Part shown: positions 1 through 64,000 of the stretch, piece after piece
How the letters are laid out: every line of letters starts with the position of its first letter
Position numbering within the stretch: the first letter of the stretch is position 1
Source of the DNA: Paratractidigestivibacter faecalis
GTDB taxonomy: Bacteria > Actinomycetota > Coriobacteriia > Coriobacteriales > Atopobiaceae
Direction: 5' to 3'
DNA length: 64,000 nucleotides
Assembly: GCF_003416765.1 (NCBI RefSeq)
Contig: NZ_QSNG01000001.1
Coordinates: forward strand, 1,018,742-1,082,741
Notes under the pieces: generated by a model
Seen by the model: only the letters and a program-made list of their open reading frames with translations
The model's database searches: none
Told to the model about the DNA's origin: nothing
Position numbers and translations under genes: made by a program

Positions 1-653
1 AGCTGGGGGTCATCCCCCTCGGCTCCGGCAACGACTACGCCCGCACGCTGGGCATGGCAAGAAACGACGTGGAGGCCGCGCTGGCCCAGCTCGTGCGCGG
101 CCGCGCACGCCACGTGGAGGTGGGCCGCGTCAACGGCATGCCCTTCATGCAGACCCTCTCGTTTGGCCTGGACGCCGCCATCGCGCTGGACACCACGAAC
201 CGCCGGGCCGCAGGGACCTCCCAGGAGGGCGAGGCGCTCTTTGTCACGTCGGCCCTGCGCATTCTCTCCAACGCCCGCGAGGGCTTTGCGGTCCGCGCCT
301 CCTTTGACGGAGAGAAGACGCAGGACCTCTCCACCATCATCTTTGCGGTGCAGGTGGGCCCCTCCTACGGCGGCGGCTTCAAGATCTGCCCCAATGCAGA
401 CCCCACCGACGGCCTTCTGGACGTCTGCTACAACGTCAAGCTGCCCGCTCTCCCCCGCCTCATGTCGCTGCTCGCCCTGGCAAGGCTCGGCCGCCACACG
501 GGCTCCTCGGTGGTGAGGCTCAGGCGCTGCCGCTCCCTCACGCTGGACTTTGAGCGCGAGACGCCCTGCCAGGCAGACGGCGAGAAGGTCTGCGGCACGC
601 ACTTTGACGTGCAGGTCGCGCCCGACGCACTTGGCGTCATCTTCCCAAGCTAG
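1..653 (+). CDS. Diacylglycerol/lipid kinase family protein (3' part)
   Basis: The reading frame is open from the first bases of the window, so the N-terminal glycine-rich ATP-binding part is missing. The visible start, PLGSGNDYAR, is the conserved PxGTGNDxAR motif of the diacylglycerol kinase catalytic fold (DagK/YegS/BmrU group). The later GPSYGGGFKICPNADPTDG segment matches the family's C-terminal lobe, where YegS-like proteins carry a metal-associated region. Members phosphorylate diacylglycerol or related lipids at the inner membrane face. The exact substrate cannot be told from this fragment. An ATG exists at position 54 but lies inside the conserved domain and is not the start. Confidence 0.8.
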   Translation, partial: LGVIPLGSGNDYARTLGMARNDVEAALAQLVRGRARHVEVGRVNGMPFMQTLSFGLDAAIALDTTNRRAAGTSQEGEALFVTSALRILSNAREGFAVRASFDGEKTQDLSTIIFAVQVGPSYGGGFKICPNADPTDGLLDVCYNVKLPALPRLMSLLALARLGRHTGSSVVRLRRCRSLTLDFERETPCQADGEKVCGTHFDVQVAPDALGVIFPS

Positions 654-682
654 GCCCGCCCACGCGGTCACGCGCAAACAGA

Positions 683-716
683 GAGGCGCCCCAGGCCACG
701 TGACCTGGGGCGCCTC
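683..716. terminator. Bidirectional intrinsic terminator between convergent genes
   Basis: A perfect 13-bp stem (GAGGCGCCCCAGG / CCTGGGGCGCCTC) with an 8-nt loop sits between the stop of the lipid kinase and the stop of ptsI on the opposite strand. On the plus strand it is followed by CGTTTGGTT, a weak T-run. Its position between two converging stops fits termination of both. Confidence 0.6.
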
Positions 717-748
717 GTTTGGTTCAGAGCAGCTCGCCGGAGAATGTC

Positions 749-2452
749 CTAGCGGGCAGCGGCCTGCAGCATTGCCTTGACCTCAGTGGCGGTCTTGAGC
801 TGCATGACCTTCTCGGTGAGGGCGTCGGCGTCGGCCTTGCTCCACTCGGAGATGATGCGACGGGTGCGCAGGATGGACGGCGCGGAGACGGAGAACTCGC
901 CCAGGCCGAAGGAGAGCAGCACCGGGATGAGCAGCGGATCGGCCGCGGCCTCGCCGCACATGCCGACCATGATGCCAGCCTTGTTGCCCTCCTCGATGAT
1001 GCGCTTGAGGGAGCGCAGGACGGCCGGCTGGTAGACCTCGTAGAGGTAGCCAACCTTGTCGTTGCCGCGGTCGGCGCACATGGTGTAGCCGATGAGGTCG
1101 TTGGTGCCGATGGAGAAGAAGTCGCACTCGGCGGCGAGGTCGTCGGCGATGAGGGAGGCCGCGGGGGTCTCGATCATGGTGCCAACCTCGATGTCCTTGT
1201 TGTAGGACACGCCACGGGCGTCAAGCTCGGCCATGCACTCCTTGACGAGGGCCTTGACCTGGCGAATCTCGTCGATGTTGGTTACGAGCGGCACCATGAT
1301 CTTGATGTCGCCGAAGGCGGACGCGCGCAGAAGGGCCGTGAGCTGGACCTTGTACTGGTCCGGGTTGTTCAGGCAGTAGCGGACGGCGCGGAAGCCCATG
1401 AAGGGGTTCTCCTCCTTGACGAGGTGGAGATACGAAATCTCCTTGTCGCCGCCCACGTCGAGGGTGCGGATGATGACCGGCTGGTCCTTCATGCGCAGCG
1501 CGACCTTCTGGTAGGCCGCGAACTGCTCGTCCTCGGAGGGGAGCTCCTTGGCGTCCATGAAGAGGAACTCGGAGCGGAAGAGGCCGACGCCCTCGCAGTC
1601 ATGCTCGGAGGCGACGTTGGCGTCGTCCGGGTTGCCGATGTTGGCGACGAGCAGCTTCTTCTCGCCATCGGCGGTCACGGTCTCCTTGCCGCGGTAGGCC
1701 TCGAGGGCGAGCTTCTCCTCGGCGTACTGCTTGGCCTTGGCACGGTAGTGCTCGAGGTCGTGGTCGGACGGGGTGGGGATGACCTTGCCGTTGGTGCCGT
1801 CGACGACGACCATGTCGCCGTTCTTGATGTTGGAGGTGGCGTCGGCCACGGAGAGGACGGCCGGGATCTCCAGCGCGCGGGCGATGATGGCGGAGTGGGA
1901 GGTGCGGCCGCCGGTCTCGGTCACGATGCCGGCCACGTTGTCCTTGTCGATGTCGGCGGTCATGGACGGGGTGAGCTCGCGCACCACGACGATGGAGTTC
2001 TCGGGCAGCGTGGAGAGGTCCACGAGCTCCTGGCCCAGCAGGTCGGCGAGAAGGCCGGTCTTGACGTCGGCGACGTCGGCGGCGCGCTCGCGGAAGAGCT
2101 CGTCCTCCATGTTGGAGAACATGTTGTAGTACATGTCGTAGGCCTCGGAGACGGCCTGCTCGGCGCACATGCCGCTCTCGATGGAACCGTTGACCATGTC
2201 ACGGATGCCCTCGTCCTCGGCGAACTCGATGTGGGCGCCCATGATGGCGGCGGCCTCCTCGCCGACGGTCTTGGTCATGCGCTCGATCTGGGCGTTGGTC
2301 TGCTCGATGAACTTGGCGACCGCGGCCTGGTAGCGCTCCTCCTCGGCCTTGGCGTCCTCAGGCGCGTGCGGCGTGAAGGACAGGTCAGGCTCCACGGCGA
2401 CGCGAGCGACGCCGATGCCAATGCCGTCAGATGCGTTGACTCCCTCGTACAT
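749..2452 (-). CDS. ptsI: PTS system enzyme I (phosphoenolpyruvate-protein phosphotransferase)
   Basis: This 567-residue protein has the usual enzyme I length and order. The N-terminal HPr-binding and phosphohistidine domain carries the active-site motif GGRTSHSAII, with the phosphorylated His near residue 186. The C-terminal PEP-binding barrel contains LFRSEFLFMD and the C-terminal Cys motif MCGEAAADP. It transfers phosphate from PEP to HPr in the cytoplasm and starts sugar uptake by the PTS. The ATG start has an AGGGGG Shine-Dalgarno. The gene lies 168 bp downstream of the 1-phosphofructokinase gene in the same direction, suggesting joint control of fructose/PTS metabolism, but a promoter-like sequence and a palindrome lie between them. 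HPr itself is encoded separately at 22.4 kb. Confidence 0.95.
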   Translation of the reverse strand: MYEGVNASDGIGIGVARVAVEPDLSFTPHAPEDAKAEEERYQAAVAKFIEQTNAQIERMTKTVGEEAAAIMGAHIEFAEDEGIRDMVNGSIESGMCAEQAVSEAYDMYYNMFSNMEDELFRERAADVADVKTGLLADLLGQELVDLSTLPENSIVVVRELTPSMTADIDKDNVAGIVTETGGRTSHSAIIARALEIPAVLSVADATSNIKNGDMVVVDGTNGKVIPTPSDHDLEHYRAKAKQYAEEKLALEAYRGKETVTADGEKKLLVANIGNPDDANVASEHDCEGVGLFRSEFLFMDAKELPSEDEQFAAYQKVALRMKDQPVIIRTLDVGGDKEISYLHLVKEENPFMGFRAVRYCLNNPDQYKVQLTALLRASAFGDIKIMVPLVTNIDEIRQVKALVKECMAELDARGVSYNKDIEVGTMIETPAASLIADDLAAECDFFSIGTNDLIGYTMCADRGNDKVGYLYEVYQPAVLRSLKRIIEEGNKAGIMVGMCGEAAADPLLIPVLLSFGLGEFSVSAPSILRTRRIISEWSKADADALTEKVMQLKTATEVKAMLQAAAR

Positions 2453-2504
2453 TAATGCCCCCTACGTTCCGGCCGCGGTGCGGCCACTTCCCTAGAAAAT
2501 GACT

Positions 2505-2573
2505 CGCCGCATACCACTGGTATGCGGCGTGTGAGCCAGGTTTTATAGTAACCGCACTCGCGGATTGTTTCCA
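2505..2573 (-). promoter_or_regulatory. Candidate ptsI promoter with downstream palindrome
   Basis: On the minus strand a weak sigma-70-like pair, TGGAAA (2568-2573) and TACTAT (2545-2550), has a 17-nt spacer. About 10 nt past the expected start lies a perfect 11-bp inverted repeat, CGCCGCATACC-ACT-GGTATGCGGCG (2505-2529), inside the ptsI 5' untranslated region. It could be an operator, or a hairpin that terminates or processes read-through from fruK. No strong T-run follows (AGTCATTTTC). The assignment is inference. Confidence 0.4.
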
Positions 2574-2620
2574 CCAGATGTTGCGGTCGTGCTCCGGTTG
2601 CCCCAACGCAGCGAGAAGCC

Positions 2621-3625
2621 CTACTCGGACTTGACGGTGATGCCCTCGTTGGCCTCGGCGCGAGCGCGGTTCTCCTCGATGTCGCGGGCGATGGTGCCGG
2701 GCATGGCGCGGCCCATCTTCTTGTAGAGGGCCGTGACCACGCGGTCGATCTTGGCGCGTTTGGCGATGCCGTTGCTGGCCGCCGTGGCGGTGCCACAGGC
2801 GGAGGCGAAGATCAGGGCAGTCTCGTAGTCCTCGCCGCTCGTGACCTTGGCCAGGAAGCCGGCCACCATGGAGTCGCCGGCGCCGGTGGCGTTGACGAGC
2901 TTGACCTTGGCCGTGGGGACAATGTGCTCCACGCCGTTCTCGTCAAGCAGCAGCGAGCCGTGGCCGCCGCAGGAGATGATGACGTTGCGCGCGCCCTCCT
3001 CGTGCAGCTTGTGCGCGTAGGGCATGCACTCCTCGGGGGACTCGATGCTGACGCCGTAGATGCGGCCGACCTCGTGGTTGTTGGGCTTGATGAGGAAGGG
3101 GCGGGCCTTGAGGGACTCCATGAGGAGCTGTCCGGGGGCGTCCACGACGAACTGGATGCCGCGGCCGGCGAGCTTGCCCATGATCTGGGTGTAGATGTCC
3201 TCGGGAAGCGAGTTGGGGATGGAGCCGGTGAGGACGAGCGTGTCTCCGGCGCGGACGACGTCCATGCGCTCCAGGAGCTCGTCGACCTTCTTCTCGGGGA
3301 TCTTGGGGCCCATGCCGTTGACCATGGTCATGACGATGCCGTTTAGCTTGATGTTGATGCGGGTGTTGCCGCGGTCGAGGCGCACGAAGTTGGACGCGAT
3401 GCCCTTATCCTGCAGCTCGGTGAGCAGGTAGTCACCCGTGAAGCCGCCGGCGATGCCCATGGCGATGCTGGGGACGTCGAGCTCCTTGAGGAGGGTGGAG
3501 ATGTTGATGCCGTTTCCTCCGCAGTACAGCTCCTCGGAGCTGGAGCGGTTGGTGAAGCCCATGTCGAGGGTGAGGGGGTGCATAACGTAGTCAAGTGCCG
3601 GGTTCAACGTCATCGTGTAAATCAA
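2621..3625 (-). CDS. fruK: 1-phosphofructokinase (PfkB family)
   Basis: This PfkB-family sugar kinase starts LIYTMTLNPALDYVMH, the typical N-terminus of 1-phosphofructokinase and tagatose-6-phosphate kinase, and has the C-terminal anion-hole motif NATGAGDSMVAGFLA with the catalytic Asp. It is expected to phosphorylate fructose-1-phosphate to fructose-1,6-bisphosphate after PTS uptake. The TTG at 3625 is chosen as start because AAGGAG lies 6 nt upstream and it begins at the conserved residues; an ATG 16 codons upstream (3673) would add a non-conserved leader. Length is about 334 residues. No fructose-specific EII gene is visible here, so the phosphosugar specificity is inferred. Confidence 0.85.
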   Translation of the reverse strand: MIYTMTLNPALDYVMHPLTLDMGFTNRSSSEELYCGGNGINISTLLKELDVPSIAMGIAGGFTGDYLLTELQDKGIASNFVRLDRGNTRINIKLNGIVMTMVNGMGPKIPEKKVDELLERMDVVRAGDTLVLTGSIPNSLPEDIYTQIMGKLAGRGIQFVVDAPGQLLMESLKARPFLIKPNNHEVGRIYGVSIESPEECMPYAHKLHEEGARNVIISCGGHGSLLLDENGVEHIVPTAKVKLVNATGAGDSMVAGFLAKVTSGEDYETALIFASACGTATAASNGIAKRAKIDRVVTALYKKMGRAMPGTIARDIEENRARAEANEGITVKSE

Positions 3626-3740
3626 CGCGATCTCCTTCCGACCGTCTGCTCTCAAGCTTTCAGTATGCAACATCCCGAAGTTCGTTCGCGCGTAAAAATC
3701 GACCGTTTACGGCTCTTGGCAAAGAATTTTTAGCCAACTC

Positions 3741-3765
3741 GTCACAAAAAATAGATACAAGTGAC
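3741..3765. promoter_or_regulatory. Inverted repeat upstream of fruK (possible operator)
   Basis: GTCAC-N15-GTGAC lies in an A/T-rich island in otherwise GC-rich DNA, about 115 nt upstream of the fruK start. DeoR-type fructose regulators bind short inverted repeats near fru promoters, so an operator is plausible. No regulator gene is nearby and no convincing -35/-10 pair was picked out. Confidence 0.3.
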
Positions 3766-3797
3766 AAAAAGGGCCAGGCGAAAAACCCGCCCGGCCC
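3766..3797 (-). terminator. Intrinsic terminator downstream of tRNA-Arg
   Basis: On the minus strand GGGCCGGGCG and CGCCTGGCCC form a 10-bp stem (one G-U pair) closed by a five-T loop and followed by TTTTTG. It begins about 11 nt after the tRNA-Arg CCA end. Confidence 0.8.
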
Positions 3798-3807
3798 GCA
3801 GATGCGA

Positions 3808-3884
3808 TGGTGCGCCCTGAGGGATTCGAACCCCCGACCTTGAGATTAGAAGTCTCCTGCTCTATCCAACTGAGCTAAGGGCGC
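3808..3884 (-). tRNA. tRNA-Arg (anticodon TCT), CCA encoded
   Basis: The cloverleaf is complete. The acceptor GCGCCCT pairs with AGGGCGC, the D-arm is GCTC/GAGC, and the anticodon loop CTTCTAA gives anticodon TCT for AGA codons. The T-arm contains TTCGAAT, the discriminator is A, and CCA is encoded in the DNA. The first anticodon-stem pair (27-43) is a G/A mismatch. It lies 9 nt after the stop of the NUDIX gene and may be co-transcribed with it. Confidence 0.95.
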
Positions 3885-3893
3885 AAGCGTTGC

Positions 3894-4481
3894 CTATTCT
3901 AGCACCCCGGCGGCCCGGGCCGCCAGCACGCCACAGACCGTCTTGGAGTCCTGGATGGCGCCGGCAAGGACGGCCCGCACCACGTCGGCGGCAGGCAGCC
4001 ACGCCGCGCGCAGGAACTCCCCCTCGTCCGGACAGGCTGGGCCCTGGGCAAGCCCCGTGGCCAGAAAGACGTCGGTCTTCTCGTCGGTAAAGCCGGGAGA
4101 GCCGTAGACGCGCACGAGGTGGCGCAGGTCGGATGCCACAAGGCCGGTCTCCTCGGCAAGCTCGCGAACGGCGGCCGCGCGGGGCTCCTCGCCGGGCTCC
4201 AGGCGGCCGGCGGGAATCTCCAGCGTCACGCGGCCGAGCGCGCAGCGGTACTGGCGGACCAGGCAGACCCTCCCCTCCCGCACGGCAACCACGCCGACGC
4301 CGCCATGATGGCGGGCTATGAAGCGCGGGGCGCGGGCGCCGTCGGCCGTCTGGACCTCAAGGCGCTCGGCGGCAAAGACCGGCGTCTGCGCCAGCGTCTG
4401 GGCATCGACGACCTTCTCGGCAAGTGCGGGGTCTGGGGCAAGGGCGTCCCGCACGCTAGCGGGGACCTCAGGGGAATCCAT
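3894..4481 (-). CDS. NUDIX hydrolase, ADP-ribose pyrophosphatase type
   Basis: This 195-residue protein carries a full NUDIX box, GRLEPGEEPRAAAVRELAEE followed by TGL (G-x5-E-x7-RE-x2-EE-x-G). The preceding beta-strand LVRQYRCALGRVTLEIPAG is typical of the ADP-ribose pyrophosphatase (NudF) group. It probably hydrolyses ADP-ribose or a related nucleoside diphosphate sugar to AMP plus ribose-5-phosphate. The ATG has an ideal AGGAGG and lies 8 nt after the stop of the upstream nuclease gene, so the two are translationally close. The true substrate is not determined by the motif alone. Confidence 0.88.
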   Translation of the reverse strand: MDSPEVPASVRDALAPDPALAEKVVDAQTLAQTPVFAAERLEVQTADGARAPRFIARHHGGVGVVAVREGRVCLVRQYRCALGRVTLEIPAGRLEPGEEPRAAAVRELAEETGLVASDLRHLVRVYGSPGFTDEKTDVFLATGLAQGPACPDEGEFLRAAWLPAADVVRAVLAGAIQDSKTVCGVLAARAAGVLE

Positions 4482-4489
4482 GGCGCCTC

Positions 4490-5296
4490 CTAGTAGGCGG
4501 AATACTCGCCGGTTGCGTAGTCAATGGTGAAGCCGTAGGCCGTGTTGAAGACCTCGACCTCCTGGTCAAGGGTACCGTCCGAGCTCCTCACGTCCACGAT
4601 GACGCTCCTGGGCAGAAGCTCGGAGCCCTCGTATACGGGCGTGGCGCAGTACCAGACGGTGCCGCCGGGATGGGCGTCCAGCCAGTCACGCGCCAGGACC
4701 TCGGTGTGGGCCATGCCGCCGTCCTGGCCGGTGTTGTCTCCCACGTTCTGGGTGCGCGTGCCGCAGACCAGGTTCTCAATGCGGTTCTGCCCGCCCAGGG
4801 ACTTTGCCACCAGGTGGCTGCGGTTGAAGAGGTAGCCGTTGTAGACCGAGCCGTCCGGGTTGGTGATGGTCACCTTGGCGTTGTGCCCCCAGCCGGAGGG
4901 GTGCAGGTCGGAGAGGCCGTCCCTACTTGCGGCCTCGCCCCGGAGCATGAGGTCGTAGGTGACGTTGGCCACGCAGCGGCCCGCGCGGCCCAGGCTGTCA
5001 AGCGGCGCGTAGCGAACCTCGCCTGCGGGCACGTCCTCGTCCACCACAGCGGGCCCGATGACGCGGTAGTAGTCCGGAAAGGCAACTGGGTCCCAGCCCG
5101 TCCACCAGGTCTGGCGGCTTGCAGACTCGGCTTGCGTCTGGGAGGAGGCCTGGTAGCCGGCCTGCTGAACCGGCTGGTTGGAGGCGGCCGGCTGGGAGAG
5201 GTCCACTCCCAGGTACGCCGCAAAGCCGACAACAAGGGCAAGCGCGGCCGAGACGGCCCTTCTCTGCAGGCGAGAAACCCTTCCGCGTCTGGCCAA
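4490..5296 (-). CDS. Secreted or membrane-anchored DNA/RNA non-specific endonuclease (EndA-like)
   Basis: This 268-residue protein has a basic N-terminus and one hydrophobic segment (about residues 15-30, AVSAALALVVGFAAYLG), indicating export or an N-terminal anchor. The C-terminal half holds a beta-beta-alpha-metal nuclease core: NGYLFNRSHLVAKSLGG gives the catalytic His of the (D/N)RxH motif, and the metal-binding Asn is likely within QNRIENLVCGTRTQNVG. Close relatives include streptococcal EndA/Spd-type DNases. It probably degrades extracellular nucleic acid. The start is TTG at 5296 with GGGAGGAGAG upstream. It heads a two-gene unit with the NUDIX hydrolase. Confidence 0.85.
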   Translation of the reverse strand: MARRGRVSRLQRRAVSAALALVVGFAAYLGVDLSQPAASNQPVQQAGYQASSQTQAESASRQTWWTGWDPVAFPDYYRVIGPAVVDEDVPAGEVRYAPLDSLGRAGRCVANVTYDLMLRGEAASRDGLSDLHPSGWGHNAKVTITNPDGSVYNGYLFNRSHLVAKSLGGQNRIENLVCGTRTQNVGDNTGQDGGMAHTEVLARDWLDAHPGGTVWYCATPVYEGSELLPRSVIVDVRSSDGTLDQEVEVFNTAYGFTIDYATGEYSAY

Positions 5297-5328
5297 GATC
5301 TTCTCTCCTCCCGACGTGCCGAGATAGC

Positions 5329-5358
5329 AAAAGACCGGACATCCGAAGATGCCCGGTC
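5329..5358 (-). terminator. Intrinsic terminator of the tRNA cluster
   Basis: On the minus strand GACCGGGCATC and GATGTCCGGTC form an 11-bp stem with one G-U pair, capped by a TTCG tetraloop and followed by TTTTGC. It lies 10 nt beyond the CCA end of the last tRNA-Lys. Confidence 0.85.
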
Positions 5359-5368
5359 ATTCAGTTCG

Positions 5369-5444
5369 TGGTGGATCGTCAGGGGTTCGAACCCTGGACC
5401 TTGGGATTAAGAGTCCCCTGCTCTACCAGCTGAGCTAACGATCC
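5369..5444 (-). tRNA. tRNA-Lys (anticodon CTT), distal copy
   Basis: A complete cloverleaf with acceptor GGATCGT/ACGATCC, anticodon loop CTCTTAA (anticodon CTT, AAG codons), T-loop TTCGAAC, discriminator A and encoded CCA. It is identical to the neighbouring copy at 5454-5529, indicating a recent tandem duplication. Confidence 0.96.
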
Positions 5445-5453
5445 GTAATGAAA

Positions 5454-5529
5454 TGGTGGATCGTCAGGGGTTCGAACCCTGGACCTTGGGATTAAGAGTC
5501 CCCTGCTCTACCAGCTGAGCTAACGATCC
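5454..5529 (-). tRNA. tRNA-Lys (anticodon CTT), proximal copy
   Basis: Identical in sequence to the copy at 5369-5444, including anticodon CTT and encoded CCA. The two genes are separated by only 9 nt. It is transcribed between tRNA-His and the second tRNA-Lys from the shared promoter near 5.65 kb. Confidence 0.96.
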
Positions 5530-5542
5530 ATATTCCATTAAA

Positions 5543-5619
5543 TGGGGTGGGTGAAGGGTCTCGAACCCTCGACCTACGGAGCCACGGTCCGTCGCTCTAC
5601 CAACTGAGCTACACCCACC
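5543..5619 (-). tRNA. tRNA-His (anticodon GTG) with C33
   Basis: The acceptor GTGGGTG/CACCCAC has discriminator C73, and a G precedes position 1, so G-1:C73, the hallmark of tRNA-His, is encoded. CCA is also encoded. The anticodon stem ACGGA/TCCGT closes the loop CCGTGGC, giving anticodon GTG. The residue before the anticodon is C instead of the near-universal U33. First gene of the His-Lys-Lys cluster. Confidence 0.93.
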
Positions 5620-5647
5620 ATTTGCTTCCCTCACAGGCAGCTCGTTT

Positions 5648-5676
5648 ATTATGCAAACTCCCAGTCGCCAATGCAA
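5648..5676 (-). promoter_or_regulatory. Promoter of the tRNA-His-Lys-Lys cluster
   Basis: On the minus strand a -35 TTGCAT (5671-5676) and -10 CATAAT (5648-5653) are separated by exactly 17 nt. The start point is expected about 20 nt upstream of tRNA-His. This is one of the best sigma-70-type matches in the window. Confidence 0.75.
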
Positions 5677-5746
5677 GCACTTTTTTGCCGCAAATCGAAA
5701 AAAGTTCTCGATTCCCGGTCTCAGACGCCTCGAAGACGGCGCGCGC

Positions 5747-8700
5747 CTACTCCGTTCCCGCAGACGCCCTGCCCAGAAGGGCCAGGACGTCGTCGCGCGT
5801 AAGCGTGGCCGACCTCACGGCCTCGCCATCAAGCACGCTCTCGGCAAGGCCCCGCTTGGACTCCTGCATCTTGAGTATGCGCTCCTCGACGGTGCCCTCG
5901 CAGATGAGCTTGAAGACCGTGACGTCACGGCGCTGACCGATGCGGTAGGCACGGTCGGTTGCCTGGTCCTGCGCGGCCACGTTCCACCACGGGTCGTAGT
6001 GGATGACCACGTCAGCCGCGGTGAGGTTGAGGCCCACGCCACCGGCCTTGAGGCTCACCAGGAAGACGTCGGCCTCCCCCTCCTGGAAGCGGCGCACCAG
6101 CCACTCGCGGGCCTCCTTGCTCGTCTGGCCCGTGAGCTGGAAGTACGAGAGGTGCGCCTCCGAGAGCCGGGAGGCCAGGAGGTCGAGCATGCTCGCGAAC
6201 TGCGAGAAGACCAGCACCTTGTGGCCGGCGTCCACCGCCTGCGAGACCAGCTCCAGGCAGGTCTCGAGCTTGGCGCTGCCGTCCTGGTAGCCCTCTATGC
6301 ACAGGCGTGGGTCGCAGCAGATCTGCCGTAGGCGCGTGAGCTCCGCCAGCACCTTGAGCTTCTCGCGGCCGAGTCCGCTCGGGTCCCCCGCGCGCACCAT
6401 GTGCTGGACCTGCAGGGCTATGCGGTCCTGGTGGGCAAGGTAGAGCTTCTTCTGCCTGGGGCCCATCTGGGCCATGACCACGCTCTCGGTCTTCTCGGGA
6501 AGGTCTGCCAGGACCTCGGTCTTGAGGCGCCTGAGCACGAAGGGGCCGACGGCGCACTGCAGGAGCCTCTGGCCCTCGGCCTCCCCCGCCTCCACGGGAC
6601 CCTCGTAGCGCTTGGCAAACTGGTCGCGGGTGCCCAGGTAGCCGGGCATGAGGAAGTCGAAGATGCTCCAGAGCTCCGCCAGGCGGTTCTCTATGGGCGT
6701 GCCCGTGAGGGCCAGGCGGACGTCGGCGTCAAGGCACTTGACGGCCCGCGTGACCTGGGCCTTGGGGTTCTTGATGTACTGCGCCTCGTCGAGCACCACG
6801 CGCGAGAGGTGCAGCGGCGCGTACTCCTCAACGTCTCGGCGCAGGAGGTCGTAGGAGGTCACCAGGACGTCCGCGCCCTCGTGCCCGCCGATGAGGACGC
6901 GCCGGGCGGCCTTGGTGCCCAGCACGGCCACGGCGGCAAGGCCCGGCGCGAAGCGGGAGATCTCGCTCATCCAGTTGTAGACCAGGGAGGCCGGGCAGAC
7001 GACCAGCGTGCACCCGCCGCGACCGGCCTCCTTCTGCGCCAGCACGTGGGCTATGACCTGCAGCGTCTTGCCCAGGCCCATGTCGTCTGCCAGGATGCCG
7101 CCAAAGCCCAGGCGCTCGAGGGTGCCCAGCCACCTGAAGCCGTCCTCCTGGTAGCCGCGAAGCGTCGCCTCGAGCCCCGCCGGGACGTCTATGTCGGCGT
7201 CGCCGTAGGACTCGAAGTCCCGCACGATCCGGCGGAAGCCGGCGTCGCGCTCCAGGCGAACTCCGTCGGCCCGCTCCAGGAGCGCGTCTATGAGCAGGGA
7301 GCGCGCCGAGGCAAGGCCCGCCCTTCCCGCGGCGAGCTCCTCCACAGAGACGCCCAGGCCGTCCGCAAGCTCCTGGGCAACCTTGAGGTTGTCGCCAATG
7401 CGCACCAGGTCACCGCTGGTGAGCCGCACGTAGCGCTGTTGGCGAGAAAAGCCGTCCAGGTACTCGACGAGCTCCTCCTTGGTGAGGCCGGAGGCGCCCA
7501 GCTCCACGTTAAGCAGGTCGCTCTTTACCGTCGCGCGCACCGAGAGGCTCGGCGCCGGGCGCACGCGGATGCCCCGCAGGCGCTCGGAGAGCAGCACCTC
7601 GCCCAGGTCGTCGAGCTCGGAGAGGCCGTCGGTGAGCAGACGGAAGAGCAGCTCCTCGTCGTCCTCGCCAAAGCGGTAGTCGGGCTCGCCGGGGGCGGCG
7701 CCGCCCAGCGGGAAGTAGTCGGCAAGCACGTCGCAGACGTGGTACTCGGCGGCGAGGTCTCGCTGGGGCTGGCCCTGCGCCTCGGGGGCGCCGGGGGCGC
7801 CGGACCAGTCGCCGTAGGAGACGGCCGCGTCACAGAAGACCGAGCCGTCCTTCTCGCCAATGCGAAAGCGAAAGGAGGGTGCGGGCGGCGCCATCTGGTC
7901 AAGGGAGGCCGGGGCGGCAAGGTCGCACCAGGCGCGCAGGACGGGCAGGACCGAGCGGCAGAACTCGCCCACGTCGCGAGAGCTCACATGGGAGCTGCCG
8001 GCCGCGGCCAGCACGGAGACGATGGGGGCCGCCTTGCGGGCAAACTCCTCGTCTGTGCGCTGCGCCCGGGCGGCGTCCACCACGTAGCAGGCGTCGCCGG
8101 AGAGCAGCACGCGGACCTCTGGCGAGAGGCGCACGTCAAGGCCGTCTGCTGCGTCTGCCGTGACGGTGCAGACGGGCCGGGGCGTGCCGACGGAGACCTG
8201 AAGGTCGTCGCCACGGACGTTGAAGAAGCCGTCGGAGAGCTCGACCTCGACGCCTTGCCCCTGGAGGACGTCCAGCACGCGGATGGCGTCGGCATCCGAG
8301 AGGGCAAGCGCCCGGGCGGGGGCCTGCGCGCGCATAGCGTTGAGGGTACCGCGCAGGTCGAGGGCCACCTGCGACTCCACGATCTGCGTGACCAGGCCGG
8401 CAAGCCGCCAGGAGGCCTCGTCAAAGGCCGAGGGCACGTGAATGACCGAAAGCCTCTTCCCGTAGGCGACCTCGGCCCCCTCGCGGCAGGCCTGGGCAAA
8501 CGCGGTGACGCTCTTGACCACGTAGGAGGCCGCACCGCGCGCGACGGAGAGTTTGAGCAGGAAGTTCTTCTCGCCAGAGCCGCGGCCCGGAAGGCAGAGG
8601 GTGGGCTCCAGGCGCGCGAGCTCGCGGCGGGAGGCGCCGAGCGGGCGGGCGGCCGCGGCCTCGTCAAGGCGCTGCCGCGTGGACCGGCCGAGAAGGACGC

Positions 8701-9142
8701 TCATGCCCTCGCTCGTGGGCCGCTCGACCGCGGCCCCGCCGCTTGCATGCGATTGTGGTCTGTCGGCGCCGCGGAAGCGTCCGGAATCGCATGCAAACCG
8801 CGAGGCGGCGTCGGGGCCCTCCCCTGCGGGTACGTCCCCAAGCGAGACGAGCGCCAGGGCTATCTCGTGCTTGCACATGCCGGGGTAGCGGGCGGCCGCC
8901 GGGCAGGTACAGGAGTAGTCGAGGACCTCCCCAGCAGAGACGTCCAGGTCGACGGTCACGGAGTAGTAGGAGCCGTCGGAGCCCTTGACGCGTCCGGCCA
9001 GCCCGACGGTCGAGCCGACGGCGCCGGCGCGCTTGGCCATGGGGAGCACGTCTCCCCTGCGGGCGAGCCTCATGGCCCGCGAGTACGTGGAGTCAAGCGC
9101 CGCCTCGGCTCTGAGGGCCCGTATGATCTTCTCGTCCGCCAA
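5747..9142 (-). CDS. SWIM zinc-finger SNF2/SWI2-family helicase
   Basis: This 1131-residue protein begins with a SWIM zinc finger (about residues 65-95, LDYSCTCPAAARYPGMCKHE: CxC and CxH). A long bacterial SNF2-associated region follows, then a complete SNF2 ATPase: Walker A GILADDMGLGKT near 686, DEAQ near 785 (VVLDEAQYIKNP), LTGTPIENRLAELWS, and the C-terminal helicase lobe ending QDQATDRAYRIGQ near 1065. Such proteins are DNA-dependent ATPases that remodel or translocate on DNA; the bacterial role is uncertain. The start is TTG at 9142 with AAAGGAGG 7 nt upstream. Residues about 115-137 are encoded by a palindromic repeat that also occurs in an intergenic region at 21.06 kb, so the repeat appears to have been absorbed into the reading frame. 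Confidence 0.9.
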   Translation of the reverse strand: MADEKIIRALRAEAALDSTYSRAMRLARRGDVLPMAKRAGAVGSTVGLAGRVKGSDGSYYSVTVDLDVSAGEVLDYSCTCPAAARYPGMCKHEIALALVSLGDVPAGEGPDAASRFACDSGRFRGADRPQSHASGGAAVERPTSEGMSVLLGRSTRQRLDEAAAARPLGASRRELARLEPTLCLPGRGSGEKNFLLKLSVARGAASYVVKSVTAFAQACREGAEVAYGKRLSVIHVPSAFDEASWRLAGLVTQIVESQVALDLRGTLNAMRAQAPARALALSDADAIRVLDVLQGQGVEVELSDGFFNVRGDDLQVSVGTPRPVCTVTADAADGLDVRLSPEVRVLLSGDACYVVDAARAQRTDEEFARKAAPIVSVLAAAGSSHVSSRDVGEFCRSVLPVLRAWCDLAAPASLDQMAPPAPSFRFRIGEKDGSVFCDAAVSYGDWSGAPGAPEAQGQPQRDLAAEYHVCDVLADYFPLGGAAPGEPDYRFGEDDEELLFRLLTDGLSELDDLGEVLLSERLRGIRVRPAPSLSVRATVKSDLLNVELGASGLTKEELVEYLDGFSRQQRYVRLTSGDLVRIGDNLKVAQELADGLGVSVEELAAGRAGLASARSLLIDALLERADGVRLERDAGFRRIVRDFESYGDADIDVPAGLEATLRGYQEDGFRWLGTLERLGFGGILADDMGLGKTLQVIAHVLAQKEAGRGGCTLVVCPASLVYNWMSEISRFAPGLAAVAVLGTKAARRVLIGGHEGADVLVTSYDLLRRDVEEYAPLHLSRVVLDEAQYIKNPKAQVTRAVKCLDADVRLALTGTPIENRLAELWSIFDFLMPGYLGTRDQFAKRYEGPVEAGEAEGQRLLQCAVGPFVLRRLKTEVLADLPEKTESVVMAQMGPRQKKLYLAHQDRIALQVQHMVRAGDPSGLGREKLKVLAELTRLRQICCDPRLCIEGYQDGSAKLETCLELVSQAVDAGHKVLVFSQFASMLDLLASRLSEAHLSYFQLTGQTSKEAREWLVRRFQEGEADVFLVSLKAGGVGLNLTAADVVIHYDPWWNVAAQDQATDRAYRIGQRRDVTVFKLICEGTVEERILKMQESKRGLAESVLDGEAVRSATLTRDDVLALLGRASAGTE
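8736..8802. repeat. 67-bp palindromic element inside the SNF2 gene
   Basis: Two 25-nt half-words (8741-8765 and inverted 8774-8798) are separated by 8 nt. They end in GCTTGCATGCGATT and AATCGCATGCAAAC, flanked by CCGCCG and CGCG. An element of exactly the same length, about 75 percent identical (50 of 67 positions by hand count), lies at 21056-21122 between secD and tgt. Here it keeps the reading frame open and falls between the SWIM finger and the SNF2-associated domain. Confidence 0.75.
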
Positions 9143-9200
9143 GCGGCACCTCCTTTGAGACTAGCCAACCATAGCCGATAAGGGCAGGCGCCGCGGGCAT

Positions 9201-9231
9201 AAAAAAGGGGCGGAGCCCGATGCTCCGCCCC
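9201..9231 (-). terminator. Strong intrinsic terminator
   Basis: On the minus strand GGGGCGGAGC and GCTCCGCCCC form a perfect 10-bp stem with a 5-nt loop followed by TTTTTT. It ends the short unassigned transcript upstream of the SNF2 gene. Confidence 0.85.
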
Positions 9232-9351
9232 GAAGGTCTGTACTTTGGACTCGCCCGCTCTCTGGACTCGAAGGGATGGGGACGCCTTGCGTCTGGGACC
9301 CGTCGGTGCCGTCGTCGTTGGCCGATGTCGGCGAGTGCGCTCGCCCGGGTG

Positions 9352-9408
9352 TTAGAAGGCCTCGGAAGCGCCGGCGGGTCCGAAAGACGCTGAATCTTCT
9401 TGGTTCAC
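9352..9408 (-). CDS. Possible 18-residue peptide
   Basis: A GTG codon at 9408 follows AAGGAGG at 8-nt spacing, an ideal Shine-Dalgarno. It opens a frame reading MNQEDSASFGPAGASEAF and ending in TAA. The peptide is acidic and resembles no family I recognise. Its only support is the ribosome-binding site and its place in a separately terminated transcript. Confidence 0.3.
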   Translation of the reverse strand: MNQEDSASFGPAGASEAF

Positions 9409-9523
9409 TGGACTCGCCTCCTTGGTCGGTCGCTTGCTTGTAGCGACTCCCTTTGTTTGATGTCATTATGCCCACCCCACGGCGGCTAAACGTGAGAACC
9501 ATCCCACACTCCGCCAACGGCAC

Positions 9524-9559
9524 AAAAACAGCCCCGAACGGAAAATCCGTCCGGGGCTG
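9524..9559 (-). terminator. Intrinsic terminator of infC-rpmI-rplT
   Basis: On the minus strand CAGCCCCGGACGGA and TCCGTTCGGGGCTG form a 14-bp stem with one G-U pair, a short loop and a TTTTTG tail, about 24 nt after the rplT stop. Confidence 0.88.
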
Positions 9560-9582
9560 CGATGCGCGTTTCTGGCCTTGCG

Positions 9583-9948
9583 CTACTCGGCGTCGGCGAT
9601 GGCCTTCTTGGCGACCTCGGCGAGGTCGGCGAAGGTCTGCTCGTCGGAGTAGGCAATCTCGGCGAGGACCTTGCGGTCCAGCTCGACGCCAGCGAGCTTC
9701 AGGCCGTGCATGAACGTGCTGTAGGACATGTCGTTCATGCGGGCGGCAGCGTTGATGCGCTGAATCCACAGGCCGCGGATGTCGCGCTTCTTGTTGCGGC
9801 GATCACGGTACTGGTACTGGCCGGAGTGCTGGGCCTGCTCCTTCATGCCGCGGAAGGTGCGGGAGGAAGTGCCGTAGTAACCCTTGGTGCGCTCGACGAG
9901 AGTCTGACGCTTCTTACGACCGGCGACTGCGCGCTTGACACGTGCCAT
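9583..9948 (-). CDS. rplT: 50S ribosomal protein L20
   Basis: The 121 residues match L20 end to end, from MARVKRAVAGRKKRQ through KGYYGTSSRTFRGMKEQ to NKKRDIRGLWIQRINAAAR. L20 binds 23S rRNA early in large-subunit assembly and in several bacteria represses its own operon. The start has AAGGAG upstream. It is the last gene of the infC-rpmI-rplT operon, 48 nt after rpmI. Confidence 0.98.
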   Translation of the reverse strand: MARVKRAVAGRKKRQTLVERTKGYYGTSSRTFRGMKEQAQHSGQYQYRDRRNKKRDIRGLWIQRINAAARMNDMSYSTFMHGLKLAGVELDRKVLAEIAYSDEQTFADLAEVAKKAIADAE

Positions 9949-9996
9949 ATCTAATCAACTCCTTGTTGGAAAAATCTAGGGACGCAAAAGCGCCAG

Positions 9997-10191
9997 TTAC
10001 TTGCCCATGCGCTGGGAGACGGTGTGCACGTCGCTGGGGGCGAGCACGGTCTCCTGACGGAAGCCGCGGATGCGCTTCTGGGACTTCTTGGTCAGGATGT
10101 GGCTCTTGAAAGCCTTGGCACGCATGATCTTGCCGGTGCCGGTGCGACGGAAACGCTTGGCGGTTCCCTTGTGCGTCTTCATCTTGGGCAT
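9997..10191 (-). CDS. rpmI: 50S ribosomal protein L35
   Basis: The protein is 64 residues starting [14 protein letters not shown], the canonical L35 N-terminus, and ending SQRMGK. An upstream in-frame start at 10245 would add 18 non-conserved residues overlapping infC and is rejected. The start codon lies one base past the infC stop, so the two genes are probably translationally coupled. Confidence 0.97.
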
Positions 10192-10192
10192 G

Positions 10193-10765
10193 CTAGTTCT
10201 CCTTCTCGTTAGAAACTTCCTCGTCCGCAATCGCAACGTCGTCAAACGCGCCCTTGATCGGGACGATGAGCATGTGCATGTTGCGGCCTTCCATCTGCGG
10301 CTTGGACTCCACGGTGGCGTAGGGCTTCAGGTCCTCAGCCAGACGGTCAAGCACGATGCGGCCCTGCTCCGGGTGGGCCATCTCACGACCGCGGAACATG
10401 ATCGTGATCTTCACGCGCGCGCCCTTCTTGAGGAAGCGCATGACGTGGCCCTTCTTGGTCTCGTAGTCGCCGACGTCGATCTTGGGACGGAACTTCATCT
10501 CCTTGATCTCGACCTTGACCTGGTTCTTGCGAGCCGCCTTGGCCTTGCGATCCTGCTCGTACTTGAACTTCTTGTAGTCCAGGACCTTGCACACCGGAGG
10601 CTCCGCGTTGGGAGCAATCTCCACGAGGTCCAGACCCTGGTCGTTAGCGATGCGCAGGGCGTCGCGCACGCCGAACAGGCCCAGCTGGGAGCCGTCGACG
10701 CCGATCAGGCGACAAGTGCGAGAAGTGATCTCCCCGTTGATGCGGGGACCATCGTTTCTGGCTAT
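10193..10765 (-). CDS. infC: Translation initiation factor IF-3, probable ATA start
   Basis: IF-3 binds the 30S subunit, prevents subunit joining and checks the start codon-initiator tRNA pairing. The frame encodes the N-domain ([15 protein letters not shown]), the linker and the C-domain ([20 protein letters not shown]). The nearest in-frame ATG, GTG or TTG (GTG at 10669) would delete 32 conserved residues. An in-frame TAG lies two codons upstream of ATA 10763-10765, so translation must begin in this narrow gap. AGGAAGG sits 8 nt before the ATA, giving [12 protein letters not shown] as N-terminus and 190 residues. IF-3 genes classically use AUU, AUC or AUA starts for autoregulation, which supports this choice. 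Confidence 0.9.
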
Positions 10766-10806
10766 CTCCTACACCTTCCTCTCACCGCGGCGCGTGGCCG
10801 CATATG

Positions 10807-10838
10807 AAAAACTCCCGACGCACGACAGCATCCGGGAG
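10807..10838 (-). terminator. Leader hairpin with T-run upstream of infC (possible attenuator)
   Basis: On the minus strand CTCCCG and CGGGAG, with additional pairing inside, form a hairpin followed by TTTTTC about 42 nt before the infC start. A second hairpin, GCCCGCTAGCTGGCGGGC, and a GGGACC-AACT-GGTCCC hairpin lie upstream in the same leader. This arrangement resembles the attenuated leaders of infC-rpmI-rplT operons (for example L20 leaders). The specific leader class could not be assigned by eye. Confidence 0.55.
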
Positions 10839-10947
10839 ACTTCTGCCCGCCAGCTAGCGGGCATGTTCATCGTCTGACCAGACAGCTGCCATGAGGCGCC
10901 GAAAGGTGGGGACCAGTTGGTCCCGCTTTGCTAACACGCAGTTGCTT

Positions 10948-10976
10948 AGAATAGACGGAGCCGCGCCCGCGCGCAA
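10948..10976 (-). promoter_or_regulatory. infC operon promoter
   Basis: On the minus strand -35 TTGCGC (10971-10976) and -10 TATTCT (10948-10953) are spaced 17 nt apart. The expected start near 10941 gives a leader of about 175 nt before infC. The stretch 10766-11049 holds this promoter, the leader hairpins and no gene. Confidence 0.6.
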
Positions 10977-11049
10977 GCCACAACCTGCGCCGGGCGCGGC
11001 CGTCTTCACGCCTTGCACACAGCCGGACGCGACTCCGGCCGCACGGCCG

Positions 11050-11565
11050 CTACATGGGCATCATCGGCGCCACGAAGACGCGTGCCTGGTACTCGCGGTC
11101 CAGGTCGTAGAGGCCCTTGGGGTCGGAGCCAAAGAGCTGCATGTTCTTGACCATGTCGGAGGCGTTTGTCTCCTCCTCGCCCTGCTCCTTCACAAACCAG
11201 TCGAGCAGCTGCATGGTCCTGAAGTCGCGCACGTCGGCCGCGGCGGCGTAGCAGCGGTTGATGCACTCCGTGATGTACCTCTCGTGCTCCTGGCCGGCAA
11301 GCAGCGGCGCGAGGTCGTCGGTGAAGACCTTGTCGGGCTCGGCGATGGCGAGCATCTTGACCTGCACGTCGTTGTCGAGCAGGTAGCGACGCAGAATCTT
11401 TGCGTGGCTGACCTCCTCCTGGACCTGGACCATGTACCAGTTGGCAAAGCCCTTGAGGCCGCGGTCCTCGTAGTAGTCCGCAAAGGTGAGGTAGAGGTAG
11501 GCCGAGTAGAGCTCCTCGTTGATCTGCTTGTTCATGAGCTCGGCAACGCTTTTGTCCAGTGCCAT
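11050..11565 (-). CDS. Ferritin (non-heme iron storage protein)
   Basis: This 171-residue protein has bacterial ferritin length and pattern. INEELYSAYLYLTFADYYEDRG gives helix A with the conserved ferroxidase Glu, QVQEEVSHAKILRRYL the EExxH metal site in helix B, and WFVKEQGEEE the helix C site. It should form a 24-subunit shell that oxidises and stores iron in the cytoplasm. The ATG at 11565 has AGGAAGG upstream. It is monocistronic, with tRNA-Leu on the opposite strand upstream. Confidence 0.93.
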   Translation of the reverse strand: MALDKSVAELMNKQINEELYSAYLYLTFADYYEDRGLKGFANWYMVQVQEEVSHAKILRRYLLDNDVQVKMLAIAEPDKVFTDDLAPLLAGQEHERYITECINRCYAAAADVRDFRTMQLLDWFVKEQGEEETNASDMVKNMQLFGSDPKGLYDLDREYQARVFVAPMMPM

Positions 11566-11667
11566 GGTGGTTCCCTTCCTAAGACGCTTTTGGCTACGTG
11601 GTGTGTATACCCCTCCCCGCGCGCTTCCGTGCCGGGGAGCGCAATCTGCTACACTGGTCAATCGTTG

Positions 11668-11751
11668 GCCCGAGTGGCGGAATGGCAGACGCGGCGGTCT
11701 CAAAAACCGCTGAGGCAACTCGTGTGGGTTCGAGTCCCACCTCGGGCACCA
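11668..11751 (+). tRNA. tRNA-Leu (anticodon CAA), CCA encoded
   Basis: A class II tRNA with acceptor GCCCGAG/CTCGGGC, anticodon stem GCGGT/ACCGC and loop CTCAAAA giving anticodon CAA for UUG codons. It has a long variable arm, T-loop TTCGAGT, discriminator A and encoded CCA. A -10-like TACACT lies at 11650-11655. It is one of the few plus-strand genes here. Confidence 0.96.
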
Positions 11752-11762
11752 CGAAACGTTCA

Positions 11763-11799
11763 AGGCGGCGAGAAGGCATGCTCTTCTCGTCGCCTTTTT
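11763..11799 (+). terminator. Intrinsic terminator of tRNA-Leu
   Basis: AGGCGGCGAGAAG and CTTCTCGTCGCCT form a 13-bp stem (one G-U pair) with a 7-nt loop and a TTTTG tail, starting 12 nt after the CCA end. From here to 11950 I see no further feature. Confidence 0.88.
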
Positions 11800-11950
11800 G
11801 GTTATGCATTGCCGCCGACGAAGGCAAAACCTCACAGGTAGTCTTTCTTCAGGGGCTATTGCCCAACGTTTGCGCAGATGACGAGAAGGACGCGGACCTT
11901 GGAGAAACACTGTCTGTAAGGTTTTCCAGGGTACGCGGCGGGCACCGGCC

Positions 11951-12589
11951 TTACCGCAGGAACGGGTTTCTCGCCAGCTCGGCCGCCATAGTGGTGGAGG
12001 GACCGTGGCCGCAAAGGAGCGTGGTCGCTGGGGCAATCTCCTTTGCCATGCGGCGCAGGGAGGCCATGATGGCGGCCTCGTCGCCGCCGTCCAGGTCGGT
12101 GCGGCCGTGGCTTCCCGGGAAGAGCGTGTCTCCCACGAAGGCCACGCCCTCGGCGCTGCCGCCGCCCAGAAGGACGATGCCGCCCGGGGTGTGCCCAGGC
12201 GTCTCCACGACCGTGAAGGTGGCCGTGCCCACGGAGATGACGTCGCCCTCGGAGAGCTCGCGGTCGGGCGCCGGGGCGTCGTCGTCATAGGCAATGCCCA
12301 GCTCGGAGGGCTCGCCCGCGTGCATGGCGCGCTCCGCGTCGGCGGCGTTGATGCAGAAGGGCGCCTCGCACGCGGCCACGAGGGCCGCCGCGCCGCCCAC
12401 GTGGTCGCCATGGCCGTGGGTCGCCACCACGCACTCCACGCGCACGTCGGCCAGGTGCTCGGCCACTGCGGCGCCGGCGGCCCCGGGGTCCACCACCATG
12501 CAAGCGCCGTCGCTCACGTACGCGTAGCAGTTGGTCTGGATGGGCCCCACCACGAAGTTGCGGATCTCGTCGGTCTTGGCGTCTGGCAT
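11951..12589 (-). CDS. Metallo-beta-lactamase-fold hydrolase (glyoxalase II-like)
   Basis: This 212-residue protein carries the metal motif THGHGDH near residue 59 and the downstream ligands in TPGHTPGG and FVGDTLFPGSHGRTD, plus CGHGP near the end. It belongs to the small YcbL/YqgX-like hydroxyacylglutathione-hydrolase branch. It probably hydrolyses a thioester or other ester in the cytoplasm; the substrate is unknown. The start has AAAGGGGA. It follows the Rel gene in the same direction with a 48-nt gap. Confidence 0.88.
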   Translation of the reverse strand: MPDAKTDEIRNFVVGPIQTNCYAYVSDGACMVVDPGAAGAAVAEHLADVRVECVVATHGHGDHVGGAAALVAACEAPFCINAADAERAMHAGEPSELGIAYDDDAPAPDRELSEGDVISVGTATFTVVETPGHTPGGIVLLGGGSAEGVAFVGDTLFPGSHGRTDLDGGDEAAIMASLRRMAKEIAPATTLLCGHGPSTTMAAELARNPFLR

Positions 12590-12637
12590 GAGTGTCCCCT
12601 TTACCTGGTAACAAACAACGTCCCCAGTGTCTGGTGG

Positions 12638-15061
12638 CTAGCGGAGGCGCTGCTGGCTGGCGCCCTCGCCGGGCATGAGGCGGCGGGCGTCGTAGACGGA
12701 CGGGACACGGCTCACGGTGGCCAAGAGCGCGTCGAGCAGGCTGGCGTCAGAGATGGACACCAGGAAGCGCAGGCGCGCGATGCCCTGGCTGGAGGTCTGC
12801 GTGGCGGCCGAGAGGATGTTTCCGCCGGCGTCGCCGATGGCGATGGTCACGTCCTTGAGCAGGCCCATGCGGTCGGTCGCCTCGACGACTATCTCCACGC
12901 GGAACTCGGTGGCGCCCGAGGCATCCCACTCCACGTCGATCATGCGCTCCGGGTGCCTTGCGAGGTCGGCCACGTTGGGGCAGCTCGCGCGGTGGACCGA
13001 GACGCCGCGGCCGCGGGTGATGAAGCCCACGATGTCGTCGCCGGCCACCGGGTTGCAGCAGTGGGCCAGGTGGACGAGAAGGTCCGCGTCGCCCCTGACC
13101 ACCACGCCGCAGTTGCTGCGGCGGTACTTCTTGCCGCCCTGGGCCACCTGCGTGATGGCGTAGGCCTGCATGATGGGCTTGCCCTGCGCCATGGCGGCGG
13201 CGTGGGCGGCCTTGGCCTCGGCCTCCTTGGCCGCGGCGGCGAGCTGCTCGGGAGAGCCCTCCTCCAGAATCTCCTCTATGCGGTTTGCGGCCATGATGAC
13301 CGTTATCTTGCCGTTGTGGATGGAGGCAAAGAGGTCGTCGGGGGTGCGCAGCTCCATGTTCTCGCACACGCGCTGAATGGCCTTGACCGTGCGCTTGGTG
13401 GAGATGCCGTAGCCGCGGCGGCGCAGCTCGTGGGCAAGCTCAACGCGGCCCTGCTCGGCGTCGTCGGTCTTGGTCTCCACCGAGAAGTACTTGCGGATCT
13501 TGGAGCGCGCGCCGGGTGTGACCACGATGTTCAGCCAGTCGTGGCTCGGGCGGGCATTCTTGTTTGTGAGGATCTCTATGCGGTCGCCCATGTTGAGCTT
13601 GTAGGTGAGGGGCACCACCGAGCCGTTGACCTTGGCGCCCACGCAGTGGTTTCCCACCTCGGTATGGACGGCGTAGGCAAAGTCAAGGGGCGTGGACTCG
13701 CGCCTCAGGCTCATGACCTCGCCCTTGGGCGTGAAGACGAAGATCTCTCGCTCGAAGAGGTCCACGCGCAGGGAGTCGAGGAACTCGTGCGGGTCGTCCA
13801 TGTCGTCCTCGGCGGCCCAGTCCAGGCTCTTGCGGATCCAGTTGATGGTGGAGTCGATGGCGCGGTCCTCGGCGCTCATCTTGCCGCGGGAGTTGCCCGC
13901 CTTCTTGTAGAGCCAGTGGGCGGCGATGCCGTACTCGGAGGCCTCGTGCATCTCCACGGTGCGGATCTGGATCTCGATGGGGCGGCCGTCGGGACCCACC
14001 ACGGTGGTGTGCAGCGACTGGTAGAGGTTGGCCTTGGGCGTGGCGATGTAGTCCTTGAAGCGGCCGGGCATGGGGTGCCACAGGCTGTGGACGGCGCCCA
14101 GGGCGCTGTAGCAGTCCCCCACCGTCTGCGTGATGACGCGCAGGGCGATGAGGTCGTAGATCTCGGAGAACTCGCGGCCCTTGCGGGTCATCTTGAGGTA
14201 GATGGACCACAGGTGCTTGGGGCGGCCGGTGATCTGGTAGTCCTTGAGGCCCACAGCGCGCAGCTCGTCGTCGAGGGTCTTCATGGCGCTCTGGGCGTCG
14301 TCCTCGCGCTGGGCGCGGGAGTCCTGCACCATGCGCGCCACGCGCTGGTACTCCTCGGGCTCGAGCCAGAAGAAGGCCAGGTCCTCGAGCTCCCACTTGA
14401 CCGAGGAGATGCCCAGGCGGTCTGCCAGGGGCGCGTAGACGTCCATGGTCTCGCGCGCCTTGAAGAGGCGGCGGTCAGGCGGCAGGGCGGCCAGGGTCCT
14501 CATGTTGTGCAGGCGGTCGGCGAGCTTGATGATGACCACGCGGATGTCGCGGCTCATGGCCAAAAACATCTTGCGCAGGTTCCAGGCCTGCTTCTCGTCC
14601 ATGGAGGTGACCTTGATGGAGGTCAGCTTGGTCACGCCGTCCACCAGCTCCGCGACCGTCTGCCCAAAGAGGTCGGTGAGCTGCTCGAGCGTGGCGGGGG
14701 TGTCCTCCACCGTGTCATGCAGAAGGGCCGCGCAGATGGTGTCCTCGTCCATGTGGAGGTCCTTGGAGAGGATGAGGGCCACCTCGACGGGGTGGTTGAT
14801 GTAGGGCTCTCCGGAGCGGCGGCGCTGGTCGCGGTGGAAGTCCGCGGCAAAGCGGTAGGCGCGCTCGGCCTTCTCCATGCCCTCCGCGTCTAGGTAGGAG
14901 GCGCAGGCCTCCTCGAGCAGGCGGAAGTTTGCGGCGTCGGGCACGGCCTTCTTGGCCGGCTTTGCCTGCGGCGCCGCAAGCTCGGGCGCAGACTCAGCCT
15001 GGGAGTCCTGCGCGACCGCCTCCTGACCTGCGGTTCTGGTGCTATCGACGTTTGCGTCCAT
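12638..15061 (-). CDS. Bifunctional (p)ppGpp synthetase/hydrolase Rel
   Basis: The full-length RSH protein has 807 residues. The N-terminal HD hydrolase has PYINHPVEVA and LLHDTVED (His 90, His-Asp near 115-116). The synthetase contains YDLIALRVI and GRFKDYIATPKANLYQSLHT. A TGS domain (VFTPKGEVMSLRRESTPLDF) and a C-terminal ACT domain (EIVVEATDRMGLLKDVT) follow. Intact hydrolase residues indicate both synthesis and breakdown of (p)ppGpp, as in most Gram-positive Rel enzymes. The N-terminus has an extra roughly 40-residue Ala/Pro/Gln-rich leader. Start ATG with AGGTGG. It lies just downstream of the RecJ-helicase gene (17-nt gap) and may share its transcript. Confidence 0.96.
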   Translation of the reverse strand: MDANVDSTRTAGQEAVAQDSQAESAPELAAPQAKPAKKAVPDAANFRLLEEACASYLDAEGMEKAERAYRFAADFHRDQRRRSGEPYINHPVEVALILSKDLHMDEDTICAALLHDTVEDTPATLEQLTDLFGQTVAELVDGVTKLTSIKVTSMDEKQAWNLRKMFLAMSRDIRVVIIKLADRLHNMRTLAALPPDRRLFKARETMDVYAPLADRLGISSVKWELEDLAFFWLEPEEYQRVARMVQDSRAQREDDAQSAMKTLDDELRAVGLKDYQITGRPKHLWSIYLKMTRKGREFSEIYDLIALRVITQTVGDCYSALGAVHSLWHPMPGRFKDYIATPKANLYQSLHTTVVGPDGRPIEIQIRTVEMHEASEYGIAAHWLYKKAGNSRGKMSAEDRAIDSTINWIRKSLDWAAEDDMDDPHEFLDSLRVDLFEREIFVFTPKGEVMSLRRESTPLDFAYAVHTEVGNHCVGAKVNGSVVPLTYKLNMGDRIEILTNKNARPSHDWLNIVVTPGARSKIRKYFSVETKTDDAEQGRVELAHELRRRGYGISTKRTVKAIQRVCENMELRTPDDLFASIHNGKITVIMAANRIEEILEEGSPEQLAAAAKEAEAKAAHAAAMAQGKPIMQAYAITQVAQGGKKYRRSNCGVVVRGDADLLVHLAHCCNPVAGDDIVGFITRGRGVSVHRASCPNVADLARHPERMIDVEWDASGATEFRVEIVVEATDRMGLLKDVTIAIGDAGGNILSAATQTSSQGIARLRFLVSISDASLLDALLATVSRVPSVYDARRLMPGEGASQQRLR

Positions 15062-15078
15062 GGTGCCACCTGGTCAAT

Positions 15079-18000
15079 CTATTCAGTCACCGTGCTCCCG
15101 AAGCCGGGGGTGATGGGCCTGTCTATGTGGGCGAGAAGCTCCTCGCATGGGCAAGAGAATACCCAATCTGCAAACTCCCTGAACTCCTCGCGAAGGTTCT
15201 CGCCCTCAAGGTAGCGCGCCGAGCGGGCGAGCTCCATGCGCGCGGGCGAGGTCTCAACAACAATGCAACGTTTCTCTCCCCAGCCGGAGACCGTGAGGAA
15301 GCCGAGCTCGGCAAAGACGGAGAGGCCGCTTTGAACCTCCTGCTCGCTCACGTGCAGGGCGGGCGCCACCCGGGCCGTCATGGCGAGGAGCTCCTCGTCT
15401 GAGGAGGTGAGTCTGCCGGAGGCGTCGGCCAGCGTGCGGATGGACCGGTAGAGGGCCACGAGGTCGTCCCGGGCGGGCGCGGCCTGCGAGATGACCCGCT
15501 CGTTCACGCGCATGTCCCGCGCCGAGAAGAGCATGTGCACCCGGGCGGGAAGCCCGTCTCGTCCGGCGCGGCCGCTCATCTGGTTGAGCTCCACGGCGCC
15601 GTAGGGCAGGCCGTAGAGCACGACGTCGCGGACGTCGGGGAGGTTCACGCCCTCGCCGAAGGCGCTCGTGGAGACGATGCAGGAGAGGCCACCGTCGCGG
15701 AAGGCCCGTTCGACGCGCGCCCTGACCTCGCGCGGCAGGCCCGCGTTGTAGAAGGCGATGCGGTCGGCGAGCTCCGGCAGGCGGTGGCGCAGCGTGCGGA
15801 CGAGCTGCACGGACTGGTCGCGCGAGCTCACGTAGACGATGGTCTTCTGCCCGGGCGCCACCACCGAGACCAGGGCGCCCTCGCGGTCGCGCAGGTCACG
15901 GCCGTCGCAGACGGAGAGGTTGGGGCGACGCGTGGCGTCCACGACGACGTCGGCCTCGTCGATGCCCAGAAGGCGGCAGGCCTCCCGCGCCACGTCGGGC
16001 CGCGCGGTGGCCGTGACGGCAAGGCAGGTGGGCCCGTCCAGCGCGGCGCGGACGGCGGGCAGGTCGGCGTAGGCCTCGCGGTGGCCGGACTTGGACATGC
16101 CGGCGTGGTGGGCCTCGTCTATGGCCAGAAAGCCCACGCGTCCGCAGGCGGCAAGCGCGCCCACGTGTAGGGAGAGGTACTCGGGCGTGGTGAGGAGCAC
16201 GTCCACCCCGCCTGCGGCAAGGCCCGCGTAGGTGCGCTCGCGGGTGGCCTGGTCCGTCTCGCCGGTGAGGACGGCGGCGCTCACGCCCAGGCCAGCGAGC
16301 TGCGCGGCAAGGTGGTGGGCCTGGTCGGCCACGAGGGCGCGCAGCGGGTAGACGAAGACGCTCGCGCGGCCGCGCAGGATGGCCTCGCGCGCCGCGTGGA
16401 CGTGGAAGACGAGGGACTTGCCGCGACCGGTAGCCATGACGGCCATGCAGGAGCGGCCCCGGCCAAGCAGCTCGAGGGCACGAGCCTGGGCGGGCAGCAG
16501 GGGCCTCTCCCCGATGAGGCGGCGCACGAGCTCGGAGGTGAGCTCCTCCGGCGCCAGGGCAGAGAGGGCAGCGCGGGCCTGGGTGGCCGAGGGGGCGCGC
16601 CCCTCCCCGTCGGCGGGCCCTCCCTCGGGGGCGTCCTGGGCAAGGCAGCCCTCCTCGCAGCGACCCAGCTCGGCGAGAAGGTCGGGCGAGCCGGGGATGC
16701 CCTGGTCTCGGTAGCAGATGTCGCGCACCATGAGCTTGGGCTTGGTGCGGCCCTGCCAGGTCTCGTTGACGGCCTCGAAGACGAGGTCCACGGCGCCGTC
16801 GCAGGCGGCGGCCCGCTCCACGTCGGGTGCGCGAAACATTATGGCCGGCACGCAGGTCACGCCGTCGGTGGCGAGGAAGCGCAGGTGCGCGCCGTCGGCC
16901 CCCACGCGCGAGCGGTTGCGCATGGTGACGCCCAGGCTCGCGAGCAGCGGCTTCTTGTTGCCCTGGCCAAAGGGCTGCAGCATCTCCAGGGCACCGATTG
17001 ACTCCACAGTGAGCTCCGAGAGGCCGACGGTGGCCGTGACCTCGCCGGTGTCCTGGAACTGCTCGGCGGGAAGGTCCGTAAGGGCGACCTCGAGGCGCTC
17101 GCGGAACTCGTCCAGGCGCGAGGCCTCGCAGGTCACGCCCACCGCGCCCGCGTGCCCGCCAAAGCGCACGAGCACGTCGGAGCACTGCTCCACGGCGTGG
17201 AAGAGGTCGACCTCGCCGACCGAGCGGCCCGAGCCGCGGGCGATGCCGTCCTGGATGGTGAAGAGGATGGCGGGGACGTGGTAGCGGCTGACGATGCGGC
17301 TCGCCACGATGCCCTTCACGCCCTCGTGCCAGCCCTCGCCGCCGACGACGACGCAGCGGCCTCCCTGGTAGGTCTTCTCGACCTTGGCCATGGCGGCCTC
17401 GGTGAGCGCGGACTCTATGTTGCGGCGCTCGGTGTTGATCTCCTCGAGCTTGCCCGCAAGGATGGCCGCCTCCGCTGGGTCGTCGGTGAGCAGCAGGTCA
17501 AAGGCCACGTCCGTGGAGCCCATGCGGCCCGCGGCGTTCAGGCGCGGGATGATGGAGAAGGGCAGGCCGTCGGCCGTGACCTGGGAGATGTCCTGGCCCG
17601 CCGTCGCCGCGAGGGCCACCAGGCCGGGCCGGGTGACCCGGCGCATGCGCGCGAGGCCCTCTGCCACCAGGGCGCGGTTCTCGCCCTGGAGCAGCATCAT
17701 GTCGGAGAGCGTGCCCAGCGTGGCCACGTCGATGTAGTCGAGCCAGAGGTCGGGCTGACCCAGGCGGCGCCCCAGCTCGCAGACGAGCTTCAGGGCCACG
17801 CCGGCGCCGGCGAGCTCGCGGGAGGGACAGTCGGCGGAGAGCTTGGGGTCGGTCACGGGAACGCCCTCGGGCACGAGGTCGGCCGGCTCGTGGTGGTCGG
17901 TCACCACGACGTCGACGCCCTCGGAGACGAGCCACGCCACCTCCTCGCGGGCGGCGATGCCGTTGTCCACGGTGATGACGAGGTCGGGCTCGCAGGTCTG

Positions 18001-18411
18001 CCTCACGCGGGCCAGGGCCTCGCGGGACAGGCCGTAGCCCTCGCCGAAGCGGTTGGGGATGAAGGGGTGGACCTCGGCGCCCAGGCGGCGCAGCGCCAGG
18101 GTGAGGAGGCAGGTCGAGCTCATGCCGTCCACGTCGAAGTCTCCGAAGACGGCTATGGCCTCGTGGTCCGCCAGGGCGCGCATGACGCGGTCGGCGGCGT
18201 CGGACATGCCGGGGATGAGCAGCGGGTCCGCCCAGTCACGCTTAAGGGAGGGGCTGAGGAAGAGGCGGGCCTCGTCGGGGTCGGTCACGCCGCGAGCCGC
18301 CAGGACGCGGGCCACGATGGCGGGCACGCCCAGCTCGCGGACGAGGACGTGCTCGGCCGCGCGGTCCTGCGCCAGCTGCCGCCAGCGGGGGCTCTGTGCC
18401 AGGCCAGGCAT
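15079..18411 (-). CDS. recJ: RecJ single-strand exonuclease fused to a RecQ-like helicase
   Basis: One uninterrupted frame of 1110 residues joins two enzymes. Residues 1 to about 560 are RecJ: DFDVDG near 92, DHH near 173 (VVVTDHHEPAD), and the DHHA1 motif RFGGHAGAVGVT. A RecJ-type OB region follows. From about 640 there is a superfamily 2 helicase: ATGRGKS near 664, DEAHH near 766, TATARPDV, and QMSGRAGRD near 947, closest in style to RecQ. RecJ degrades 5'-ended single strands that RecQ helicases can supply, so the fusion makes a self-sufficient resection enzyme plausible. The ATG at 18411 starts one base past the secF stop; upstream in-frame codons would lie inside secF. Confidence 0.92.
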   Translation of the reverse strand: MPGLAQSPRWRQLAQDRAAEHVLVRELGVPAIVARVLAARGVTDPDEARLFLSPSLKRDWADPLLIPGMSDAADRVMRALADHEAIAVFGDFDVDGMSSTCLLTLALRRLGAEVHPFIPNRFGEGYGLSREALARVRQTCEPDLVITVDNGIAAREEVAWLVSEGVDVVVTDHHEPADLVPEGVPVTDPKLSADCPSRELAGAGVALKLVCELGRRLGQPDLWLDYIDVATLGTLSDMMLLQGENRALVAEGLARMRRVTRPGLVALAATAGQDISQVTADGLPFSIIPRLNAAGRMGSTDVAFDLLLTDDPAEAAILAGKLEEINTERRNIESALTEAAMAKVEKTYQGGRCVVVGGEGWHEGVKGIVASRIVSRYHVPAILFTIQDGIARGSGRSVGEVDLFHAVEQCSDVLVRFGGHAGAVGVTCEASRLDEFRERLEVALTDLPAEQFQDTGEVTATVGLSELTVESIGALEMLQPFGQGNKKPLLASLGVTMRNRSRVGADGAHLRFLATDGVTCVPAIMFRAPDVERAAACDGAVDLVFEAVNETWQGRTKPKLMVRDICYRDQGIPGSPDLLAELGRCEEGCLAQDAPEGGPADGEGRAPSATQARAALSALAPEELTSELVRRLIGERPLLPAQARALELLGRGRSCMAVMATGRGKSLVFHVHAAREAILRGRASVFVYPLRALVADQAHHLAAQLAGLGVSAAVLTGETDQATRERTYAGLAAGGVDVLLTTPEYLSLHVGALAACGRVGFLAIDEAHHAGMSKSGHREAYADLPAVRAALDGPTCLAVTATARPDVAREACRLLGIDEADVVVDATRRPNLSVCDGRDLRDREGALVSVVAPGQKTIVYVSSRDQSVQLVRTLRHRLPELADRIAFYNAGLPREVRARVERAFRDGGLSCIVSTSAFGEGVNLPDVRDVVLYGLPYGAVELNQMSGRAGRDGLPARVHMLFSARDMRVNERVISQAAPARDDLVALYRSIRTLADASGRLTSSDEELLAMTARVAPALHVSEQEVQSGLSVFAELGFLTVSGWGEKRCIVVETSPARMELARSARYLEGENLREEFREFADWVFSCPCEELLAHIDRPITPGFGSTVTE

Positions 18412-18412
18412 C

Positions 18413-19375
18413 CTACTCGCCGCTCTTCTCGCCGGACGCGGCCTTGGCGGCGGGCTCGCCGTAGCGGGCCTCGAGCTTGGCCCACTTGGGCTCGCGCGTC
18501 TTCCACATGGCGAGCAGCGGGGAAGCAACGGCAAAGCTGGAGTAGGTGCCCAGGAGCTCTCCCACGAGCATAGCGAAGGCAAAGTCGCGCAGCGTGGTTC
18601 CGCCGATGGCCAGAAGCGCCACGACGGGCACCACGGTCACGATGGTGGTGTTGATGGAGCGGACGAAGACCTCGTTGATGGAGAAGTTGCAGATCTGGTA
18701 GTAGGTGCGGTGGACACCATCCTTGAGCTGGCGCGCATTCTCGTCCATGCGGTTGAACTCCACCACGGTGTCATAGAGCGAGTAGCCCATGATGGTGAGA
18801 AGCGCGGCCACCACGTTGGGCGATATGGCGATCTGGAACCAGGCGTAGACGCCCAGGGTGATGACCAGGTCGTGCAGGAGCGCGCAGACGGCCGTGAGGG
18901 ACATCTTGAACTCGTAGCGCACGGTCACGTACAGGATGATGGCCAGGATGGCCACGGCGAACGCCGCGGCCGAGGAGCGCGTGACGTCGGCGCCCCAGTC
19001 GGGCCCGATGGTGGTCACGGTGTAGGAGTCGACAGCCAGCCCAAGTGAGCTGGCGGCGTCTGCCGCGTGGGCGTTGGCGGTGGCGGGATCGGTGGTGTCG
19101 AAGCGGACGAGGAAGCCCGGCTCGCCCTCGGTGACGGCGGTCTGCACGGTGGCGGAGCCCTCGCCCACGGACTCGAGCGCGCCGCGCATCTGCTCGATGG
19201 TGACGTCTCCCGTGGAGCGGAAGTCCATCTCGGTGCCGCCACGGAACTCGATGCCAAAGACCAGGCCGCGGGTCAGAAGGCCCACGACGGCCAGGACGAC
19301 GAGGACGCAGGAGAGGCCCAGGAACTGTCTGCGGTGCCCGATGAACGGAATCTCAAAGGAGAAGTGGCTAAGCAT
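18413..19375 (-). CDS. secF: Protein translocase subunit SecF
   Basis: This 320-residue membrane protein begins with a transmembrane segment (FLGLSCVLVVLAVVGLLTRG). It has the SecF periplasmic signature GIEFRGGTEMDF and five further membrane segments containing YSLYDTVVEFNRMDEN and SINTTIVTVVPV. With SecD it uses the proton motive force to assist SecYEG export. Its ATG overlaps the secD stop by 8 nt, with GGGAGG inside secD, so translation is coupled. Confidence 0.96.
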   Translation of the reverse strand: MLSHFSFEIPFIGHRRQFLGLSCVLVVLAVVGLLTRGLVFGIEFRGGTEMDFRSTGDVTIEQMRGALESVGEGSATVQTAVTEGEPGFLVRFDTTDPATANAHAADAASSLGLAVDSYTVTTIGPDWGADVTRSSAAAFAVAILAIILYVTVRYEFKMSLTAVCALLHDLVITLGVYAWFQIAISPNVVAALLTIMGYSLYDTVVEFNRMDENARQLKDGVHRTYYQICNFSINEVFVRSINTTIVTVVPVVALLAIGGTTLRDFAFAMLVGELLGTYSSFAVASPLLAMWKTREPKWAKLEARYGEPAAKAASGEKSGE

Positions 19376-20879
19376 TGGCCTCGCCTCCCTTCTGGACGCG
19401 GGTGACCGAGGCGCGGGCGTCCGCCCTCCTCTGGGCCTCGGCGAGGTCCTGGGAGATGCCCCAGAAGCCGGGGGCCTTCTGGATGGCGCCGAGCGAGAGG
19501 AGCCTCAGGGCGGGGGCCTTGAAGAGGAACATGGTCACCACGTCGCAGACAACGCCGAGGGCCAGGGTGAGGCCGAAGCCGCGCACGTCTCCCGTGGCGA
19601 CCACCAAGAGCGCGAGCGCCGTGATGAGGGTAACGACGTCGGCGTCAAGGGAGGTGCGGATGCCGTGGGAGGTGCCGGAGACCGAGGCGTTGCGCACGGT
19701 CCTGCCCATGCGGACCTCCTCGCGGAAGCGCTCGAGCACCAGGATGGAGGAGTCCGCGGCAGAGCCTGTGGTGAGAACGATGCCGGCAAGGCCCGGCAGG
19801 CTCAGGGCAAACAGGCCAAAGTGGGACAGCGTGGCAAGAAGCCCCAGGTACAGCATGGCAAAGACGGCAAGGGAGCCCAGCGTCAGCAGGCCCAGGCCGC
19901 GATAGAAGAAGAACAGGTAGCAGACGACGACGGCCACGCCGACCGCGAGGGCGAGCACGCCCTGGGCAAGGGAGTCCTGGCCGAGGGTGGGGCCGACGGC
20001 GCGGCTCTCGGAGTAGGTGAGTGTGACGGGAAGCGAGCCGGAGTCCAGCGCAGTCTTGAGCGCCTGGGCCGACTCGGCCGTGAAGCTGCCGGAGATGGAG
20101 ACCTCGCCGCCGTCGATCTGGGACTGGACGGCAGGGGCGGAGTTGACCACGCCGTCGAGCACGATGGCAATCTGGCCCTTGGTGGGCGCGAGCTCGCGGG
20201 TGACGTCGGAGAAGGTCTGGGCGCCCGCGGAGTCTAAGGTGACGTTGACCACGTAGGTGCCCACCGAGGTCTGGGACTGCGCCACCTGGGTGCGCGTGAT
20301 GGAGGAGCCGTCCAGAAAGGCCGTGTAGGTGCCCTCCTCGAGCTTGACGTTCTGGGTTCCGGCCTGGATCTTTGCCAGGGCCTCGGCGTCGCCGATGTCG
20401 TCCAGGCGGACGAACTCGAGGTGGCCCGTCTGGCCGATGGCCTCCACGGTGGAGGTGGCGTCGGTGGCGCCCGGGATCTGCACGAGGATGGAGCTCGCGC
20501 CCTGCTGCTGGACCGTGGCCTCGGAGGCGCCCAGGGCGTTCACGCGGCTCTGGACGATGGACGTGGCGGTCTGCATGTCCTCGCTCGTGGGCTGGGTGCC
20601 GTCGGACTTGGAGGCGGAGAGGATGACGGAGACGCCACCCTGGATGTCCAGGCCCTGGGTGATCTTCTCGCCCACCGGGGCGAAGGCGACGGCGCACGCC
20701 GCGCAGAGCGCGAGCATCACGACGAGCGCGCCCACGTGCCCGCGGGCGGCAGACGAGAGGCCACCCTTCCCACGCCCGCGCTTCTTGGGCTTAGAGCCCC
20801 TTGCCTTGGTGTCCTTGGCGGCGTCACGCCACCGGTCCACGCCCGTCTTGGGCGCGTCGGACCTTGAGTCTTGACCCAT
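19368..20879 (-). CDS. secD: Protein translocase subunit SecD
   Basis: SecD of 503 residues: a charged N-terminus, a first membrane helix (VGALVVMLALCAACAVAF), the conserved GLDIQGGVSVIL motif, a large extracytoplasmic domain and five C-terminal membrane helices. The ATG at 20879 has GAAGGAACC upstream. Longer in-frame extensions would run into tgt and are rejected. The usual order tgt-yajC-secD-secF is kept except that no yajC is present; the 265-nt gap to tgt holds a palindromic repeat instead. Confidence 0.96.
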   Translation of the reverse strand: MGQDSRSDAPKTGVDRWRDAAKDTKARGSKPKKRGRGKGGLSSAARGHVGALVVMLALCAACAVAFAPVGEKITQGLDIQGGVSVILSASKSDGTQPTSEDMQTATSIVQSRVNALGASEATVQQQGASSILVQIPGATDATSTVEAIGQTGHLEFVRLDDIGDAEALAKIQAGTQNVKLEEGTYTAFLDGSSITRTQVAQSQTSVGTYVVNVTLDSAGAQTFSDVTRELAPTKGQIAIVLDGVVNSAPAVQSQIDGGEVSISGSFTAESAQALKTALDSGSLPVTLTYSESRAVGPTLGQDSLAQGVLALAVGVAVVVCYLFFFYRGLGLLTLGSLAVFAMLYLGLLATLSHFGLFALSLPGLAGIVLTTGSAADSSILVLERFREEVRMGRTVRNASVSGTSHGIRTSLDADVVTLITALALLVVATGDVRGFGLTLALGVVCDVVTMFLFKAPALRLLSLGAIQKAPGFWGISQDLAEAQRRADARASVTRVQKGGEANA

Positions 20880-21055
20880 GGTAGGTTCCTTCGGTTGTCC
20901 GAGCGGCAACGCCGCCGGCGGGGCGCCAGGCGCCCTCGATGGTTGAACCCACCTAGTATACGTTGTTTTGCCAGCCCGCGGCGCAGAGCGCGCAAGCCTG
21001 AAGGCCGCGGGCGCTTCTCGCGCTTCTCGCCAGCCCCGTCCCCGCCGCCGCCCCC

Positions 21056-21122
21056 CCGCCGTTTGCATGTGAAAGTGGTCGGCAAGAGGCTCGCCAGCGA
21101 CCAGATTCGCATGCAAACGGCG
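21056..21122. repeat. 67-bp palindromic element between secD and tgt
   Basis: CCGCCGTTTGCATGTGAA and TTCGCATGCAAACGGCG bracket an imperfect inverted repeat of two 25-nt words (21061-21085, 21094-21118) with 8 nt between them. It is the same length and architecture as the element at 8736-8802 in the SNF2 gene. No gene was seen in the rest of the 20880-21144 gap. Confidence 0.75.
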
Positions 21123-21144
21123 GGACGACTGGCAACGAGAGACG

Positions 21145-22341
21145 CTACCAGTCCTGGGCGGCCGGGGAGGCCATCCAGTCGGAGACGAAGTCCGCGTAGG
21201 TGCCGGCGATGATGGCCTCGCGGGCCCGGCGCATGAGGTCGAGCAGGTACCACACGTTGTGCTGGGAGATGAGCATGGAGCCGGCCATCTCCTTCTGGCG
21301 CACGAGGTGGTGCAGGTAGGCGCGGGTGTAGCCGCCCGTGCACGTGGGGCAGCCGCAGGCCGTGTCGAGTGGTGCGTGGTCGTGCGTGAAGCGGGCGTGG
21401 CGCAGGTTGAGGCGACCCTCGCTGGAGAAGGCGCTGCCGGTGCGCGCCGTGCGGGTGGGCAGCACGCAGTCGAACATGTCCACGCCGCAGGCGACGCCAC
21501 GCACGAGGGTCGTGGGGTTGCCCACGCCCATGAGGTAGCGGGGCTTGCCCTTGGGCATGTACTCGGCGCAGAGGGGCTCCAGGGACTCGAACATGGTGTC
21601 GTGGTCCTCGCCCACCGAGTAGCCGCCGATGCCGTAGCCCGGGAAGTCCCCGGCGTCCTCCAGGTGGCGCAGGCTCCTCACGCGCAGGTCAAGGTGCATG
21701 CCGCCCTGGACGATGCCGAAGAGCGCCTGGTCGGGCCTGGTGTGGGCGGCAAAGCAGCGGTCGGCCCACATGCTGGAGAGCTCCACCGAGCGCTCGACCT
21801 TGGAGCGCGGCGCCGGGTAGCCCACGCACTGGTCGAGCTGCATCACGATGTCGGCGCCCAGCTTCTGGGCGATCTCCATGTTCTTCTCGGGGGACCACTC
21901 CACCCAGGAGCCGTCGTAGTCAACGGCGCGGAAGCGCACGCCGGCGCGGGAGAGCTTGAAGAACTCCTCGTGGCTGAAGACCTGGAAGCCGCCGGAGTCC
22001 GTGAGGATGGGGCCGTGCCACTGCATGAACTCGTGGACGCCGCCCATCTCCTCCACCAGGTCTGCGCCGGGGCGCTGCGAGAGGTGGTACGTGTTGTTGA
22101 GCAGGATCTTGGTGCCCAGGCGCTCCAGGGTGTCGGGCAGGATGCCCTTGACCGTGGCCTTGGTGCCGACCGGCATGAAGATGGGCGTCGGCACGTCGCC
22201 GTGGGGCGTGTGGAGCACACCGGCGCGGGCGTGGGTCCCTGGGTCCTCGGCCACCACGTCGTAGGTGAACCACCTGTCGGGCGAGACGGGCGTTCCGGCC
22301 CCGACCTTGTGCGCGCTCTTCTCGACGCAGCTCTCACACAT
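21145..22341 (-). CDS. tgt: Queuine tRNA-guanine transglycosylase
   Basis: The enzyme exchanges guanine 34 of GUN-anticodon tRNAs for preQ1. The 398-residue protein shows the substrate loop ILTDSGGFQVFS with the catalytic-base Asp, the nucleophile region GVDMFDCVLPTR, GIVQGG, and the zinc site CGCPTC with a later His. The ATG at 22341 is preferred because AAGGAG lies 9 nt upstream; a TTG at 22371 would add ten residues. queA and queH lie 2-6 kb away, so most of the late queuosine pathway is encoded in this region. Confidence 0.95.
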   Translation of the reverse strand: MCESCVEKSAHKVGAGTPVSPDRWFTYDVVAEDPGTHARAGVLHTPHGDVPTPIFMPVGTKATVKGILPDTLERLGTKILLNNTYHLSQRPGADLVEEMGGVHEFMQWHGPILTDSGGFQVFSHEEFFKLSRAGVRFRAVDYDGSWVEWSPEKNMEIAQKLGADIVMQLDQCVGYPAPRSKVERSVELSSMWADRCFAAHTRPDQALFGIVQGGMHLDLRVRSLRHLEDAGDFPGYGIGGYSVGEDHDTMFESLEPLCAEYMPKGKPRYLMGVGNPTTLVRGVACGVDMFDCVLPTRTARTGSAFSSEGRLNLRHARFTHDHAPLDTACGCPTCTGGYTRAYLHHLVRQKEMAGSMLISQHNVWYLLDLMRRAREAIIAGTYADFVSDWMASPAAQDW

Positions 22342-22381
22342 GCGCTCAGACTCCTTGCTCCCCGTGGGCAAAAGACAGCAG

Positions 22382-22420
22382 AAAAAAGCCCGGCCGGGCG
22401 CTGGGTGCGCCGGGCCGGGC
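22382..22420 (-). terminator. Intrinsic terminator downstream of ptsH
   Basis: On the minus strand a 14-bp stem with one mismatch (GCCCGGCCCGGCGC / GCGCCCGGCCGGGC) is followed by TTTTTT, 25 nt after the ptsH stop. It separates ptsH from tgt. Confidence 0.88.
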
Positions 22421-22444
22421 AGGCAAAGACGCTTGGAAGCGAGC

Positions 22445-22717
22445 CTACTCGCCGAAGCCGCTCTCGATGAGGGCGACGAGGGCGTCCAGGGCCTCCTGCT
22501 CGTCGGCGCCGTCGCAGGCGACCTCGACCTTGGTGCCGGTGCCCAGGCCAGCGGCCAGGATCATCATGATGGACTTGGCGTTGACGGGAGCGGAGTCCTT
22601 GTCAACGTTCTTGATGGTGACGTTGCTCTGGTACTTCTTGGCCTCGGTCACGAAGACGGACGCGGGACGGGCGTGAAGACCAGTGGCGTTGATGATGCTC
22701 GTCTGCTTAGAAACCAT
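22445..22717 (-). CDS. ptsH: Phosphocarrier protein HPr
   Basis: The 90-residue HPr carries the phosphorylated His at residue 15 in NATGLHARPAS and a regulatory Ser in NAKSIMMIL (residue 49, equivalent to Ser46 of HPr kinase targets). HPr passes phosphate from enzyme I (ptsI at 0.7 kb) to sugar-specific EIIA domains. The ATG at 22717 has GGAAAGGGAG upstream. It is a single-gene unit with its own promoter and terminator. The Ser motif suggests HPr-kinase type control is possible, but no hprK is in the window. Confidence 0.97.
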   Translation of the reverse strand: MVSKQTSIINATGLHARPASVFVTEAKKYQSNVTIKNVDKDSAPVNAKSIMMILAAGLGTGTKVEVACDGADEQEALDALVALIESGFGE

Positions 22718-22800
22718 GCTAAAAACTCCCTTTCCAGAGTTCCCAGTAAACCGGGGAGTGCTCCCCCGAACACGGGAACATCCTACCAAACTGCCGACAC

Positions 22801-22831
22801 ATTATAGCAAGGTTTCGGTTTATGGACGCAA
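22801..22831 (-). promoter_or_regulatory. ptsH promoter
   Basis: A perfect -10 TATAAT (minus, 22801-22806) is preceded by TTGCGT (22826-22831) at a long 19-nt spacing. The transcript would start about 80 nt before the ptsH ATG. The divergent coiled-coil gene starts at 22949, so the 230-nt gap serves both directions. Confidence 0.6.
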
Positions 22832-22948
22832 AGTCCGCTGTTTGCGGTCTTTGCGATCTTGGCGTCGTCCGCCTGAGTCACAATGTTGGGCGAGAAGAGA
22901 CGCGCGGCCGCACGATGCCAGTCGGCCGCGCCTTTGAGAGGAGAGCGC

Positions 22949-24259
22949 ATGGCCGACGAGAGGGACGCCGCGGAGGAGCCGCTCGACGAGGGCACCGAGG
23001 TCGAGGCCGCCCGCGAGGAGCCGCAGGACCCGGGCGAGGACGAGGCCGCGGCCCAGGACTCTCCCTCCGAGGGGGACACCCGCCCCGAGGGCCTCGAGCG
23101 CAGGGCGATAACCGCCGCTCGCGGCGCCGCGAGTGCCACGGCGACCACGCTCAAGGGCGGCCTTGCCGCCATGAGGGACGTGCGGGAGGCGTCGCGCCAG
23201 CACGCCGGCGCCCAGAAGAGGGTCCGCTCCCTCACCGAGGCCCTGGACGAGGACCGCCGCACGCTCGCGCACCGCCAGGACGTCGAGGGGCGCTACGAGC
23301 AGATCGTCTCCCAGCAGACGGAGGCCTCGCGCCAGGCGAGCCAGGACATGGCCGACTCGCAGGCCACCGTCGAGCGCCTCGACGGCGAGCAGTCAGCGCT
23401 CGAGGACCGCCTGGCCAAGATGAGGGCAGCCCACGAGCAGGAGCTGCGCCCCTACCGCCGCGTCATGGAGACCTCGCGCGGCAGGGCGTCTGACGCAAGC
23501 CAGACCGTCGCCGAGGCCAGGCGCGCCGTGAAGGGCGCCGAGGCCCAGGTCAAGGACGCCACCGACGCCCGCAGTCAGGGCATAGCCCAGGCCAACCGCG
23601 CGCTCGACAACTCGCAGGAGCGCCTGCGCCGCGTGCAGGACGACCTCAGGCGCGCGCAGGGAGACCCCAACGCCAAGGCCGACGCCGTAGCGCAGCTCCA
23701 GCGCGAGAACGTGGCCGAGCTGGCACACGTCGAGGCCGCCCGCGTCGAGGTTGCAAACGCCACCCGCCAGACGCAGGAGGCCGTGGAGAAGGCACAGATG
23801 CACCTGTGGACGCAGAGGCAGTCGCTTGAGACCGCCCAGGCGGACGCCGAGGCCGCAAAGCGCGACTACGAGGGGCACAAGGCCGAGTACGACCGCCGCG
23901 CCGCCGAGGCCGCCTCGCAGGAGAAGGAGCTCGCGGACGCCATAGCCGAGCGCAAGGCCGGCATCGAGTCCGCCAAGGCCGCCCACGACGAGGCCGCCGA
24001 CGCCTACGACGAGGCCCAGGGGCTGCTGTCCGAGGCCGAGGCCATCCACGCCACGCCCGAGGAGACGCGCCGCCTGGCCGCCTCCATCGCCGAGCAGCAG
24101 GCCGCCCTCGCCTCCGCCCAGTCCGAGCTCGACAGCCTCGCCGACAGCGAGCGGACCCTCCGCCAGCACACCCGCACCCAGCGCTACATCCTCACGGCGG
24201 TCGCCATCCTCCTGGTGGCATTGATCGTCCTGCTAGCAGCAACCGTCCTGGGGCACTAA
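22949..24259 (+). CDS. Coiled-coil protein with C-terminal membrane anchor
   Basis: No enzyme family is recognised. The 436-residue protein has an acidic N-terminal tail (about 60 residues rich in Glu, Asp and Pro). A long Ala/Glu/Gln/Arg-rich helical region with heptad character fills most of the protein. One C-terminal hydrophobic helix follows (YILTAVAILLVALIVLLAAT) with only GH after it. Topology suggests a tail-anchored rod with the coiled coil in the cytoplasm. It may have a structural, envelope or division role, but that is speculation. The ATG at 22949 has GAGAGGAGAG. It is transcribed alone, divergent from ptsH and convergent with queA. Confidence 0.75.
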   Translation: MADERDAAEEPLDEGTEVEAAREEPQDPGEDEAAAQDSPSEGDTRPEGLERRAITAARGAASATATTLKGGLAAMRDVREASRQHAGAQKRVRSLTEALDEDRRTLAHRQDVEGRYEQIVSQQTEASRQASQDMADSQATVERLDGEQSALEDRLAKMRAAHEQELRPYRRVMETSRGRASDASQTVAEARRAVKGAEAQVKDATDARSQGIAQANRALDNSQERLRRVQDDLRRAQGDPNAKADAVAQLQRENVAELAHVEAARVEVANATRQTQEAVEKAQMHLWTQRQSLETAQADAEAAKRDYEGHKAEYDRRAAEAASQEKELADAIAERKAGIESAKAAHDEAADAYDEAQGLLSEAEAIHATPEETRRLAASIAEQQAALASAQSELDSLADSERTLRQHTRTQRYILTAVAILLVALIVLLAATVLGH

Positions 24260-24290
24260 AGGCTTCAGGCATCAGGCAGACCGAGACGCA

Positions 24291-24372
24291 GCGGCCCCGC
24301 GCCCTTCTCCCCAAAAGCTTTTGAGCGCGCTCTCTGCGCGAGGTGCTTTTGGGGAGAAGGGCGCGGGGCCGC
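24291..24372. repeat. 28-bp perfect inverted repeat between convergent genes
   Basis: Arms of 28 nt at 24291-24318 and 24345-24372 are exact complements, beginning GCGGCCCCGCGCCC. They enclose 26 nt that itself contains a GCGCGC/GCGCG pairing. It sits between the stops of the coiled-coil gene and queA and could act as a bidirectional terminator, although no T-run follows. Its sequence differs from the other palindromes in the window. Confidence 0.75.
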
Positions 24373-24387
24373 TGGCTGGCGCGAGGC

Positions 24388-25572
24388 CTACCTGATCAGC
24401 ATCGCATCGCCAAAGGAGAGGAACCGGTACCTCTCGTCAATGGCGGCCTTGTAGGCGCCCATGATCTGCTCGCGCGTGGCAAGCGCCGAGACGAGCATCA
24501 TGAGCGTGGAGCGCGGCACGTGGAAGTTGGTGATGAGAGCGTCCACCACGTGGAACGTGGAGCCCGGCATGAGGTAGAGGTTGGTCTTGGCGTCGCGGCG
24601 CTCCACGATGTCGCCCCGGCCGCAGACGGCCGCGGAGTCTGGGGCGTCCTCGAAGCGGCGCGCCGCGCAGGCGGGGGATGCCGCCGGGGCCTGCGGATCC
24701 CATGCGCTCTCGAGGGAGCGAACGGAGGTGGTGCCCACGGCGATGACCCTGTGGCCGGCCGCCTTGGTGGCGTGGACGGCGTCGACGACCTCCTGCGAGA
24801 CGTGGTAGCGCTCGGTGTGCATGACGTGCTGGGTGGGGTCGTCCTCGGTGACCAGGCGGAAGGTGTCGATGCCCACCTCGAGCTCCACGGTGGCCCAGCC
24901 GCAGCCGTGGTCGCGGATCTTCTGGATGAGCTCCGGCGTGAAGTGGAGGCCCGCCGTGGGGGCCGCGGCGGAGTGCTCCTCGGTCATGGCGTAGACGGTC
25001 TGGTACTTCTCGGGGTCGCCCTCGTACTGGGTGATGTAGGGCGGCAGGGGGACGTGACCGGCCTCGTGGATGGCCTCGTCGAGGGTGCGCGGGGTGCCGT
25101 CGGGCCTGTTGCCCTGCGGCTCGAAGCGTACGAGGCGGCCGCCCTTGCTGCCCTCCACGAAGTCCACGATGGTGCCCGTCAGCACGACGGGGGCAGACTC
25201 CGGGGCGTGCAGACCGCCGGCGCGGTACTCGATGACCGTGCCGGGCTGGCGCAGGCGCTTGCCGGGGTTGACGAGGCACTCCCAGACGCGGCCCAAGGCG
25301 TCGACGTCCTCGCGGCGCTTGAGCAGGAGCGTCTCGCACACGCCGCCGGTGCCGCGCTTCTTACCCACCAGGCGCGCGGGCATGACGCGGGTCTTGTTGG
25401 CAACGAGCAGGTCGCCGGGCTCGAGGTAGTCGAGGATGTCGAAGAAGTGGCGGTGCTCGACGGAGCCGTCCTCGCGGTTCAGAACGAGCAGGCGGCAGGA
25501 GTCGCGGGGCTCGGCCGGGGCCTGGGCAATGAGCTCGTCGGGCAGCGGGTAGTCAAAGTCTTCGGTGCGCAT
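24388..25572 (-). CDS. queA: S-adenosylmethionine:tRNA ribosyltransferase-isomerase
   Basis: QueA transfers the ribosyl group of SAM to preQ1-tRNA to make epoxyqueuosine. The 394-residue protein begins MRTEDFDYPLPDELIAQ, has HRHFFDILDYL, the signature EEHSAAAPTAGLHFT, and ends with NFHVPRSTLMMLVSA. A stretch near residues 295-325 (SAWDPQAPAASPACAARR) is longer and more Ala/Pro-rich than usual. The ATG at 25572 has GAAGG upstream; longer frames are not conserved. An IS3-type element sits about 140 bp upstream. Confidence 0.95.
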   Translation of the reverse strand: MRTEDFDYPLPDELIAQAPAEPRDSCRLLVLNREDGSVEHRHFFDILDYLEPGDLLVANKTRVMPARLVGKKRGTGGVCETLLLKRREDVDALGRVWECLVNPGKRLRQPGTVIEYRAGGLHAPESAPVVLTGTIVDFVEGSKGGRLVRFEPQGNRPDGTPRTLDEAIHEAGHVPLPPYITQYEGDPEKYQTVYAMTEEHSAAAPTAGLHFTPELIQKIRDHGCGWATVELEVGIDTFRLVTEDDPTQHVMHTERYHVSQEVVDAVHATKAAGHRVIAVGTTSVRSLESAWDPQAPAASPACAARRFEDAPDSAAVCGRGDIVERRDAKTNLYLMPGSTFHVVDALITNFHVPRSTLMMLVSALATREQIMGAYKAAIDERYRFLSFGDAMLIR

Positions 25573-25670
25573 GTGCGCGGTCCTTCCCTCATGGCGCCGC
25601 CGAGGGCGCGCGTTTTTCTCGCCTGACAGTGTAGCGCGGCCGCCATGGACGCGGCGAGAGGCACGCGCCC

Positions 25671-25710
25671 CGCAAATTGGGGACGTGTTCGTTTTTGCGC
25701 AAATTTGAAC
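25671..25710. repeat. Left half of a palindrome split by the insertion sequence
   Basis: The arm at 25671-25690 (CGCAAATTGGGGACGTGTTC) is the exact complement of the sequence re-formed across the insertion junction, GAAC plus ACGTCCCCAATTTGCG ending at 27168. Removing the element and one AAC copy restores a 20-bp perfect inverted repeat with a 16-nt loop. A related sequence is at 53947-53998. Confidence 0.75.
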
Positions 25711-27149
25711 GGGGGTGCGGACGAAAAGTTGGACGCCGACAGGCGTCCGGATTGGAGCCCGCAATGTACTCGAGCGACGAGAGGGACGCCATCCTGGGGC
25801 TCTGGCGCGAGTCCGGCCGGCCGGCCCACAGGTTCGCCAGGGAGTCGGGGCTCGCCTCCGCCGAGTCGATCAGGCGCTGGGCGTCCGGCGACCTGGGCGT
25901 CGGCTGGCACGCCCCCTATACTCTTGCCCAGAGGGCCGACGCCGCGCGCAGGGCGCTCGCCGGGGAGGACCCCGCCGAGGTCGCCGCGTCGATCGGCTGC
26001 CACCCGGAGACCGTGCGCGGCTGGGCCCGCGCCGCGGGGAGGGAGGGCGAGGTGTCGCTCGCGAACGGACGGGGCGCCCCGCGCGTGCCGCCGCCGGCCG
26101 ACCCCGGGGACCTGGAGGCCCTCAGGGCCGAGAACCGGGCCCTGAGGCTGGAGCTCGCCAGGGCCGAGGCGGTGTTGGACGTCCTAAAAGGAGGCGGCCC
26201 GGGGCGGGGCCCGGACTCGCTGACGGCGGCGGAGAGGGCGCTGGTCGCCGACGCCCTTAGGCCCGGGTTCGGCCTGGAGGACGCCCTGCGCGCGGCCGGC
26301 GTGGCGCGCAGCACCTACTACTACCACCGCGCCCGCAGGGGCGCCCCCGACCGCCTGGCCGCCCTGAGGGCGCGGGTGCGCGCCCTGTTCGAGGCCGGGG
26401 GCGGGGCCTGGGGCTACCGCACGATATGGGCGAGGCTGCGCCTGGACCCCGACGAGCCCCTGGCGGTCTCCGAGAAGGTCGTGAGGCGCGTCATGCGCGA
26501 GGAGGGGCTCGAGGTGCGCTACCTGAGGCGCCGCAGGCGCTGGAGCAGCTATGCCGGCGAGGTCTCCGAGGCCCCTCCCAACCTGCCGCTGCGCCCCGAC
26601 GGCACCCACGACTTCTCCGCCTCGCGCCCCAACGAGCTGTGGGTCACCGACGTCACCATGTTCACGATAGGGTCGGGGCGCTGCTGGCTGTCGCCGGTGG
26701 TCGACTGCTTCGACGGGGCGGTCGTGGCGTGGACCCTGTCGGAGTCCCCCGACGCCCGCATGGCCGACTCGATGCTGGAGGCGGCGGCCTCGACGCTCGC
26801 GGCCGGCGAGCGGCCCGTGGTCCACACCGACCGCGGCTGCCACTACAGGTGGCCGGGCTGGGCGGCGATATGCGAGCGCCACGGCCTGGTGCGCAGCATG
26901 TCGAGGAAGGGCCGCAGCCCCGACAACGCCGCGGCCGAGGGCTTCTTCGGCCGGCTCAAGCAGGAGTTCTACCACGGCAGGGACTGGTCCGGGGTGGGCT
27001 TCGAGGAGTTCCGGCGGCGCCTGGCGGGCTACCTCGCCTACTACAACTCGGGCAGGATCAAGCGGAGCCTGGGGTGGAGGAGCCCGGAGCAGTACCGCAG
27101 GGACCTGGGGTACTCTCTCCGTAGTGTCTAAGAAATTGTCCGCACCCCC
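25711..27149 (+). mobile_element. IS3-family insertion sequence, 1439 bp
   Basis: Terminal inverted repeats match at 18 of 24 positions, starting with identical GGGGGTGCGGAC (25711 inward and 27149 inward on the other strand). A 3-bp target duplication AAC flanks both ends (25708-25710 and 27150-27152), as expected for IS3 elements. It encodes one intact transposase with all catalytic residues and no frameshift, so it may still be active. It inserted into a dispersed palindrome between queA and queH. Confidence 0.88.
25764..27131 (+). CDS. IS3-family transposase (single ORF)
   Basis: The 455-residue protein starts with helix-turn-helix segments (RFARESGLASAESIRRWASG; EVAASIGCHPETVRGWA). A leucine-zipper-like stretch follows (LEALRAENRALRLELARAEA), then an HTH_21 region and an rve integrase core with the DDE residues in ELWVTDVTMF, VVHTDRGCHY and AAAEGFFGRLKQE. 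IS3 elements usually make the transposase by frameshifting between orfA and orfB; here both parts are in one frame. The ATG at 25764, with GGAG upstream, lies inside the element; the earlier in-frame ATG is outside the left inverted repeat. Confidence 0.92.
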   Translation: MYSSDERDAILGLWRESGRPAHRFARESGLASAESIRRWASGDLGVGWHAPYTLAQRADAARRALAGEDPAEVAASIGCHPETVRGWARAAGREGEVSLANGRGAPRVPPPADPGDLEALRAENRALRLELARAEAVLDVLKGGGPGRGPDSLTAAERALVADALRPGFGLEDALRAAGVARSTYYYHRARRGAPDRLAALRARVRALFEAGGGAWGYRTIWARLRLDPDEPLAVSEKVVRRVMREEGLEVRYLRRRRRWSSYAGEVSEAPPNLPLRPDGTHDFSASRPNELWVTDVTMFTIGSGRCWLSPVVDCFDGAVVAWTLSESPDARMADSMLEAAASTLAAGERPVVHTDRGCHYRWPGWAAICERHGLVRSMSRKGRSPDNAAAEGFFGRLKQEFYHGRDWSGVGFEEFRRRLAGYLAYYNSGRIKRSLGWRSPEQYRRDLGYSLRSV

Positions 27150-27168
27150 AACACGTCCCCAATTTGCG
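27150..27168. repeat. Right half of the palindrome split by the insertion sequence
   Basis: AACACGTCCCCAATTTGCG completes the inverted repeat whose left arm is at 25671-25690; AAC is the duplicated target. Apart from the composite repeat starting at 27301, I see no gene in the 392-nt stretch from here to the queH stop. Confidence 0.75.
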
Positions 27169-27300
27169 TGCGAGCCCGTAATGGGGCGCCCGGCCTGCGG
27201 TAGGAACGAGGTCGTAGGTGGTGAGAACGTTTCCACATTGTGTCCGGGATTAACTTGCAGGGCCTGCGGAGGCGTCGATGGGGCCTAAGGGCCCGCGGGC

Positions 27301-27554
27301 TGCGCAGAACTCCCCTTCGTGTGAGTCTGCGGGCAAAGGTTGCGCAGAAGTGGCCTTCGTGCGAGCCGGTTTTGAGGACGGCGACGGCAGGGCCAGCCGC
27401 TTTATGCAGACGGGCCTGCAGCCATCTGGGTTTTCGCGCTCAGAATATTCATTGCATTATTTAAGTCAGCCCGAACCGCGGAAAACAGGCTCGCACGAAG
27501 GTCACTTTTGCGCAGGGCCCGCCAGCATCCTCACACGAAGGTCACTTCCGCACC
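27301..27554. repeat. Composite repeat: two direct and two inverted 25-nt words
   Basis: Words of the form TGCGCAGAA-N3-CCTTCGTG-N-GAG begin at 27301 and 27341. Related inverted words (CTC-N-CACGAAGGTCACTT...) begin at 27490 and 27530. The spacing is 40, 149 and 40 nt. The last word overlaps the 3' end of queH and supplies its final codons and stop. The centre (27366-27489) has an A/T-rich patch and no gene. The layout parallels the 141-bp elements at 41.4 and 51.2 kb although the word differs. Confidence 0.75.
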
Positions 27555-28162
27555 TGGGCCGCCTGGCGAGCGGCCTGCCGCTCCGCTGCCTTCTGACGCT
27601 TGCGCTCGTCGCGGGCCGCGTGGCGCTCCATGCAGGCCTCGGCGGCGGAGAAGCGGCATCCGCAGTAGTTCTGCCTGTACATTCCGAGCTCGCGGGACTC
27701 GCGGGTTGCCTCGGGGTAGAAGGGCCTGAAGTCCTGCCAGACGGGCACGAGGCCATGGGCGCGGGCGATTGACCCAAGCAGCTCTCCACAGTCGTCAAAG
27801 AGCTGGTAGGGAGAGACGGCAAGGGTGGTGGACACATGGGAGAAGCCACGCTCGGCCGCAACCCGGCAGGCCTCGCCAAGGCGCAGCGCGTAGCAGGCCC
27901 GGCAGCGGGCGTGGCGGTCCATCCCGTGGGGCGCGACGGAGCGCTCCCAGGCGGCGCGGTCGTCGCCGGCAACGATGACGTCCACGTGCGCGACGTCGGC
28001 GGCCCAGGACCTAAGCGTGTCAAGCCTGCGCAGGTGCTCCGAGACGGGCTGGATGTTGGGGTTGGTCCATATGATGGTGGGCTCGAAGCCCTGCTCCCGG
28101 AGAAGCCTCACCGGCTCCAGTGAGCAGGGACCACAGCAGGCGTGCAGGGCAAGCGGCGTCAT
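27542..28162 (-). CDS. queH: Epoxyqueuosine reductase QueH
   Basis: QueH (DUF208) reduces epoxyqueuosine in tRNA to queuosine and replaces the cobalamin enzyme QueG in many bacteria. The 206-residue protein has the two cysteine pairs that hold its iron-sulfur cluster and metal: LHACCGPCS at residues 7-14 and NYCGCRFS near 170, plus RCRACYALRL. The last 35 residues are a basic Ala/Gln/Arg-rich tail. The ATG overlaps the stop of the upstream membrane protein gene (ATGA), indicating translational coupling. With tgt and queA nearby it completes the last steps of queuosine synthesis. Confidence 0.92.
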   Translation of the reverse strand: MTPLALHACCGPCSLEPVRLLREQGFEPTIIWTNPNIQPVSEHLRRLDTLRSWAADVAHVDVIVAGDDRAAWERSVAPHGMDRHARCRACYALRLGEACRVAAERGFSHVSTTLAVSPYQLFDDCGELLGSIARAHGLVPVWQDFRPFYPEATRESRELGMYRQNYCGCRFSAAEACMERHAARDERKRQKAAERQAARQAAQVRK

Positions 28163-28704
28163 TCGGCATCCTCCAGCATCTCTATGCCCCGGTCGGTGTC
28201 CCGCACGTGGGTGCATGCGGGCTCGCGGGCGATCTCGACCACCATCAGCACGTCTCCCGCGCACGACGCCAGGTGAAGTCCCCCGAGGACCATGCCCATC
28301 AGCGGCCGGCCGGCAAGACAGGCGAGAAGGGCGATCGCGGTCGTGACCAGCACGGCGGGGGCCAGTAGCACCGCGACCATGCGCCCGCGCGGCAGCACCG
28401 CTCCGTTGGCGCAGGCGTAGAGAAAGCCTCCCACGGCGCCAAAGGTCACGCGGCAGCCGGGAGAGAGCAGCTTGAAGGCGGCGGCGTGGACCAGCTCGTG
28501 AACGGGCAGCGTGGCCACATAGGACGCCACAAGCGCAAGCCACCACCAGAGGCCGCCGGGCTCCGCCCCGCCCGAGGCCAGGGCAAGGGCCAGCACCGCG
28601 ACGGCGCAAGCAGCGAGCAGCGCCAGGCTCAGGCGGGCGACCTTCCGCTGCACGGAGGCGTCCCCCAGCACGTCTATGTCGGCGACGATTCTCATACCCA
28701 GCAT
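28159..28704 (-). CDS. DUF3267-type membrane protein with HExxH motif
   Basis: The protein is about 181 residues with four hydrophobic segments and the motif PVHELVHAAAFKLL in the second, an HExxH of the kind seen in DUF3267 and integral-membrane metalloproteases. The substrate is unknown. Its stop overlaps the queH start by 4 nt, so it is the first gene of a two-gene unit. Start choice is uncertain: ATG at 28704 (weak GGGG upstream) or 28695; the longer frame from 28743 would run into the metG promoter region. Confidence 0.7.
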   Translation of the reverse strand: MLGMRIVADIDVLGDASVQRKVARLSLALLAACAVAVLALALASGGAEPGGLWWWLALVASYVATLPVHELVHAAAFKLLSPGCRVTFGAVGGFLYACANGAVLPRGRMVAVLLAPAVLVTTAIALLACLAGRPLMGMVLGGLHLASCAGDVLMVVEIAREPACTHVRDTDRGIEMLEDAE

Positions 28705-28764
28705 GCTACCCCACTGTGTGATAATTGGCAGGTTTAGCGTCAACCAGCTGGCTTAGGAGATTTC

Positions 28765-30795
28765 ATGCCTGACTCACGCCCGAGCTTCCCGGCGCGCGCC
28801 GTCATCACCGGCGGCATGCCGTACGGAAACAAGAACCTGCACTTCGGCCACATCGGCGGCGTCTTCGTGCCCGCCGACTTCTTTGCCCGTTTCCTGCGCG
28901 ACCGCATCGGCCGCGAGAACGTCATCTTCGTTTCGGGCACGGACTGCTACGGCTCCCCTATCATGGAGGGCTACCGCAAGAAGGTCGAGGAGGAGGGCTA
29001 CGAGGGCACTATCACCGACTACGTGCGGTCCAACCACGACGCGCAGAAGGCGGCGCTCGACTCTTACGAGATCAGCCTCGACCTCTTCGAGGGCTCCGGG
29101 CTGGAGCCTGCGCGCACCCACCACCACAGGCTCACCGCCGAGGTCCTCGAGCGCCTACACGAGCGCGGCTACCTCGTCAAGCGCTCCACGCGCCAGTTCT
29201 ACGACGTGAAGGCCGGCACCTTCCTCAACGGGCGCCAGGTCAAGGGCCGCTGCCCCGTCCGCGGCTGCAAGTCCGAGAAGGCCTACGCCGACGAGTGCGA
29301 CCTCGGCCACCAGTTTGACCCCGAGGAGCTCATCGCTCCCGTGTCTCAGCTCACCGGCACCACGCCCGAGCTGCGCCCCGTTGACAACTGGTACTTCGAC
29401 CTGCCGACCTTCCGCCCCGAGCTCGAGGCCCTCATGGACGAGTGGGACGCAGACCCGCAGGTCCGCGCCATCGTGACCAAGACGGTGCGCGAGTCCCTGG
29501 TTGACCCGGTGATCTACATCCAGAACAAGTTCCGCGAGGGCTTCGACGCCTGCGAGGAGAAGCTCCCCGTCCACACCGTCACCGAGCCCGAGGGCAACCA
29601 GCAGTCCTTCTCGGTCACCTTCGCAGACTGGGAGGCCCGCGACGAGGCCCGCGAGGTGCTCGAGGGCGCCGGCGTGCGCTTCCGCACCGGCAAGTGCCTG
29701 CTGCCGTTCCGCATCACCGGCAACATCGACTGGGGCGTGCCCGCACCCGACATGGACGGCACCTCCGGCCTCACGGTCTGGTGCTGGCCCGAGAGCCTCT
29801 GGGCGCCCATCAGCTTCACCCAGACCGCCCTTGACCTGGACGCCCAGGCGAGCGGCACGCGCTTCTCCACTGACGACTGGCGCGACTGGTGGTGCAGCGA
29901 GGACGCCCGCGTCTACCAGTTCATCGGTCAGGACAACATCTACTTCTACTGCGTGGCGCAGCCGGCCCTGTGGGACGCGCTGGACTGGGGCCTCGTGCAG
30001 GACACGCCCATCGCCAACTACCACATCCTGTTCATGAACAAGAAGGCGTCCAGCTCCGGCGCCATCAAGCCGCCCATGGCCGCCGAGCTCCTGGACGCCT
30101 ACACGCCCGAGCAGCTGCGCGCCCACTGGCTCTCCCTGGGCCTGGACCAGAAGGCAGTCTCGTTCAACCCCAAGCCGTTTGACACGTCCGTCTCGCACAA
30201 GGACAAGAAGACCGGCGAGGAGGTGCTGGTCAAGGACGACCCGCGCATCGTGGACCCGGCGCTCAAGGAGTCCGCGTTCCTGACCAACATCTTCAACCGC
30301 CTGGCGCGCAGCTGCTTCTACGGCGCGGCCAACGTCTGCGACGCGCACTTGCCGCAGGTGGCCCCGCACGCCGAGGTCGTAGAGGCGTGCCGCAGGGCCA
30401 CGCTGGAGTTCGAGCGCCTGGCGCACGGCTTTGACGCCCACGGCGCCCTGGCCGTGGCCGAGGAGCTCTGCCGCCAGGAGAACAAGCGCTGGGACGACGC
30501 CTCCAAGGCCGCAAAGGGAGACGACGCCGCCTACGAGCAGGCCCTGGCCGACGCCTTCTGCGCCCTGCGCACCGTCACGCTGCTCATGCACCCCGCCGTG
30601 CCCTGCGGCTGCGAGAAGATCTGCGAGCACATGGGCTTTGGTGCCGAGGAGTTCTTCAGCTGGGAGCACGCCTTCGACGGCCCCGTCGAGCTGGCCGCGA
30701 CGCTCGGCCAGACGCCGGTAGAGCACGCCATCGTGCCGCTGCCGCCGCGCTTTGACTTCTTCGAGAAGCACCCTTCGCAGGTCAAGAAGAAGTAG
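28765..30795 (+). CDS. metG: Methionyl-tRNA synthetase (divergent)
   Basis: This 676-residue class I synthetase has the HIGH-type motif HFGHIGG at residues 26-32, FVSGTDCYGSP, a zinc-knuckle-like region (CPVRGC, then DECDLGH) and the MetRS core GNIDWGVPAPD and YQFIGQDNIYFYC. The KMSKS position reads FMNKKASSSGAIKPP, so the second Lys is absent. An anticodon-binding helical domain follows. It charges tRNA-Met. The ATG has TTAGGAG upstream and a GATAAT-like -10 near 28715. No second MetRS is in the window, so whether this is the sole enzyme is unknown. Confidence 0.87.
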   Translation: MPDSRPSFPARAVITGGMPYGNKNLHFGHIGGVFVPADFFARFLRDRIGRENVIFVSGTDCYGSPIMEGYRKKVEEEGYEGTITDYVRSNHDAQKAALDSYEISLDLFEGSGLEPARTHHHRLTAEVLERLHERGYLVKRSTRQFYDVKAGTFLNGRQVKGRCPVRGCKSEKAYADECDLGHQFDPEELIAPVSQLTGTTPELRPVDNWYFDLPTFRPELEALMDEWDADPQVRAIVTKTVRESLVDPVIYIQNKFREGFDACEEKLPVHTVTEPEGNQQSFSVTFADWEARDEAREVLEGAGVRFRTGKCLLPFRITGNIDWGVPAPDMDGTSGLTVWCWPESLWAPISFTQTALDLDAQASGTRFSTDDWRDWWCSEDARVYQFIGQDNIYFYCVAQPALWDALDWGLVQDTPIANYHILFMNKKASSSGAIKPPMAAELLDAYTPEQLRAHWLSLGLDQKAVSFNPKPFDTSVSHKDKKTGEEVLVKDDPRIVDPALKESAFLTNIFNRLARSCFYGAANVCDAHLPQVAPHAEVVEACRRATLEFERLAHGFDAHGALAVAEELCRQENKRWDDASKAAKGDDAAYEQALADAFCALRTVTLLMHPAVPCGCEKICEHMGFGAEEFFSWEHAFDGPVELAATLGQTPVEHAIVPLPPRFDFFEKHPSQVKKK

Positions 30796-30814
30796 GGCCG
30801 CCTCCCCAGACGGG

Positions 30815-31060
30815 CAGAATCGCGATTTGGGTTCGAGGTGCCGGGGCGCTCGCAAGGGCGTCCCGGCATTTTTGCTGGCCAGAGCCTAGGGACGTACAAG
30901 GCAAGCCGAGAAGTGCGCGGGGCCCGAACCCAATTCGCATCCCCAATTGGGTTCGCAGGAGCGCGAACTTCTCGCCATGCCGGGACGAGGCGATTGTGTT
31001 ACCTGCGGTTTCTCCGGCGGGCCCGGAGCGGTATCGTAAACCGCGAACCCAAAACGCAAC
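30815..31060. repeat. Intergenic palindrome cluster with TTGGGTTCG words
   Basis: The 303-nt gap after metG holds no gene. Its centre, 30900-30981, is a long imperfect inverted repeat. GGCAAGCCGAGAAG pairs loosely with CTTCTCGCCATGCC, and the inner CGAACCCAATT / AATTGGGTTCG arms are perfect with a 9-nt loop. Further copies of the word occur at about 30824 (TTTGGGTTCG) and inverted near 31044 (CGAACCCAAA). Confidence 0.65.
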
Positions 31061-31098
31061 GCGGGCCCCGAGGCCCGTCGCAAAGGACAGGAACCGCC

Positions 31099-32583
31099 AT
31101 GACCGTCACCCCGCCGCCCGTCCACGTGCCGCGCCCCTACGAGCGCCCACACGCGAACCTCGCCTGCCGCGTCGACGTCCCCTGCGAGGACGGCGCCGTC
31201 CTGGCGGCCTTTGTCTACGCGCCGCACGGCGTGCGCGACCAGCCGGGCACGCCCTTTGGCATTGACCCGCACGTGCCGCCCGTGCTGATGCTGCACGGCA
31301 ACGGCGAGGAGCACGGCATCTTCGGGCCGACCATCGACGCCGTCACCGCCACGGGGCGCTCCGTGGTGGCCATCGACTCCCGGGCCCAGGGCGAGTCCAC
31401 CCGCGGCCACGCGCCCCTCTCCTACGAGCTCATGGCCGCCGACGCGCGGGAGGTCATGATGCGCCTCGGCGTCTGGCAGTGCCACGTGCTGGGATTCTCC
31501 GACGGTGCCATCCTGGGGCTTCTCCTTGCGCGCGACTGGGCCCCGCACGTGCTCACGCTCACGAGCGCCGGCGCAAACCTCACGCCGCAGGGGCTCTCGG
31601 AGGAGGACCAACGCTGGATGGAGGAGGCCGCCGCGGCAAACGCCGCATGGGCGGCCCACGGCCACGAGGGCGCCTTCGACGCGGACGGAAACGCCGTGCC
31701 CTCCCCCGCCGAGGCCGGACGCATCGCCGAGCTCCTGCAGCTCATGGTTGACCAGCCGCAGATCGAGGCGGCTTCGCTGGCGAGAATATCGTGTCCGGTC
31801 ACCGTCATGGCCGGCGAGTTCGACTGCATCCTTCCCGAGGAGACCGAGCGCATCGCCGCCGCCATCCCAGGCGCCAGGACCTACGTGGTGCCTGGCTGCG
31901 GTCACACCCTGCCCAAGGAGGCGCCCGACGAGGTGAGCCGCCAGCTCCTGGCCACCATCGGGATGGGCGACATCCGGCACGCGGCCCGGTACGCGGAGCC
32001 GCCCGAGGACGTCGTCGTCTGCCCCGTGGGCAGCGAGTGTGCCGACGCCCTCGACCGCATGTACGTTCAAGTGACCGACCAGCCCGGAACGAGTGGCTGG
32101 TCAGAGGGCATATGGCCGCCCGCGGGCCTTGCGCGCGAGCTCCTGACCGCAGGAAAGGGCCTGGCCGCCTTTGACGTCTCAGACGTCGAGAAGGGCGTTT
32201 TTCGCCCTGACGCCCTGCCCCTGGGGGCGGTCTTCGTGGACCACGACGCCGACATGGGCGACGGCTGGCTGCCCGGGCATGGCCGCGGCACGGGCGGGGC
32301 GGACTGGGAGCCCCTGCCCGAGCGCGAGGTTGCCTGCTACCACCTGTTTGCCGTGGACCCCGCGGCACGCGGCCGGCACGTCACGAGCGCGCTCCTTGCG
32401 GCGGCCGCCGACCGCGCGCGCGAGCTGGGCGCCCGCGTCGTCCGCATCAACACGAGCCCGGCCAACGTGGAGGCAAACGGCCTCTACGCCCGCGAGGGCT
32501 TCACCCAGCACCGCCCCATCTGGATGCCCTACCCCGGCCTTGACCTCCCCGGCTGGACCAACCTCTGGGAGAAGGACCTGTAA
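31099..32583 (+). CDS. Alpha/beta hydrolase fused to a GNAT acetyltransferase
   Basis: This 494-residue two-domain protein starts with a hydrolase (residues 1 to about 290): the oxyanion motif LMLHGNGEEHG, nucleophile elbow GFSDGA, acid region AGEFDCILPEE and catalytic His in VPGCGHTLPKE. The second half is a GNAT domain with the acetyl-CoA motif VDPAARGRHVTSALL and the NVEANGLYAREGF end signature. Each fold is common; the fusion suggests linked hydrolysis and acylation of a small molecule, but the substrate is unknown. The ATG at 31099 has AAAGGACAGGA. It is monocistronic and convergent with the phosphate operon. Confidence 0.85.
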   Translation: MTVTPPPVHVPRPYERPHANLACRVDVPCEDGAVLAAFVYAPHGVRDQPGTPFGIDPHVPPVLMLHGNGEEHGIFGPTIDAVTATGRSVVAIDSRAQGESTRGHAPLSYELMAADAREVMMRLGVWQCHVLGFSDGAILGLLLARDWAPHVLTLTSAGANLTPQGLSEEDQRWMEEAAAANAAWAAHGHEGAFDADGNAVPSPAEAGRIAELLQLMVDQPQIEAASLARISCPVTVMAGEFDCILPEETERIAAAIPGARTYVVPGCGHTLPKEAPDEVSRQLLATIGMGDIRHAARYAEPPEDVVVCPVGSECADALDRMYVQVTDQPGTSGWSEGIWPPAGLARELLTAGKGLAAFDVSDVEKGVFRPDALPLGAVFVDHDADMGDGWLPGHGRGTGGADWEPLPEREVACYHLFAVDPAARGRHVTSALLAAAADRARELGARVVRINTSPANVEANGLYAREGFTQHRPIWMPYPGLDLPGWTNLWEKDL

Positions 32584-32596
32584 ACGGGACCCACTG

Positions 32597-33979
32597 TCAG
32601 GGGAAGGTAACGGTGACGGAGGTGCCTTCGCCGAGCTTGCTCGCAAGCGAGACGTCGGCGGCGTGGAAGGCGGCGGCGTGCTTGACGATGGCCAGGCCGA
32701 GGCCGGTGCCGCCCATGTCGCGGCTGCGGCCCTTGTCCACGCGGTAGAAGCGCTCGAAGACCTTCTTCTGCGCCTCCTCCGGGATGCCGATGCCCGTGTC
32801 GGACACGCGGATGGAGGGCCTGCCGTCGTACGGCAGCACCCACACGTAGACGTGGCCGCCCTCGCGGTTGTACCTGATGGCGTTCTCCACCAGGTTGCTC
32901 ACCAGCTCATCGAGCAGCCGCGCGTTGCCCTGGATGACGTAGCTTACGCCCTCCACGTGAAGCGTCACGCCCATGCGGGCCGCCTTGGGGGCGAGCCTTC
33001 GCTCGACGTCATGCGCCACGACCAGGAGGTCGACCTGCTCGTCGGGGCCGAAGAGGGAGGCGCGGTCCCCAGCGCGCTCGGTCTCGTCAAGCTTGGAGAG
33101 CATGAGTATGTCGCTCACCAGGCTGGAGAGGCGCCGCGCGTCGTCGTAGATGCGTCCGGCAAAGCCCTGCACGTCCTCCGGGCGGCAGATGCCGTCGCGG
33201 ATGAGCTCCGAGGCGCCCGAGATGCTGGCGATGGGCGTCTTGAGCTCGTGGGTGACGTTGGCCGTGAACTCCCGGCGCATGTCGTCGGCGTCCTGGATGG
33301 CGCTCATGCGCTCAAGGAGCTCTCTGCGTTGCTCGTTAAGTCGGCTCACCAGGGGCTCCAGCTCCTCGTAGGGGGCGCTGGCGTCCGCCCGGGTGGCGTC
33401 GATCTCAAGGATGGGCCGCACGAAGCGACCCACCAGCAGGCGAGAGACGCCCCAGCTCGCGGCCACCACGCACACCGCCACCACGGCGAGAAGCACCAGG
33501 TCGCGCGTGAGGAAGGAAGCCGCGCCGGCCCGGTCCACCGAGATGCGCAGCACGTCGCCCGAGCCGAGCCTGCGGGCCTCGTAGAGGCTAACATAGCCCA
33601 CGGTCTCGCTCGAGCGCTCCGAGGAGCCCGTCCCCGTGGCGAGGGCGCTTGCCACCTCGGGACGGTCCGCGTGGTTGGGAAGGCCGGCCGCGTCCGCCCC
33701 GGAGTCAAAGAGCACGCGACCGTCGGGCGCCACGAGGGTGGCGCGCAGGCTCCCCATGGAGAGGCCCGCCAGGACCTCCTCGTCGTTGTCGGTGGAGTCG
33801 AGAAGCGAGGCCAGGGTCTGGCACTCCCCCGCCAGCTGCTCGTGCTCGTCGTCCAGGAAGGCCCGCTCGTACACATAGGCGGACGCCGCCGTCACCACGA
33901 GGGCGGCGACGGCGCAGACGGCCACGAAGGCGACGAACATGTTGTGCGAGAGCGAGACGCCCCTCTTGTGCGCGGCCAC
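32597..33979 (-). CDS. phoR: PhoR-like sensor histidine kinase
   Basis: This 460-residue membrane kinase has two transmembrane segments (about residues 12-33 and 158-180) bracketing an extracytoplasmic sensor. A HAMP-like linker follows, then the dimerisation motif ANVTHELKTPIAS with the phosphorylated His near 243, and the ATPase motifs NLVENAIRYN, DTGIGIP and GTGLGLAIV. It senses phosphate status together with the Pst transporter and PhoU in the same operon and phosphorylates the response regulator encoded just upstream. The start is GTG at 33979. It is the last gene of the run; no clear terminator separates it from the convergent hydrolase-GNAT gene 13 bp away. Confidence 0.9.
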   Translation of the reverse strand: MAAHKRGVSLSHNMFVAFVAVCAVAALVVTAASAYVYERAFLDDEHEQLAGECQTLASLLDSTDNDEEVLAGLSMGSLRATLVAPDGRVLFDSGADAAGLPNHADRPEVASALATGTGSSERSSETVGYVSLYEARRLGSGDVLRISVDRAGAASFLTRDLVLLAVVAVCVVAASWGVSRLLVGRFVRPILEIDATRADASAPYEELEPLVSRLNEQRRELLERMSAIQDADDMRREFTANVTHELKTPIASISGASELIRDGICRPEDVQGFAGRIYDDARRLSSLVSDILMLSKLDETERAGDRASLFGPDEQVDLLVVAHDVERRLAPKAARMGVTLHVEGVSYVIQGNARLLDELVSNLVENAIRYNREGGHVYVWVLPYDGRPSIRVSDTGIGIPEEAQKKVFERFYRVDKGRSRDMGGTGLGLAIVKHAAAFHAADVSLASKLGEGTSVTVTFP

Positions 33980-33988
33980 GAGACCGGC

Positions 33989-34681
33989 CTACCCGCGCAC
34001 GCGGTAGCCGACGCCGCGGACCGTCTCGATAAGGTCCGAGCGCTCGCCCAGCTTGGCGCGAATCTGCTGGACGTGGACGTCGACGGTGCGCGAGCCCCCG
34101 TCGAAGTCCCAGCCCCAGACCCGCTGAAGCAGCGTCTCTCGCGAGAAGACCACGCCGGGAGACCTCATGAGGAACTCCAGCAGGTCGAACTCCCTCATGG
34201 TGAGCGAGAGCTCGCGGCCCTCGATGGTGGCCTCGCGGCGGTCGGGCCAGAGCATGAGCTCGCCCGCCACAAGCGACTGGCTCTCGGCGTGCGGCTGCTC
34301 GCGGCCCGCGCGGCGCAGCAGCGCCCTCGCGCGGCTCACCATCTCCATCATGCCGAAGGGCTTGGAGAGGTAGTCGTCGGCGCCGCCGTCCAGCGCGCGG
34401 ACCTTGTCGAGCTCGGTGTCCTTTGCGGTGAGCATCATGACGGGCACGTTGGAGAGGCCCGGCATGCGCCTGATGCGGGCCAGGATCTCGAGCCCGTCGG
34501 CGTCCGGCAGCATGATGTCCAGAAGGACCGCGTCGGGCGTCCGCTCGGCGCAGGCGCGCCTGAACTCGGCGTCGTTGGCACAGCCGCGTGCCTCGATGCC
34601 GCCCTGGCCCAGGGCGTAGACCGTGAGCTCACGGATGTTCTTGTCGTCCTCAACGTAGTAGACCACGCCAGATGCTCCCAT
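33989..34681 (-). CDS. phoB: PhoB/RegX3-like response regulator
   Basis: OmpR-family regulator of 230 residues: the receiver domain has acidic YYVEDD, the phosphorylated Asp in VLLDIMLPDADG (near residue 54) and the Lys in LSKPFG. The C-terminal winged helix ends TVDVHVQQIRAKLG and TVRGVGYRVRG. Neighbouring pst and phoR genes identify it as the phosphate regulator. It likely binds the helix-phased CTTAC repeats upstream of pstS. The ATG at 34681 has AGGGAAG; a GTG three bases earlier is an alternative. Confidence 0.92.
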   Translation of the reverse strand: MGASGVVYYVEDDKNIRELTVYALGQGGIEARGCANDAEFRRACAERTPDAVLLDIMLPDADGLEILARIRRMPGLSNVPVMMLTAKDTELDKVRALDGGADDYLSKPFGMMEMVSRARALLRRAGREQPHAESQSLVAGELMLWPDRREATIEGRELSLTMREFDLLEFLMRSPGVVFSRETLLQRVWGWDFDGGSRTVDVHVQQIRAKLGERSDLIETVRGVGYRVRG

Positions 34682-34690
34682 CACGCTTCC

Positions 34691-35383
34691 CTACTGGTCG
34701 AGCCCCGCGGCCTGGCTGGGCTTCTCCTCAACCCTGTGCTCGCCGGTGACGCGGAATATGGCCCAGGCGGCCACGCGCTTGGCGAGGTCTCCGATGCGCT
34801 CGAAGTACTTGGCGACCATGAGCAGCTCGGGGAGGTACTCGGCAGAGGACTTGCCGTCGCGGATGAGGGCGACGAGCTTCTCCTCCGACTCGGCATACAA
34901 GCAGTTTACCTTGTGGTCGGCCTCGATGACCCGCTGGGCCAGCTCGACGTCGCGCTCCACGAAGGCGTCGACCGCGCGCTCGACCATGGAGGCGGCGTGC
35001 TCGCTCATCTCCACGAACTCGCGGGTGAACTTGGCAGCGGCCTTGTCGGGGATCTCCTCGACGAGAAACGCCACGTCGCGGGTCATGCCGTCGATGTGGG
35101 AGAGGTCGGAGACGATGCGAAAGGCACCGGAGACAAAGCGCAGGTCGTCGCCGATGAGGGGCTGCTGGAGGAGCATCGCGTCAAGGCAGCCGTCCTCGAT
35201 GGACTCGCGCAGGCGGTCCTCCGCCTTGCGGCCCTCCACGACGCCCTCCTGGGCTCCGCGGTCACCCGTGGCGGCAAGGCCGGCGGCGCGGACGTCGGCC
35301 GCGCACTTCTCCTTGAGGCGGACGACGTGCTCCTGGATGCCCTGGAGCTGGCTCGTGAACTTGGTACGCGTCTTGAGAGTCAT
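34691..35383 (-). CDS. phoU: Phosphate signalling protein PhoU
   Basis: This all-helical protein of 230 residues has the two PhoU repeats, recognisable by LIGDDLRFVSGAFRIVSDLSHIDG in the first and ELLMVAKYFERIGDLAKRV in the second, with metal-binding acidic residues. PhoU links the Pst transporter to PhoR and restrains signalling when phosphate is plentiful. Its ATG shares a base with the pstB stop (TGATG), so translation is coupled. Confidence 0.95.
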   Translation of the reverse strand: MTLKTRTKFTSQLQGIQEHVVRLKEKCAADVRAAGLAATGDRGAQEGVVEGRKAEDRLRESIEDGCLDAMLLQQPLIGDDLRFVSGAFRIVSDLSHIDGMTRDVAFLVEEIPDKAAAKFTREFVEMSEHAASMVERAVDAFVERDVELAQRVIEADHKVNCLYAESEEKLVALIRDGKSSAEYLPELLMVAKYFERIGDLAKRVAAWAIFRVTGEHRVEEKPSQAAGLDQ

Positions 35384-36198
35384 CAGCTGAACCTTCCTGA
35401 GAGGTATTCCTGGGTCTTGGTCTGGCGAGGGTTGGCAAAGAGGTCCCTGGTGGGGCCGGACTCCACCAGCTCGCCGAGGTAGAAGAAGCAGGTCTTGTCG
35501 GCCACGCGGGTCGCCTGCTGCATGTTGTGGGTCACGACCACGACGGTGTGGTCGTGGGAGAGGCGCGCCATGAGCTCCTCCACCTGGGCGGTGGAGATGG
35601 GGTCCAGGGCGCTCGTGGGCTCGTCCATGAGAAGGACCTCGGGATTGGTGGCAAGCGCGCGGGCGATGCACAGGCGCTGCTGCTGGCCACCGGAAAGGCC
35701 CAGGCCGGACTGGTCGAGCTTGTCCTTGGCCTCCTCCCAGAGGGCGGCGCGGGTGAGGCAGTGCTCCAAGATCTCGTCGGCCTCGTCGCGGGAGAGCCTG
35801 CCCATGCGAGACGGGCCGTAGAGCACGTTGTCCCTGATGCTCATCGGGAAGGGGTTGGGGTGTTGAAAGACCATGCCCACGTGGATGCGCAGCGCGCAGG
35901 CGTCCATGGTAAAGACGTCGGTGCCGTCGAGCTCCACGCGGCCCTCGTGGCAGACGCTGGGCACGAAGTCGCACATGCGGTTGAACGTGCGCAGCAGCGT
36001 GGACTTGCCGCAGCCGGACGGCCCGATGAAGGCCGTGCAGCGGTTCTTGGGGATGGAGAGGCCGATGCCCTTGAGGGCCTGGAAGTCCCCGTACCAGAGG
36101 TTGAGGCCACGGACGTCCATGCGGCTCTCGGCCGCCTCCAGGGCGCACCTGGCGTACTCGGCCTCGGCGGGCGTTTGCGAGGTTTGAGTCTGCATCAT
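35383..36198 (-). CDS. pstB: Phosphate ABC transporter ATP-binding protein (second PstB)
   Basis: This 271-residue ABC ATPase has Walker A GPSGCGKSTLLRTFNRM, the PstB hallmark VFQHPNPFPMSIRDNVLYGPS, signature LSGGQQQRLCIARAL and Walker B VLLMDEPTSALDP. It powers PstCA-mediated phosphate import. It has an N-terminal extension of about 28 residues compared with the other PstB. The start ATG overlaps the upstream pstB stop (ATGA); ATG 36195 is an alternative. Two different pstB genes in one operon occur in some Gram-positive bacteria. Confidence 0.94.
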   Translation of the reverse strand: MMQTQTSQTPAEAEYARCALEAAESRMDVRGLNLWYGDFQALKGIGLSIPKNRCTAFIGPSGCGKSTLLRTFNRMCDFVPSVCHEGRVELDGTDVFTMDACALRIHVGMVFQHPNPFPMSIRDNVLYGPSRMGRLSRDEADEILEHCLTRAALWEEAKDKLDQSGLGLSGGQQQRLCIARALATNPEVLLMDEPTSALDPISTAQVEELMARLSHDHTVVVVTHNMQQATRVADKTCFFYLGELVESGPTRDLFANPRQTKTQEYLSGRFS

Positions 36199-36992
36199 CC
36201 GAACCTTCCGGTGAGATAGTCGACGAGTCGCTGGTCCTGGGGGTCGAGAAACACCCGGCGCGTGGTGCCGGTCTCCACCATGTCGCCCATGTAGAAGAAG
36301 GCGGTGCGGTCCGAGACGCGCTTTGCCTGCTCCATGTTGTGGGTGACGATGACGCAGCAGATGCCGGAGTCCGCGATCTGGCGGATGGTCTCCTCCACCG
36401 CAAAGGTGGAGATGGGGTCCAGGGCCGAGCAGGGCTCGTCGAACAGGACCACGTCTGGCCTCATGGCAAGCGTGCGGGCGATGCACAGACGCTGCTGCTG
36501 GCCTCCGGAGAGGGCAAGCGCGCTGCGGTCGAGCTTGTCCTTGACCTCGTCCCAGAGCGCGGCCTGCCTGAGAGACTCCTCCACGAGGACGTCGGCCTCG
36601 TCCCTGCCGGCCACGCGGCCGTGGCGGCGCGGCGCAAACAGGATGTTCTCGCGGATGGACTTGCGGAAGGGCGTGGGCTGCTGGAAGACCATGCCGATGG
36701 ACTTGCGCAGCTCGAAGAGGTTCTCGCGCGGGGTGTTGATGTCGTGTCCGTGGTAGTAGATGGAGCCGCCGACGTCGCAGCGCGGGATCTCCCGGTTCAT
36801 GAGGTTGATGCAGCGCAGGAAGGTGGACTTGCCGCAGCCGGAGGGGCCGATGAGGGCCGTGCAGGTGCCGGCGTCAAAGCCCAGGCTCGTGGGGTGCAGC
36901 GCCTCGTGGGCGCGGTCGTAGCGGACGGTCACGTCCACGGTGGAGAGCAGGTGGGCGTCGGCCGCGGCCCGGGTGGTGTTGTCTTGGGTCAT
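36195..36992 (-). CDS. pstB: Phosphate ABC transporter ATP-binding protein (first PstB)
   Basis: This 265-residue PstB has Walker A GPSGCGKSTFLRCINLM, Q-loop region VFQQPTPFRKSIRENILFAP, signature LSGGQQQRLCIARTL and Walker B VVLFDEPCSALDP. It differs clearly from the second PstB, so the pair is an old duplication and the two could form a heterodimer. It lies 7 nt downstream of pstA. Confidence 0.94.
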   Translation of the reverse strand: MTQDNTTRAAADAHLLSTVDVTVRYDRAHEALHPTSLGFDAGTCTALIGPSGCGKSTFLRCINLMNREIPRCDVGGSIYYHGHDINTPRENLFELRKSIGMVFQQPTPFRKSIRENILFAPRRHGRVAGRDEADVLVEESLRQAALWDEVKDKLDRSALALSGGQQQRLCIARTLAMRPDVVLFDEPCSALDPISTFAVEETIRQIADSGICCVIVTHNMEQAKRVSDRTAFFYMGDMVETGTTRRVFLDPQDQRLVDYLTGRFG

Positions 36993-36999
36993 CTCAGCC

Positions 37000-37923
37000 T
37001 CACTCGCTCGTCATCTTCTTGGCCAGCGCCTTGCCCAGGAGACGTGCGACCACGTTGAACAGAAGCACGCAGATGATGAGGACGCAGGCGGTGCCCCAGA
37101 CGATCTCGTCGTTGCCGGGGGACGGCTCCATCTTGAGCTTCCAGATGTGGACGGCGAGGGTCTCGGCCGGGCGGAACACGTTCCAGGGGTTGCGCGGGCT
37201 CGCGAGGTTCATGCTCGCGAAGTTGATGTTGACCGCGGCGGAGCCGGACGTGAAGATCAGGGCGGCGGCCTCGCCGAAGACGCGGCCGGCAGAGATCACG
37301 ATGCCGGTCACGATGGCGGGCATGGCGGCGGGAAGAAGCACGTGGATGGTGGTCTCCCAGCGCGTGAGGCCCATGGCCAGGCCGGCGTCGCGCTGGCTGC
37401 GCGGCACGTCCTCAAGCGCCTGCTGGATGACGCGTACCAGGATGGGGATGTTGAACATCGTGAGGGCCATGGCGCCGGCCAGGATGGAGATGCCCCAGCC
37501 CAGCGTGACAACGAAGAACAGGCTGCCGAACATGCCCACAACGATGGAGGGCAGGCTGGAGAGGGTCTCGATGGCGGTGGAGGCGGCCTTGGTCACCCAG
37601 TTGTCGGGCGCGTACTCCACCAGGAAGATGGCGGCGCCCAGGCTGATGGGGACGCTGATGAGCAGCGTGATCACCAGCATGTAGAAGCTGTCGAAGAGCT
37701 CAGAGGAGATGCCGGGGTTGACGTCGGCCGCAGGCGGCGTGGTGAGGAAGCCCGGCGAGAGGGCCTTGCCGATGCCCTGGAACACGATGAACGCCACGAT
37801 GGCGGCGAGAAGCGCCAGCACGAAGGCCACGATGACGGTGAGGATGCCCGTGGCCACGCGGTCCTGGCGGCGAATCCTGGCGGCGTGTGCGTCGAGGTCG
37901 ACCTCGTCGATGCGGTTAGCCAC
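37000..37923 (-). CDS. pstA: Phosphate ABC transporter permease PstA
   Basis: This 307-residue permease has about six membrane helices and the BPD permease EAA-type loop (GLAMGLTRWETTIHVLLPAAMPAIVTGI). It begins with a cytoplasmic acidic stretch. With PstC it forms the membrane channel for phosphate. The start is GTG at 37923, overlapping the pstC end by 8 nt, with GAAGG upstream in pstC. Confidence 0.94.
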   Translation of the reverse strand: MANRIDEVDLDAHAARIRRQDRVATGILTVIVAFVLALLAAIVAFIVFQGIGKALSPGFLTTPPAADVNPGISSELFDSFYMLVITLLISVPISLGAAIFLVEYAPDNWVTKAASTAIETLSSLPSIVVGMFGSLFFVVTLGWGISILAGAMALTMFNIPILVRVIQQALEDVPRSQRDAGLAMGLTRWETTIHVLLPAAMPAIVTGIVISAGRVFGEAAALIFTSGSAAVNINFASMNLASPRNPWNVFRPAETLAVHIWKLKMEPSPGNDEIVWGTACVLIICVLLFNVVARLLGKALAKKMTSE

Positions 37924-38818
37924 GGTCCTTCGCCCCCTTCGAGCCGATGAGGTGGATGACGAGGATGAAGAGCAGGCTCATGCCCATGAGCAAGAGGCCC
38001 AGGGCCCACAGGGCGTGATACTGCACCGACCCGGTGGTGGCGTTGGCAAAGCCCGAGGTGAGCGCCGTGGTGAGCGTGGCCGCGGGAGACAGCAGGCCCG
38101 CCGGCATGATCTTCTCGACGCTGCCGATGACCATCTGGACGGCCAGGGTCTCGCCGAAGGCGCGGGTCATGCCCAGGATGACGGCGGTCATGAGCGAGGG
38201 AAGCGCGCTCTTGAGGACGACGTGCCAGACCGTCTGCCAGCGGGTGCAGCCCAGGGCGTAGGAGCCCTCGCGGTACTGGTTGGGGACGGCGGCCAGGGCG
38301 TCGATGGAGAGCGTCGTCACCGTCGGCAGGATCATGACGGCAAGCACGATGGCGCCGGAGAGGATGCCAGCGCCGGTGCCGGCCGCCTCGCCGAAGATCG
38401 CGCGCATGGCGGCGTTGACCACCGTCAGGCCGATGAGGCCGTAGACGACGGAGGGGATGCCGACGAGCAGCTCGACCAGGGGCTGGAACACCTTGCGGCC
38501 AAAGCCGGGGCGGACCTCCACGACGAAGATGGCGCTGCCCAGGGCGATGGGGAGCGTGAGCAGGGTGGAGAGGAGCATCACGCCGAAGGACGTAACGATG
38601 AGCGGGAGCGCCCCGAACTTGCCGTCAGAGGGCACCCAGCTCGTGCCCGTGACGAACTGGCCGAAGTCCAGGCCGTCGACGAGAAACGCCGAGAGGCCCT
38701 GCTGGGCGACCATCACGATGAGGGTCACCACGATCAGGGCCACAAGGGCGACGCAGGCACCCGTGAGGGTGAGGCCCACGTTCTCCAGCCTTCGCTTCGG
38801 CAGCATGCGTTTTGACAT
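37916..38818 (-). CDS. pstC: Phosphate ABC transporter permease PstC
   Basis: This 300-residue permease has six predicted membrane helices and the conserved loop YALGCTRWQTVWHVVLKSALP. It also has FGQFVTGTSWVPSDGKFGALP in the first periplasmic loop, typical of PstC. The ATG at 38818 has GAAAGG; an upstream frame to 38860 lacks conserved sequence. It follows pstS by 77 nt. Confidence 0.94.
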   Translation of the reverse strand: MSKRMLPKRRLENVGLTLTGACVALVALIVVTLIVMVAQQGLSAFLVDGLDFGQFVTGTSWVPSDGKFGALPLIVTSFGVMLLSTLLTLPIALGSAIFVVEVRPGFGRKVFQPLVELLVGIPSVVYGLIGLTVVNAAMRAIFGEAAGTGAGILSGAIVLAVMILPTVTTLSIDALAAVPNQYREGSYALGCTRWQTVWHVVLKSALPSLMTAVILGMTRAFGETLAVQMVIGSVEKIMPAGLLSPAATLTTALTSGFANATTGSVQYHALWALGLLLMGMSLLFILVIHLIGSKGAKDRG

Positions 38819-38895
38819 GTGCGACCTTTCGGAAAACGGGAAATGCGGGGCGCCGCCCATGAGGAGGAGGAGGCACCCCCGCGAGGAGGAAGGGA

Positions 38896-39825
38896 CTACT
38901 TGGAGGACACGTTGCCCTTGGCGTCCTTGGCGACCTTCATGTCGGAGGCGGGGATGAAGCCCTCCTCCTCGACCAGGCTGCCCTGGACCTCGTCGGACAT
39001 CATGAAGTCGAGGAAGGCGCGGGTGGCCTCGTCGGCGTCCTTGGCGGTGTACATGTGCTCGTAGGCCCAGATGTTGAACTTGCCGAAGCAGACGTTCTCG
39101 GCGGTAGGCTCGACTCCGTCGACCTTCAGGGCGCGGAACTTGGTGTCGTCGTAGTAGGAGAAGGCCAGGTAGGAGATGGCGCCCTCGGTCTGCTGGATCT
39201 TCTCGACGACGGTGCCGGAGGAGTCCTCCTCGGCGACGGGGGCAAAGGACTCGGGGGCCTTCTCGCCGGCCAGGACGGCGGCCTCGAAGGTGGCGCGGGT
39301 GCCGGAGCCGGCCTTGCGCTCGATGACCTGAATCTTGCCGGCGGTGCCGCCGACCTCGGACCAGTCGGTGATGGCGCCGGTGAAGATGCCCTTGAGCTGC
39401 TCGGTGGTGAGGTCATCGACGTCGACGTTGGAGTTGACGACGGGACCCATGCCGACGACGCAGACGGTATGGTCCTCGAGCTTGGCGGCGTCGGCGGCGT
39501 CGAGCTTCTCCTCGGCGAAGACGTCGGAGCGGCCGATCTGGGCCTTGCCGTCCTTGACGTCGGAGAGGCCCTGGCCAGATCCGCCGCCGGTGATGGCGAT
39601 GGTCACGTCGGGGTACTTGTCCTCGAACTTGTGCGCGGCGCTCTCGACGAGCGTCTGGAAGGAGGTGGCGCCGGAGCAGTTGACGGTGCCGGAGACGGAG
39701 GCGGCGGCCTCAGAGGCGGCGGAGTTGCCGCCGCAGCCAACGAGGCCGAGGCCGGCCATGGCGACGGTGGCGGCGCCGAAGGCGCCCAGGAACTGACGGC
39801 GGGACATGCTATCGAGCTTGGACAT
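38896..39825 (-). CDS. pstS: Phosphate-binding lipoprotein PstS
   Basis: This 309-residue substrate-binding protein starts MSKLDSMSRRQFLGAFGAAT, with a twin-arginine SRRQF followed by a hydrophobic core and lipobox LVGCGG (Cys near 31). It is probably exported, perhaps by Tat, and lipid-anchored. Phosphate-binding motifs include CSGATSFQTL, GGGSGQGL and RKAGSGTRATFE. It delivers phosphate to PstCA. First gene of the eight-gene phosphate operon; start ATG with AAGGAG. Confidence 0.94.
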   Translation of the reverse strand: MSKLDSMSRRQFLGAFGAATVAMAGLGLVGCGGNSAASEAAASVSGTVNCSGATSFQTLVESAAHKFEDKYPDVTIAITGGGSGQGLSDVKDGKAQIGRSDVFAEEKLDAADAAKLEDHTVCVVGMGPVVNSNVDVDDLTTEQLKGIFTGAITDWSEVGGTAGKIQVIERKAGSGTRATFEAAVLAGEKAPESFAPVAEEDSSGTVVEKIQQTEGAISYLAFSYYDDTKFRALKVDGVEPTAENVCFGKFNIWAYEHMYTAKDADEATRAFLDFMMSDEVQGSLVEEEGFIPASDMKVAKDAKGNVSSK

Positions 39826-39933
39826 GCTTCTCCTTCTTTGGGGTTGTGGGCGCCCGCGCTTGGCGGCGCAGGGCCCTTGTCGAGAAGCACTCTAGGGTGT
39901 CGAGGACGCGTTTTTGGGCCGCGCCGGCGCCGT

Positions 39934-39980
39934 CTTACCCACGCGTGACCACGCCTTACACTCGCCTTACGCGAGCTTAC
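39934..39980 (-). promoter_or_regulatory. Helix-phased CTTAC repeats: candidate Pho box of pstS
   Basis: CTTAC (GTAAG on the transcribed strand) occurs at 39934, 39955, 39966 and 39976. The steps are 21, 11 and 10 nt, all multiples of one helical turn. A fifth copy is at 40014. OmpR-type regulators such as PhoB bind direct repeats of about 11 bp, so this is a good PhoB-binding candidate. It lies about 110-155 bp upstream of the pstS start with a possible -10 TAGAGT near 39890. The rest of the 505-nt gap to 40330 holds a composite repeat and no gene. Confidence 0.55.
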
Positions 39981-40048
39981 ACTCCACTGCAAAAACGGCA
40001 TTCTGCCTGCGGGCTTACATTACAGGTCAGGCGGCGTGGGGTGGTGGC

Positions 40049-40148
40049 GAGCCGGATAACGCGGCGGTTGGCAGCAAATCAGTGCCAACGTCCGCAATTG
40101 AAGGCTCTTTGGCGACAATTCCGTGCCAACTGCCGCATTTCTCGGCTC
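40049..40148. repeat. Composite palindromic element, three-word copy
   Basis: 25-nt words at 40049 (direct), 40083 and 40124 (inverted) fit GAGCC-N7-GCGGC-N-G-N-TGGCA. The spacing of 34 and 41 nt and the 9-nt centre are identical to the 141-bp elements at 41442-41582 and 51229-51369; the first direct word is absent. Confidence 0.85.
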
Positions 40149-40330
40149 AAGCGACGGGGTCGCAACCCTGCCCTCACGCCCCTCGTGTGCTTTCTGTGAT
40201 TGCTTTAGCGTGCTAAAGCAAATTGCGCGCGGCTCCAAGCTGCGAGAAGGGCCCACTCCCGAAAGCGACTCGCAAGAAATCGGTAAGGCTGGTCCAGGTT
40301 CGACTCGCCCGTTTGCCCTAGCCTCGAGCC

Positions 40331-41425
40331 ATGACGATTCTTCTCTCACATACCAGCGCGCTCGAAGCCCTTCGCAGGCTCGGCTGCATCCGGCAGGAGC
40401 CCATCGGCGCCGACGCAGTCGCCCTCGATTGCGCCCCCGACGCCTCGAGGGCGGCCGCCCTGTGGGAATCGGCCTTGCCGGGCACGCCCCAGGCGCCGTT
40501 GCACGTGCAGGTTCCGCAGGGTTCCCCGCGCAGGAGAGGAGGCGCCCTGGTGACGCACCCCATGGGGGAGCCGCCGACAGGCGAGGTTCTCTCGCTTTGC
40601 AAGGGACTCGCCTGCCCCACGCCCTCGCAGCTCCTCGTGCAGCTGGAGCCCCGTCTCACCCGACTCGAGCTGCTGACGCTCATGGAGGAGCTCATGGGAA
40701 CCTACGCGGTGCGACCGGACGCGCCGCGAGGCATGGTCGCCAGGCCATCTCCCCTGCTCGCGCCCGAGGAGCTGGAGACGCGCCTGGGACTGGCTGGTAG
40801 CGCGACCAACCACAGGAAGCTCCGCTGGGCGCTCGACAGGGTCGTCCCCGGGTCCGCCTCCCCAAGGGAGTCCAAGCTTGTTCTTCGCCTTTCGCTGCAG
40901 GCGTCGCTCGGGGGTTACGGGCTGGCGGTCGCCGGGCTCAACCAGGGGCTGGCGGTCGCAGGCATCGCCAGCGGAGAAGGGCGCATGCGCAGGCCCGACG
41001 TGCTTCTCGCCAGGCCGGGACACGCGGGAGGCGACAGACTGGTGGCGCTCGAATACGACGGCGACGTCCACCTCGACGAGGAGCGTCACGCCGAGGACCT
41101 GCGCAGGACCAACGAGCTCGCGGCCGCAGGCATAGCCGAGTACCGGGTCGACAAGGCCCTCTACAAGAACCTCGGCTACATGGACTCTCTGGTGGAGCAA
41201 ATACGAGCCGAGCTCGGCATGCCCAGAGAGCACCTCTCGAGACGCCAGCGGGAGCAGCGGCGCAAGCTGAGACTGGAGCTCTTTGACGAGCTGGAGGAGA
41301 TTGACGGCGTGACCTGGGACGGACGAGCCCGCGAAAGGGACAGGCGCAAGGCTGGCGTCAGCGCAACGCCGCCGCAAGACCCCGTCGAAGGAGACGCCGT
41401 GCCCTTGGAGGCGTACGGCGTCTAG
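40331..41425 (+). CDS. Orphan protein with a DUF559/Vsr-like nuclease segment
   Basis: The protein is 364 residues with no family I can name with confidence. The C-terminal third reads RPDVLLARPG, LVALEYDGDVHLDEERHAEDL and then GIAEYRVDKAL. The E-x-DG-x-x-H pattern followed by a helical stretch and a strand resembles the PD-(D/E)XK-like DUF559/Vsr endonuclease fold. The N-terminal part (SHTSALEALRRL; SQLLVQLEPRLTRLELLTLMEELMG) is helical and may be regulatory or DNA-binding. It stands alone between two composite palindromes and looks like an accessory or transferred gene. The ATG at 40331 lacks a strong Shine-Dalgarno. Confidence 0.6.
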   Translation: MTILLSHTSALEALRRLGCIRQEPIGADAVALDCAPDASRAAALWESALPGTPQAPLHVQVPQGSPRRRGGALVTHPMGEPPTGEVLSLCKGLACPTPSQLLVQLEPRLTRLELLTLMEELMGTYAVRPDAPRGMVARPSPLLAPEELETRLGLAGSATNHRKLRWALDRVVPGSASPRESKLVLRLSLQASLGGYGLAVAGLNQGLAVAGIASGEGRMRRPDVLLARPGHAGGDRLVALEYDGDVHLDEERHAEDLRRTNELAAAGIAEYRVDKALYKNLGYMDSLVEQIRAELGMPREHLSRRQREQRRKLRLELFDELEEIDGVTWDGRARERDRRKAGVSATPPQDPVEGDAVPLEAYGV

Positions 41426-41441
41426 CGCGCCCGATGAGACG

Positions 41442-41582
41442 GAGCCGAGAACTGCTGCCGGTGGCACGAAGATGCCTCTCCAGAGCCTAAAAAAGCGGCC
41501 GTTGGCAGGAAATCCCTGCCAACGGCCGCAAAATCAGGCACCAGGGCCGTCGGATTGTGCCAACGGCCGCAAAATCAGGCTC
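41442..41582. repeat. Composite palindromic element, full 141-bp copy
   Basis: Four 25-nt words, direct at 41442 and 41483 and inverted at 41517 and 41558, fit GAGCC-N7-GC-N-GCCG-N-TGGCA, with spacing 41, 34 and 41 nt. The middle two words form a hairpin with a 9-nt loop. It begins 17 nt after the orphan gene and ends 24 nt before the stop of the convergent ABC gene. Confidence 0.88.
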
Positions 41583-41605
41583 CCGACACCATGTCCTTCT
41601 CGCCC

Positions 41606-43510
41606 CTACTCCAGCTCGAAGGCGCCGGTGTAGAGCTGGTAGTAGTAGCCCTTCTTGGCGATGAGCTCGTCGTGGTTGCCGCGCTCGATGACGTGGCCGT
41701 GGTCCAGGCAGATGATCACGTCGGAGTTGCGCACGGTGGAGAGCCTGTGCGCGATGACGAAGGTGGTGCGCCCGGTCATGAGGGCGTCCATGCCGCGCTG
41801 GACGATGGCCTCGGTGCGCGTGTCGATGGAGCTCGTGGCCTCGTCCAGGATCATCGCGGGCGGGTCGGCGACGGCGGCGCGGGCGATGGAGATGAGCTGG
41901 CGCTGGCCCTGCGAGAGCTGGCTGCCGTTGCCCGTCAGCATGGTCTGGTAGCCGTCCGGCAGACGGCAGATGAAGTCGTCGGCTCCGGCGAGGCGGGCGG
42001 CGGCCATGCACTCCTCTTCGGTGGCGTCCAGCTTGCCGTAGCGGATGTTGTCCATGACGGTGCCGGTGAAGAGGTTCACGTCCTGGAGAACAACGCCAAG
42101 GCTCCTGCGCAGGTCGTCCTTGCAGATCTTGTTGACGTTGATGCCGTCGTAGCGAATCTTGCCATCCGCGATGTCGTAGAAGCGGTTGATGAGGTTGGTG
42201 ATCGTGGTCTTGCCCGCGCCCGTGGCGCCGACGAAGGCCACCTTCTGGCCTGGCTTGGCGTAGACGGAGACGTCGTAGAGCACCTGGTGGTCAGGGCTGT
42301 AGCCAAAGTCCACGTGCTCCATGCGGACGTCGCCGGCAAGCGGGGTGTAGGTGACGGTGCCGTCGTGGTGCGGGTGCTTCCAGGCCCAGTCGGTCGTGCG
42401 CTCGGCGCACTCGACGAGGTGGCCGCTCTCGTCGTACTTTGTGTTGACCAGGGTGACGTAGCCCTCGTCGACCTCGGGCTCCTCGTCCAGGAGCTCGAAG
42501 ATTCGGTCGGCGCCGGCAAGGCCCATGACCACGGCGTTGATCTGCATGGAGATCTGGCCGATCTGGCCGCAGAACTGCTTGGTCATGTTGAGGAACGGCA
42601 CCACCACGGCGATGGAGAGCGCCATGCCGGACAGTGACACGTTTGGCGTGCCGAGGGCGAGCAGGAGTCCGCCCGCGAGCGCCACGACGACGTAGATGAG
42701 GTTGCCGATGTTCATGAGCACGGGCATGAGGATGTTGCCGTACATGTTGGCCTTCTGGGAGACCTCGAAGAGGTGCTCGTTGAACGCGTCGAAGTCGCGC
42801 TCGGCGGCCTGCTCGTGGCAGAAGGCCTTCACGACCTTCTGGCCGTTCATGATCTCCTCGACCTGGCCCTCGACCACGCCGAGCTCCCTCTGCTGCGCCA
42901 AGAAGAAGCGCGCGGAGTTGCCGCCGAGCACCTTGGTCATGAAGACCATGAACGCCACGCCGGTCACGATGACCAGGCACATCCACACGGAGTAGTACAG
43001 CATGATGACGAACACCGTGACGAGCACGACGCAGGTCTGGAACAGGTTGGGCAGCGACTGGGAGATCATCTGGCGGATGGCGTCGATGTCATTGGTGTAG
43101 TGGCTCATCACGTCGCCGCGCTGGTGCGTGTCGAAGTAGGAGATGGGCAGGTCCTGCATGTGGTTGAAGAGCTTCTCGCGCAGCTTCTCGAGCGAGCCCT
43201 GCGTGATGATGGCCATGGCGCGGTTCCAGAACAGCGAGGCGCCCACGCCCACGAGGTAGACGGCCGCGAGCGTCGCCACGAGGCGGAACACCTCGGGCTG
43301 GGCGGCGGCCCAGTTGCCGGACCCGCCGAACTCGGTCACGACCTGCAGCGCGCCCTGGAGGAACACCGAGCCAAACGAGCTTGACACGGCGGCCACGAGC
43401 AGGCACACGATGACGGCGGGCAGAAGCACGGGGTAGAACGAGAACAGCGTCTTGATGAGGCGGACGGCGGTGCCGGCCTTGGCCTGCGGCCTCTTCTGCT
43501 GGCTACTCAT
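41606..43510 (-). CDS. ABC exporter half-transporter with canonical ATPase site
   Basis: This 634-residue ABC transporter has six membrane helices (residues 1 to about 340) and an ATPase domain with Walker A GATGAGKTTITNL near 431, signature QLSQGQRQLISIA and canonical Walker B MILDEATSSIDT. Residues 365-400 form an insertion upstream of the ATPase. It pairs with the half-transporter encoded immediately upstream (8-nt overlap, ATG inside the preceding stop region). The pair is a heterodimeric exporter, likely for drugs, lipids or peptides. The MarR-type gene ahead suggests response to a small toxic molecule. Confidence 0.9.
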   Translation of the reverse strand: MSSQQKRPQAKAGTAVRLIKTLFSFYPVLLPAVIVCLLVAAVSSSFGSVFLQGALQVVTEFGGSGNWAAAQPEVFRLVATLAAVYLVGVGASLFWNRAMAIITQGSLEKLREKLFNHMQDLPISYFDTHQRGDVMSHYTNDIDAIRQMISQSLPNLFQTCVVLVTVFVIMLYYSVWMCLVIVTGVAFMVFMTKVLGGNSARFFLAQQRELGVVEGQVEEIMNGQKVVKAFCHEQAAERDFDAFNEHLFEVSQKANMYGNILMPVLMNIGNLIYVVVALAGGLLLALGTPNVSLSGMALSIAVVVPFLNMTKQFCGQIGQISMQINAVVMGLAGADRIFELLDEEPEVDEGYVTLVNTKYDESGHLVECAERTTDWAWKHPHHDGTVTYTPLAGDVRMEHVDFGYSPDHQVLYDVSVYAKPGQKVAFVGATGAGKTTITNLINRFYDIADGKIRYDGINVNKICKDDLRRSLGVVLQDVNLFTGTVMDNIRYGKLDATEEECMAAARLAGADDFICRLPDGYQTMLTGNGSQLSQGQRQLISIARAAVADPPAMILDEATSSIDTRTEAIVQRGMDALMTGRTTFVIAHRLSTVRNSDVIICLDHGHVIERGNHDELIAKKGYYYQLYTGAFELE

Positions 43511-45377
43511 CGGCCTCGCCTCCCTTCTCGGCGCCCGCGTTCGCCGCGGTTGCCGCTTCGTCCTGTGCAGCCTCCTCGGCCTCGACGTCGCTCTCGTCGG
43601 TGCCCATCTTGTTCTGCGAGGTGTAGGTCTCGCGGTAGATGGCGGAGCGCCTCATGAGCTCGTCGTGGGTGCCCACGTCGGAGATGTGACCGCCCTCCAT
43701 CACCACGATGCGGTCCGCGTCCTGCACCGAGGAGATGCGCTGGGCGATGATGATCTTCGTGGTCTGGGGAAGGTACGTCGCCAGGCCGGCGCGGATCTTG
43801 GCGTCGGTCTTGGTGTCCACGGCGCTCGTGGAGTCGTCGAGGATGAGGACCTTTGGGTGGCGCAGCAGGGCTCGGGCGATGCAGAGGCGCTGCTTCTGCC
43901 CGCCGGAGACGTTGGAGCCGCCCTGCTCGATGTAGGTGTCGTAGCCCTCGGGGAAGCCATCGACGAACTCGTCGGCGCAGGCAAGGTGCGCGGCCTCGCG
44001 GACCTCCTCGTCGGTGGCGTTCTCGTCGCCCCAGCGCAGGTTCTCGGCGATGGTGCCGCTGAACAGCACGTTCTTCTGAAGGACCATGGCGACGTTGGTG
44101 CGCAGGGCCTCGAGGTCGTAGTCGCGCACGTCCACGCCGCCCACGCGCACGCGGCCCTCGGTGGCGTCGTACAGGCGCGCCACGAGGTTCACGAGCGTGG
44201 ACTTAGAGGAGCCCGTGCCGCCGATGATGCCGATGGTCTCGCCGCTCCTGACGTGCAGGTCAACGTCGGCGAGCGCCTGGCGCTCGGCACGCACGGAGTA
44301 CTTGAAGCTCACGTGGTCGAAGTCGATGGAGCCGTCGGCGACCTCGGTGACGGCCTGCTCGGGCGCGCCAATCGTGGGCTCGGCTTCGAGCACCTCGCTG
44401 ATGCGGCGGGCAGACTCGTCTGCCATCGTGACCATGACGAAGATCATGGACAGCTGCATGAGGCTCATGAGGATCTGGAAGCCATACGTGAAGATGGCGG
44501 AGAGCTGGCCCACGTCGAACAGCGTGCCGCGGCTCGTGATGATGACCTGCGAGCCAAAGTAGATGATGACGACCCAGGTGAGGTCGACGGCGAACATCAT
44601 GACGGGGTTGTTGAACGCCAGGAGCTTCTCGGCGCGCGTGAAGTCCACGCAGATGTCCTGCGCGGCATGGGCGAACTTGCCCTTCTCGTAGTCCTCGCGC
44701 ACGTAGCTCTTGACCACGCGGATGCCTGTGACGTTCTCCTCGATGGACTCGTTGAGCGCGTCGTACTTGTGGAACACGCGCGTGAAGATGGGTCGCACGA
44801 GGTGGATGATGTAGAAGAGGATGAAGCCGAGCACCGGGATGATCGCGGCGTAGACCAGCGCGAGCGCGCCTCCCATGACGGCCGCCATGGTGAAGGCAAA
44901 CACGAGGCACAGCGGGGTTCGCACGGCGATGCGCACGATCATCATGAACGCCTGCTGGACGTTGTTGATGTCGGTGGTGAGGCGCGTCACCAGCGAGGAG
45001 CTGGAGAACTCGTCGATGTTGGCGAAGCTGAAGCGCTGGATGTTGTAGAACATGTCGCGGCGCAGGTTCTTGGCAAAGCCGCAGCTCGCGTGGCTGCACG
45101 TGATGCCGGCGCCCGTGCCGAAGGCCAGCGAGAGCAGCGCGAGCAGCACGAGGACGGCCGCGGGCTGCAGAAGCTCCGCCACGGTGGCGCCCGCCTTGAT
45201 CTGGTCGATGAGGCTTGCGGTCAGAAACGGGATGGCCATCTCGCAGGCCACCTCGCCCAGCACCAGCAGCGGCGTGGCGATGGTCACGGCGCGGTAGTCG
45301 CCGATGGAGCGCATGAGCCTGCGGATGATGGTGCCGTAGGACGCGCGCGCCTTCTTGTCCTCTAGTTCTTTAGCCAT
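43503..45377 (-). CDS. ABC exporter half-transporter with degenerate catalytic site
   Basis: This 624-residue partner has six membrane helices and an ATPase with Walker A IGGTGSSKSTLVNL near 389, signature NVSGGQKQRLCIA and Walker B LILDDSTSAVDT. The Asp in place of the catalytic Glu after Walker B marks this as the degenerate half of a heterodimeric exporter, as in BmrCD- or TM287/288-type pairs. The C-terminus has an acidic Ala/Glu-rich tail. Its ATG lies inside the end of the marR gene (16-nt overlap), so the three genes are coupled. Confidence 0.9.
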   Translation of the reverse strand: MAKELEDKKARASYGTIIRRLMRSIGDYRAVTIATPLLVLGEVACEMAIPFLTASLIDQIKAGATVAELLQPAAVLVLLALLSLAFGTGAGITCSHASCGFAKNLRRDMFYNIQRFSFANIDEFSSSSLVTRLTTDINNVQQAFMMIVRIAVRTPLCLVFAFTMAAVMGGALALVYAAIIPVLGFILFYIIHLVRPIFTRVFHKYDALNESIEENVTGIRVVKSYVREDYEKGKFAHAAQDICVDFTRAEKLLAFNNPVMMFAVDLTWVVIIYFGSQVIITSRGTLFDVGQLSAIFTYGFQILMSLMQLSMIFVMVTMADESARRISEVLEAEPTIGAPEQAVTEVADGSIDFDHVSFKYSVRAERQALADVDLHVRSGETIGIIGGTGSSKSTLVNLVARLYDATEGRVRVGGVDVRDYDLEALRTNVAMVLQKNVLFSGTIAENLRWGDENATDEEVREAAHLACADEFVDGFPEGYDTYIEQGGSNVSGGQKQRLCIARALLRHPKVLILDDSTSAVDTKTDAKIRAGLATYLPQTTKIIIAQRISSVQDADRIVVMEGGHISDVGTHDELMRRSAIYRETYTSQNKMGTDESDVEAEEAAQDEAATAANAGAEKGGEADE

Positions 45378-45853
45378 ATGGTGTCTCCTCTCTCGTCTTC
45401 GTCCCTTTTAAGCTGCTCCCAGTGGTCGTGAAGCCTGTCGAGAAGCCCGAGCAGCTCGTCGAGCTCGCCCGGCCCCAGGCATGAGAACGCGTCGTGCTCG
45501 AAGCGCTCCTTATCGGCTATGACCGCCTCGGCGCGGGCGCGCCCCTCTTCGGTGAGCCTCACGACGAGCTGGCGGCGGTCCGCCTCGGAGCGCTCGCGCT
45601 CCACGAGGCCGGCGGACTCGAGCTTGCCGACCACCTCCGAGAGCGACGCTGACGTGGTCCTGGTCTTCTCGAGCAGGGCCCGCTGAGTCATCTGGCCGTC
45701 GGCGTAGTAGAGCGTCTTGAGGACATGCTGCCTGCCGCCGCGCCCGCCGCGCCTGGTGTAGATGAAGTGGCCAAAGAAGCCGATGTCGTGCAAGGCGCGG
45801 CGCTCCGGCGTCTCAAGCCGCTCGTCCTGCGCCCCCTGTTCCTCGCAACACAT
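45362..45853 (-). CDS. MarR-family transcriptional regulator
   Basis: A regulator of 163 residues with the MarR winged helix: QMTQRALLEKTRTTSASLSEVVGKLE is the recognition helix region, followed by the wing motif SEADRRQLVVRLTEEG. N- and C-terminal helices for dimerisation flank it. It heads and overlaps the ABC exporter genes and probably represses the operon through the large palindrome that overlaps its promoter. The ATG has GAGGGGAGG upstream. Confidence 0.92.
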   Translation of the reverse strand: MCCEEQGAQDERLETPERRALHDIGFFGHFIYTRRGGRGGRQHVLKTLYYADGQMTQRALLEKTRTTSASLSEVVGKLESAGLVERERSEADRRQLVVRLTEEGRARAEAVIADKERFEHDAFSCLGPGELDELLGLLDRLHDHWEQLKRDEDERGDTIWLKN

Positions 45854-45900
45854 GGGAACCTCCCCTCGTAACCTCGGTAAAGCCTGTTTTTGACGTGGTT

Positions 45901-45964
45901 ACACTACGGCCTTCAAAAGAGAATTGCAAGGTACCTAACGATTATTCGTAAGGTACCTTGCAAT
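45901..45964 (-). promoter_or_regulatory. marR-ABC promoter with 42-bp palindromic operator
   Basis: A perfect 14-bp inverted repeat, ATTGCAAGGTACCT (45923-45936) and AGGTACCTTGCAAT (45951-45964), encloses 14 nt that are themselves nearly symmetric (ACGATTATTCGT). On the minus strand the proximal arm contains a -35 TTGCAA (45924-45929), followed after 17 nt by a weak -10 TAGTGT (45901-45906). Binding of the MarR protein here would block its own promoter, the usual MarR autoregulation. Confidence 0.65.
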
Positions 45965-45988
45965 CTTCACAATGCTTCGTGTTTCTAC

Positions 45989-46010
45989 CGGCGAGAAGGG
46001 CTTCTCGCCG
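45989..46010. repeat. Short hairpin CGGCGAGAAG / CTTCTCGCCG
   Basis: A 10-bp inverted repeat with a 2-nt centre lies 17 nt beyond the stop of the small gene at 46027. It may be that gene's terminator, but no T-run follows. Confidence 0.4.
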
Positions 46011-46026
46011 TGGGGCGGAACGGGGC

Positions 46027-46392
46027 CTAGAAGCCCTTCGGGGCCACCGTGGGGTCGCAGTCAAAGGACTGTCCGACGGCAGTGGCCTGCGCACGGCGCA
46101 GGGCTGCCGTGTCGGCGTCCCCCTGGGCCTCGTAGGCGTCGGCCAGGCGCGTGAGGGCGTAGGCCACGTAGGCGGCGACGGAGTCCCCCATGCCGGAAAG
46201 CACCATCATGGTGACGAGGGAGTCGGGCGAGAGGGTGAGGGCCACCTCGGGGTCAAGGTCCAAGAGACCGGCCACGTCCTGCTCCACCTTGCCGGTGGCC
46301 TCGGCGTCTCCCGCAAGGGCAGCGTCCAGGTGCCTGACGACCCCCTCCACGAAGTCCCCCACTATCTCAAGGATGTAGTCCTTCTGCAGCAT
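46027..46392 (-). CDS. Small helical protein of unknown function
   Basis: The protein is 121 residues, starting MLQKDYILEIVGDFVEGVV. It is predicted all-helical, with TPR-like spacing in its second half (AYVAYALTRLADAYEAQGDADTAALRRAQA). The opening resembles small DUF6483-type proteins, but that match is from memory and weak. No catalytic motif is visible. The ATG at 46392 has GAGAGGAGAGG. It is divergent from the cupin genes and transcribed alone. Confidence 0.6.
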   Translation of the reverse strand: MLQKDYILEIVGDFVEGVVRHLDAALAGDAEATGKVEQDVAGLLDLDPEVALTLSPDSLVTMMVLSGMGDSVAAYVAYALTRLADAYEAQGDADTAALRRAQATAVGQSFDCDPTVAPKGF

Positions 46393-46498
46393 TGCCTCTC
46401 CTCTCGCGGTCGCATGGCCCAACGGTACTACTTTGCGAGGGCCGCGGGGTATAGTGGGTTTGATCGCCCACGCAGGAGCCCCACGAAGAAGGAGGAGC

Positions 46499-46828
46499 AT
46501 GTCCATCAAGGGAGTGCCCACGGACGCCGCCCGCCCGATGGCGGACCTCATCGTCGCAGGCGAGCACACCGTGGCGAGCCGCGGCCTGGCACGCCAGCAG
46601 GTGGCGGACCTCACGCTCTTTGCGCTTGCGGCCGGAGAGTCCGTGAGCGAGGAGCGCTACCCCGCAGACACCGTCTACGTCTGCCTGGAGGGCACGCTCG
46701 CGGTGACGCGCGGGGGCGAGCAGGTGCTCGTGCCCGCCGGAAGCTGCCTCAGGGTCAAGGAGGGCGTCGGCCACGCGGTTTCCGGCGTCGGCGGCTCCGC
46801 GGTCAAGTTCCTGCAGGTCAACGCCTAG
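46499..46828 (+). CDS. Cupin-fold protein
   Basis: The protein is 109 residues with a beta-rich middle and cupin-like pattern: PADTVYVCLEGTLAVTRGG, then VPAGSCLRVKEGVGHAV. The metal-binding His residues of motif 1 are not all present, so a binding rather than catalytic role is possible. The ATG at 46499 follows AAGAAGGAGG. A TATAGT -10-like box lies at 46450-46455. It is followed 72 nt later by a second cupin of the same type. Confidence 0.7.
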   Translation: MSIKGVPTDAARPMADLIVAGEHTVASRGLARQQVADLTLFALAAGESVSEERYPADTVYVCLEGTLAVTRGGEQVLVPAGSCLRVKEGVGHAVSGVGGSAVKFLQVNA

Positions 46829-46900
46829 GCAGCGCGCAGCCGCCCATCCGCGCCCGCGCGGCGCGGCAAGAAGGACAGTCATTCAAGAAAGGGATGCCCC

Positions 46901-47245
46901 ATGTCCGAGCTCATCAAGAACCTCCCCCACTCCACCACCCTCACCCTGGCCGACCAGCTGAGCGTCCAGGAGGGCCAGGTCTCCAGCCTCACCCTGGCCC
47001 AGCAGCCCGGCTGCAAGGTCACGCTCTTCGCCATCGACACCGACGAGGGCATGTCCAGCCACGCCGCCCCCGGAGACGCCCTCATCCTCTGCCTCGAGGG
47101 CCGCGGGGAGATCACCATCGAGGGCGTGCAGCACGTGCTTCTTCCCGGGCAGTCCGTCATCATGAGCGCCGGCGCCGCGCACGCCGTCCGTGCCCTGGAG
47201 CCCTTCAAGATGCTGCTCACGGTGGTGCTCCCGGCCCAGGCGTAA
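46901..47245 (+). CDS. Cupin-domain protein
   Basis: The protein is 114 residues with a single cupin barrel: MSSHAAPGDALILCLEGRGEITIEG matches motif 1 (His and the LEG turn) and LLPGQSVIMSAGAAHAV matches motif 2 (PxG and His). Small stand-alone cupins of this kind often bind metals or small ligands; function unknown. The ATG has AAGAAAGGG upstream. It is probably co-transcribed with the preceding cupin gene; the two share about the same fold and length, suggesting an old tandem duplication. Confidence 0.78.
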   Translation: MSELIKNLPHSTTLTLADQLSVQEGQVSSLTLAQQPGCKVTLFAIDTDEGMSSHAAPGDALILCLEGRGEITIEGVQHVLLPGQSVIMSAGAAHAVRALEPFKMLLTVVLPAQA

Positions 47246-47351
47246 CCCGCGCGATACAAACCCCGAGCTTCTGGGGCCTATGATGGCCCCACGCGAGGCG
47301 GTCCCGCCATTGGTGCGGGGCCGCCTCCTTTCTCGCCGCCTTCATAGCGAG

Positions 47352-47409
47352 CCTGCGATTGACGACGCCCATGCTCCCTGCGGGGCGGATAGGCGTCGCC
47401 AATCGCAGG
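47352..47409. repeat. 18-bp inverted repeat upstream of serC
   Basis: CCTGCGATTGACGACGCC pairs with GGCGTCGCCAATCGCAGG (one mismatch) across 22 nt. It ends just before the serC Shine-Dalgarno, so the hairpin may terminate the cupin transcript or structure the serC leader. Confidence 0.6.
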
Positions 47410-47429
47410 GTCAGTGAGAGGAGAAGCCC

Positions 47430-48512
47430 ATGCCACGCGTCTACAACTTCTCTGCCGGCCCCGCGGTGCTGCCGGAGGAGGTGCTCTCCCAGGCGGCCAC
47501 CGAGATGCTCGACTACCACGGGTGCGGCATGTCCGTCATGGAGATGAGCCACCGTTCCCCCGTCTTCCAGGGCATCCTCGACGAGGCCGAGGCCGACCTG
47601 CGCCAGCTCATGGGCGTGCCCGACGACTACGCGGTGCTGTTTCTGCAGGGCGGCGACTCCTTGCTCTTCTCCACGATCTTCATGAACCTGGCCAAGAACG
47701 GCAAGGCGGACTACGTGGTCTCGGGCAACTGGTCAAAGAAGGCCTTCGAGCAGGCGCAGATCCTGGGTGACCCCAAGCTGCTCGCGAGCTCGGAGGACGG
47801 TAACTTCAGCTACGTGCCGGACGTGAGCTCCCCTGACGTGCGCGACGACGCGAGCTTTGTCTACATCTGCCAGAACGAGACCATCACGGGCACCCGCTAC
47901 CCCGAGCTGCCGGACACCAAGGGCCACGTGCTGGTGGCGGACCAGAGCTCGATGTTTCTCTCCGAGCCGGTTGACGTGGGCTCCTACGGGCTCATCCACG
48001 CGGGCGTGCAGAAGAACGTGGGGCCGGCCGGCGTCCAGGTGGTCATCGTCCGGCGCGACCTCATAGCCGAGGAGCTTGCCGAGGTGCCCACCATGCTGCG
48101 CCTCAAGACCCACGCGGACGCCGGGTCCCTCTACGACACGCCCAACTGCTGGGGCATCTACGTGTGCGGGCTGGTCTTCAAGTGGCTGCTTGCCCTGGGC
48201 GGCCTGGCCGAGATGGAGGAGGTCAACCGTCGCAAGGCAGCGCTGCTCTACGACTACCTGGACGCCTCGGGGCTCTTCTCGTCCACGGTGGCGCCGCGCG
48301 ACCGCTCCCTCATGAACGTGCCGTTTGTGACCGGAGACGCCGAGCTTGACCGGCGCTTTGTTGCCGAGGCGGCCGAGGCGGGCCTGGTCAACCTCAAGGG
48401 ACACCGCCTGGTGGGAGGCATGCGCGCCTCCATCTACAACGCCATGCCCGAGGAGGGCGTCCGCGCCCTCGTGGAGTTCATGGACCGCTTCGAGAAGGGC
48501 GTCCGCCGCTAG
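47430..48512 (+). CDS. serC: Phosphoserine aminotransferase
   Basis: SerC converts 3-phosphohydroxypyruvate to phosphoserine with PLP as cofactor. The 360-residue protein opens RVYNFSAGPAVLPEEVL, the SerC signature. It has YAVLFLQGGDS, the aspartate region VLVADQSSMFLS, the PLP-lysine segment YGLIHAGVQKNVGPAG and the C-terminal GGMRASIYNAMPEEGV. The ATG follows GAGAGGAGAAGC. No serA or serB is adjacent. Confidence 0.96.
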   Translation: MPRVYNFSAGPAVLPEEVLSQAATEMLDYHGCGMSVMEMSHRSPVFQGILDEAEADLRQLMGVPDDYAVLFLQGGDSLLFSTIFMNLAKNGKADYVVSGNWSKKAFEQAQILGDPKLLASSEDGNFSYVPDVSSPDVRDDASFVYICQNETITGTRYPELPDTKGHVLVADQSSMFLSEPVDVGSYGLIHAGVQKNVGPAGVQVVIVRRDLIAEELAEVPTMLRLKTHADAGSLYDTPNCWGIYVCGLVFKWLLALGGLAEMEEVNRRKAALLYDYLDASGLFSSTVAPRDRSLMNVPFVTGDAELDRRFVAEAAEAGLVNLKGHRLVGGMRASIYNAMPEEGVRALVEFMDRFEKGVRR

Positions 48513-48529
48513 GAGCGCTTGGCGGCGTC

Positions 48530-48581
48530 CCAAAGTGAACGGGGGTGAGTGGCACGTGCCACTCACCCCCGTTCACTTTGG
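48530..48581. repeat. 52-bp perfect palindrome after serC
   Basis: Twenty-six bases on each side of the centre (CACGTG, between 48555 and 48556) are exact complements with no loop. The arm starts CCAAAGTGAACGGGGG. It begins 17 nt after the serC stop. No T-run follows, so it is not a classical terminator. The sequence is not repeated elsewhere in the window. Confidence 0.85.
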
Positions 48582-48604
48582 CTCCTTTGGCACGCCCGTG
48601 CGCA

Positions 48605-48638
48605 AAAGAAAAGGACCCCGGATTGCTCCGAGGTCCTT
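48605..48638 (-). terminator. Intrinsic terminator of the tRNA-Pro/Ala unit
   Basis: On the minus strand AAGGACCTCGGA and TCCGGGGTCCTT form a 12-bp stem (one wobble) with a GCAA loop and a TTCTTTT tail, 9 nt after the tRNA-Ala CCA end. Confidence 0.85.
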
Positions 48639-48647
48639 GGCAATTCA

Positions 48648-48723
48648 TGGTGGAGAATAGGGGGTTCGAACCCCTGACCTCGTGACTGCCAGTCACGCGC
48701 TCTCCCAACTGAGCTAATTCCCC
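48648..48723 (-). tRNA. tRNA-Ala (anticodon GGC), CCA encoded
   Basis: The acceptor GGGGAAT pairs with ATTCTCC, giving the G3:U70 pair that identifies tRNA-Ala. The anticodon loop CTGGCAG contains GGC for GCC codons. The T-loop is TTCGAAC, the discriminator A, and CCA is encoded. Confidence 0.96.
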
Positions 48724-48727
48724 AATC

Positions 48728-48804
<77 letters not shown>

Positions 48805-48833
48805 ATTACTGTGCTTCGTTCGCACAGGTATTT

Positions 48834-48862
48834 ACTTTAAAGGCTCCGCAACCAGAATGCAA
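48834..48862 (-). promoter_or_regulatory. Promoter of tRNA-Pro/tRNA-Ala
   Basis: On the minus strand TTGCAT (48857-48862) and TAAAGT (48834-48839) are separated by 17 nt. The -35 hexamer is the same as that of the tRNA-His-Lys-Lys promoter. Confidence 0.65.
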
Positions 48863-48909
48863 GGGAAATCTTTTGACATTGCAAAAAAGTGTGGAGAAGG
48901 TCACGGCGC

Positions 48910-49992
48910 CTAGCGGGCCAGCGGCTCCATGCCCAGGTGGTCGAAGGCCGCGAGCGTTGCCTGGCGTCCCTGCGGGGTGCGGACCATCAGGCCGCGCTGC
49001 AGCAGGTAGGGCTCGTAGACGTCCTCCAGGGTGCTGGGGTCCTCGGCCACCGCGGACGCGATGGTGGTGAGGCCCACCGGACGGCCCCGGAAGGTCTCGC
49101 AGAGGGCGCGCAGGATGCGCACGTCCATGGTGTCCAGGCCCATCTCGTCTATCTCGAAGAACTGGAGCGCCTCGGCCGCCACCTCCCAGGAGATCACTCC
49201 CCCGCACCTGACGGTGGCGTAGTCGCGCACGCGCTTGAGCAGGCGGTTTGCCAGGCGGGGCGTGCCGCGCGAGCGGGAGGCGATCTCTGCGGCGCCCTGG
49301 TCGTCCACCTCGACGCCCAGGATGGCCGCCGAGCGCTTGACGATGACGGCAAGCTCCTCGGGGCTGTAGTAGTCCAGGCGGTAGGAGATGCCAAAGCGGT
49401 CGCGGAGCGGCCCGGTGAGAAGGCCCGTCCTCGTGGTGGCGCCGATGAGCGTGAAGCGCGGCACGTCGATGCGGATGGAGCGGGCGGCCGGCCCCTTGCC
49501 GATGACGATGTCCAGGAAGAAGTCCTCCATGGCGGGATAGAGGACCTCCTCGATCTGGTGGTTGAGGCGGTGGATCTCGTCCACGAAGAGGACGTCGCCC
49601 TCCTCCAGGTTGGTGAGGATGGCGGCGAGGTCTCCCGCGCGCTCGATGGCGGGGCCGGAGGTGGTGTGCAGCTTTGCGCCCATCTCGTTTGCCACGATGC
49701 CTGCCAGCGTGGTCTTGCCCAGGCCCGGGGGGCCCGAGAAGATCACGTGGTCAAGGGGCTCGTTTCTGCTCTTGGCGGCCTCGATGAGCACGCGCAGGTT
49801 GGCGCGGACGCGCTCCTGGCCGCAGTACTGGTCAAGCGTCTGGGGCCTGAGCGTGCGGTCCTGGTCCAGATCCTCGGCGGCAAGCTCGCCGGAGACGTCG
49901 CGGCTGGGGGCAGGGCGCCGTGGCTGGCCCGCACCCGCAACGACGCTGGCGCCGGTGTCGGCAAAGAGGTCCTTCTCGCTTGCCTCCCACAT
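48910..49992 (-). CDS. ruvB: Holliday junction branch migration helicase RuvB
   Basis: This 360-residue AAA+ motor has [11 protein letters not shown] at the start of the core, Walker [15 protein letters not shown], Walker [12 protein letters not shown], sensor [13 protein letters not shown] and a C-terminal winged helix ([16 protein letters not shown]). It drives Holliday-junction branch migration with RuvA. The ATG at 49992 overlaps the ruvA stop (TGATG), with GGAGG upstream; GTG 49995 is an alternative. Confidence 0.97.
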
Positions 49993-50627
49993 CACCTACC
50001 ACCTCCGAGGCGGCGCAAGGCGTAAGCCAGGGCCTTCTCGATGGTGAGGGCGCCGGCCTCCTCGTGGCCCTCCAGGGCGAGTGCGGCCTCCTGGCTGGTG
50101 AAGCCCATGGAGAGCAGGGCCTCGGTGGCCTCGGACTCCATGGAGCCCATTGTCGCCACCGGAAGCGGCGCCTGGTCGCTCTCAGGCGAGAAGAGCCCAA
50201 CGAGCTCCCTCAGGTCCGCGTTCTTGCTGAACACGTCAGAGAGCTCCACGAGCAGTCGGCTTGCCTTCTTGCGGCCGACGCCGGGCACCTGCGCCATGCG
50301 GGCGGCGTCCTGAGTGGCCACGACCTGTGCGAGCTGGGAGGGCGTGAAGGTGGAGAGAACCGCCAGCGCAAGTTTGGGGCCCACGCCCGAGATGGCGCGC
50401 AGCTGGTCGAAGAGGGCTCGCTCGCTCCTGGACGAGAAGCCAAAGAGCTCCATGGCGTCCTCGCGCACGATGAGCCTGGTCAGGATGGTGACGCCCGCCT
50501 CGCCCGCGTGCGGCAGCGCCGCCGCGGTGGTGGACGAGACGCCGAGCTCGTAGCCGACGCCACCAACGTCGAGGGTGACGTGGGAGGGGGTGACCTCCAC
50601 CAGGGTGCCTGTGAGCTGGACTATCAC
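49992..50627 (-). CDS. ruvA: Holliday junction DNA helicase subunit RuvA
   Basis: The 211-residue RuvA has an N-terminal OB fold ([27 protein letters not shown]), helix-hairpin-helix motifs ([33 protein letters not shown]) and the C-terminal domain III that contacts RuvB. It tetramerises on the four-way junction. The start is GTG at 50627, overlapping the ruvC stop (GTGA). The three ruv genes form a tight ruvC-ruvA-ruvB operon. Confidence 0.96.
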
Positions 50628-51130
50628 GTGAGGGACCTCCTAGCCTCTCCGAGAGACACTGTCCTTGCGAGGTTGGCGTGGCACACCGCGGCGGCAAGGG
50701 CGTCCGCGGCATGGTCAGGGTGCGGCTCGTGGTCGAGCGCCAGGACGTTCTTTACCATGTACATGACCTGGCGCTTGTCGGCGGCGCCCGTACCCACCAC
50801 GGCCTGCTTGATCTGCATGGGGGTGTACTCCCCCACCTCCAGGCCGGCGTTGGCGCAGGCCACGATGGCCACGCCGCGCGCCTGCGCCGTGGCTATGGCG
50901 CTCTTGGTGTTCTCGCCAAAGTAGACGTTCTCTATGGAGAGCGCCGTGGGGCCAAACTTGGAGATGACGCGCGTGAGCTCGTCGTATATCTTGCCCAGGC
51001 GGCGGGCGATGGGCTCGTCGGCCTTGGTGGCCACGCAGCCGTACGCGCGGGCGCGGCACATGGCGCCCCTGGTCTCTATGACGCCCCAGCCCGTGTGGGC
51101 CAGGCCGGGGTCAACCCCAAGGACTATCAC
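50624..51130 (-). CDS. ruvC: Holliday junction resolvase RuvC
   Basis: The 168-residue resolvase has catalytic acids in LGVDPGLAHTGWG (Asp 7), LSIENVYFGEN (Glu near 68) and HPDHAADALAAA near the C-terminus. It cuts Holliday junctions symmetrically. GTG at 51130 is chosen as start, with GGGAGG 7 nt before it and the first catalytic Asp at the usual position 7; an upstream ATG at 51178 would add 16 unusual residues. Confidence 0.95.
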   Translation of the reverse strand: MIVLGVDPGLAHTGWGVIETRGAMCRARAYGCVATKADEPIARRLGKIYDELTRVISKFGPTALSIENVYFGENTKSAIATAQARGVAIVACANAGLEVGEYTPMQIKQAVVGTGAADKRQVMYMVKNVLALDHEPHPDHAADALAAAVCHANLARTVSLGEARRSLT

Positions 51131-51228
51131 CGACGCGCCTCCCTCCTGCCATCTAGAACGTTCGTTCCATACTAGCACGTTGGGAGAGGGTCGGGCCCGC
51201 CAAGAGGCACGAATCTTTGGGCAATGCC

Positions 51229-51369
51229 GAGCCGAGAAACGCGGCCGATGGCACGCCCGCGCCCCGTACGAGCCTCGGAATGCGGCCGATGGCAGCCAAA
51301 CCCTGCCATCGGCCGCAATTCTCGGCTCATGGGGCGTCGCCGCGTGCCAACCGCCGCACTTCTCGGCCC
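51229..51369. repeat. Composite palindromic element, full 141-bp copy
   Basis: Words fitting GAGCC-N7-GCGGC-N-G-N-TGGCA begin at 51229 and 51270 (direct) and at 51304 and 51345 (inverted), with the same 41/34/41 spacing and 9-nt centre as at 41442. The last word directly abuts the stop codon of the NAD-synthetase-like gene. Confidence 0.9.
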
Positions 51370-53232
51370 CTAGTTCTCGGAGAAGGGGCCGTTCCAGAGG
51401 CCGCCGCCGGGGCGCGAGGGACCGGAGCCGTGCCTGTCAGAGGCGTCCTGCCCGGAGGCGCCCGCCTGCGGGCCAGGCTCCCCTCCGCCCAGGCTGAGCC
51501 CGCCGCCCAGGGACACGTCGCGGAGAAGCCCCAGGAGCTCGTGGGCGTCCTGGGGAAGCCCTCCCTGCCCCGCGGGGGCAGCCTGCGCGGCCGGGGCCTG
51601 GCGCTTCTCGTCGCTGCCCTCGCGGTCGAAGGCGGCAAGCGTGGCTTCCAGGCGCTCCTCGTGCGGACGCACCCGGTCGGACCAGGCCAGGCCCAGCGGG
51701 CTCCTCACCTCATCCAGGAGCTTGGAGGACATCATGAGCACGGGCGGGGCGGCGCGCCTTGCCCAGGAGAGCGCCCTCACGCGCGCGAGGATGGCGCAGA
51801 CGGCCTCCTCGTGGCCGCGGGCCTCCACGATGTCGCTCACGGGCAGCTCCCACTCAACGTAGCTGGCAAGCACGTAGTCCGCAAACTCCAGGCGCGTCTC
51901 GGAGGAGTGCCCGCACGCGGCAAGGCCGGGCAGGTCGGGCAGGTCGTAGGCCATGCGTGCCGCGGCCGGGATGACGGGAGAGACCGTGTTTCTCATGTGC
52001 GCGAAGGCGAGCACGTCGGAGCGGTAGACGTCGCCCAGCGGGGCCAGGGCTCCGGCGTCAAGCCCACGCGGCCCCTCCAGCGCGAGGCCGGTCTTGTCGC
52101 GGGACGAGAGCGCGACGCCGCCCACCTCGCGTGCCAGGGCCGCAAGGTGGGCCTGCGCCACGTCCGCGCGCAGGAGCGGGTCCCCCTCGCTGGGCGCAGA
52201 AGGGCACTCGCGGGTGTCCACGCGCAGGTTCCGGCAGAGGTCGCGGGCAGCGGACAGAGCAACGGGGCCCAGGTCGGGGGCTATAAGCGCGTGCACGTGC
52301 GTGGGACCGAGGGCATCGGTGGCAAGGGCCGCCAGGACGCTCGAGCCCAGGCGTCCGTCGGCGAGAAGCGCCACGTCGGAGGCCCCCAGCTGCGAGCAGG
52401 TCTGCCCGAGGCCCAGCGTGAGCGCGCCCCAGGAAGCGGCGCCGCGGTCGAAGACCTCGGGCGTGAGCGCGTGCGGCAGCGGCCCCTCGGAGGCGGGGTC
52501 CACGTCGCAGACGAGCAGGGCCTCCTCCAGGGCCTGCGCCTGCGCGGCCACCTCTCCCCAGGGGGCCAGCACGAAGCTCGAGCCCGTGAACGTCTCTGCG
52601 TCGTAGCAGCCGAGCGAGCCCACGCCGCAGATCCAGGCGCCGGTGGCGCGCGCGTCCGCCAGGAAGCGGGAGTCCGCCAGGGCCGGGCCCAGCGCGGAGG
52701 AGGCGTCGTCCATGGAGAAGCCATAGGTGGAGAGGTAGAGGATGACGTTGACGTCGTAGTCGCACTCGTCGTAGTCATCGAGGTCGTCGTAGCTGCAGGC
52801 AATGCCCAGACGGGCACCCGCGAGCTCCACCTCGGGCAGCGCGCGCGACGAGGCCGCGCGACGACGGGCGGGCACGGGAGAGTCGGCCGCCACGGCGTCC
52901 TCTAGGAAGGCGGAGAGGCGCAGGGGCCTCACGTCGCCGTCGACGACGAGCATGGCCTCGGGCGTGGGCGTGCCGTCCACGTCGGCCGTGGCGGGGACCA
53001 GGCAGGGGCAGGCGAGCCGCTCGGTCAGGCCCGAGAGCGTCTCGGCCAGGTCGAGGAGGAACCCCTCGCGGTCCACGTAGGGCACCCCCGCCGCGCCGGA
53101 GAGCACGTTCATGGGAAAGACCAGCAGGTCGACGCCCTGGTCGGCGGCACGGCGGGAGTAGGCCGCCATGCGGTCCGCGGTAGTGGCAAAGTCCCCCGCG
53201 AGGCTCCCCAGTTGCGCGATGCCCAGTCTCAT
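51370..53232 (-). CDS. Degenerate glutamine-dependent NAD(+) synthetase homologue
   Basis: This 620-residue protein follows the NadE layout: a nitrilase-like glutaminase domain (MRLGIAQLGSLAGDF... to about 270), then an adenine-nucleotide alpha-hydrolase-like synthetase domain. Key residues are missing. The nitrilase Glu position reads VFPMNVLSG instead of FPE, the Lys region reads RPLRLSAFLED, and only a Cys remains in GIACSYDDLDD. The synthetase P-loop SGGxDSS is replaced by ALLADGRLGSSVLAALATDALG. The final 60 residues are Gly/Gln/Pro-rich. It is probably not a working NAD synthetase; a regulatory or new role is possible. The ATG at 53232 has AAGGAG within a 29-bp inverted repeat. Confidence 0.8.
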   Translation of the reverse strand: MRLGIAQLGSLAGDFATTADRMAAYSRRAADQGVDLLVFPMNVLSGAAGVPYVDREGFLLDLAETLSGLTERLACPCLVPATADVDGTPTPEAMLVVDGDVRPLRLSAFLEDAVAADSPVPARRRAASSRALPEVELAGARLGIACSYDDLDDYDECDYDVNVILYLSTYGFSMDDASSALGPALADSRFLADARATGAWICGVGSLGCYDAETFTGSSFVLAPWGEVAAQAQALEEALLVCDVDPASEGPLPHALTPEVFDRGAASWGALTLGLGQTCSQLGASDVALLADGRLGSSVLAALATDALGPTHVHALIAPDLGPVALSAARDLCRNLRVDTRECPSAPSEGDPLLRADVAQAHLAALAREVGGVALSSRDKTGLALEGPRGLDAGALAPLGDVYRSDVLAFAHMRNTVSPVIPAAARMAYDLPDLPGLAACGHSSETRLEFADYVLASYVEWELPVSDIVEARGHEEAVCAILARVRALSWARRAAPPVLMMSSKLLDEVRSPLGLAWSDRVRPHEERLEATLAAFDREGSDEKRQAPAAQAAPAGQGGLPQDAHELLGLLRDVSLGGGLSLGGGEPGPQAGASGQDASDRHGSGPSRPGGGLWNGPFSEN

Positions 53233-53426
53233 GTGACGCTCCTTGTCCGTGGTCGGTCGTTTGAGTATACGGCGAGAAGTGCGCTCATGCCCGACCCGGG
53301 GCAGCCCGACACATCCCCTATGGCGCAAAGCTACGCTGCGCAAAGAGCTTTGCCGCCATAGGGGATGTGTCGGGCACGCTGCGGCGGCGTCATCCCAGAC
53401 CACGGACAAGGAGCGTCACATGAGAC
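53226..53426. repeat. 29-bp perfect inverted repeats carrying a start region
   Basis: 53226-53254 and 53398-53426 are exact complements and contain the ribosome-binding site and ATG of the NAD-synthetase-like gene (minus). The plus-strand copy holds the same AAGGAG and ATG but leads into unrelated sequence. The 143-nt middle contains a further palindrome and no gene. It may be an invertible segment or the scar of an inverted duplication. Confidence 0.8.
53304..53375. repeat. 29/30-bp inverted repeat within the larger repeat
   Basis: The arm at 53304-53332 (starting GCCCGACACATCCCC) pairs with 53346-53375 with one bulged base and a 13-nt loop. It has the same style as the other intergenic hairpins but its own sequence. 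Confidence 0.75.
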
Positions 53427-53477
53427 CGGGACAGGGGTCGCTTCCGCCCTTATGCCGCTGTGGGGGTGGCGTGGTTG

Positions 53478-53858
53478 CTAGGCTTCGGCCTTCCAGAGGC
53501 CGTGGAGGTTGCAGTACTCGTAGACGGTGACGGGCACGCCCTCAGGCACCCAGAAGCCGGCATAGGGCCTCTCGCCGGGCTCGAGGTGGGCCAGCTGCAG
53601 GCGCCTCTCGCAGGCCACAGCAATCCACTGGATGTGGTGCTCGGGCAGCATGGGGTGCTCGACTGAGCCCACGGTAACGCGAAGCACGTTTCCCTCGCGC
53701 GTGACCTCAGGCACGTGCTTCTCGACGGCCGCGTCCACAGAGCCCGCAACCAGGAGCTCCATGGGCTCGCCGCAGCAGATGGGAACGGGGCCTCCGTCCT
53801 CCACAACGGCGACGAGGTTACCGCAGTGCCTGCAACGATAGAACTTGACCTCGGACAT
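53478..53858 (-). CDS. Desulfoferrodoxin (superoxide reductase)
   Basis: The 126-residue two-centre protein has an N-terminal desulforedoxin site with Cys 9, 12, 28 and 29 (YRCRHCG; PICCGEPM). The C-terminal neelaredoxin site has His ligands in EKHVPEV and EHPMLPEHHIQWI and Cys/His in YEYCNLHGLW. It reduces superoxide to peroxide without making oxygen, typical of anaerobes. The Glu of EKHVP is retained. Start ATG with AGGGGAG. Monocistronic. Confidence 0.95.
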   Translation of the reverse strand: MSEVKFYRCRHCGNLVAVVEDGGPVPICCGEPMELLVAGSVDAAVEKHVPEVTREGNVLRVTVGSVEHPMLPEHHIQWIAVACERRLQLAHLEPGERPYAGFWVPEGVPVTVYEYCNLHGLWKAEA

Positions 53859-53946
53859 GATGACTCCCCTCCGTGCGTGCGGGCCGCCCCTTGCGGCCCC
53901 TCACCGGGGTTCTACCCATCATGCCCGAGGCGCTGGCAGACGTCCG

Positions 53947-53998
53947 TCCGGCAACGTGTCCCATATTTGCGAAAAAACGAACACGTCCCCAATTTGCG
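53947..53998. repeat. Related copy of the palindrome word at 25.67 kb
   Basis: 53974-53998 carries AACGAACACGTCCCC followed by AATTTGCG, the complement of the 25671-25695 word, with the same A-run beside it. A diverged direct copy (GTGTCCCATATTTGCG) precedes it at 53947-53971. It lies between the desulfoferrodoxin start and the dnaE stop. Confidence 0.65.
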
Positions 53999-54005
53999 GG
54001 GAGGG

Positions 54006-57000
54006 CTAGGCCACGCAGATGTGGCCGGCCAGGCCCACGATGTCGGTCACCTCGGCGAGAAGCACCATGTTGCGGGCGTCCACGCGGCAGGGAAGCTCCA
54101 TGCGCATGGTGTCTCCGCTCTCGGCCTCCACGCGCAGCTCCACGTGGTCCAGGCCCGGGTAGCGCGCCAGCACGCTTCCCAGCTCGTCCATGCGGCCGCG
54201 CGTGAGCATGCTGGCGGGCATCATGACCTCGACGACCTTGGGACGGTTGGTCTTCTCGTTGAGGACGAGGGGCTCCACCTCCATGCAGATGATCTGGTTG
54301 CCGCGGTCGCTTCTCTCCAGCTTGCCGGAGACCTTGACGAAGACGTCTCCCTCGGCCTCGCCGGTCTCCTCGTCCACGTGGGGCGTCAGGGCCTCGGCGC
54401 ACTTCTTGTACAGCTTGGGGAAGATGACCAGCGTGGTCTCTCCCTCCATGTCCTCAAGTGTGACGACGGCCATGGGGTCGCCGTTCTTGGTGGTCTTCTT
54501 CTGCACGGACGAGACCATGCCCGCAAAGCGCAGGACCTTGCCCTCGGGCACCTTGAAGCGCTCGTGGACGCCGCCGGCGGAGTCCGTGAACTCCTCGGAG
54601 ACCTCGATGTCGGAGAGCGAGTAGTCGCGCGCCTTGTTGAGGGCGTACTCGTACGGGCGCAGCGGGTGGTCAGAGACGTAGAGGCCCAGCACCTCGTGCT
54701 CGCGCTTGAGCTTCATGGAGCGGTCCCACTCCACGCCGTCGGGAGGCGGCACCTCCTCCTTGAAGCCGGAGCCCTCCACGTCGCCGAACATGTCGAACAT
54801 GGAGAACTGCCCGCTCGCGCGCTCCTTCTGGCGCTTGGCCGCCGCGTCGATGATGTTGGCGGGGTTGGTCTTGTCGACGAAGCCCATGAGCTGCATGCGG
54901 GTGTAGCCGGTGGAGTCGAAGGCGCCCGACATGATGAGGGCCTCCACCACGCGGCGGTTGGCCTGCGAGGAGTCCACGCGGTCCACGAAGTCGTGCAGGC
55001 TCTTGAAGGGGCCGCCGGCCTCGCGCTCGGCCATGATGGCGTCGCCCACGCCGTCGCCCACGCCGCGGATGCCGGCAAAGCCAAAGCGCACGCCGTCGGC
55101 GCTGGCCGTGAAGTCGCGGCCGCTCTCGTTGATGTCGGGCGGCAGGATGTCCACGCCCTCGCGGCGGAAGGCCGTGACGTAGTGGACGATCTTCTCGGTC
55201 TTGCCCATGTAGGAGGTAAGTACCGAGGCCATGTACTCCTTGGGGAAGTAGGCCTTGAGCCAGGCCGTCTGCATGACCAGGATGGCGTAGCCGGCCGAGT
55301 GCGACTTGTTGAAGGCGTAGGACGCAAACTCCAGGACGTCGTCCCAGATGCGCTGGGCGACCTCGCGCTTGTAGCCGTTCTCCACCGCGCCGTTGATCCA
55401 GTGGTCGTAGATGGTCTCATCGGCGCCGTTGGCCTCCCAGTGGAAGACCTGGTCGGTCAGCATCTTGATCTTCTTCTTGGCCACCGGCTTGCGGATGCGC
55501 GAGTCGGACTCGCCCGGCGAGAAGTTCGACATCTTCATGGAGATCTGCATGACCTGCTCCTGGTAGACCATGGTGCCGTAGGTCTCGTCCAGGATGTCGG
55601 AGAGGCGGTCGTCGTAGAAGGCGACGGGCTCCTTGCCGTTCATGCGGTTGATGTAGCTCGTGACCATGCCGGCGCCCAGGGGACCCGGGCGGTACAGGGC
55701 GATGAGAGCGACCACCTGGCGGTACTCCTTGGGCTGCATGCCCTTGATGGTGGCCGTCATGCCCGCGGACTCGATCTGGAAGACGCCCGCGGTGTGGCCG
55801 CGGCCCATGAGCTCGAAGATCTTGGGGTCGTCGAAGGGAATCTTGTCGACGTTGATGTCCACGCAGGTGGCGCCCGGCTTGATGGTCTGGCGCACGACCT
55901 CGGGCATCTGCTCGATGTCGGCCACGCCGGGGTAGCTCTTGCGGATGTTGGCCAGGGCCTTGGAGATGACGGTCAGGGTGCGCAGGCCAAGGAAGTCCAT
56001 CTTGAGCAGGCCCATGTCCGCCACCGAGTGGCCCTCGTACTGGGTGATCTCGACGCCGCCCTTGGTGTCCACCTTGGTGGGCACGTGGTCGTTGACGGGC
56101 GTGGGAGCGATGAGGACGGCGCAGGCGTGCACGCCCTCGCCACGGTGCAGGCCCTCGATGGAGAGGGCCGCGTCGATGATGCGACGGGAGTCGGCGTCCT
56201 TCTGGTAGGCCTCGGCGAAGTCGGGCGAGAACATGTCCTCCTTGCCGTCGCACTTCTCGAGGACGAACTTCAGCTTTGCCTTGGGGTCGTTGGTGATCAT
56301 CTTGGAGAGCTTCTGGCCCTGCCAGACAGGGAAGCCCAGGACGCGGCAGGCGTCGTTGATGGCCTGCTTGGCCTTGATCGTGGAGTAGGTGATGACGTGG
56401 CAGACGCGCTCGGGGCCGTAGAGCTCGCGCACGTGCTGCACGACCTCCAGGCGCCGCTCGTCGTCGAAGTCCATATCGATATCGGGCATCTCGGAGCGCT
56501 GCGGCGAGAGGAACCTCTCGAACATCAGGCCGTTGGAGAGCGGGTCGAAGGTGGTGATGTCCATGGCGTAGGCGACGAGGGCTCCGGCGGCCGAGCCGCG
56601 TCCCGGGCCCACGCCGATGCCGTTGTGCTTTGCCCACTGCACGTACTCCTGCACGATGAGGAAGTAGTCGGCGAAGCCCTTGGTACAGATGATGTCGTAC
56701 TCGTGGTTCAGGCGGTCCAGGACGTTCCAGCCGCCGATCTCCACGTTCTTCCAGTCCTCGCCGTAGCGGATGGCCAGGCCCTTCTCGCACTCCTCGCGGA
56801 AGCGCTGCTCGGAGGTCTCCCCCTCGCGCAGGCCAGGGAACTTGGGCAGGTACATGTGCGTCCAGTCCAGCTCGTAGTCGCACTTGGCCGCCACCTCGAG
56901 GGTGTTGTCGATGACCTCGGGGCACCAGGAGAAGAGCTTGCGCATCTCCTCCTCGCTCTTGATGTAGAACTCCGTGCCCGTCATGCGCTTGCGGTTGACG

Positions 57001-57908
57001 TCGTCCACCTTGGACGCCGTGCCGATGCACGAGAGGATGTCCTGGGTGGGGGCGTCCTCGCGGGTGAGGTAGTGGTTGTCGTTGGTGGCGATGACCTTGA
57101 TGCCGAGCTCGCGGCCCAGGCGAACGATCTGCTCGGAGAGGGAGCGGTCGTCAAAGCCGCCCCAGGCCGGGTCGGACAGGCCGTGGTCCTGGACCTCGAG
57201 GTAGAAGTCCTCGCCGAAGATATCTCGGAAGGTGAGGGCCCACTGCTTGGCCTCGTCGGGCCTGCCCTGAAAGTACATGCGCGGGATGATGCCCGACACG
57301 CACGCCGAGCTGCAGATGATGCCCTCGTGGTAGCGACGCAGCATGTCGAGCGTGGTGCGCGGGTAGTAGTAGAACATCTCGCCGGAGGCAGCCTCGCTCA
57401 TCATCTTCATGAGGTTGACGTAGCCGGTCTCGTTCTTGGCAAGGAGCAGCAGGTGGTAGCGGTGCTGCTTGGTGCCCTTCTGGATGCAGTCGTCGGTGAT
57501 GAAGTAGGCCTCGCAGCCAAAGATGGGCTTGATGAGGAGCTCGGGCCGGTTGGCCTCGACGGCGGCCAGGTCATGGCCGGACTCCTCCCAGACGGCCACG
57601 TCGGAGGCCCACTGGGCGTGGACGCGGTCGTGCGGGCCGGCGTCGGCGGCGTCCGGCTCGGGCTCCTCGAGCTCCCAGCCCTTCCTGAAGCACTCGACGT
57701 CGTGCTTCCACTGCTTCATGTCCTTCTGGGCGTCGTTGTACTTGCGGCACTCCAGGTCAAAGTCGGGGACGCCGAACATGTAGCCGTGGTCCGTGAGGGC
57801 CAGGGCCGGCATGTTGAGGTCGACGGCGCGCTTGACCATGTCGGGGATCTTGGTCGCGGCGTCGAGCATGGAGTAGTCGGAGTGGTTGTGCAGGTGGACG
57901 AAGGCCAT
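54006..57908 (-). CDS. dnaE: DNA polymerase III alpha subunit
   Basis: The 1300-residue replicative polymerase begins with the PHP domain (FVHLHNHSDYSMLDA). The polymerase core has the catalytic Asp pair in MPDIDMDFDDERR near residue 476, GVGPGRGSAAGALVAY, and the later YRPGPLGAGM and FNKSHSAGYA motifs. A helix-hairpin-helix region and a C-terminal OB fold (LRFAGMVSSVQKKTTKNGDPM) follow. Residues 60-105 hold an insertion in the PHP domain (FRKGWELEEPEPDAADAGPH). The ATG at 57908 has GGAAGG; GTG at 57914 is the alternative. Confidence 0.97.
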   Translation of the reverse strand: MAFVHLHNHSDYSMLDAATKIPDMVKRAVDLNMPALALTDHGYMFGVPDFDLECRKYNDAQKDMKQWKHDVECFRKGWELEEPEPDAADAGPHDRVHAQWASDVAVWEESGHDLAAVEANRPELLIKPIFGCEAYFITDDCIQKGTKQHRYHLLLLAKNETGYVNLMKMMSEAASGEMFYYYPRTTLDMLRRYHEGIICSSACVSGIIPRMYFQGRPDEAKQWALTFRDIFGEDFYLEVQDHGLSDPAWGGFDDRSLSEQIVRLGRELGIKVIATNDNHYLTREDAPTQDILSCIGTASKVDDVNRKRMTGTEFYIKSEEEMRKLFSWCPEVIDNTLEVAAKCDYELDWTHMYLPKFPGLREGETSEQRFREECEKGLAIRYGEDWKNVEIGGWNVLDRLNHEYDIICTKGFADYFLIVQEYVQWAKHNGIGVGPGRGSAAGALVAYAMDITTFDPLSNGLMFERFLSPQRSEMPDIDMDFDDERRLEVVQHVRELYGPERVCHVITYSTIKAKQAINDACRVLGFPVWQGQKLSKMITNDPKAKLKFVLEKCDGKEDMFSPDFAEAYQKDADSRRIIDAALSIEGLHRGEGVHACAVLIAPTPVNDHVPTKVDTKGGVEITQYEGHSVADMGLLKMDFLGLRTLTVISKALANIRKSYPGVADIEQMPEVVRQTIKPGATCVDINVDKIPFDDPKIFELMGRGHTAGVFQIESAGMTATIKGMQPKEYRQVVALIALYRPGPLGAGMVTSYINRMNGKEPVAFYDDRLSDILDETYGTMVYQEQVMQISMKMSNFSPGESDSRIRKPVAKKKIKMLTDQVFHWEANGADETIYDHWINGAVENGYKREVAQRIWDDVLEFASYAFNKSHSAGYAILVMQTAWLKAYFPKEYMASVLTSYMGKTEKIVHYVTAFRREGVDILPPDINESGRDFTASADGVRFGFAGIRGVGDGVGDAIMAEREAGGPFKSLHDFVDRVDSSQANRRVVEALIMSGAFDSTGYTRMQLMGFVDKTNPANIIDAAAKRQKERASGQFSMFDMFGDVEGSGFKEEVPPPDGVEWDRSMKLKREHEVLGLYVSDHPLRPYEYALNKARDYSLSDIEVSEEFTDSAGGVHERFKVPEGKVLRFAGMVSSVQKKTTKNGDPMAVVTLEDMEGETTLVIFPKLYKKCAEALTPHVDEETGEAEGDVFVKVSGKLERSDRGNQIICMEVEPLVLNEKTNRPKVVEVMMPASMLTRGRMDELGSVLARYPGLDHVELRVEAESGDTMRMELPCRVDARNMVLLAEVTDIVGLAGHICVA

Positions 57909-57955
57909 GGGCACCTTCCGTTTTGGTCGTGATCTTCTCAGCCTCTGAGCATAGC

Positions 57956-57993
57956 GGGTTCGGCGGGCTGCCTTGGTGCCGTCCGCCGAACCC
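57956..57993. repeat. 11-bp inverted repeat GGGTTCGGCGG / CCGCCGAACCC
   Basis: It lies between the addA stop and the dnaE start, with a 16-nt loop. It may terminate addA transcripts, but no T-run follows. It shares the GGGTTCG core seen in the 30.8-31.06 kb cluster. Confidence 0.5.
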
Positions 57994-58031
57994 CATCACA
58001 TCTTGCGATGCCGCCCGCGCCAGGCGCCGGG

Positions 58032-61000
58032 TCAGCCGCCGAAGCGATAGCGAACCTGGAGGGGCTGGGCGGGGTCGGTCGGGTCCTCTCGCTCGACGCA
58101 CACAAAGACGCAGGTCACGGACGAGAAGCCCTGGTGCGCCAGGACGTCGGCGTAGAACTCGGCCTGCATCTGGTGACGCTGGCGGACCTCCTCCACGGAA
58201 AGCCCCGCGTCGCCGGTCTTGTAGTCGACGAGAAGCGCGTCGTCTGAGCCGGCGTCGGTGGCCAGAAGGTCGATGGCGCCCTCCAGGTAGCGCCCGTGGG
58301 GCGAGTCCACGCGGCAGAAGAACGGCACCTCGGCGCGGACGAGCCCGTGGGAGAGCGCCTCCGCCCTGAGCGCGGAGCCCTCCCAGCGCGCGAGCGCGGC
58401 CCCGAGCCGGGCGCGGGCCCTCGCGGAGAGGTTCCAGTAGTCCGCGCGGGCGCAGACCTCGGCCTCGCCAACGCGCCCGCCGCGCTCGACCATGGCCTGG
58501 GCAAGCTCGTGGAAGGCGGAGCCCAGGTTGGTGGCGCGGTCGGCGTCCTCGGTGGTCGGGGCGCCGGCGTCGGCCGCCTCGCGCTGCTCGCGCGTGGGCA
58601 CCGGGTCGGGCCGGCCCGCCGCCGCGCGCTCGGCCGCGGCGACGGAGGAGTAGCTGAAGACGCCCTCCCGCGCGCTCCAGGGCCTGACCTCGCGGAGCAG
58701 CAGCTCTCCGGGGTCGTCGTAGAGGTCGAAGGGGGCCGGGGCGCCCGCGAGTCCCTCGCCAGCCGGCTCGGCCCCGGCGTCGGCCCCGTCGCCGTCAAAG
58801 CCGAGCCTGACGATGTCCGCGTCCTCCAGGGGCAGCGCGCCGTCGAAGCCGGAAAGCGAGCCCGCGGACTCGGCCGCGACCTCCTTGGGCTTGCCGCGGC
58901 CGCCCGAGGTGGAGACCACCACCGTGCGCACGCGCGCCGGGCCGCTCCCGCCGTACTCGACGGAGGTCACGCCCGCCGCCTGGTCGGCCCCGGCGGGAAG
59001 CCCCAGGGCGCTGAGGGCCTGGGCCGCGAGCTCCGAGGAGACCCCCTGCTTGCCGGAGGCGGCTGTGACGGAGAGCACGAGCGCCTCGCGGGCGCGCGTC
59101 ATGGCCACGTAGAGCAGGCGGGCCTTCTCCTCCAGGGCCTCCTGCTCATCCTTGCGGCGGCAGGCAAGGTAGGCGGCGGCAAGCGGCAGGCTCCGTCCGT
59201 CCGCGAGGTCGCAGGCGGCCTCGTCGGCGTCGATGCCGTCCAGCTTGGGGCAGTCTGCCGGGCGCACCACCAGGCCGGAGGTACCGTCGGCGTGCGGGAC
59301 CACGGCCACCTGGGACTCCGAGCGCGGGTTGCCCCAGCACTCGGCCACGGCCGTGACGGGAAACTCGAGGCCCTTGGAGGCGTGGATGGTCATCACGCGC
59401 ACGCAGCCGCCGCCCGCGGCGTCGGCCCCGGAGAGCGAGGCCGGGGCGATCTTGCTCGCGGCAAGCCACAGGTCAAACTCCGTGGCCGCACGCGCGGCGC
59501 CCAGGCCGAGGGAGTCGGTGAGGTCGCGCACGTAGCGCAGGGCCGCGAGCACGTTGGCGGCGCGCGCCAGGCCCTGGGCCCCCTGGTCCTCCAGGCGCTC
59601 CAGCCAGCCCGAGGCGCGCACGACGTCCTCGCAGACGTCGGCCACAGGTCGGCTCCGCACGTCCTCCAGCGCGCGCGTCATGACCTCGTGGGCGCGGACC
59701 AGGCGCGCCGAGGGGGTGACGCCGCCGTAGAGCTCGAGCGTGGCCAGGCCGCGCTCGATGGGCCGCTTGGTGGGGGCGTCCAGCTTGTCCTGGGCGCGGG
59801 TGCCCAGGTCGGCGAAGTCGTTTGCGTCCAGGCCGAACATCTCGCTCGCCAGGAGCGGGAAGGTGCCGGACTGGGTGTCCGACGGGTTGGCGAGCGCGTG
59901 GAGAAGCGCGCAGGTCACCCTGGCCTCCGCGGAGGAGGTGAAGGTGGAGCCGCCGGTGACCACGCACTCCAGGCCGCGGGCGCGGATGGCGTCGATGTAG
60001 GTTCCCGCATGGGTGGTCACGCCCAGGAGGAGCGCCATGTCGCCGGGGCGCTCGCCGTGGGCGGCGTAGGTCGCCAGGGCGTCCGCCACCTGGGCCGCCG
60101 CCGTGGCGGACTGCTGCGAGGTGGCGCGACCCGAGGCGCCGTTTCCGGCCGTCACCTCGACGTCGACGCGCGGCAGGTCGCGGGCGAGAAGCCCGTCCTT
60201 CCTGGAGGGGTTGTCGTCGAGGTGCATGAAGCCGCGCATGGTGCCGCGCGTGGGCTCGCCGTCGTGGGCGCCGCCGGTGCCCACGCGCTCCACGAAGGCA
60301 AGCACGTCGCCGTGGCTGCGGTAGTTGGTGTCGAGCCTGACGCCGTGGGTCTCCCCCACCGCCCTGCCCTGGCGGCGGAAGACGCCGACGTCGGCGCCGC
60401 GGAAGCGGTAGATGGACTGCTGGGCGTCACCGACGGTGCAGAGGTGGCGCGCCCCCTCGCCGGCCAGAAGGCCGATGAGCTCGAGCTGGACCTCGTCGGT
60501 GTCCTGGAACTCGTCGACCATCACCAGGCGGAAGCGCCCCTGGAAGGCCGCCGCCACGCCGGGGTTGTCCCTCACGGCGGAAAGGGCCATCCTGACCAGG
60601 TCGTCGTTGTCGAGGCAGCGTGCCTGGGCCTTGAGCCCGCCATAGCGCGCGTCCACGCGGCGGGCGAGCTCGAGGAGCCGCGGCGTGGCCTCGGCCGCGT
60701 CGGAGAAGGCCGCCTCGGCGCGTGCCAGGGCGAGGGCCGCCTTGGCCTCCGCGAGCTTCTCGGCTATGGCCTTGCTCGAGCGGGGTGCCGACACCGCGGC
60801 CAGGGCCTCGCGGGCGCAAGTGGCGGTCTTCGCGCCGGCGGCCAGGGAGTCGAAGGCGCGCAGGGCCTCCAGGGAGGGGCCCACCGCGGCGGCCGCGGCG
60901 GCGCTGAGCTTCTCGGCCCCAAGCTCCTCGAAGCGCATGAGGAGGTCATGCATGAGCTCGGGCAGCCCCACGCGGGAGGCCTCGGGCGCGAGGGACGCAA

Positions 61001-61649
61001 GGCCGCCGGGAAGGGCGCGGGCGGCGTCCAGGATGGCGCGCACCTGCCCCATGGCGCCCGTGTGGCCGCTCTGGGGGCTGTAGGTGCCCAGGTCCTGGCG
61101 CTCCCAGACGCAGGAGAAGGCGGGGTCCCGGCGGGCCTCGGACATGACGTCCTCCATGGCCTGGGCCACAAGCGCCTCCTCGTCGGAGTTCACCACCACG
61201 GAGAAGTCCGGGTCGAGGCCCAGGTCAAGAGCATAGCGGTGCAGGATGCGCGAGCACATGCCGTTGATGGTCATGATCCAGGCGTCGTCAACGGCAAGGG
61301 CCGCCTCGGCCATGCCGGCGCGGCGCAGCGTGGACCGCACGCGCTCGCGGATCTCTCGCGCGGCCGCCTCGGTGAAGGTGATGACAAGGACCTGGGAGAG
61401 GTCTTCCAGGAAGGGGCGGCCGTCCGCGCCGGAGCCGGGCGAGAGGGCCCAGGCCACGCGCTGGGTGAGCGTGAAGGTCTTGCCCGAGCCGGCGCCCGCC
61501 TCCACGAAGAGGGGCTCGTCGAGCGTCCGCGCGATTCTCGCCTGGCGCTCGTTCAGACCCGAGAGGTCGACGCAGGGGGCGGCAGCCGGAGCGGCTGGGA
61601 AGGCCTTGGCCCCGCTGGGCTGGGACTGGTTTGAAATGGGCTCGCTCAC
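58032..61649 (-). CDS. addA: AddA-type helicase-nuclease subunit
   Basis: This 1205-residue UvrD-family protein has the Q-motif LNERQARIARTLDEP, Walker A VEAGAGSGKTFTLTQ near 53, helicase motifs including LVMVDEFQDTDEVQ and VMTIHASKGLEFPV, and a C-terminal RecB-type PD-(D/E)XK nuclease. The nuclease has LGSAFHELAQ, LEGAIDLLA and LLVDYKTGD near 1141, then QAEFYADVL. AddAB processes double-strand breaks for recombination. The start is GTG at 61649, overlapping the addB stop (GTGA). Confidence 0.92.
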   Translation of the reverse strand: MSEPISNQSQPSGAKAFPAAPAAAPCVDLSGLNERQARIARTLDEPLFVEAGAGSGKTFTLTQRVAWALSPGSGADGRPFLEDLSQVLVITFTEAAAREIRERVRSTLRRAGMAEAALAVDDAWIMTINGMCSRILHRYALDLGLDPDFSVVVNSDEEALVAQAMEDVMSEARRDPAFSCVWERQDLGTYSPQSGHTGAMGQVRAILDAARALPGGLASLAPEASRVGLPELMHDLLMRFEELGAEKLSAAAAAAVGPSLEALRAFDSLAAGAKTATCAREALAAVSAPRSSKAIAEKLAEAKAALALARAEAAFSDAAEATPRLLELARRVDARYGGLKAQARCLDNDDLVRMALSAVRDNPGVAAAFQGRFRLVMVDEFQDTDEVQLELIGLLAGEGARHLCTVGDAQQSIYRFRGADVGVFRRQGRAVGETHGVRLDTNYRSHGDVLAFVERVGTGGAHDGEPTRGTMRGFMHLDDNPSRKDGLLARDLPRVDVEVTAGNGASGRATSQQSATAAAQVADALATYAAHGERPGDMALLLGVTTHAGTYIDAIRARGLECVVTGGSTFTSSAEARVTCALLHALANPSDTQSGTFPLLASEMFGLDANDFADLGTRAQDKLDAPTKRPIERGLATLELYGGVTPSARLVRAHEVMTRALEDVRSRPVADVCEDVVRASGWLERLEDQGAQGLARAANVLAALRYVRDLTDSLGLGAARAATEFDLWLAASKIAPASLSGADAAGGGCVRVMTIHASKGLEFPVTAVAECWGNPRSESQVAVVPHADGTSGLVVRPADCPKLDGIDADEAACDLADGRSLPLAAAYLACRRKDEQEALEEKARLLYVAMTRAREALVLSVTAASGKQGVSSELAAQALSALGLPAGADQAAGVTSVEYGGSGPARVRTVVVSTSGGRGKPKEVAAESAGSLSGFDGALPLEDADIVRLGFDGDGADAGAEPAGEGLAGAPAPFDLYDDPGELLLREVRPWSAREGVFSYSSVAAAERAAAGRPDPVPTREQREAADAGAPTTEDADRATNLGSAFHELAQAMVERGGRVGEAEVCARADYWNLSARARARLGAALARWEGSALRAEALSHGLVRAEVPFFCRVDSPHGRYLEGAIDLLATDAGSDDALLVDYKTGDAGLSVEEVRQRHQMQAEFYADVLAHQGFSSVTCVFVCVEREDPTDPAQPLQVRYRFGG

Positions 61650-64000
61650 TTGCCGAGCCTCCTCTCGCAGTTGAGAACCGGGCAGAACCTGCAGGACTCG
61701 GGGTCCTTGGGGCTGGCCTCCACGTCACCGGCGAGCATGCGCGAGACCTGCTCCGCGATGGCCTCCTCGCAGGCGTCGAGAAGCGCCTCCATGCCGGACC
61801 CGTCGGTGCGGCCGAAGCCGCAGGCGCGAGGCACGGCCAGGCGGGGAAGGCGCTGCGAGGAGGGCGCGTGGGCGCCAAAGACGTTGTCCAGGGCGTCCTC
61901 GCCGACGGCGCCGGCGAGCTCGTGGGCGCCCTTGGTGCAGAGGTAGACGGCGCCCGCGACCTTGAGGTCGGGGAAGGCGTGGCGGATGACCTGCCCGTAT
62001 ATGAGCGACTGCACGCGCCGCGGCATGGCAAAGCCGGCCGTTGCCGTGGCGCCCTCCTTGGTGAAGACGTCGTACTCCGCCGCAAAGCCGCGATCGGACT
62101 TGTGCTTGTAGTCGATGACCACGGCCTGGCCGTGGGCGTCCACGTCCACGCGGTCGACCGTGCCCGTCAGGCGCACGCCCGCGTACTCCACCTCCGCCCC
62201 GCCGCGGCCGAAGCTCCACTCAAAGAACCGCGGCTCGTAGCCGGCCAGAAGGCCCGCCTCGTAGTCAAGCAGGGTTGAGAGGTCCCGTCGCAGGGCCTCC
62301 ACCTGGCCGCGCTCGGCGGCCGTGTGGGCCACGAGCGCCTGTGGGAGCGGCCGCCTGCCGCGCACGAGCTGGTACTGGCGCGAGAGGTGCGCGTCGAACT
62401 CCGCGAGAAGCGCCTGGCGGGCGGCCTCGAGGCCCCGCTCGTCGGACAGGCCCACGCGGGAGCCGGCCACGCGGGCCGTGGGGTCGACCCCGGCAAGGGT
62501 GACCAGGCGGTCCACCTCGGCGCACCAGGCCTCGCCATGAGCGCCCTGCTCGTCCTCGGTGGCAATGCGCTCCAGCTCGGAAGTGCCGGACGCCCGCTCC
62601 ATGGCGCGGGCGAGAAGCTCCTTGTGGGACACCTCGAGCACGCGGTGGGCAAACGTGCCCATCTCCGCCCCGGTGAACCCCGCGTCGGCGTCCCGGAGCC
62701 GCAGGCGCCTCAGGCTGAACCACTTGTACGGGCACTCCAGGTAGGTCTCGATCTGCGAGGCCGACAAGAGAGGCCGGGAGTCCTCGACGGACACGCCCTC
62801 GGGGGGCGCCATGACGCCCGCGCGGCGGCTGGGCTCGATGGCGCCCGGCGCGGCGGGCCGCTCGCTCGCCTCGGTCGCGGGGCGCTCGCCGGAGGCGGAG
62901 AGGTTTGCCCCCACCAGGGTCTCGGAGCGGCCGCGCACGTCCTTCTCGCCAAGCACGCGCGCGAGGTCGGAGGCACCGGCCGAGGCGTCGAGGCCGTAGC
63001 AGGCGAGGCACTCCCCCATCATGACAGAGGGGTAGTACTCCTTGGCGTCCGCCCCGAAGAGGCGGCGGACCAGCGTGAGCCGGGTTCTCGGCACGCGGGC
63101 CAGGGCGGCAAAGCCGGCGCGGGCGCGGGCCATGGGGTCGGGCGGCTCCTCGATGCCGTAGGCGGCCAGGATGGCCTGGAGCGGCCCGTCTGCGGGCGAG
63201 ACGGCGGACTCCGTCGAGGTCTGGCCCATGAGGACGAGCGCGTCCGCCGAGCCGGGCGCCAGGTGGCCGGCCACGGCGGTCGAGGCCACCAGGACGCGGC
63301 AGGACGCGCCCCGCGCCTCGTGCGCCAAGCGCAGGGCAACGGGGGCGTGCCCCAGGACGTTGCAGGCATGCTCCACCAGCACGTCGAGGCCCACGCGAGC
63401 GTCGGCCTGGGGGTCGGCGGTGAGGCCGGCCTCCTTGAGGCTCTTTGCGACGGAGAGGACCGCCGTCAGGACGGCGCGGGCCTCGGCGGCGGACTGGGGC
63501 TCCCCCGCCCCGGCGGCGCCGTCGGCCTGCGCGGCAACGTAGGGCGCCAGCAGCTTGGAGGCCGCCGAGCCAATGCGGCCCCGCAGCAGCTCGCGGGTAG
63601 CCTGGGCGCAGGGGGCGCTGACCTCCTTCTCGCTGGAGAGCTGATCGAGGACGGCCTGGGGCGTGAGCAGGCGGTTGGCGCGCCAGTCGCGGTCGAGCGC
63701 GCGGGCGCGGGCGGCCGGCACGTGGGAGACCTCGCTGAGCAGGAAGTCGGAGAGGTCGCGCGGCGGCCACCAGGACATGTCGCCCACCGTGACGCGCACG
63801 TCCGAGCCTCGGCCGGGCACCGGCTCAGGCGCCGGCCAGCCCTCGGCCAGGACCGCCAGGCGAGAGACGCCGCGCAGGTAGGCCATGACGGCGCGGCCGG
63901 CCGGAAGCGACGAGACGGGCACGGAGAGCTGGCAGCGGACGGAGGCGCCACGCGCGGCGAGGCGTCCCGAGAGCGTGCGCCATGCCGCGGCGGCGTCAGG
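61646..64000 (-). CDS. addB: AddB-type helicase-nuclease subunit (5' end outside window)
   Basis: The frame is open to the window edge, so at least 784 C-terminal residues are seen and the N-terminal helicase-like part is missing. A C-terminal nuclease has GTFAHRVLEVSHKEL, VRLTGTVDRVDVD and AVVIDYKHKS. An AddB-type iron-sulfur site is formed by ECPYKWFSL and the terminal CRFCPVLNCE. The stop overlaps the addA start, giving an addB-addA operon order as in Firmicutes and Coriobacteriia. Confidence 0.88.
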   Translation of the reverse strand, partial: PDAAAAWRTLSGRLAARGASVRCQLSVPVSSLPAGRAVMAYLRGVSRLAVLAEGWPAPEPVPGRGSDVRVTVGDMSWWPPRDLSDFLLSEVSHVPAARARALDRDWRANRLLTPQAVLDQLSSEKEVSAPCAQATRELLRGRIGSAASKLLAPYVAAQADGAAGAGEPQSAAEARAVLTAVLSVAKSLKEAGLTADPQADARVGLDVLVEHACNVLGHAPVALRLAHEARGASCRVLVASTAVAGHLAPGSADALVLMGQTSTESAVSPADGPLQAILAAYGIEEPPDPMARARAGFAALARVPRTRLTLVRRLFGADAKEYYPSVMMGECLACYGLDASAGASDLARVLGEKDVRGRSETLVGANLSASGERPATEASERPAAPGAIEPSRRAGVMAPPEGVSVEDSRPLLSASQIETYLECPYKWFSLRRLRLRDADAGFTGAEMGTFAHRVLEVSHKELLARAMERASGTSELERIATEDEQGAHGEAWCAEVDRLVTLAGVDPTARVAGSRVGLSDERGLEAARQALLAEFDAHLSRQYQLVRGRRPLPQALVAHTAAERGQVEALRRDLSTLLDYEAGLLAGYEPRFFEWSFGRGGAEVEYAGVRLTGTVDRVDVDAHGQAVVIDYKHKSDRGFAAEYDVFTKEGATATAGFAMPRRVQSLIYGQVIRHAFPDLKVAGAVYLCTKGAHELAGAVGEDALDNVFGAHAPSSQRLPRLAVPRACGFGRTDGSGMEALLDACEEAIAEQVSRMLAGDVEASPKDPESCRFCPVLNCERRLGK

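Follow-up and report, generated by a model that had tools for sequence, protein, structure and literature searches.

Helically phased arrays of 25-nt words beside genes for putative nuclease-fold proteins in Coriobacteriia

Introduction

The closest described counterpart of the locus analyzed here is the RAYT/REP system, in which a RAYT gene lies between two REPs, and gene and repeats coevolve (PMC2817692). A further point of comparison is provided by REPINs, doublets in inverted arrangement whose spacers are less conserved and which show compensatory changes (PMC3116915).

In the present work we analyzed a 64-kb window (the whole stretch of 64,000 nucleotides), in which a sequence-only reading had noticed a 141-bp palindromic element built from 25-nt words, and had proposed that it could be a non-autonomous mobile repeat, a protein-binding array or a structured RNA. 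As in the RAYT arrangement, two such elements enclose a gene.

Results

Repeat elements in the window

The word GAGCC-N7-GCGGCCG-N-TGGCA, with 0–2 mismatches, was found four times at 41442, four times at 51229 and three times at 40049 (Table 1). The previously claimed order of direct, direct, inverted and inverted words, with starts 41, 34 and 41 nt apart, is exact at both 41442 and 51229, and the element at 40049 keeps three words with 34/41 spacing exactly as had been described. The description of these as the same word holds within 0–2 mismatches, but the copies are not all identical: those of the 40049 element carry one mismatch each, and word 51345(-) starts with GGGCC and has GCGGCGG. 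Similarly, the spacers are mostly not conserved, as first noted, with the exception of a 37-nt spacer in related species that has a motif of its own. The centre of the first element (41483–41541) scored 66.9 bits with R1, a covariance model of the 59-nt element centre that was run over 140 family genomes, and the second complete element abuts the stop codon of a minus-strand ORF (51370–53409).

In shuffled windows (n = 3) the best match, on one strand, had at least 3 mismatches, and a search of the whole genome with up to 2 mismatches gave 31 word matches versus 2 with a reversed control; chance is thus excluded for the words in the window. An Rfam search of the window identified only tRNAs, and the element matches no described RNA family. 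Separately, a long, almost perfect hairpin (GTGAACGGGGGTGAGTGGCACGTGCCACTCACCCCCGTTCAC) lies at 48533–48578, near two tRNA genes, and its match to R1 is weak.

Table 1. Coordinates of the elements, words and candidate gene within the window
Feature	Position	Strand	Basis and remarks
Outer left word	41442–41466	+	GAGCCGAGAACTGCTGCCGGTGGCA; carries GCTGCCG
Inner left word	41483–41507	+	GAGCCTAAAAAAGCGGCCGTTGGCA
Inner right word, inverted	41517–41541	-	Starts GTGCC; 9-nt gap to inner left word
Outer right word, inverted	41558–41582	-	Word match
Second complete element	51229–51369		Words 51229(+), 51270(+), 51304(-), 51345(-); R1 66.7 bits
Three-word element	40049–40148		Words 40049(+), 40083(-), 40124(-); R1 55.8 bits
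Candidate cognate protein gene	40331–41425 (ORF 40331–41422)	+	364 aa; bracketed by 40049–40148 and 41442–41582
CGAACCCAAANCG copy	30823–30835	-	Word of paralogue C1:392880-393842
Second CGAACCCAAANCG copy	31044–31056	+	Word of paralogue C1:392880-393842

Distribution of the elements

The genome search revealed another perfect 41/34/41 element at C1:1174302-1174442 and partial elements near C1 positions 686860, 1659705, 1667395, 436419 and 620042, bringing the source genome to about 12 element loci. In some of these genomic elements the word takes a second form, about GAGCCACGGATTGCGGGGTTTGGCA, and the outer spacing there is 51 rather than 41. Ten loci were found in the sister species G001; they share the 41-nt step and the 9-nt centre but use a different word (CGTTGCGNAAANNNNNCTGATGGCA). 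R1 identified relatives in 32 of the 140 family genomes, with up to 37 matches per genome when both strands are counted, and the dispersed copies amount to about 10–20 loci per genome. Species-specific words include CGTTGCGGAATCTGGGGTCGTGGCA, TGTCCTGAAAATCGGGGCCGTGGCA, TGTTCCCAAAATCGAGGCTGTGGCA, CTGCGCGAAATCCCGACCTATGGCA, TGCACACAAATTCGGGGCGTCGGCA and others; all species' words are 25 nt long and have TGGCA, or a sequence close to it, at their inner end. None of the listed words has a GTAG/GGAG-type head, and no single-word hairpin is apparent by inspection. Thus, searching the genome and its relatives with word and spacing yielded neither chance copies only nor a spacing that varies freely. 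An exact-pattern scan of a genome contig collection returned 61 stretches, with 0 from Coriobacteriia, which were taken as chance, and searches of viral contigs gave 4 chance matches in one case and otherwise none.

The 37-nt spacer (L222-L277) contains a conserved motif, roughly CNNCTGNGGTTYTTCTCG, that is independent of the species' word, and a similar motif is present in the flanking repeats of paralogues L141 and L295. A second factor, shared in common, may bind at this motif. An exact 15-mer of this long-spacer motif is too strict as a probe.

Helical phasing of the spacings

The spacings, taken from about 85 elements, fall on discrete values of 41, 51, 62, 82 and 103 nt. The set comprises 89 candidate inner pairs found by script, a handful of which are chance, and provided 123 outer-to-inner spacings, distributed as 41 (51 times), 62/63 (38 times), 103 (14 times), 51 (7 times) and a few others. 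The best period is 10.36 bp, with a vector length of 0.954, and random draws of five distinct values fitted equally well in 0.035% of cases. The spacings correspond to 4, 5, 6, 8 and 10 turns, and the inverted inner pair to about 3.4 turns or one more, its gap being 9 or 10 nt and, in a few cases, 19 or 20. Elements of related species are non-independent, yet the same steps recur in species with unrelated words. Given this quantisation, in steps of approximately 10.4 bp, the array follows the geometry of the DNA helix, which strongly favours the original proposal of a protein-binding array phased at helical turns; whole-turn spacing is what proteins lying side by side on one face of double-stranded DNA would require.

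Symmetry of the element centre

The centre comprises 25 pairs, and when 148 distinct matches were aligned, 92.8% of the cells at these pairs held standard base pairs, versus 69.1% when shuffled and 35–46% when slid; double changes are present at 22 of the 25 pairs. The size of this effect is inflated, because the alignment was fitted to the structure and because many palindromes contribute both of their strands as separate rows. Words of G001 that were found by sequence alone offer a separate check: their variable middle matches in 9/9 inner pairs, as compared to 4/11 outer-inner pairs and 3/36 pairs taken from different elements. This agrees with the covariation, and therefore indicates that the symmetry of the centre is kept. 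It could arise from symmetric binding, from hairpin formation or from mutation that perfects palindromes.

A gene enclosed by two elements

The ORF between the 40049 and 41442 elements, which is absent from the sequence-only reading, is, judging from sequence comparisons, part of the same system. In four other genomes, two elements located 1.3–1.5 kb apart bracket a relative that is 39–42% identical. A profile of the five proteins (A2), searched over 140 genomes, revealed further relatives. In other genomes, each of the 14 tested homologues that scored above 500 bits has R1 elements next to it (one more match above this score, G112 C4, is excluded from the 14), on both sides in 12 and with the second side cut by a contig edge in the remaining 2. 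At lower scores, homologues from other genera (G020 and G024) have R1 elements on both sides, and 13 further homologue loci have no R1 match. In the best-sampled genus, R1 elements occur in 13/14 genomes that have a homologue above 500 bits versus 6/17 that do not (Fisher p = 0.002), the 500-bit line having been set after the scores were seen.

Elements are also present in three genomes of this genus that have no homologue above 400 bits (G113, G121 and G126). In G126, which is without a close orthologue, the elements at L268-L270 carry the word TGCACACAAATTCGGGGCGTCGGCA, and no partner gene was found for them. The G001 orthologue (L137; G001:C54:171658-175293) lies at the same locus, where it is broken up over two frames and has no elements on its flanks; this species nonetheless keeps its ten dispersed elements, whose word is a different one. 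The distance between words correlates with that between proteins (Mantel r 0.585, p 0.0001), a relationship that is confounded by species descent. A RAYT was rejected as the partner, since the two Y1 genes of the genome sit beside other repeats.

Sequence features of the protein

All Pfam matches of the window protein fall below cut-off. They include one to MTES_1575 (E 0.026), a restriction-endonuclease-like family that four of five orthologues match weakly, and a weak one to AbiEi_4 (E 0.029); the paralogue L143 passes the cut-off for DUF559 (26.4 bits, cut-off 20.6). Residues E180, D223, Y242, G244, H247 and R259 are kept in 16/16 orthologues and 9/9 paralogues, and position 241 is E in 16/16 orthologues and E or D in 9/9 paralogues. 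The resulting signature, SP-x-E180, D223, E/D241-Y-x-G-x-x-H247 and R259, follows the order expected of a PD-(D/E)XK enzyme, and the C-terminal half of the 364-aa protein is predicted to be PD-(D/E)XK/DUF559-like.

Relatives of the protein occur in 242 of the 299 genomes of the order, and none was detected on plasmids or phages. A PDB profile search with the protein returned nothing, PHROGs gave weak matches only, and PADLOC gave nothing for the window protein and weak mREase_II matches in two distant relatives. A single-sequence AlphaFold model of the window protein was unusable (pLDDT 36).

Paralogues and their words

A repeat common to both flanks (at least 18/20 identical) is present at 15 of 20 paralogue loci, versus 3/80 mismatched pairs; the 20 loci include the 13 R1-negative homologue loci mentioned above, minus one on a short contig. 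These flanking repeats differ from one paralogue to the next. The word of the paralogue at C1:392880-393842, CGAACCCAAANCG, has 36 exact copies in the genome versus 0 for the reversed control, with spacings of 91, 101–102, 111–112, 108–109 and 119–120, about one turn apart. Distant relatives from other families have shared flanking repeats in only 2 of 20 cases, and therefore the arrangement is documented for the family and not for the order. Two of these distant relatives, L345 and L350, have 20/20 identical repeats in both flanks.

Rearrangements at the elements

Signs of REARRANGEMENT comprise a duplicate pair, an in-place inversion, word gain or loss, the orientation or absence of the cassette, and differing gene loci. 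Two elements of the source genome share spacers and words and differ outside, one border being located exactly at a word. At an orthologous locus in G111 (L222) and G118 (L247), the middle of the element has flipped in place, with inverted words on either side, and at L249/L238 only one of the species has a particular outer word with its surroundings. The orientation of the gene varies at one chromosomal locus: it is forward in G129, G112, G117 and G132 but reversed in their relatives G123, G130 and G127, and the same flanks in G113 enclose a single element and no gene; in other species the gene is found at other loci. The element ends are inverted words, which were compared with the terminal inverted repeats of a MITE/DDE transposon, and neither the G000 duplicate pair nor, by inspection, other elements showed a target-site duplication.

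The in-place inversion, the outer-word difference and the reversal or absence of the gene could be explained by ordinary homologous recombination between repeats. Dispersal of the gene and its elements needs more than this. The suggestion of a non-autonomous mobile repeat is thus borne out in part, by the dispersed copies, a duplicate pair of recent origin, the in-place inversion and the bracketed gene; comparison of syntenic loci provided the occupied and single-element states, but no target duplication.

Discussion

We consider it probable that the locus combines a nuclease-fold protein with dedicated, helically phased arrays of its sites. Phasing, linkage and the existence of a separate word per paralogue strongly suggest that the 364-aa protein binds the words, while the same protein may perhaps nick or cut the array, with repair or recombination spreading, inverting or removing the elements and the cassette. 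Each 25-nt word would be the site for one dedicated protein, and words on one face of the helix would allow several copies to assemble side by side, facing across the centre. The product of ORF 40331–41422, like its orthologues elsewhere, would be the reader of its own flanking element; protein and word change together across species, and paralogues have unrelated words of their own. A nuclease-type site could then nick or cut within the array, and repair against another copy could spread, invert or remove the element and gene cassette, the elements serving as landing pads. More tentatively, and with rather more doubt than confidence, this could be extended to Coriobacteriia, which would harbour an expanded nuclease-fold family with orthogonal words. 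Each protein would assemble on its phased arrays and nick or cut them, and the arrays would be landing pads for gene cassettes and additional arrays copied either way, forming a diversifying group of homing-like selfish elements unrelated to RAYT.

The main rival to the nuclease reading is a regulator that merely binds: a cooperative, sequence-specific transcription factor that would autoregulate through the arrays adjoining its gene and control other genes through the dispersed arrays, any nuclease activity having been lost. Cooperative operators typically show phasing and inverted symmetry, and the weak AbiEi_4 match points in the same direction. However, arrays lie downstream as well as upstream of the gene, and the gaps that hold elements are convergent in 31 cases, tandem in 33 and divergent in 12. 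The median distance of the elements is 76 bp from gene ends but 178 bp from gene starts; these positional figures depend on gene calls from a simple script. Since the acidic residues of catalytic type are also invariant, we regard a regulator as unlikely.

Phased arrays at about 10–20 intergenic loci per genome, with a mild convergent bias, could also be expected of a chromosome-organising site (macrodomain, insulator or loop anchor) for a nucleoid protein whose gene is kept beside its sites. However, related species have entirely different words, a single genome can contain several unrelated word families, and many relatives are without any R1-type elements; these observations make an essential organiser unlikely, and we give the organising role in general very little weight.

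A structured RNA or bidirectional terminator, with the inner pair selected as an RNA hairpin, would account for the covariation of the inner helix and for the contrast between inner and outer pairs in G001. The outer single words have no adjacent partner, however, and the spacings shift by whole DNA turns; one element (L001) adjoins an ordinary terminator-like hairpin, Rfam offers no match, and perfect inner pairing could also result from template switching during replication or from symmetric protein binding. The nested hairpins proposed at the outset are thus matched by a covarying inner pair but are not needed, as the phasing points to double-stranded DNA, and an RNA seems highly improbable. 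Finally, the genome encodes two RAYT-like Y1 transposases (Y1_Tnp genes at C1:1567688-1568017 and C1:695484-695816; L134 and L135), but that the elements are ordinary REP/BIME repeats mobilised by these enzymes is scarcely credible despite a bracketing that corresponds to the RAYT layout (PMC2817692), as both Y1 genes adjoin GGGGACG/GGGACAG repeats and not the 25-nt word, the words have neither a GTAG/GGAG head nor a hairpin of their own, and the bracketed gene is not a Y1 transposase.

If a nuclease-fold protein indeed reads these arrays, the system would be a second, independently evolved counterpart of RAYT/REP, with phased double-stranded sites and a restriction-enzyme-like protein, and would give a testable role to a large uncharacterised protein family that is widespread in the order. 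The many natural pairs in which word and protein vary jointly would also be convenient material for studying how such a protein recognises DNA, and could possibly yield new tools for sequence-specific DNA cutting or recombination.

Comparison with known systems

The likeness to RAYT/REP lies in a gene that has a copy of its own extragenic palindromic repeat on either side (in the window and at 14/16 orthologue loci, with one side in the 2 at contig ends), in a dispersed extragenic repeat that is tied to the presence of the gene, and in a protein and repeat that change together, with several independent pairs per genome possible. The systems differ in that the protein here is predicted to be PD-(D/E)XK/DUF559-like and has no match to Y1_Tnp (PF01797, HUH), and in that the repeats are arrays of 25-nt words at whole-turn spacings, whereas a REP is a 20–40 nt hairpin with a GTAG/GGAG-type head; copy number, at about 10–20 loci, is also below the >100 usual for REPs. 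With REPINs and BIMEs (PMC3116915), the elements share extragenic inverted doublets, conserved words, less conserved spacers of fixed length and compensatory changes, but they combine direct and inverted words, have spacing steps of ~10.4 bp and are associated with another partner protein.

Homing endonuclease genes offer a further parallel, in that a nuclease-fold gene lies within DNA resembling its probable target and the site can be occupied or empty (as in G113); here, however, complete arrays lie on both sides, the sites are dispersed in one genome and not allelic, and cleavage is a putative activity. In being intergenic imperfect palindromes of about 130–150 bp the elements resemble those of ERIC type, but they have in common only words and spacing, with no sequence shared over the whole element, and a cognate gene exists. 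The earlier remark that no described family with this plan was known to its author agrees with searches of the open-access literature, which provided no description of such repeats in Coriobacteriia. The kinds of protein and repeat thus appear to be new, and their organisation has a known analogue in RAYT/REP.

Follow-up and report, generated by a model that had tools for sequence, protein, structure and literature searches.

The stretch between a desulfoferrodoxin gene and an NAD-synthetase-like gene carries two 29-bp sequences that are identical in inverse orientation (53226-53254 and 53398-53426) and are separated by a 143-bp spacer; positions here and below are those of the window, the whole 64-kb stretch of DNA analyzed. 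We hold, with moderate confidence, that this repeat is an inverted duplication that arose by template switching and that would mask a ribosome-binding site on read-through RNA, rather than a switch driven by a recombinase. An earlier note on this DNA had described exact 29-bp arms that include the Shine-Dalgarno sequence and ATG of the NAD-synthetase-like gene, together with an interior that contains a promoter-like sequence, TTGAGTATAC, and a second hairpin. The arms were confirmed at the positions given above. The promoter-like sequence likewise proved real, and reads TATACT (53269-53264) on the minus strand, as did the inner hairpin (53304-53375), which has perfect 22-bp arms at 53304-53325 and 53354-53375 and lacks a T-run. 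With one mismatch allowed, the outer arms grow to 33 nt (53222-53254 and 53398-53430), again with a spacer of 143 nt.

On the minus strand, a DNA polymerase III alpha subunit-like gene with a PHP domain at its N-terminus (54006-57914), which we take to be dnaE, is followed by the desulfoferrodoxin gene (53478-53858; 126 aa) and then by the NAD-synthetase-like gene (51370-53232; 620 aa). Past the desulfoferrodoxin stop codon lie, in order, the right arm, the inner hairpin, the TATACT hexamer and the left arm. The left arm, read on the minus strand, comprises the leader of the NAD-synthetase-like gene together with its start, from position -22 to position +11 (counted from the A of the ATG), with AAGGAG at 53244-53239 and the ATG at 53232-53230. 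The right arm is an inverted copy of this leader on the plus strand, situated in the desulfoferrodoxin 3' UTR and starting 47 nt beyond the stop codon of that gene. Comparison with orthologues identifies the left arm as native, since it sits at the position of their promoter and leader (28/32), and since the ATG of the right arm, read on the plus strand, opens a frame of just 36 aa. A search of positions 51000-56000 against Rfam at the gathering threshold returned 0 matches, ruling out a known RNA family at the locus.

Arms of this length go well beyond what chance would produce. The longest exact arm found within 600 nt in 20 first-order Markov sequences modeled on the 64-kb window was 16 bp, and because this control never exceeded 16 bp, a chance origin of the 29-bp arms is excluded. 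Within a 464-kb sample, consisting of the window and 20 sampled stretches of the 2.1-Mb genome, the 29-bp repeat exceeded in length every other exact inverted repeat whose spacer was longer than 60 nt. Inverted repeats are abundant in this genome overall: those with arms of at least 18 bp numbered 24 in these 464 kb, many of them members of repeat families or short-spaced hairpins, compared to 1 in 200 kb of genome G024 and 8 in 200 kb of genome G118. Two further long perfect palindromes are present in the window, at 24289-24374 (30-bp arms) and 48530-48581 (26-bp arms, no spacer), each between apparently convergent genes.

Transcription of the NAD-synthetase-like gene most likely starts from a promoter of its own that lies between the arms and is directed at the gene. 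A -10-like hexamer was present 24-46 nt before the start in 28 of 32 orthologues including the window (27/31 relatives), compared to just 3 of 128 control windows taken from farther upstream, and this contrast is the basis for placing the promoter within the repeat. In the window, the likely -10 element is the minus-strand TATACT at 53264-53269, 31 nt from the ATG. A scan for consensus two-hexamer promoters found none, and no good -35 was located; the position of the promoter was therefore taken from the orthologues. The 32 starts were those of 29 of the 30 best-match loci, the window (L022) included, plus L020, G024 and G001. L050 was omitted because its locus is truncated and its gene start could not be placed, and L020 was the only one added from the named loci since some of the others seem to repeat the sequences of unnamed loci (L018/L031, L019/L029 and L021/L028).

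With arms that hold the gene start at one end and a promoter between them, the earlier note had proposed a possible invertible switch, in which inversion would flip any promoter inside and could switch the gene. On this reading, a site-specific recombinase would act on the 29-bp arms and turn the gene on or off. The structural part of this proposal stood: the arms are exact, the gene start is in one of them, and the 143-bp interior contains a putative promoter, as judged from the -10 element and its position, that inversion would remove from the NAD-synthetase-like gene. Moreover, invertible promoters located between inverted repeats occur in gut bacteria, as described in two reports (PMC8748976, PMC11892184), and resemble the present locus in having a promoter upstream of a gene with inverted repeats around it. 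Here, however, the repeats hold a Shine-Dalgarno sequence, an ATG and codons, placing the arms within the leader and first codons of the gene, and there is neither a nearby recombinase nor a second site. The note had suggested looking for a recombinase elsewhere in the genome. Serine recombinases (PF00239) gave 0 matches there, whereas one was present in 10 of 14 control genomes. Tyrosine recombinases (PF00589) had seven matches, none inside the window, and a distant one of these might act in trans. The nearest, at C1:940025, is ~78 kb from the left end of the window (1018742) and ~130 kb from the repeat, leaving the repeat with no recombinase of either family within ~130 kb.

Across the ~3.5-kb surroundings of all seven PF00589 matches, the longest exact stretch shared with the arm was 9 nt, and no arm-like sites were found beside these loci. 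Likewise, a genome-wide search with an 18-nt arm core, allowing 3 mismatches, recovered both arms and only two other sites, each with 3 mismatches and at a level equaled by a reversed-pattern control. The arm sequence is thus unique to the locus, which rules out its being a genome-wide operator or repeat. In addition, none of the 31 relatives examined carries the arms. Since nothing points to inversion, the invertible-switch reading is unsupported, and we consider it improbable. The simple inverted duplication that the note had named as its alternative fits better, given the lack of a nearby recombinase, the uniqueness of the arm and the absence of the arrangement from all 31 relatives. Our literature search turned up nothing relevant on invertons in Actinobacteria that include start codons, or on Olsenella with inverted repeats.

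Most likely, then, the repeat is a species-specific inverted duplication produced by replication template switching. The growing strand would have swapped template near an existing palindrome, copying ~33 nt of the gene leader in reverse complement ~143 nt upstream, and the copy would have landed in the desulfoferrodoxin 3' UTR. The repeat is an exact reverse-complement copy at close range, as expected of template switching, and a palindrome, the inner hairpin, is present between the arms. Monttinen and Loytynoja (2022; PMC8794818) report that template switching makes perfect reverse-complement repeats in one event, the hairpins concerned resembling the present case in that a perfect stem results from copying neighboring sequence in reverse complement. 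Their work used ancestral reconstruction, whereas we infer the mechanism without a pre-duplication ancestor. We rejected the idea that the inner hairpin had simply grown outward to give the repeat, because gaps of 49 and 22 nt separate the arms from its stem and the two are therefore not contiguous.

The longest upstream antisense match to the start region was 29 nt in the window and 5-9 nt in 31 of 31 relatives. These 31 relatives are without the copy, and their intergenic sequences have diverged too far for an exact pre-duplication site to be recognized. A genome of the same genus (G001) displayed 43% identity at the NAD-synthetase-like gene, and there the end of the dnaE-like gene is directly upstream. 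Because the feature is not conserved, selection on the inverted copy cannot be argued. We also considered the arm as a family-conserved regulatory leader. An arm 19-mer matched with up to 2 mismatches in 26 of 140 genomes, its own included, mostly ahead of unrelated genes or within coding-like contexts; we read these matches as common ribosome-binding-site context and rejected this candidate. One match exceeds such context in length: in G024 (L061/L008), which belongs to another genus, the leader of an unrelated 281-aa gene, presumably DegV-like, agrees with the arm at 24 of the 25 nt of shared leader.

Since the arm spans -22 to +11, any RNA containing the leader together with its inverted copy would have its ribosome-binding site hidden. 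Initiation at the promoter between the arms would yield transcripts that start downstream of the copy and leave the site open, while RNA reading through from desulfoferrodoxin would contain the two arms, form a fold-back structure and conceal the site. Folding predicted mean unpaired probabilities for the Shine-Dalgarno sequence of 0.60 and 0.69 on own-promoter transcripts of two lengths, each folded from an assumed 5' end at 53262, and of 0.00 on read-through transcripts at both lengths. When the right arm was shuffled 100 times, the median unpaired probability was 0.48 (range, 0.02-0.70). As a duplex, the two arm RNAs were predicted to have an energy of -71.2 kcal/mol. We propose that essentially all translation of the gene would come from own-promoter transcripts, because read-through RNA would hide the site; read-through itself and any effect on expression are inferred. 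The inner hairpin, which is terminator-like by its position downstream of the desulfoferrodoxin stop codon, may end most transcripts ahead of read-through, even without a T-run; a terminator consensus scan did not list it.

A Shine-Dalgarno sequence with an unpaired probability below 0.05, when 250 nt upstream were included, was found at 3 of the 32 loci: the window, L033 and L047. In the latter two the low accessibility stems from unrelated local structure, and a conserved ribosome-site hairpin at the NAD-synthetase-like gene was rejected based on this count. Two other loci are likewise too few to argue for low accessibility as a recurrent theme. In the G032 orthologue (L047), the 60 bases ahead of the gene start, on the reverse strand, form a strong hairpin (-41.4 kcal/mol) that contains the Shine-Dalgarno sequence and lies right before the ATG.

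The closest tested parallel to the proposed masking is icaR of Staphylococcus aureus (PMC3868564), whose 3' UTR contains a motif described as pairing with a Shine-Dalgarno site either in cis or in trans. Both cases involve a 3'-UTR complement of a Shine-Dalgarno region that is predicted to block the ribosome. The icaR motif is 7 nt long, acts within one mRNA and was tested experimentally, whereas the complement described here is 33 nt long, lies between two neighboring genes, occurs in one species and is a prediction only. Our literature search gave nothing on point for the combined theme of read-through, hairpin and ribosome site. If masking works, the locus would be a clean natural case in which a single mutation could give one gene a 3' UTR that regulates its neighbor by antisense pairing, and the origin of such pairings would become testable.

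The icaR precedent extends to pairing in trans, and a purely trans-acting antisense RNA is a further explanation to be weighed. The 3' untranslated RNA of desulfoferrodoxin, ending at the inner hairpin, would pair with the leader of its neighbor and repress it. The near-perfect complementarity over 33 nt and the duplex energy cited above favor such pairing. Folding nevertheless predicts that the right-arm RNA is partly structured within its own 3' UTR, and the complementarity is not conserved among relatives. We regard this explanation as highly improbable.

The SGG[IL]DS motif and the Glu of the nitrilase domain are absent from the NAD-synthetase-like protein encoded downstream, in 29 of 29 orthologues aligned, and against the NAD+ synthase model the protein scored 96.9 bits, compared to a cut-off of 479. 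It is a probable pseudoenzyme. A protein bearing SGGLDS is encoded elsewhere in the genome, at C1:1565708. The NAD-synthetase-like protein is conserved, with matches in 108 of 121 family genomes. Its closest named matches are from Olsenella and Thermophilibacter (51-54% identity), which places the genome probably in the Atopobiaceae.

These features bear on the possibility that the inverted duplication, although of the same origin, is neutral: the desulfoferrodoxin terminator would stop nearly all transcripts, those from the gene's own promoter would dominate, and the copy would have no effect. Its restriction to one species (0/31 relatives examined) and the terminator-like hairpin between the arms are consistent with neutrality, and selection on dosage may be weak because the downstream protein looks catalytically dead. 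A ribosome covers about the span from -22 to +11. That the copy corresponds to this very span argues against neutrality, although, with so little intergenic sequence, a copy placed at random could match it as well. We view a neutral duplication as possible, if somewhat unlikely, and continue to favor template switching with masking on read-through RNA.

A more elaborate form of the favored reading would make the inverted copy both a translational insulator and an antisense device between neighbors: with a full complement of the next ribosome-binding site in its 3' UTR, desulfoferrodoxin would silence the following gene in cis on read-through RNA and possibly in trans upon its own induction. 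The copy would have originated in one template-switch step at a palindrome, in a genome with recurrent hairpins that share an apex but have exact arms specific to each locus. We offer this combination tentatively and think it rather unlikely to hold as a whole.

The recurrence of hairpin apexes is apparent from the inner hairpin itself. Its 29-nt apex (53325-53353, plus strand) has four copies within 3 mismatches genome-wide and a fifth with a longer middle, the five sites being 53325-53353 in the window, L092 7859-7887, L104 8368-8396, L098 7945-7973 and L101 1514-1548. Among 139 other family genomes searched, none contained the 29-nt apex with up to 3 mismatches. Every copy is inside a hairpin, and the four outside the window are located 12 to ~70 nt past a stop codon. 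The hairpin arms at L092 and L104 are alike (0/500 shuffles) and those at L098 and L101 are somewhat so (3/500), while the arms of the window hairpin are unlike those at the other four sites. We also noted a second family of hairpins at gene ends, with the common apex GGCGACTTCCGCAG ... GAGGACTGAG on either strand. This family was grouped by eye from five places in the 464 kb (L089 7472-7553; L093 974-1061, 1321-1400 and 13661-13753; L099 12283-12380). One copy is more diverged, and no pair of arms is clearly alike.
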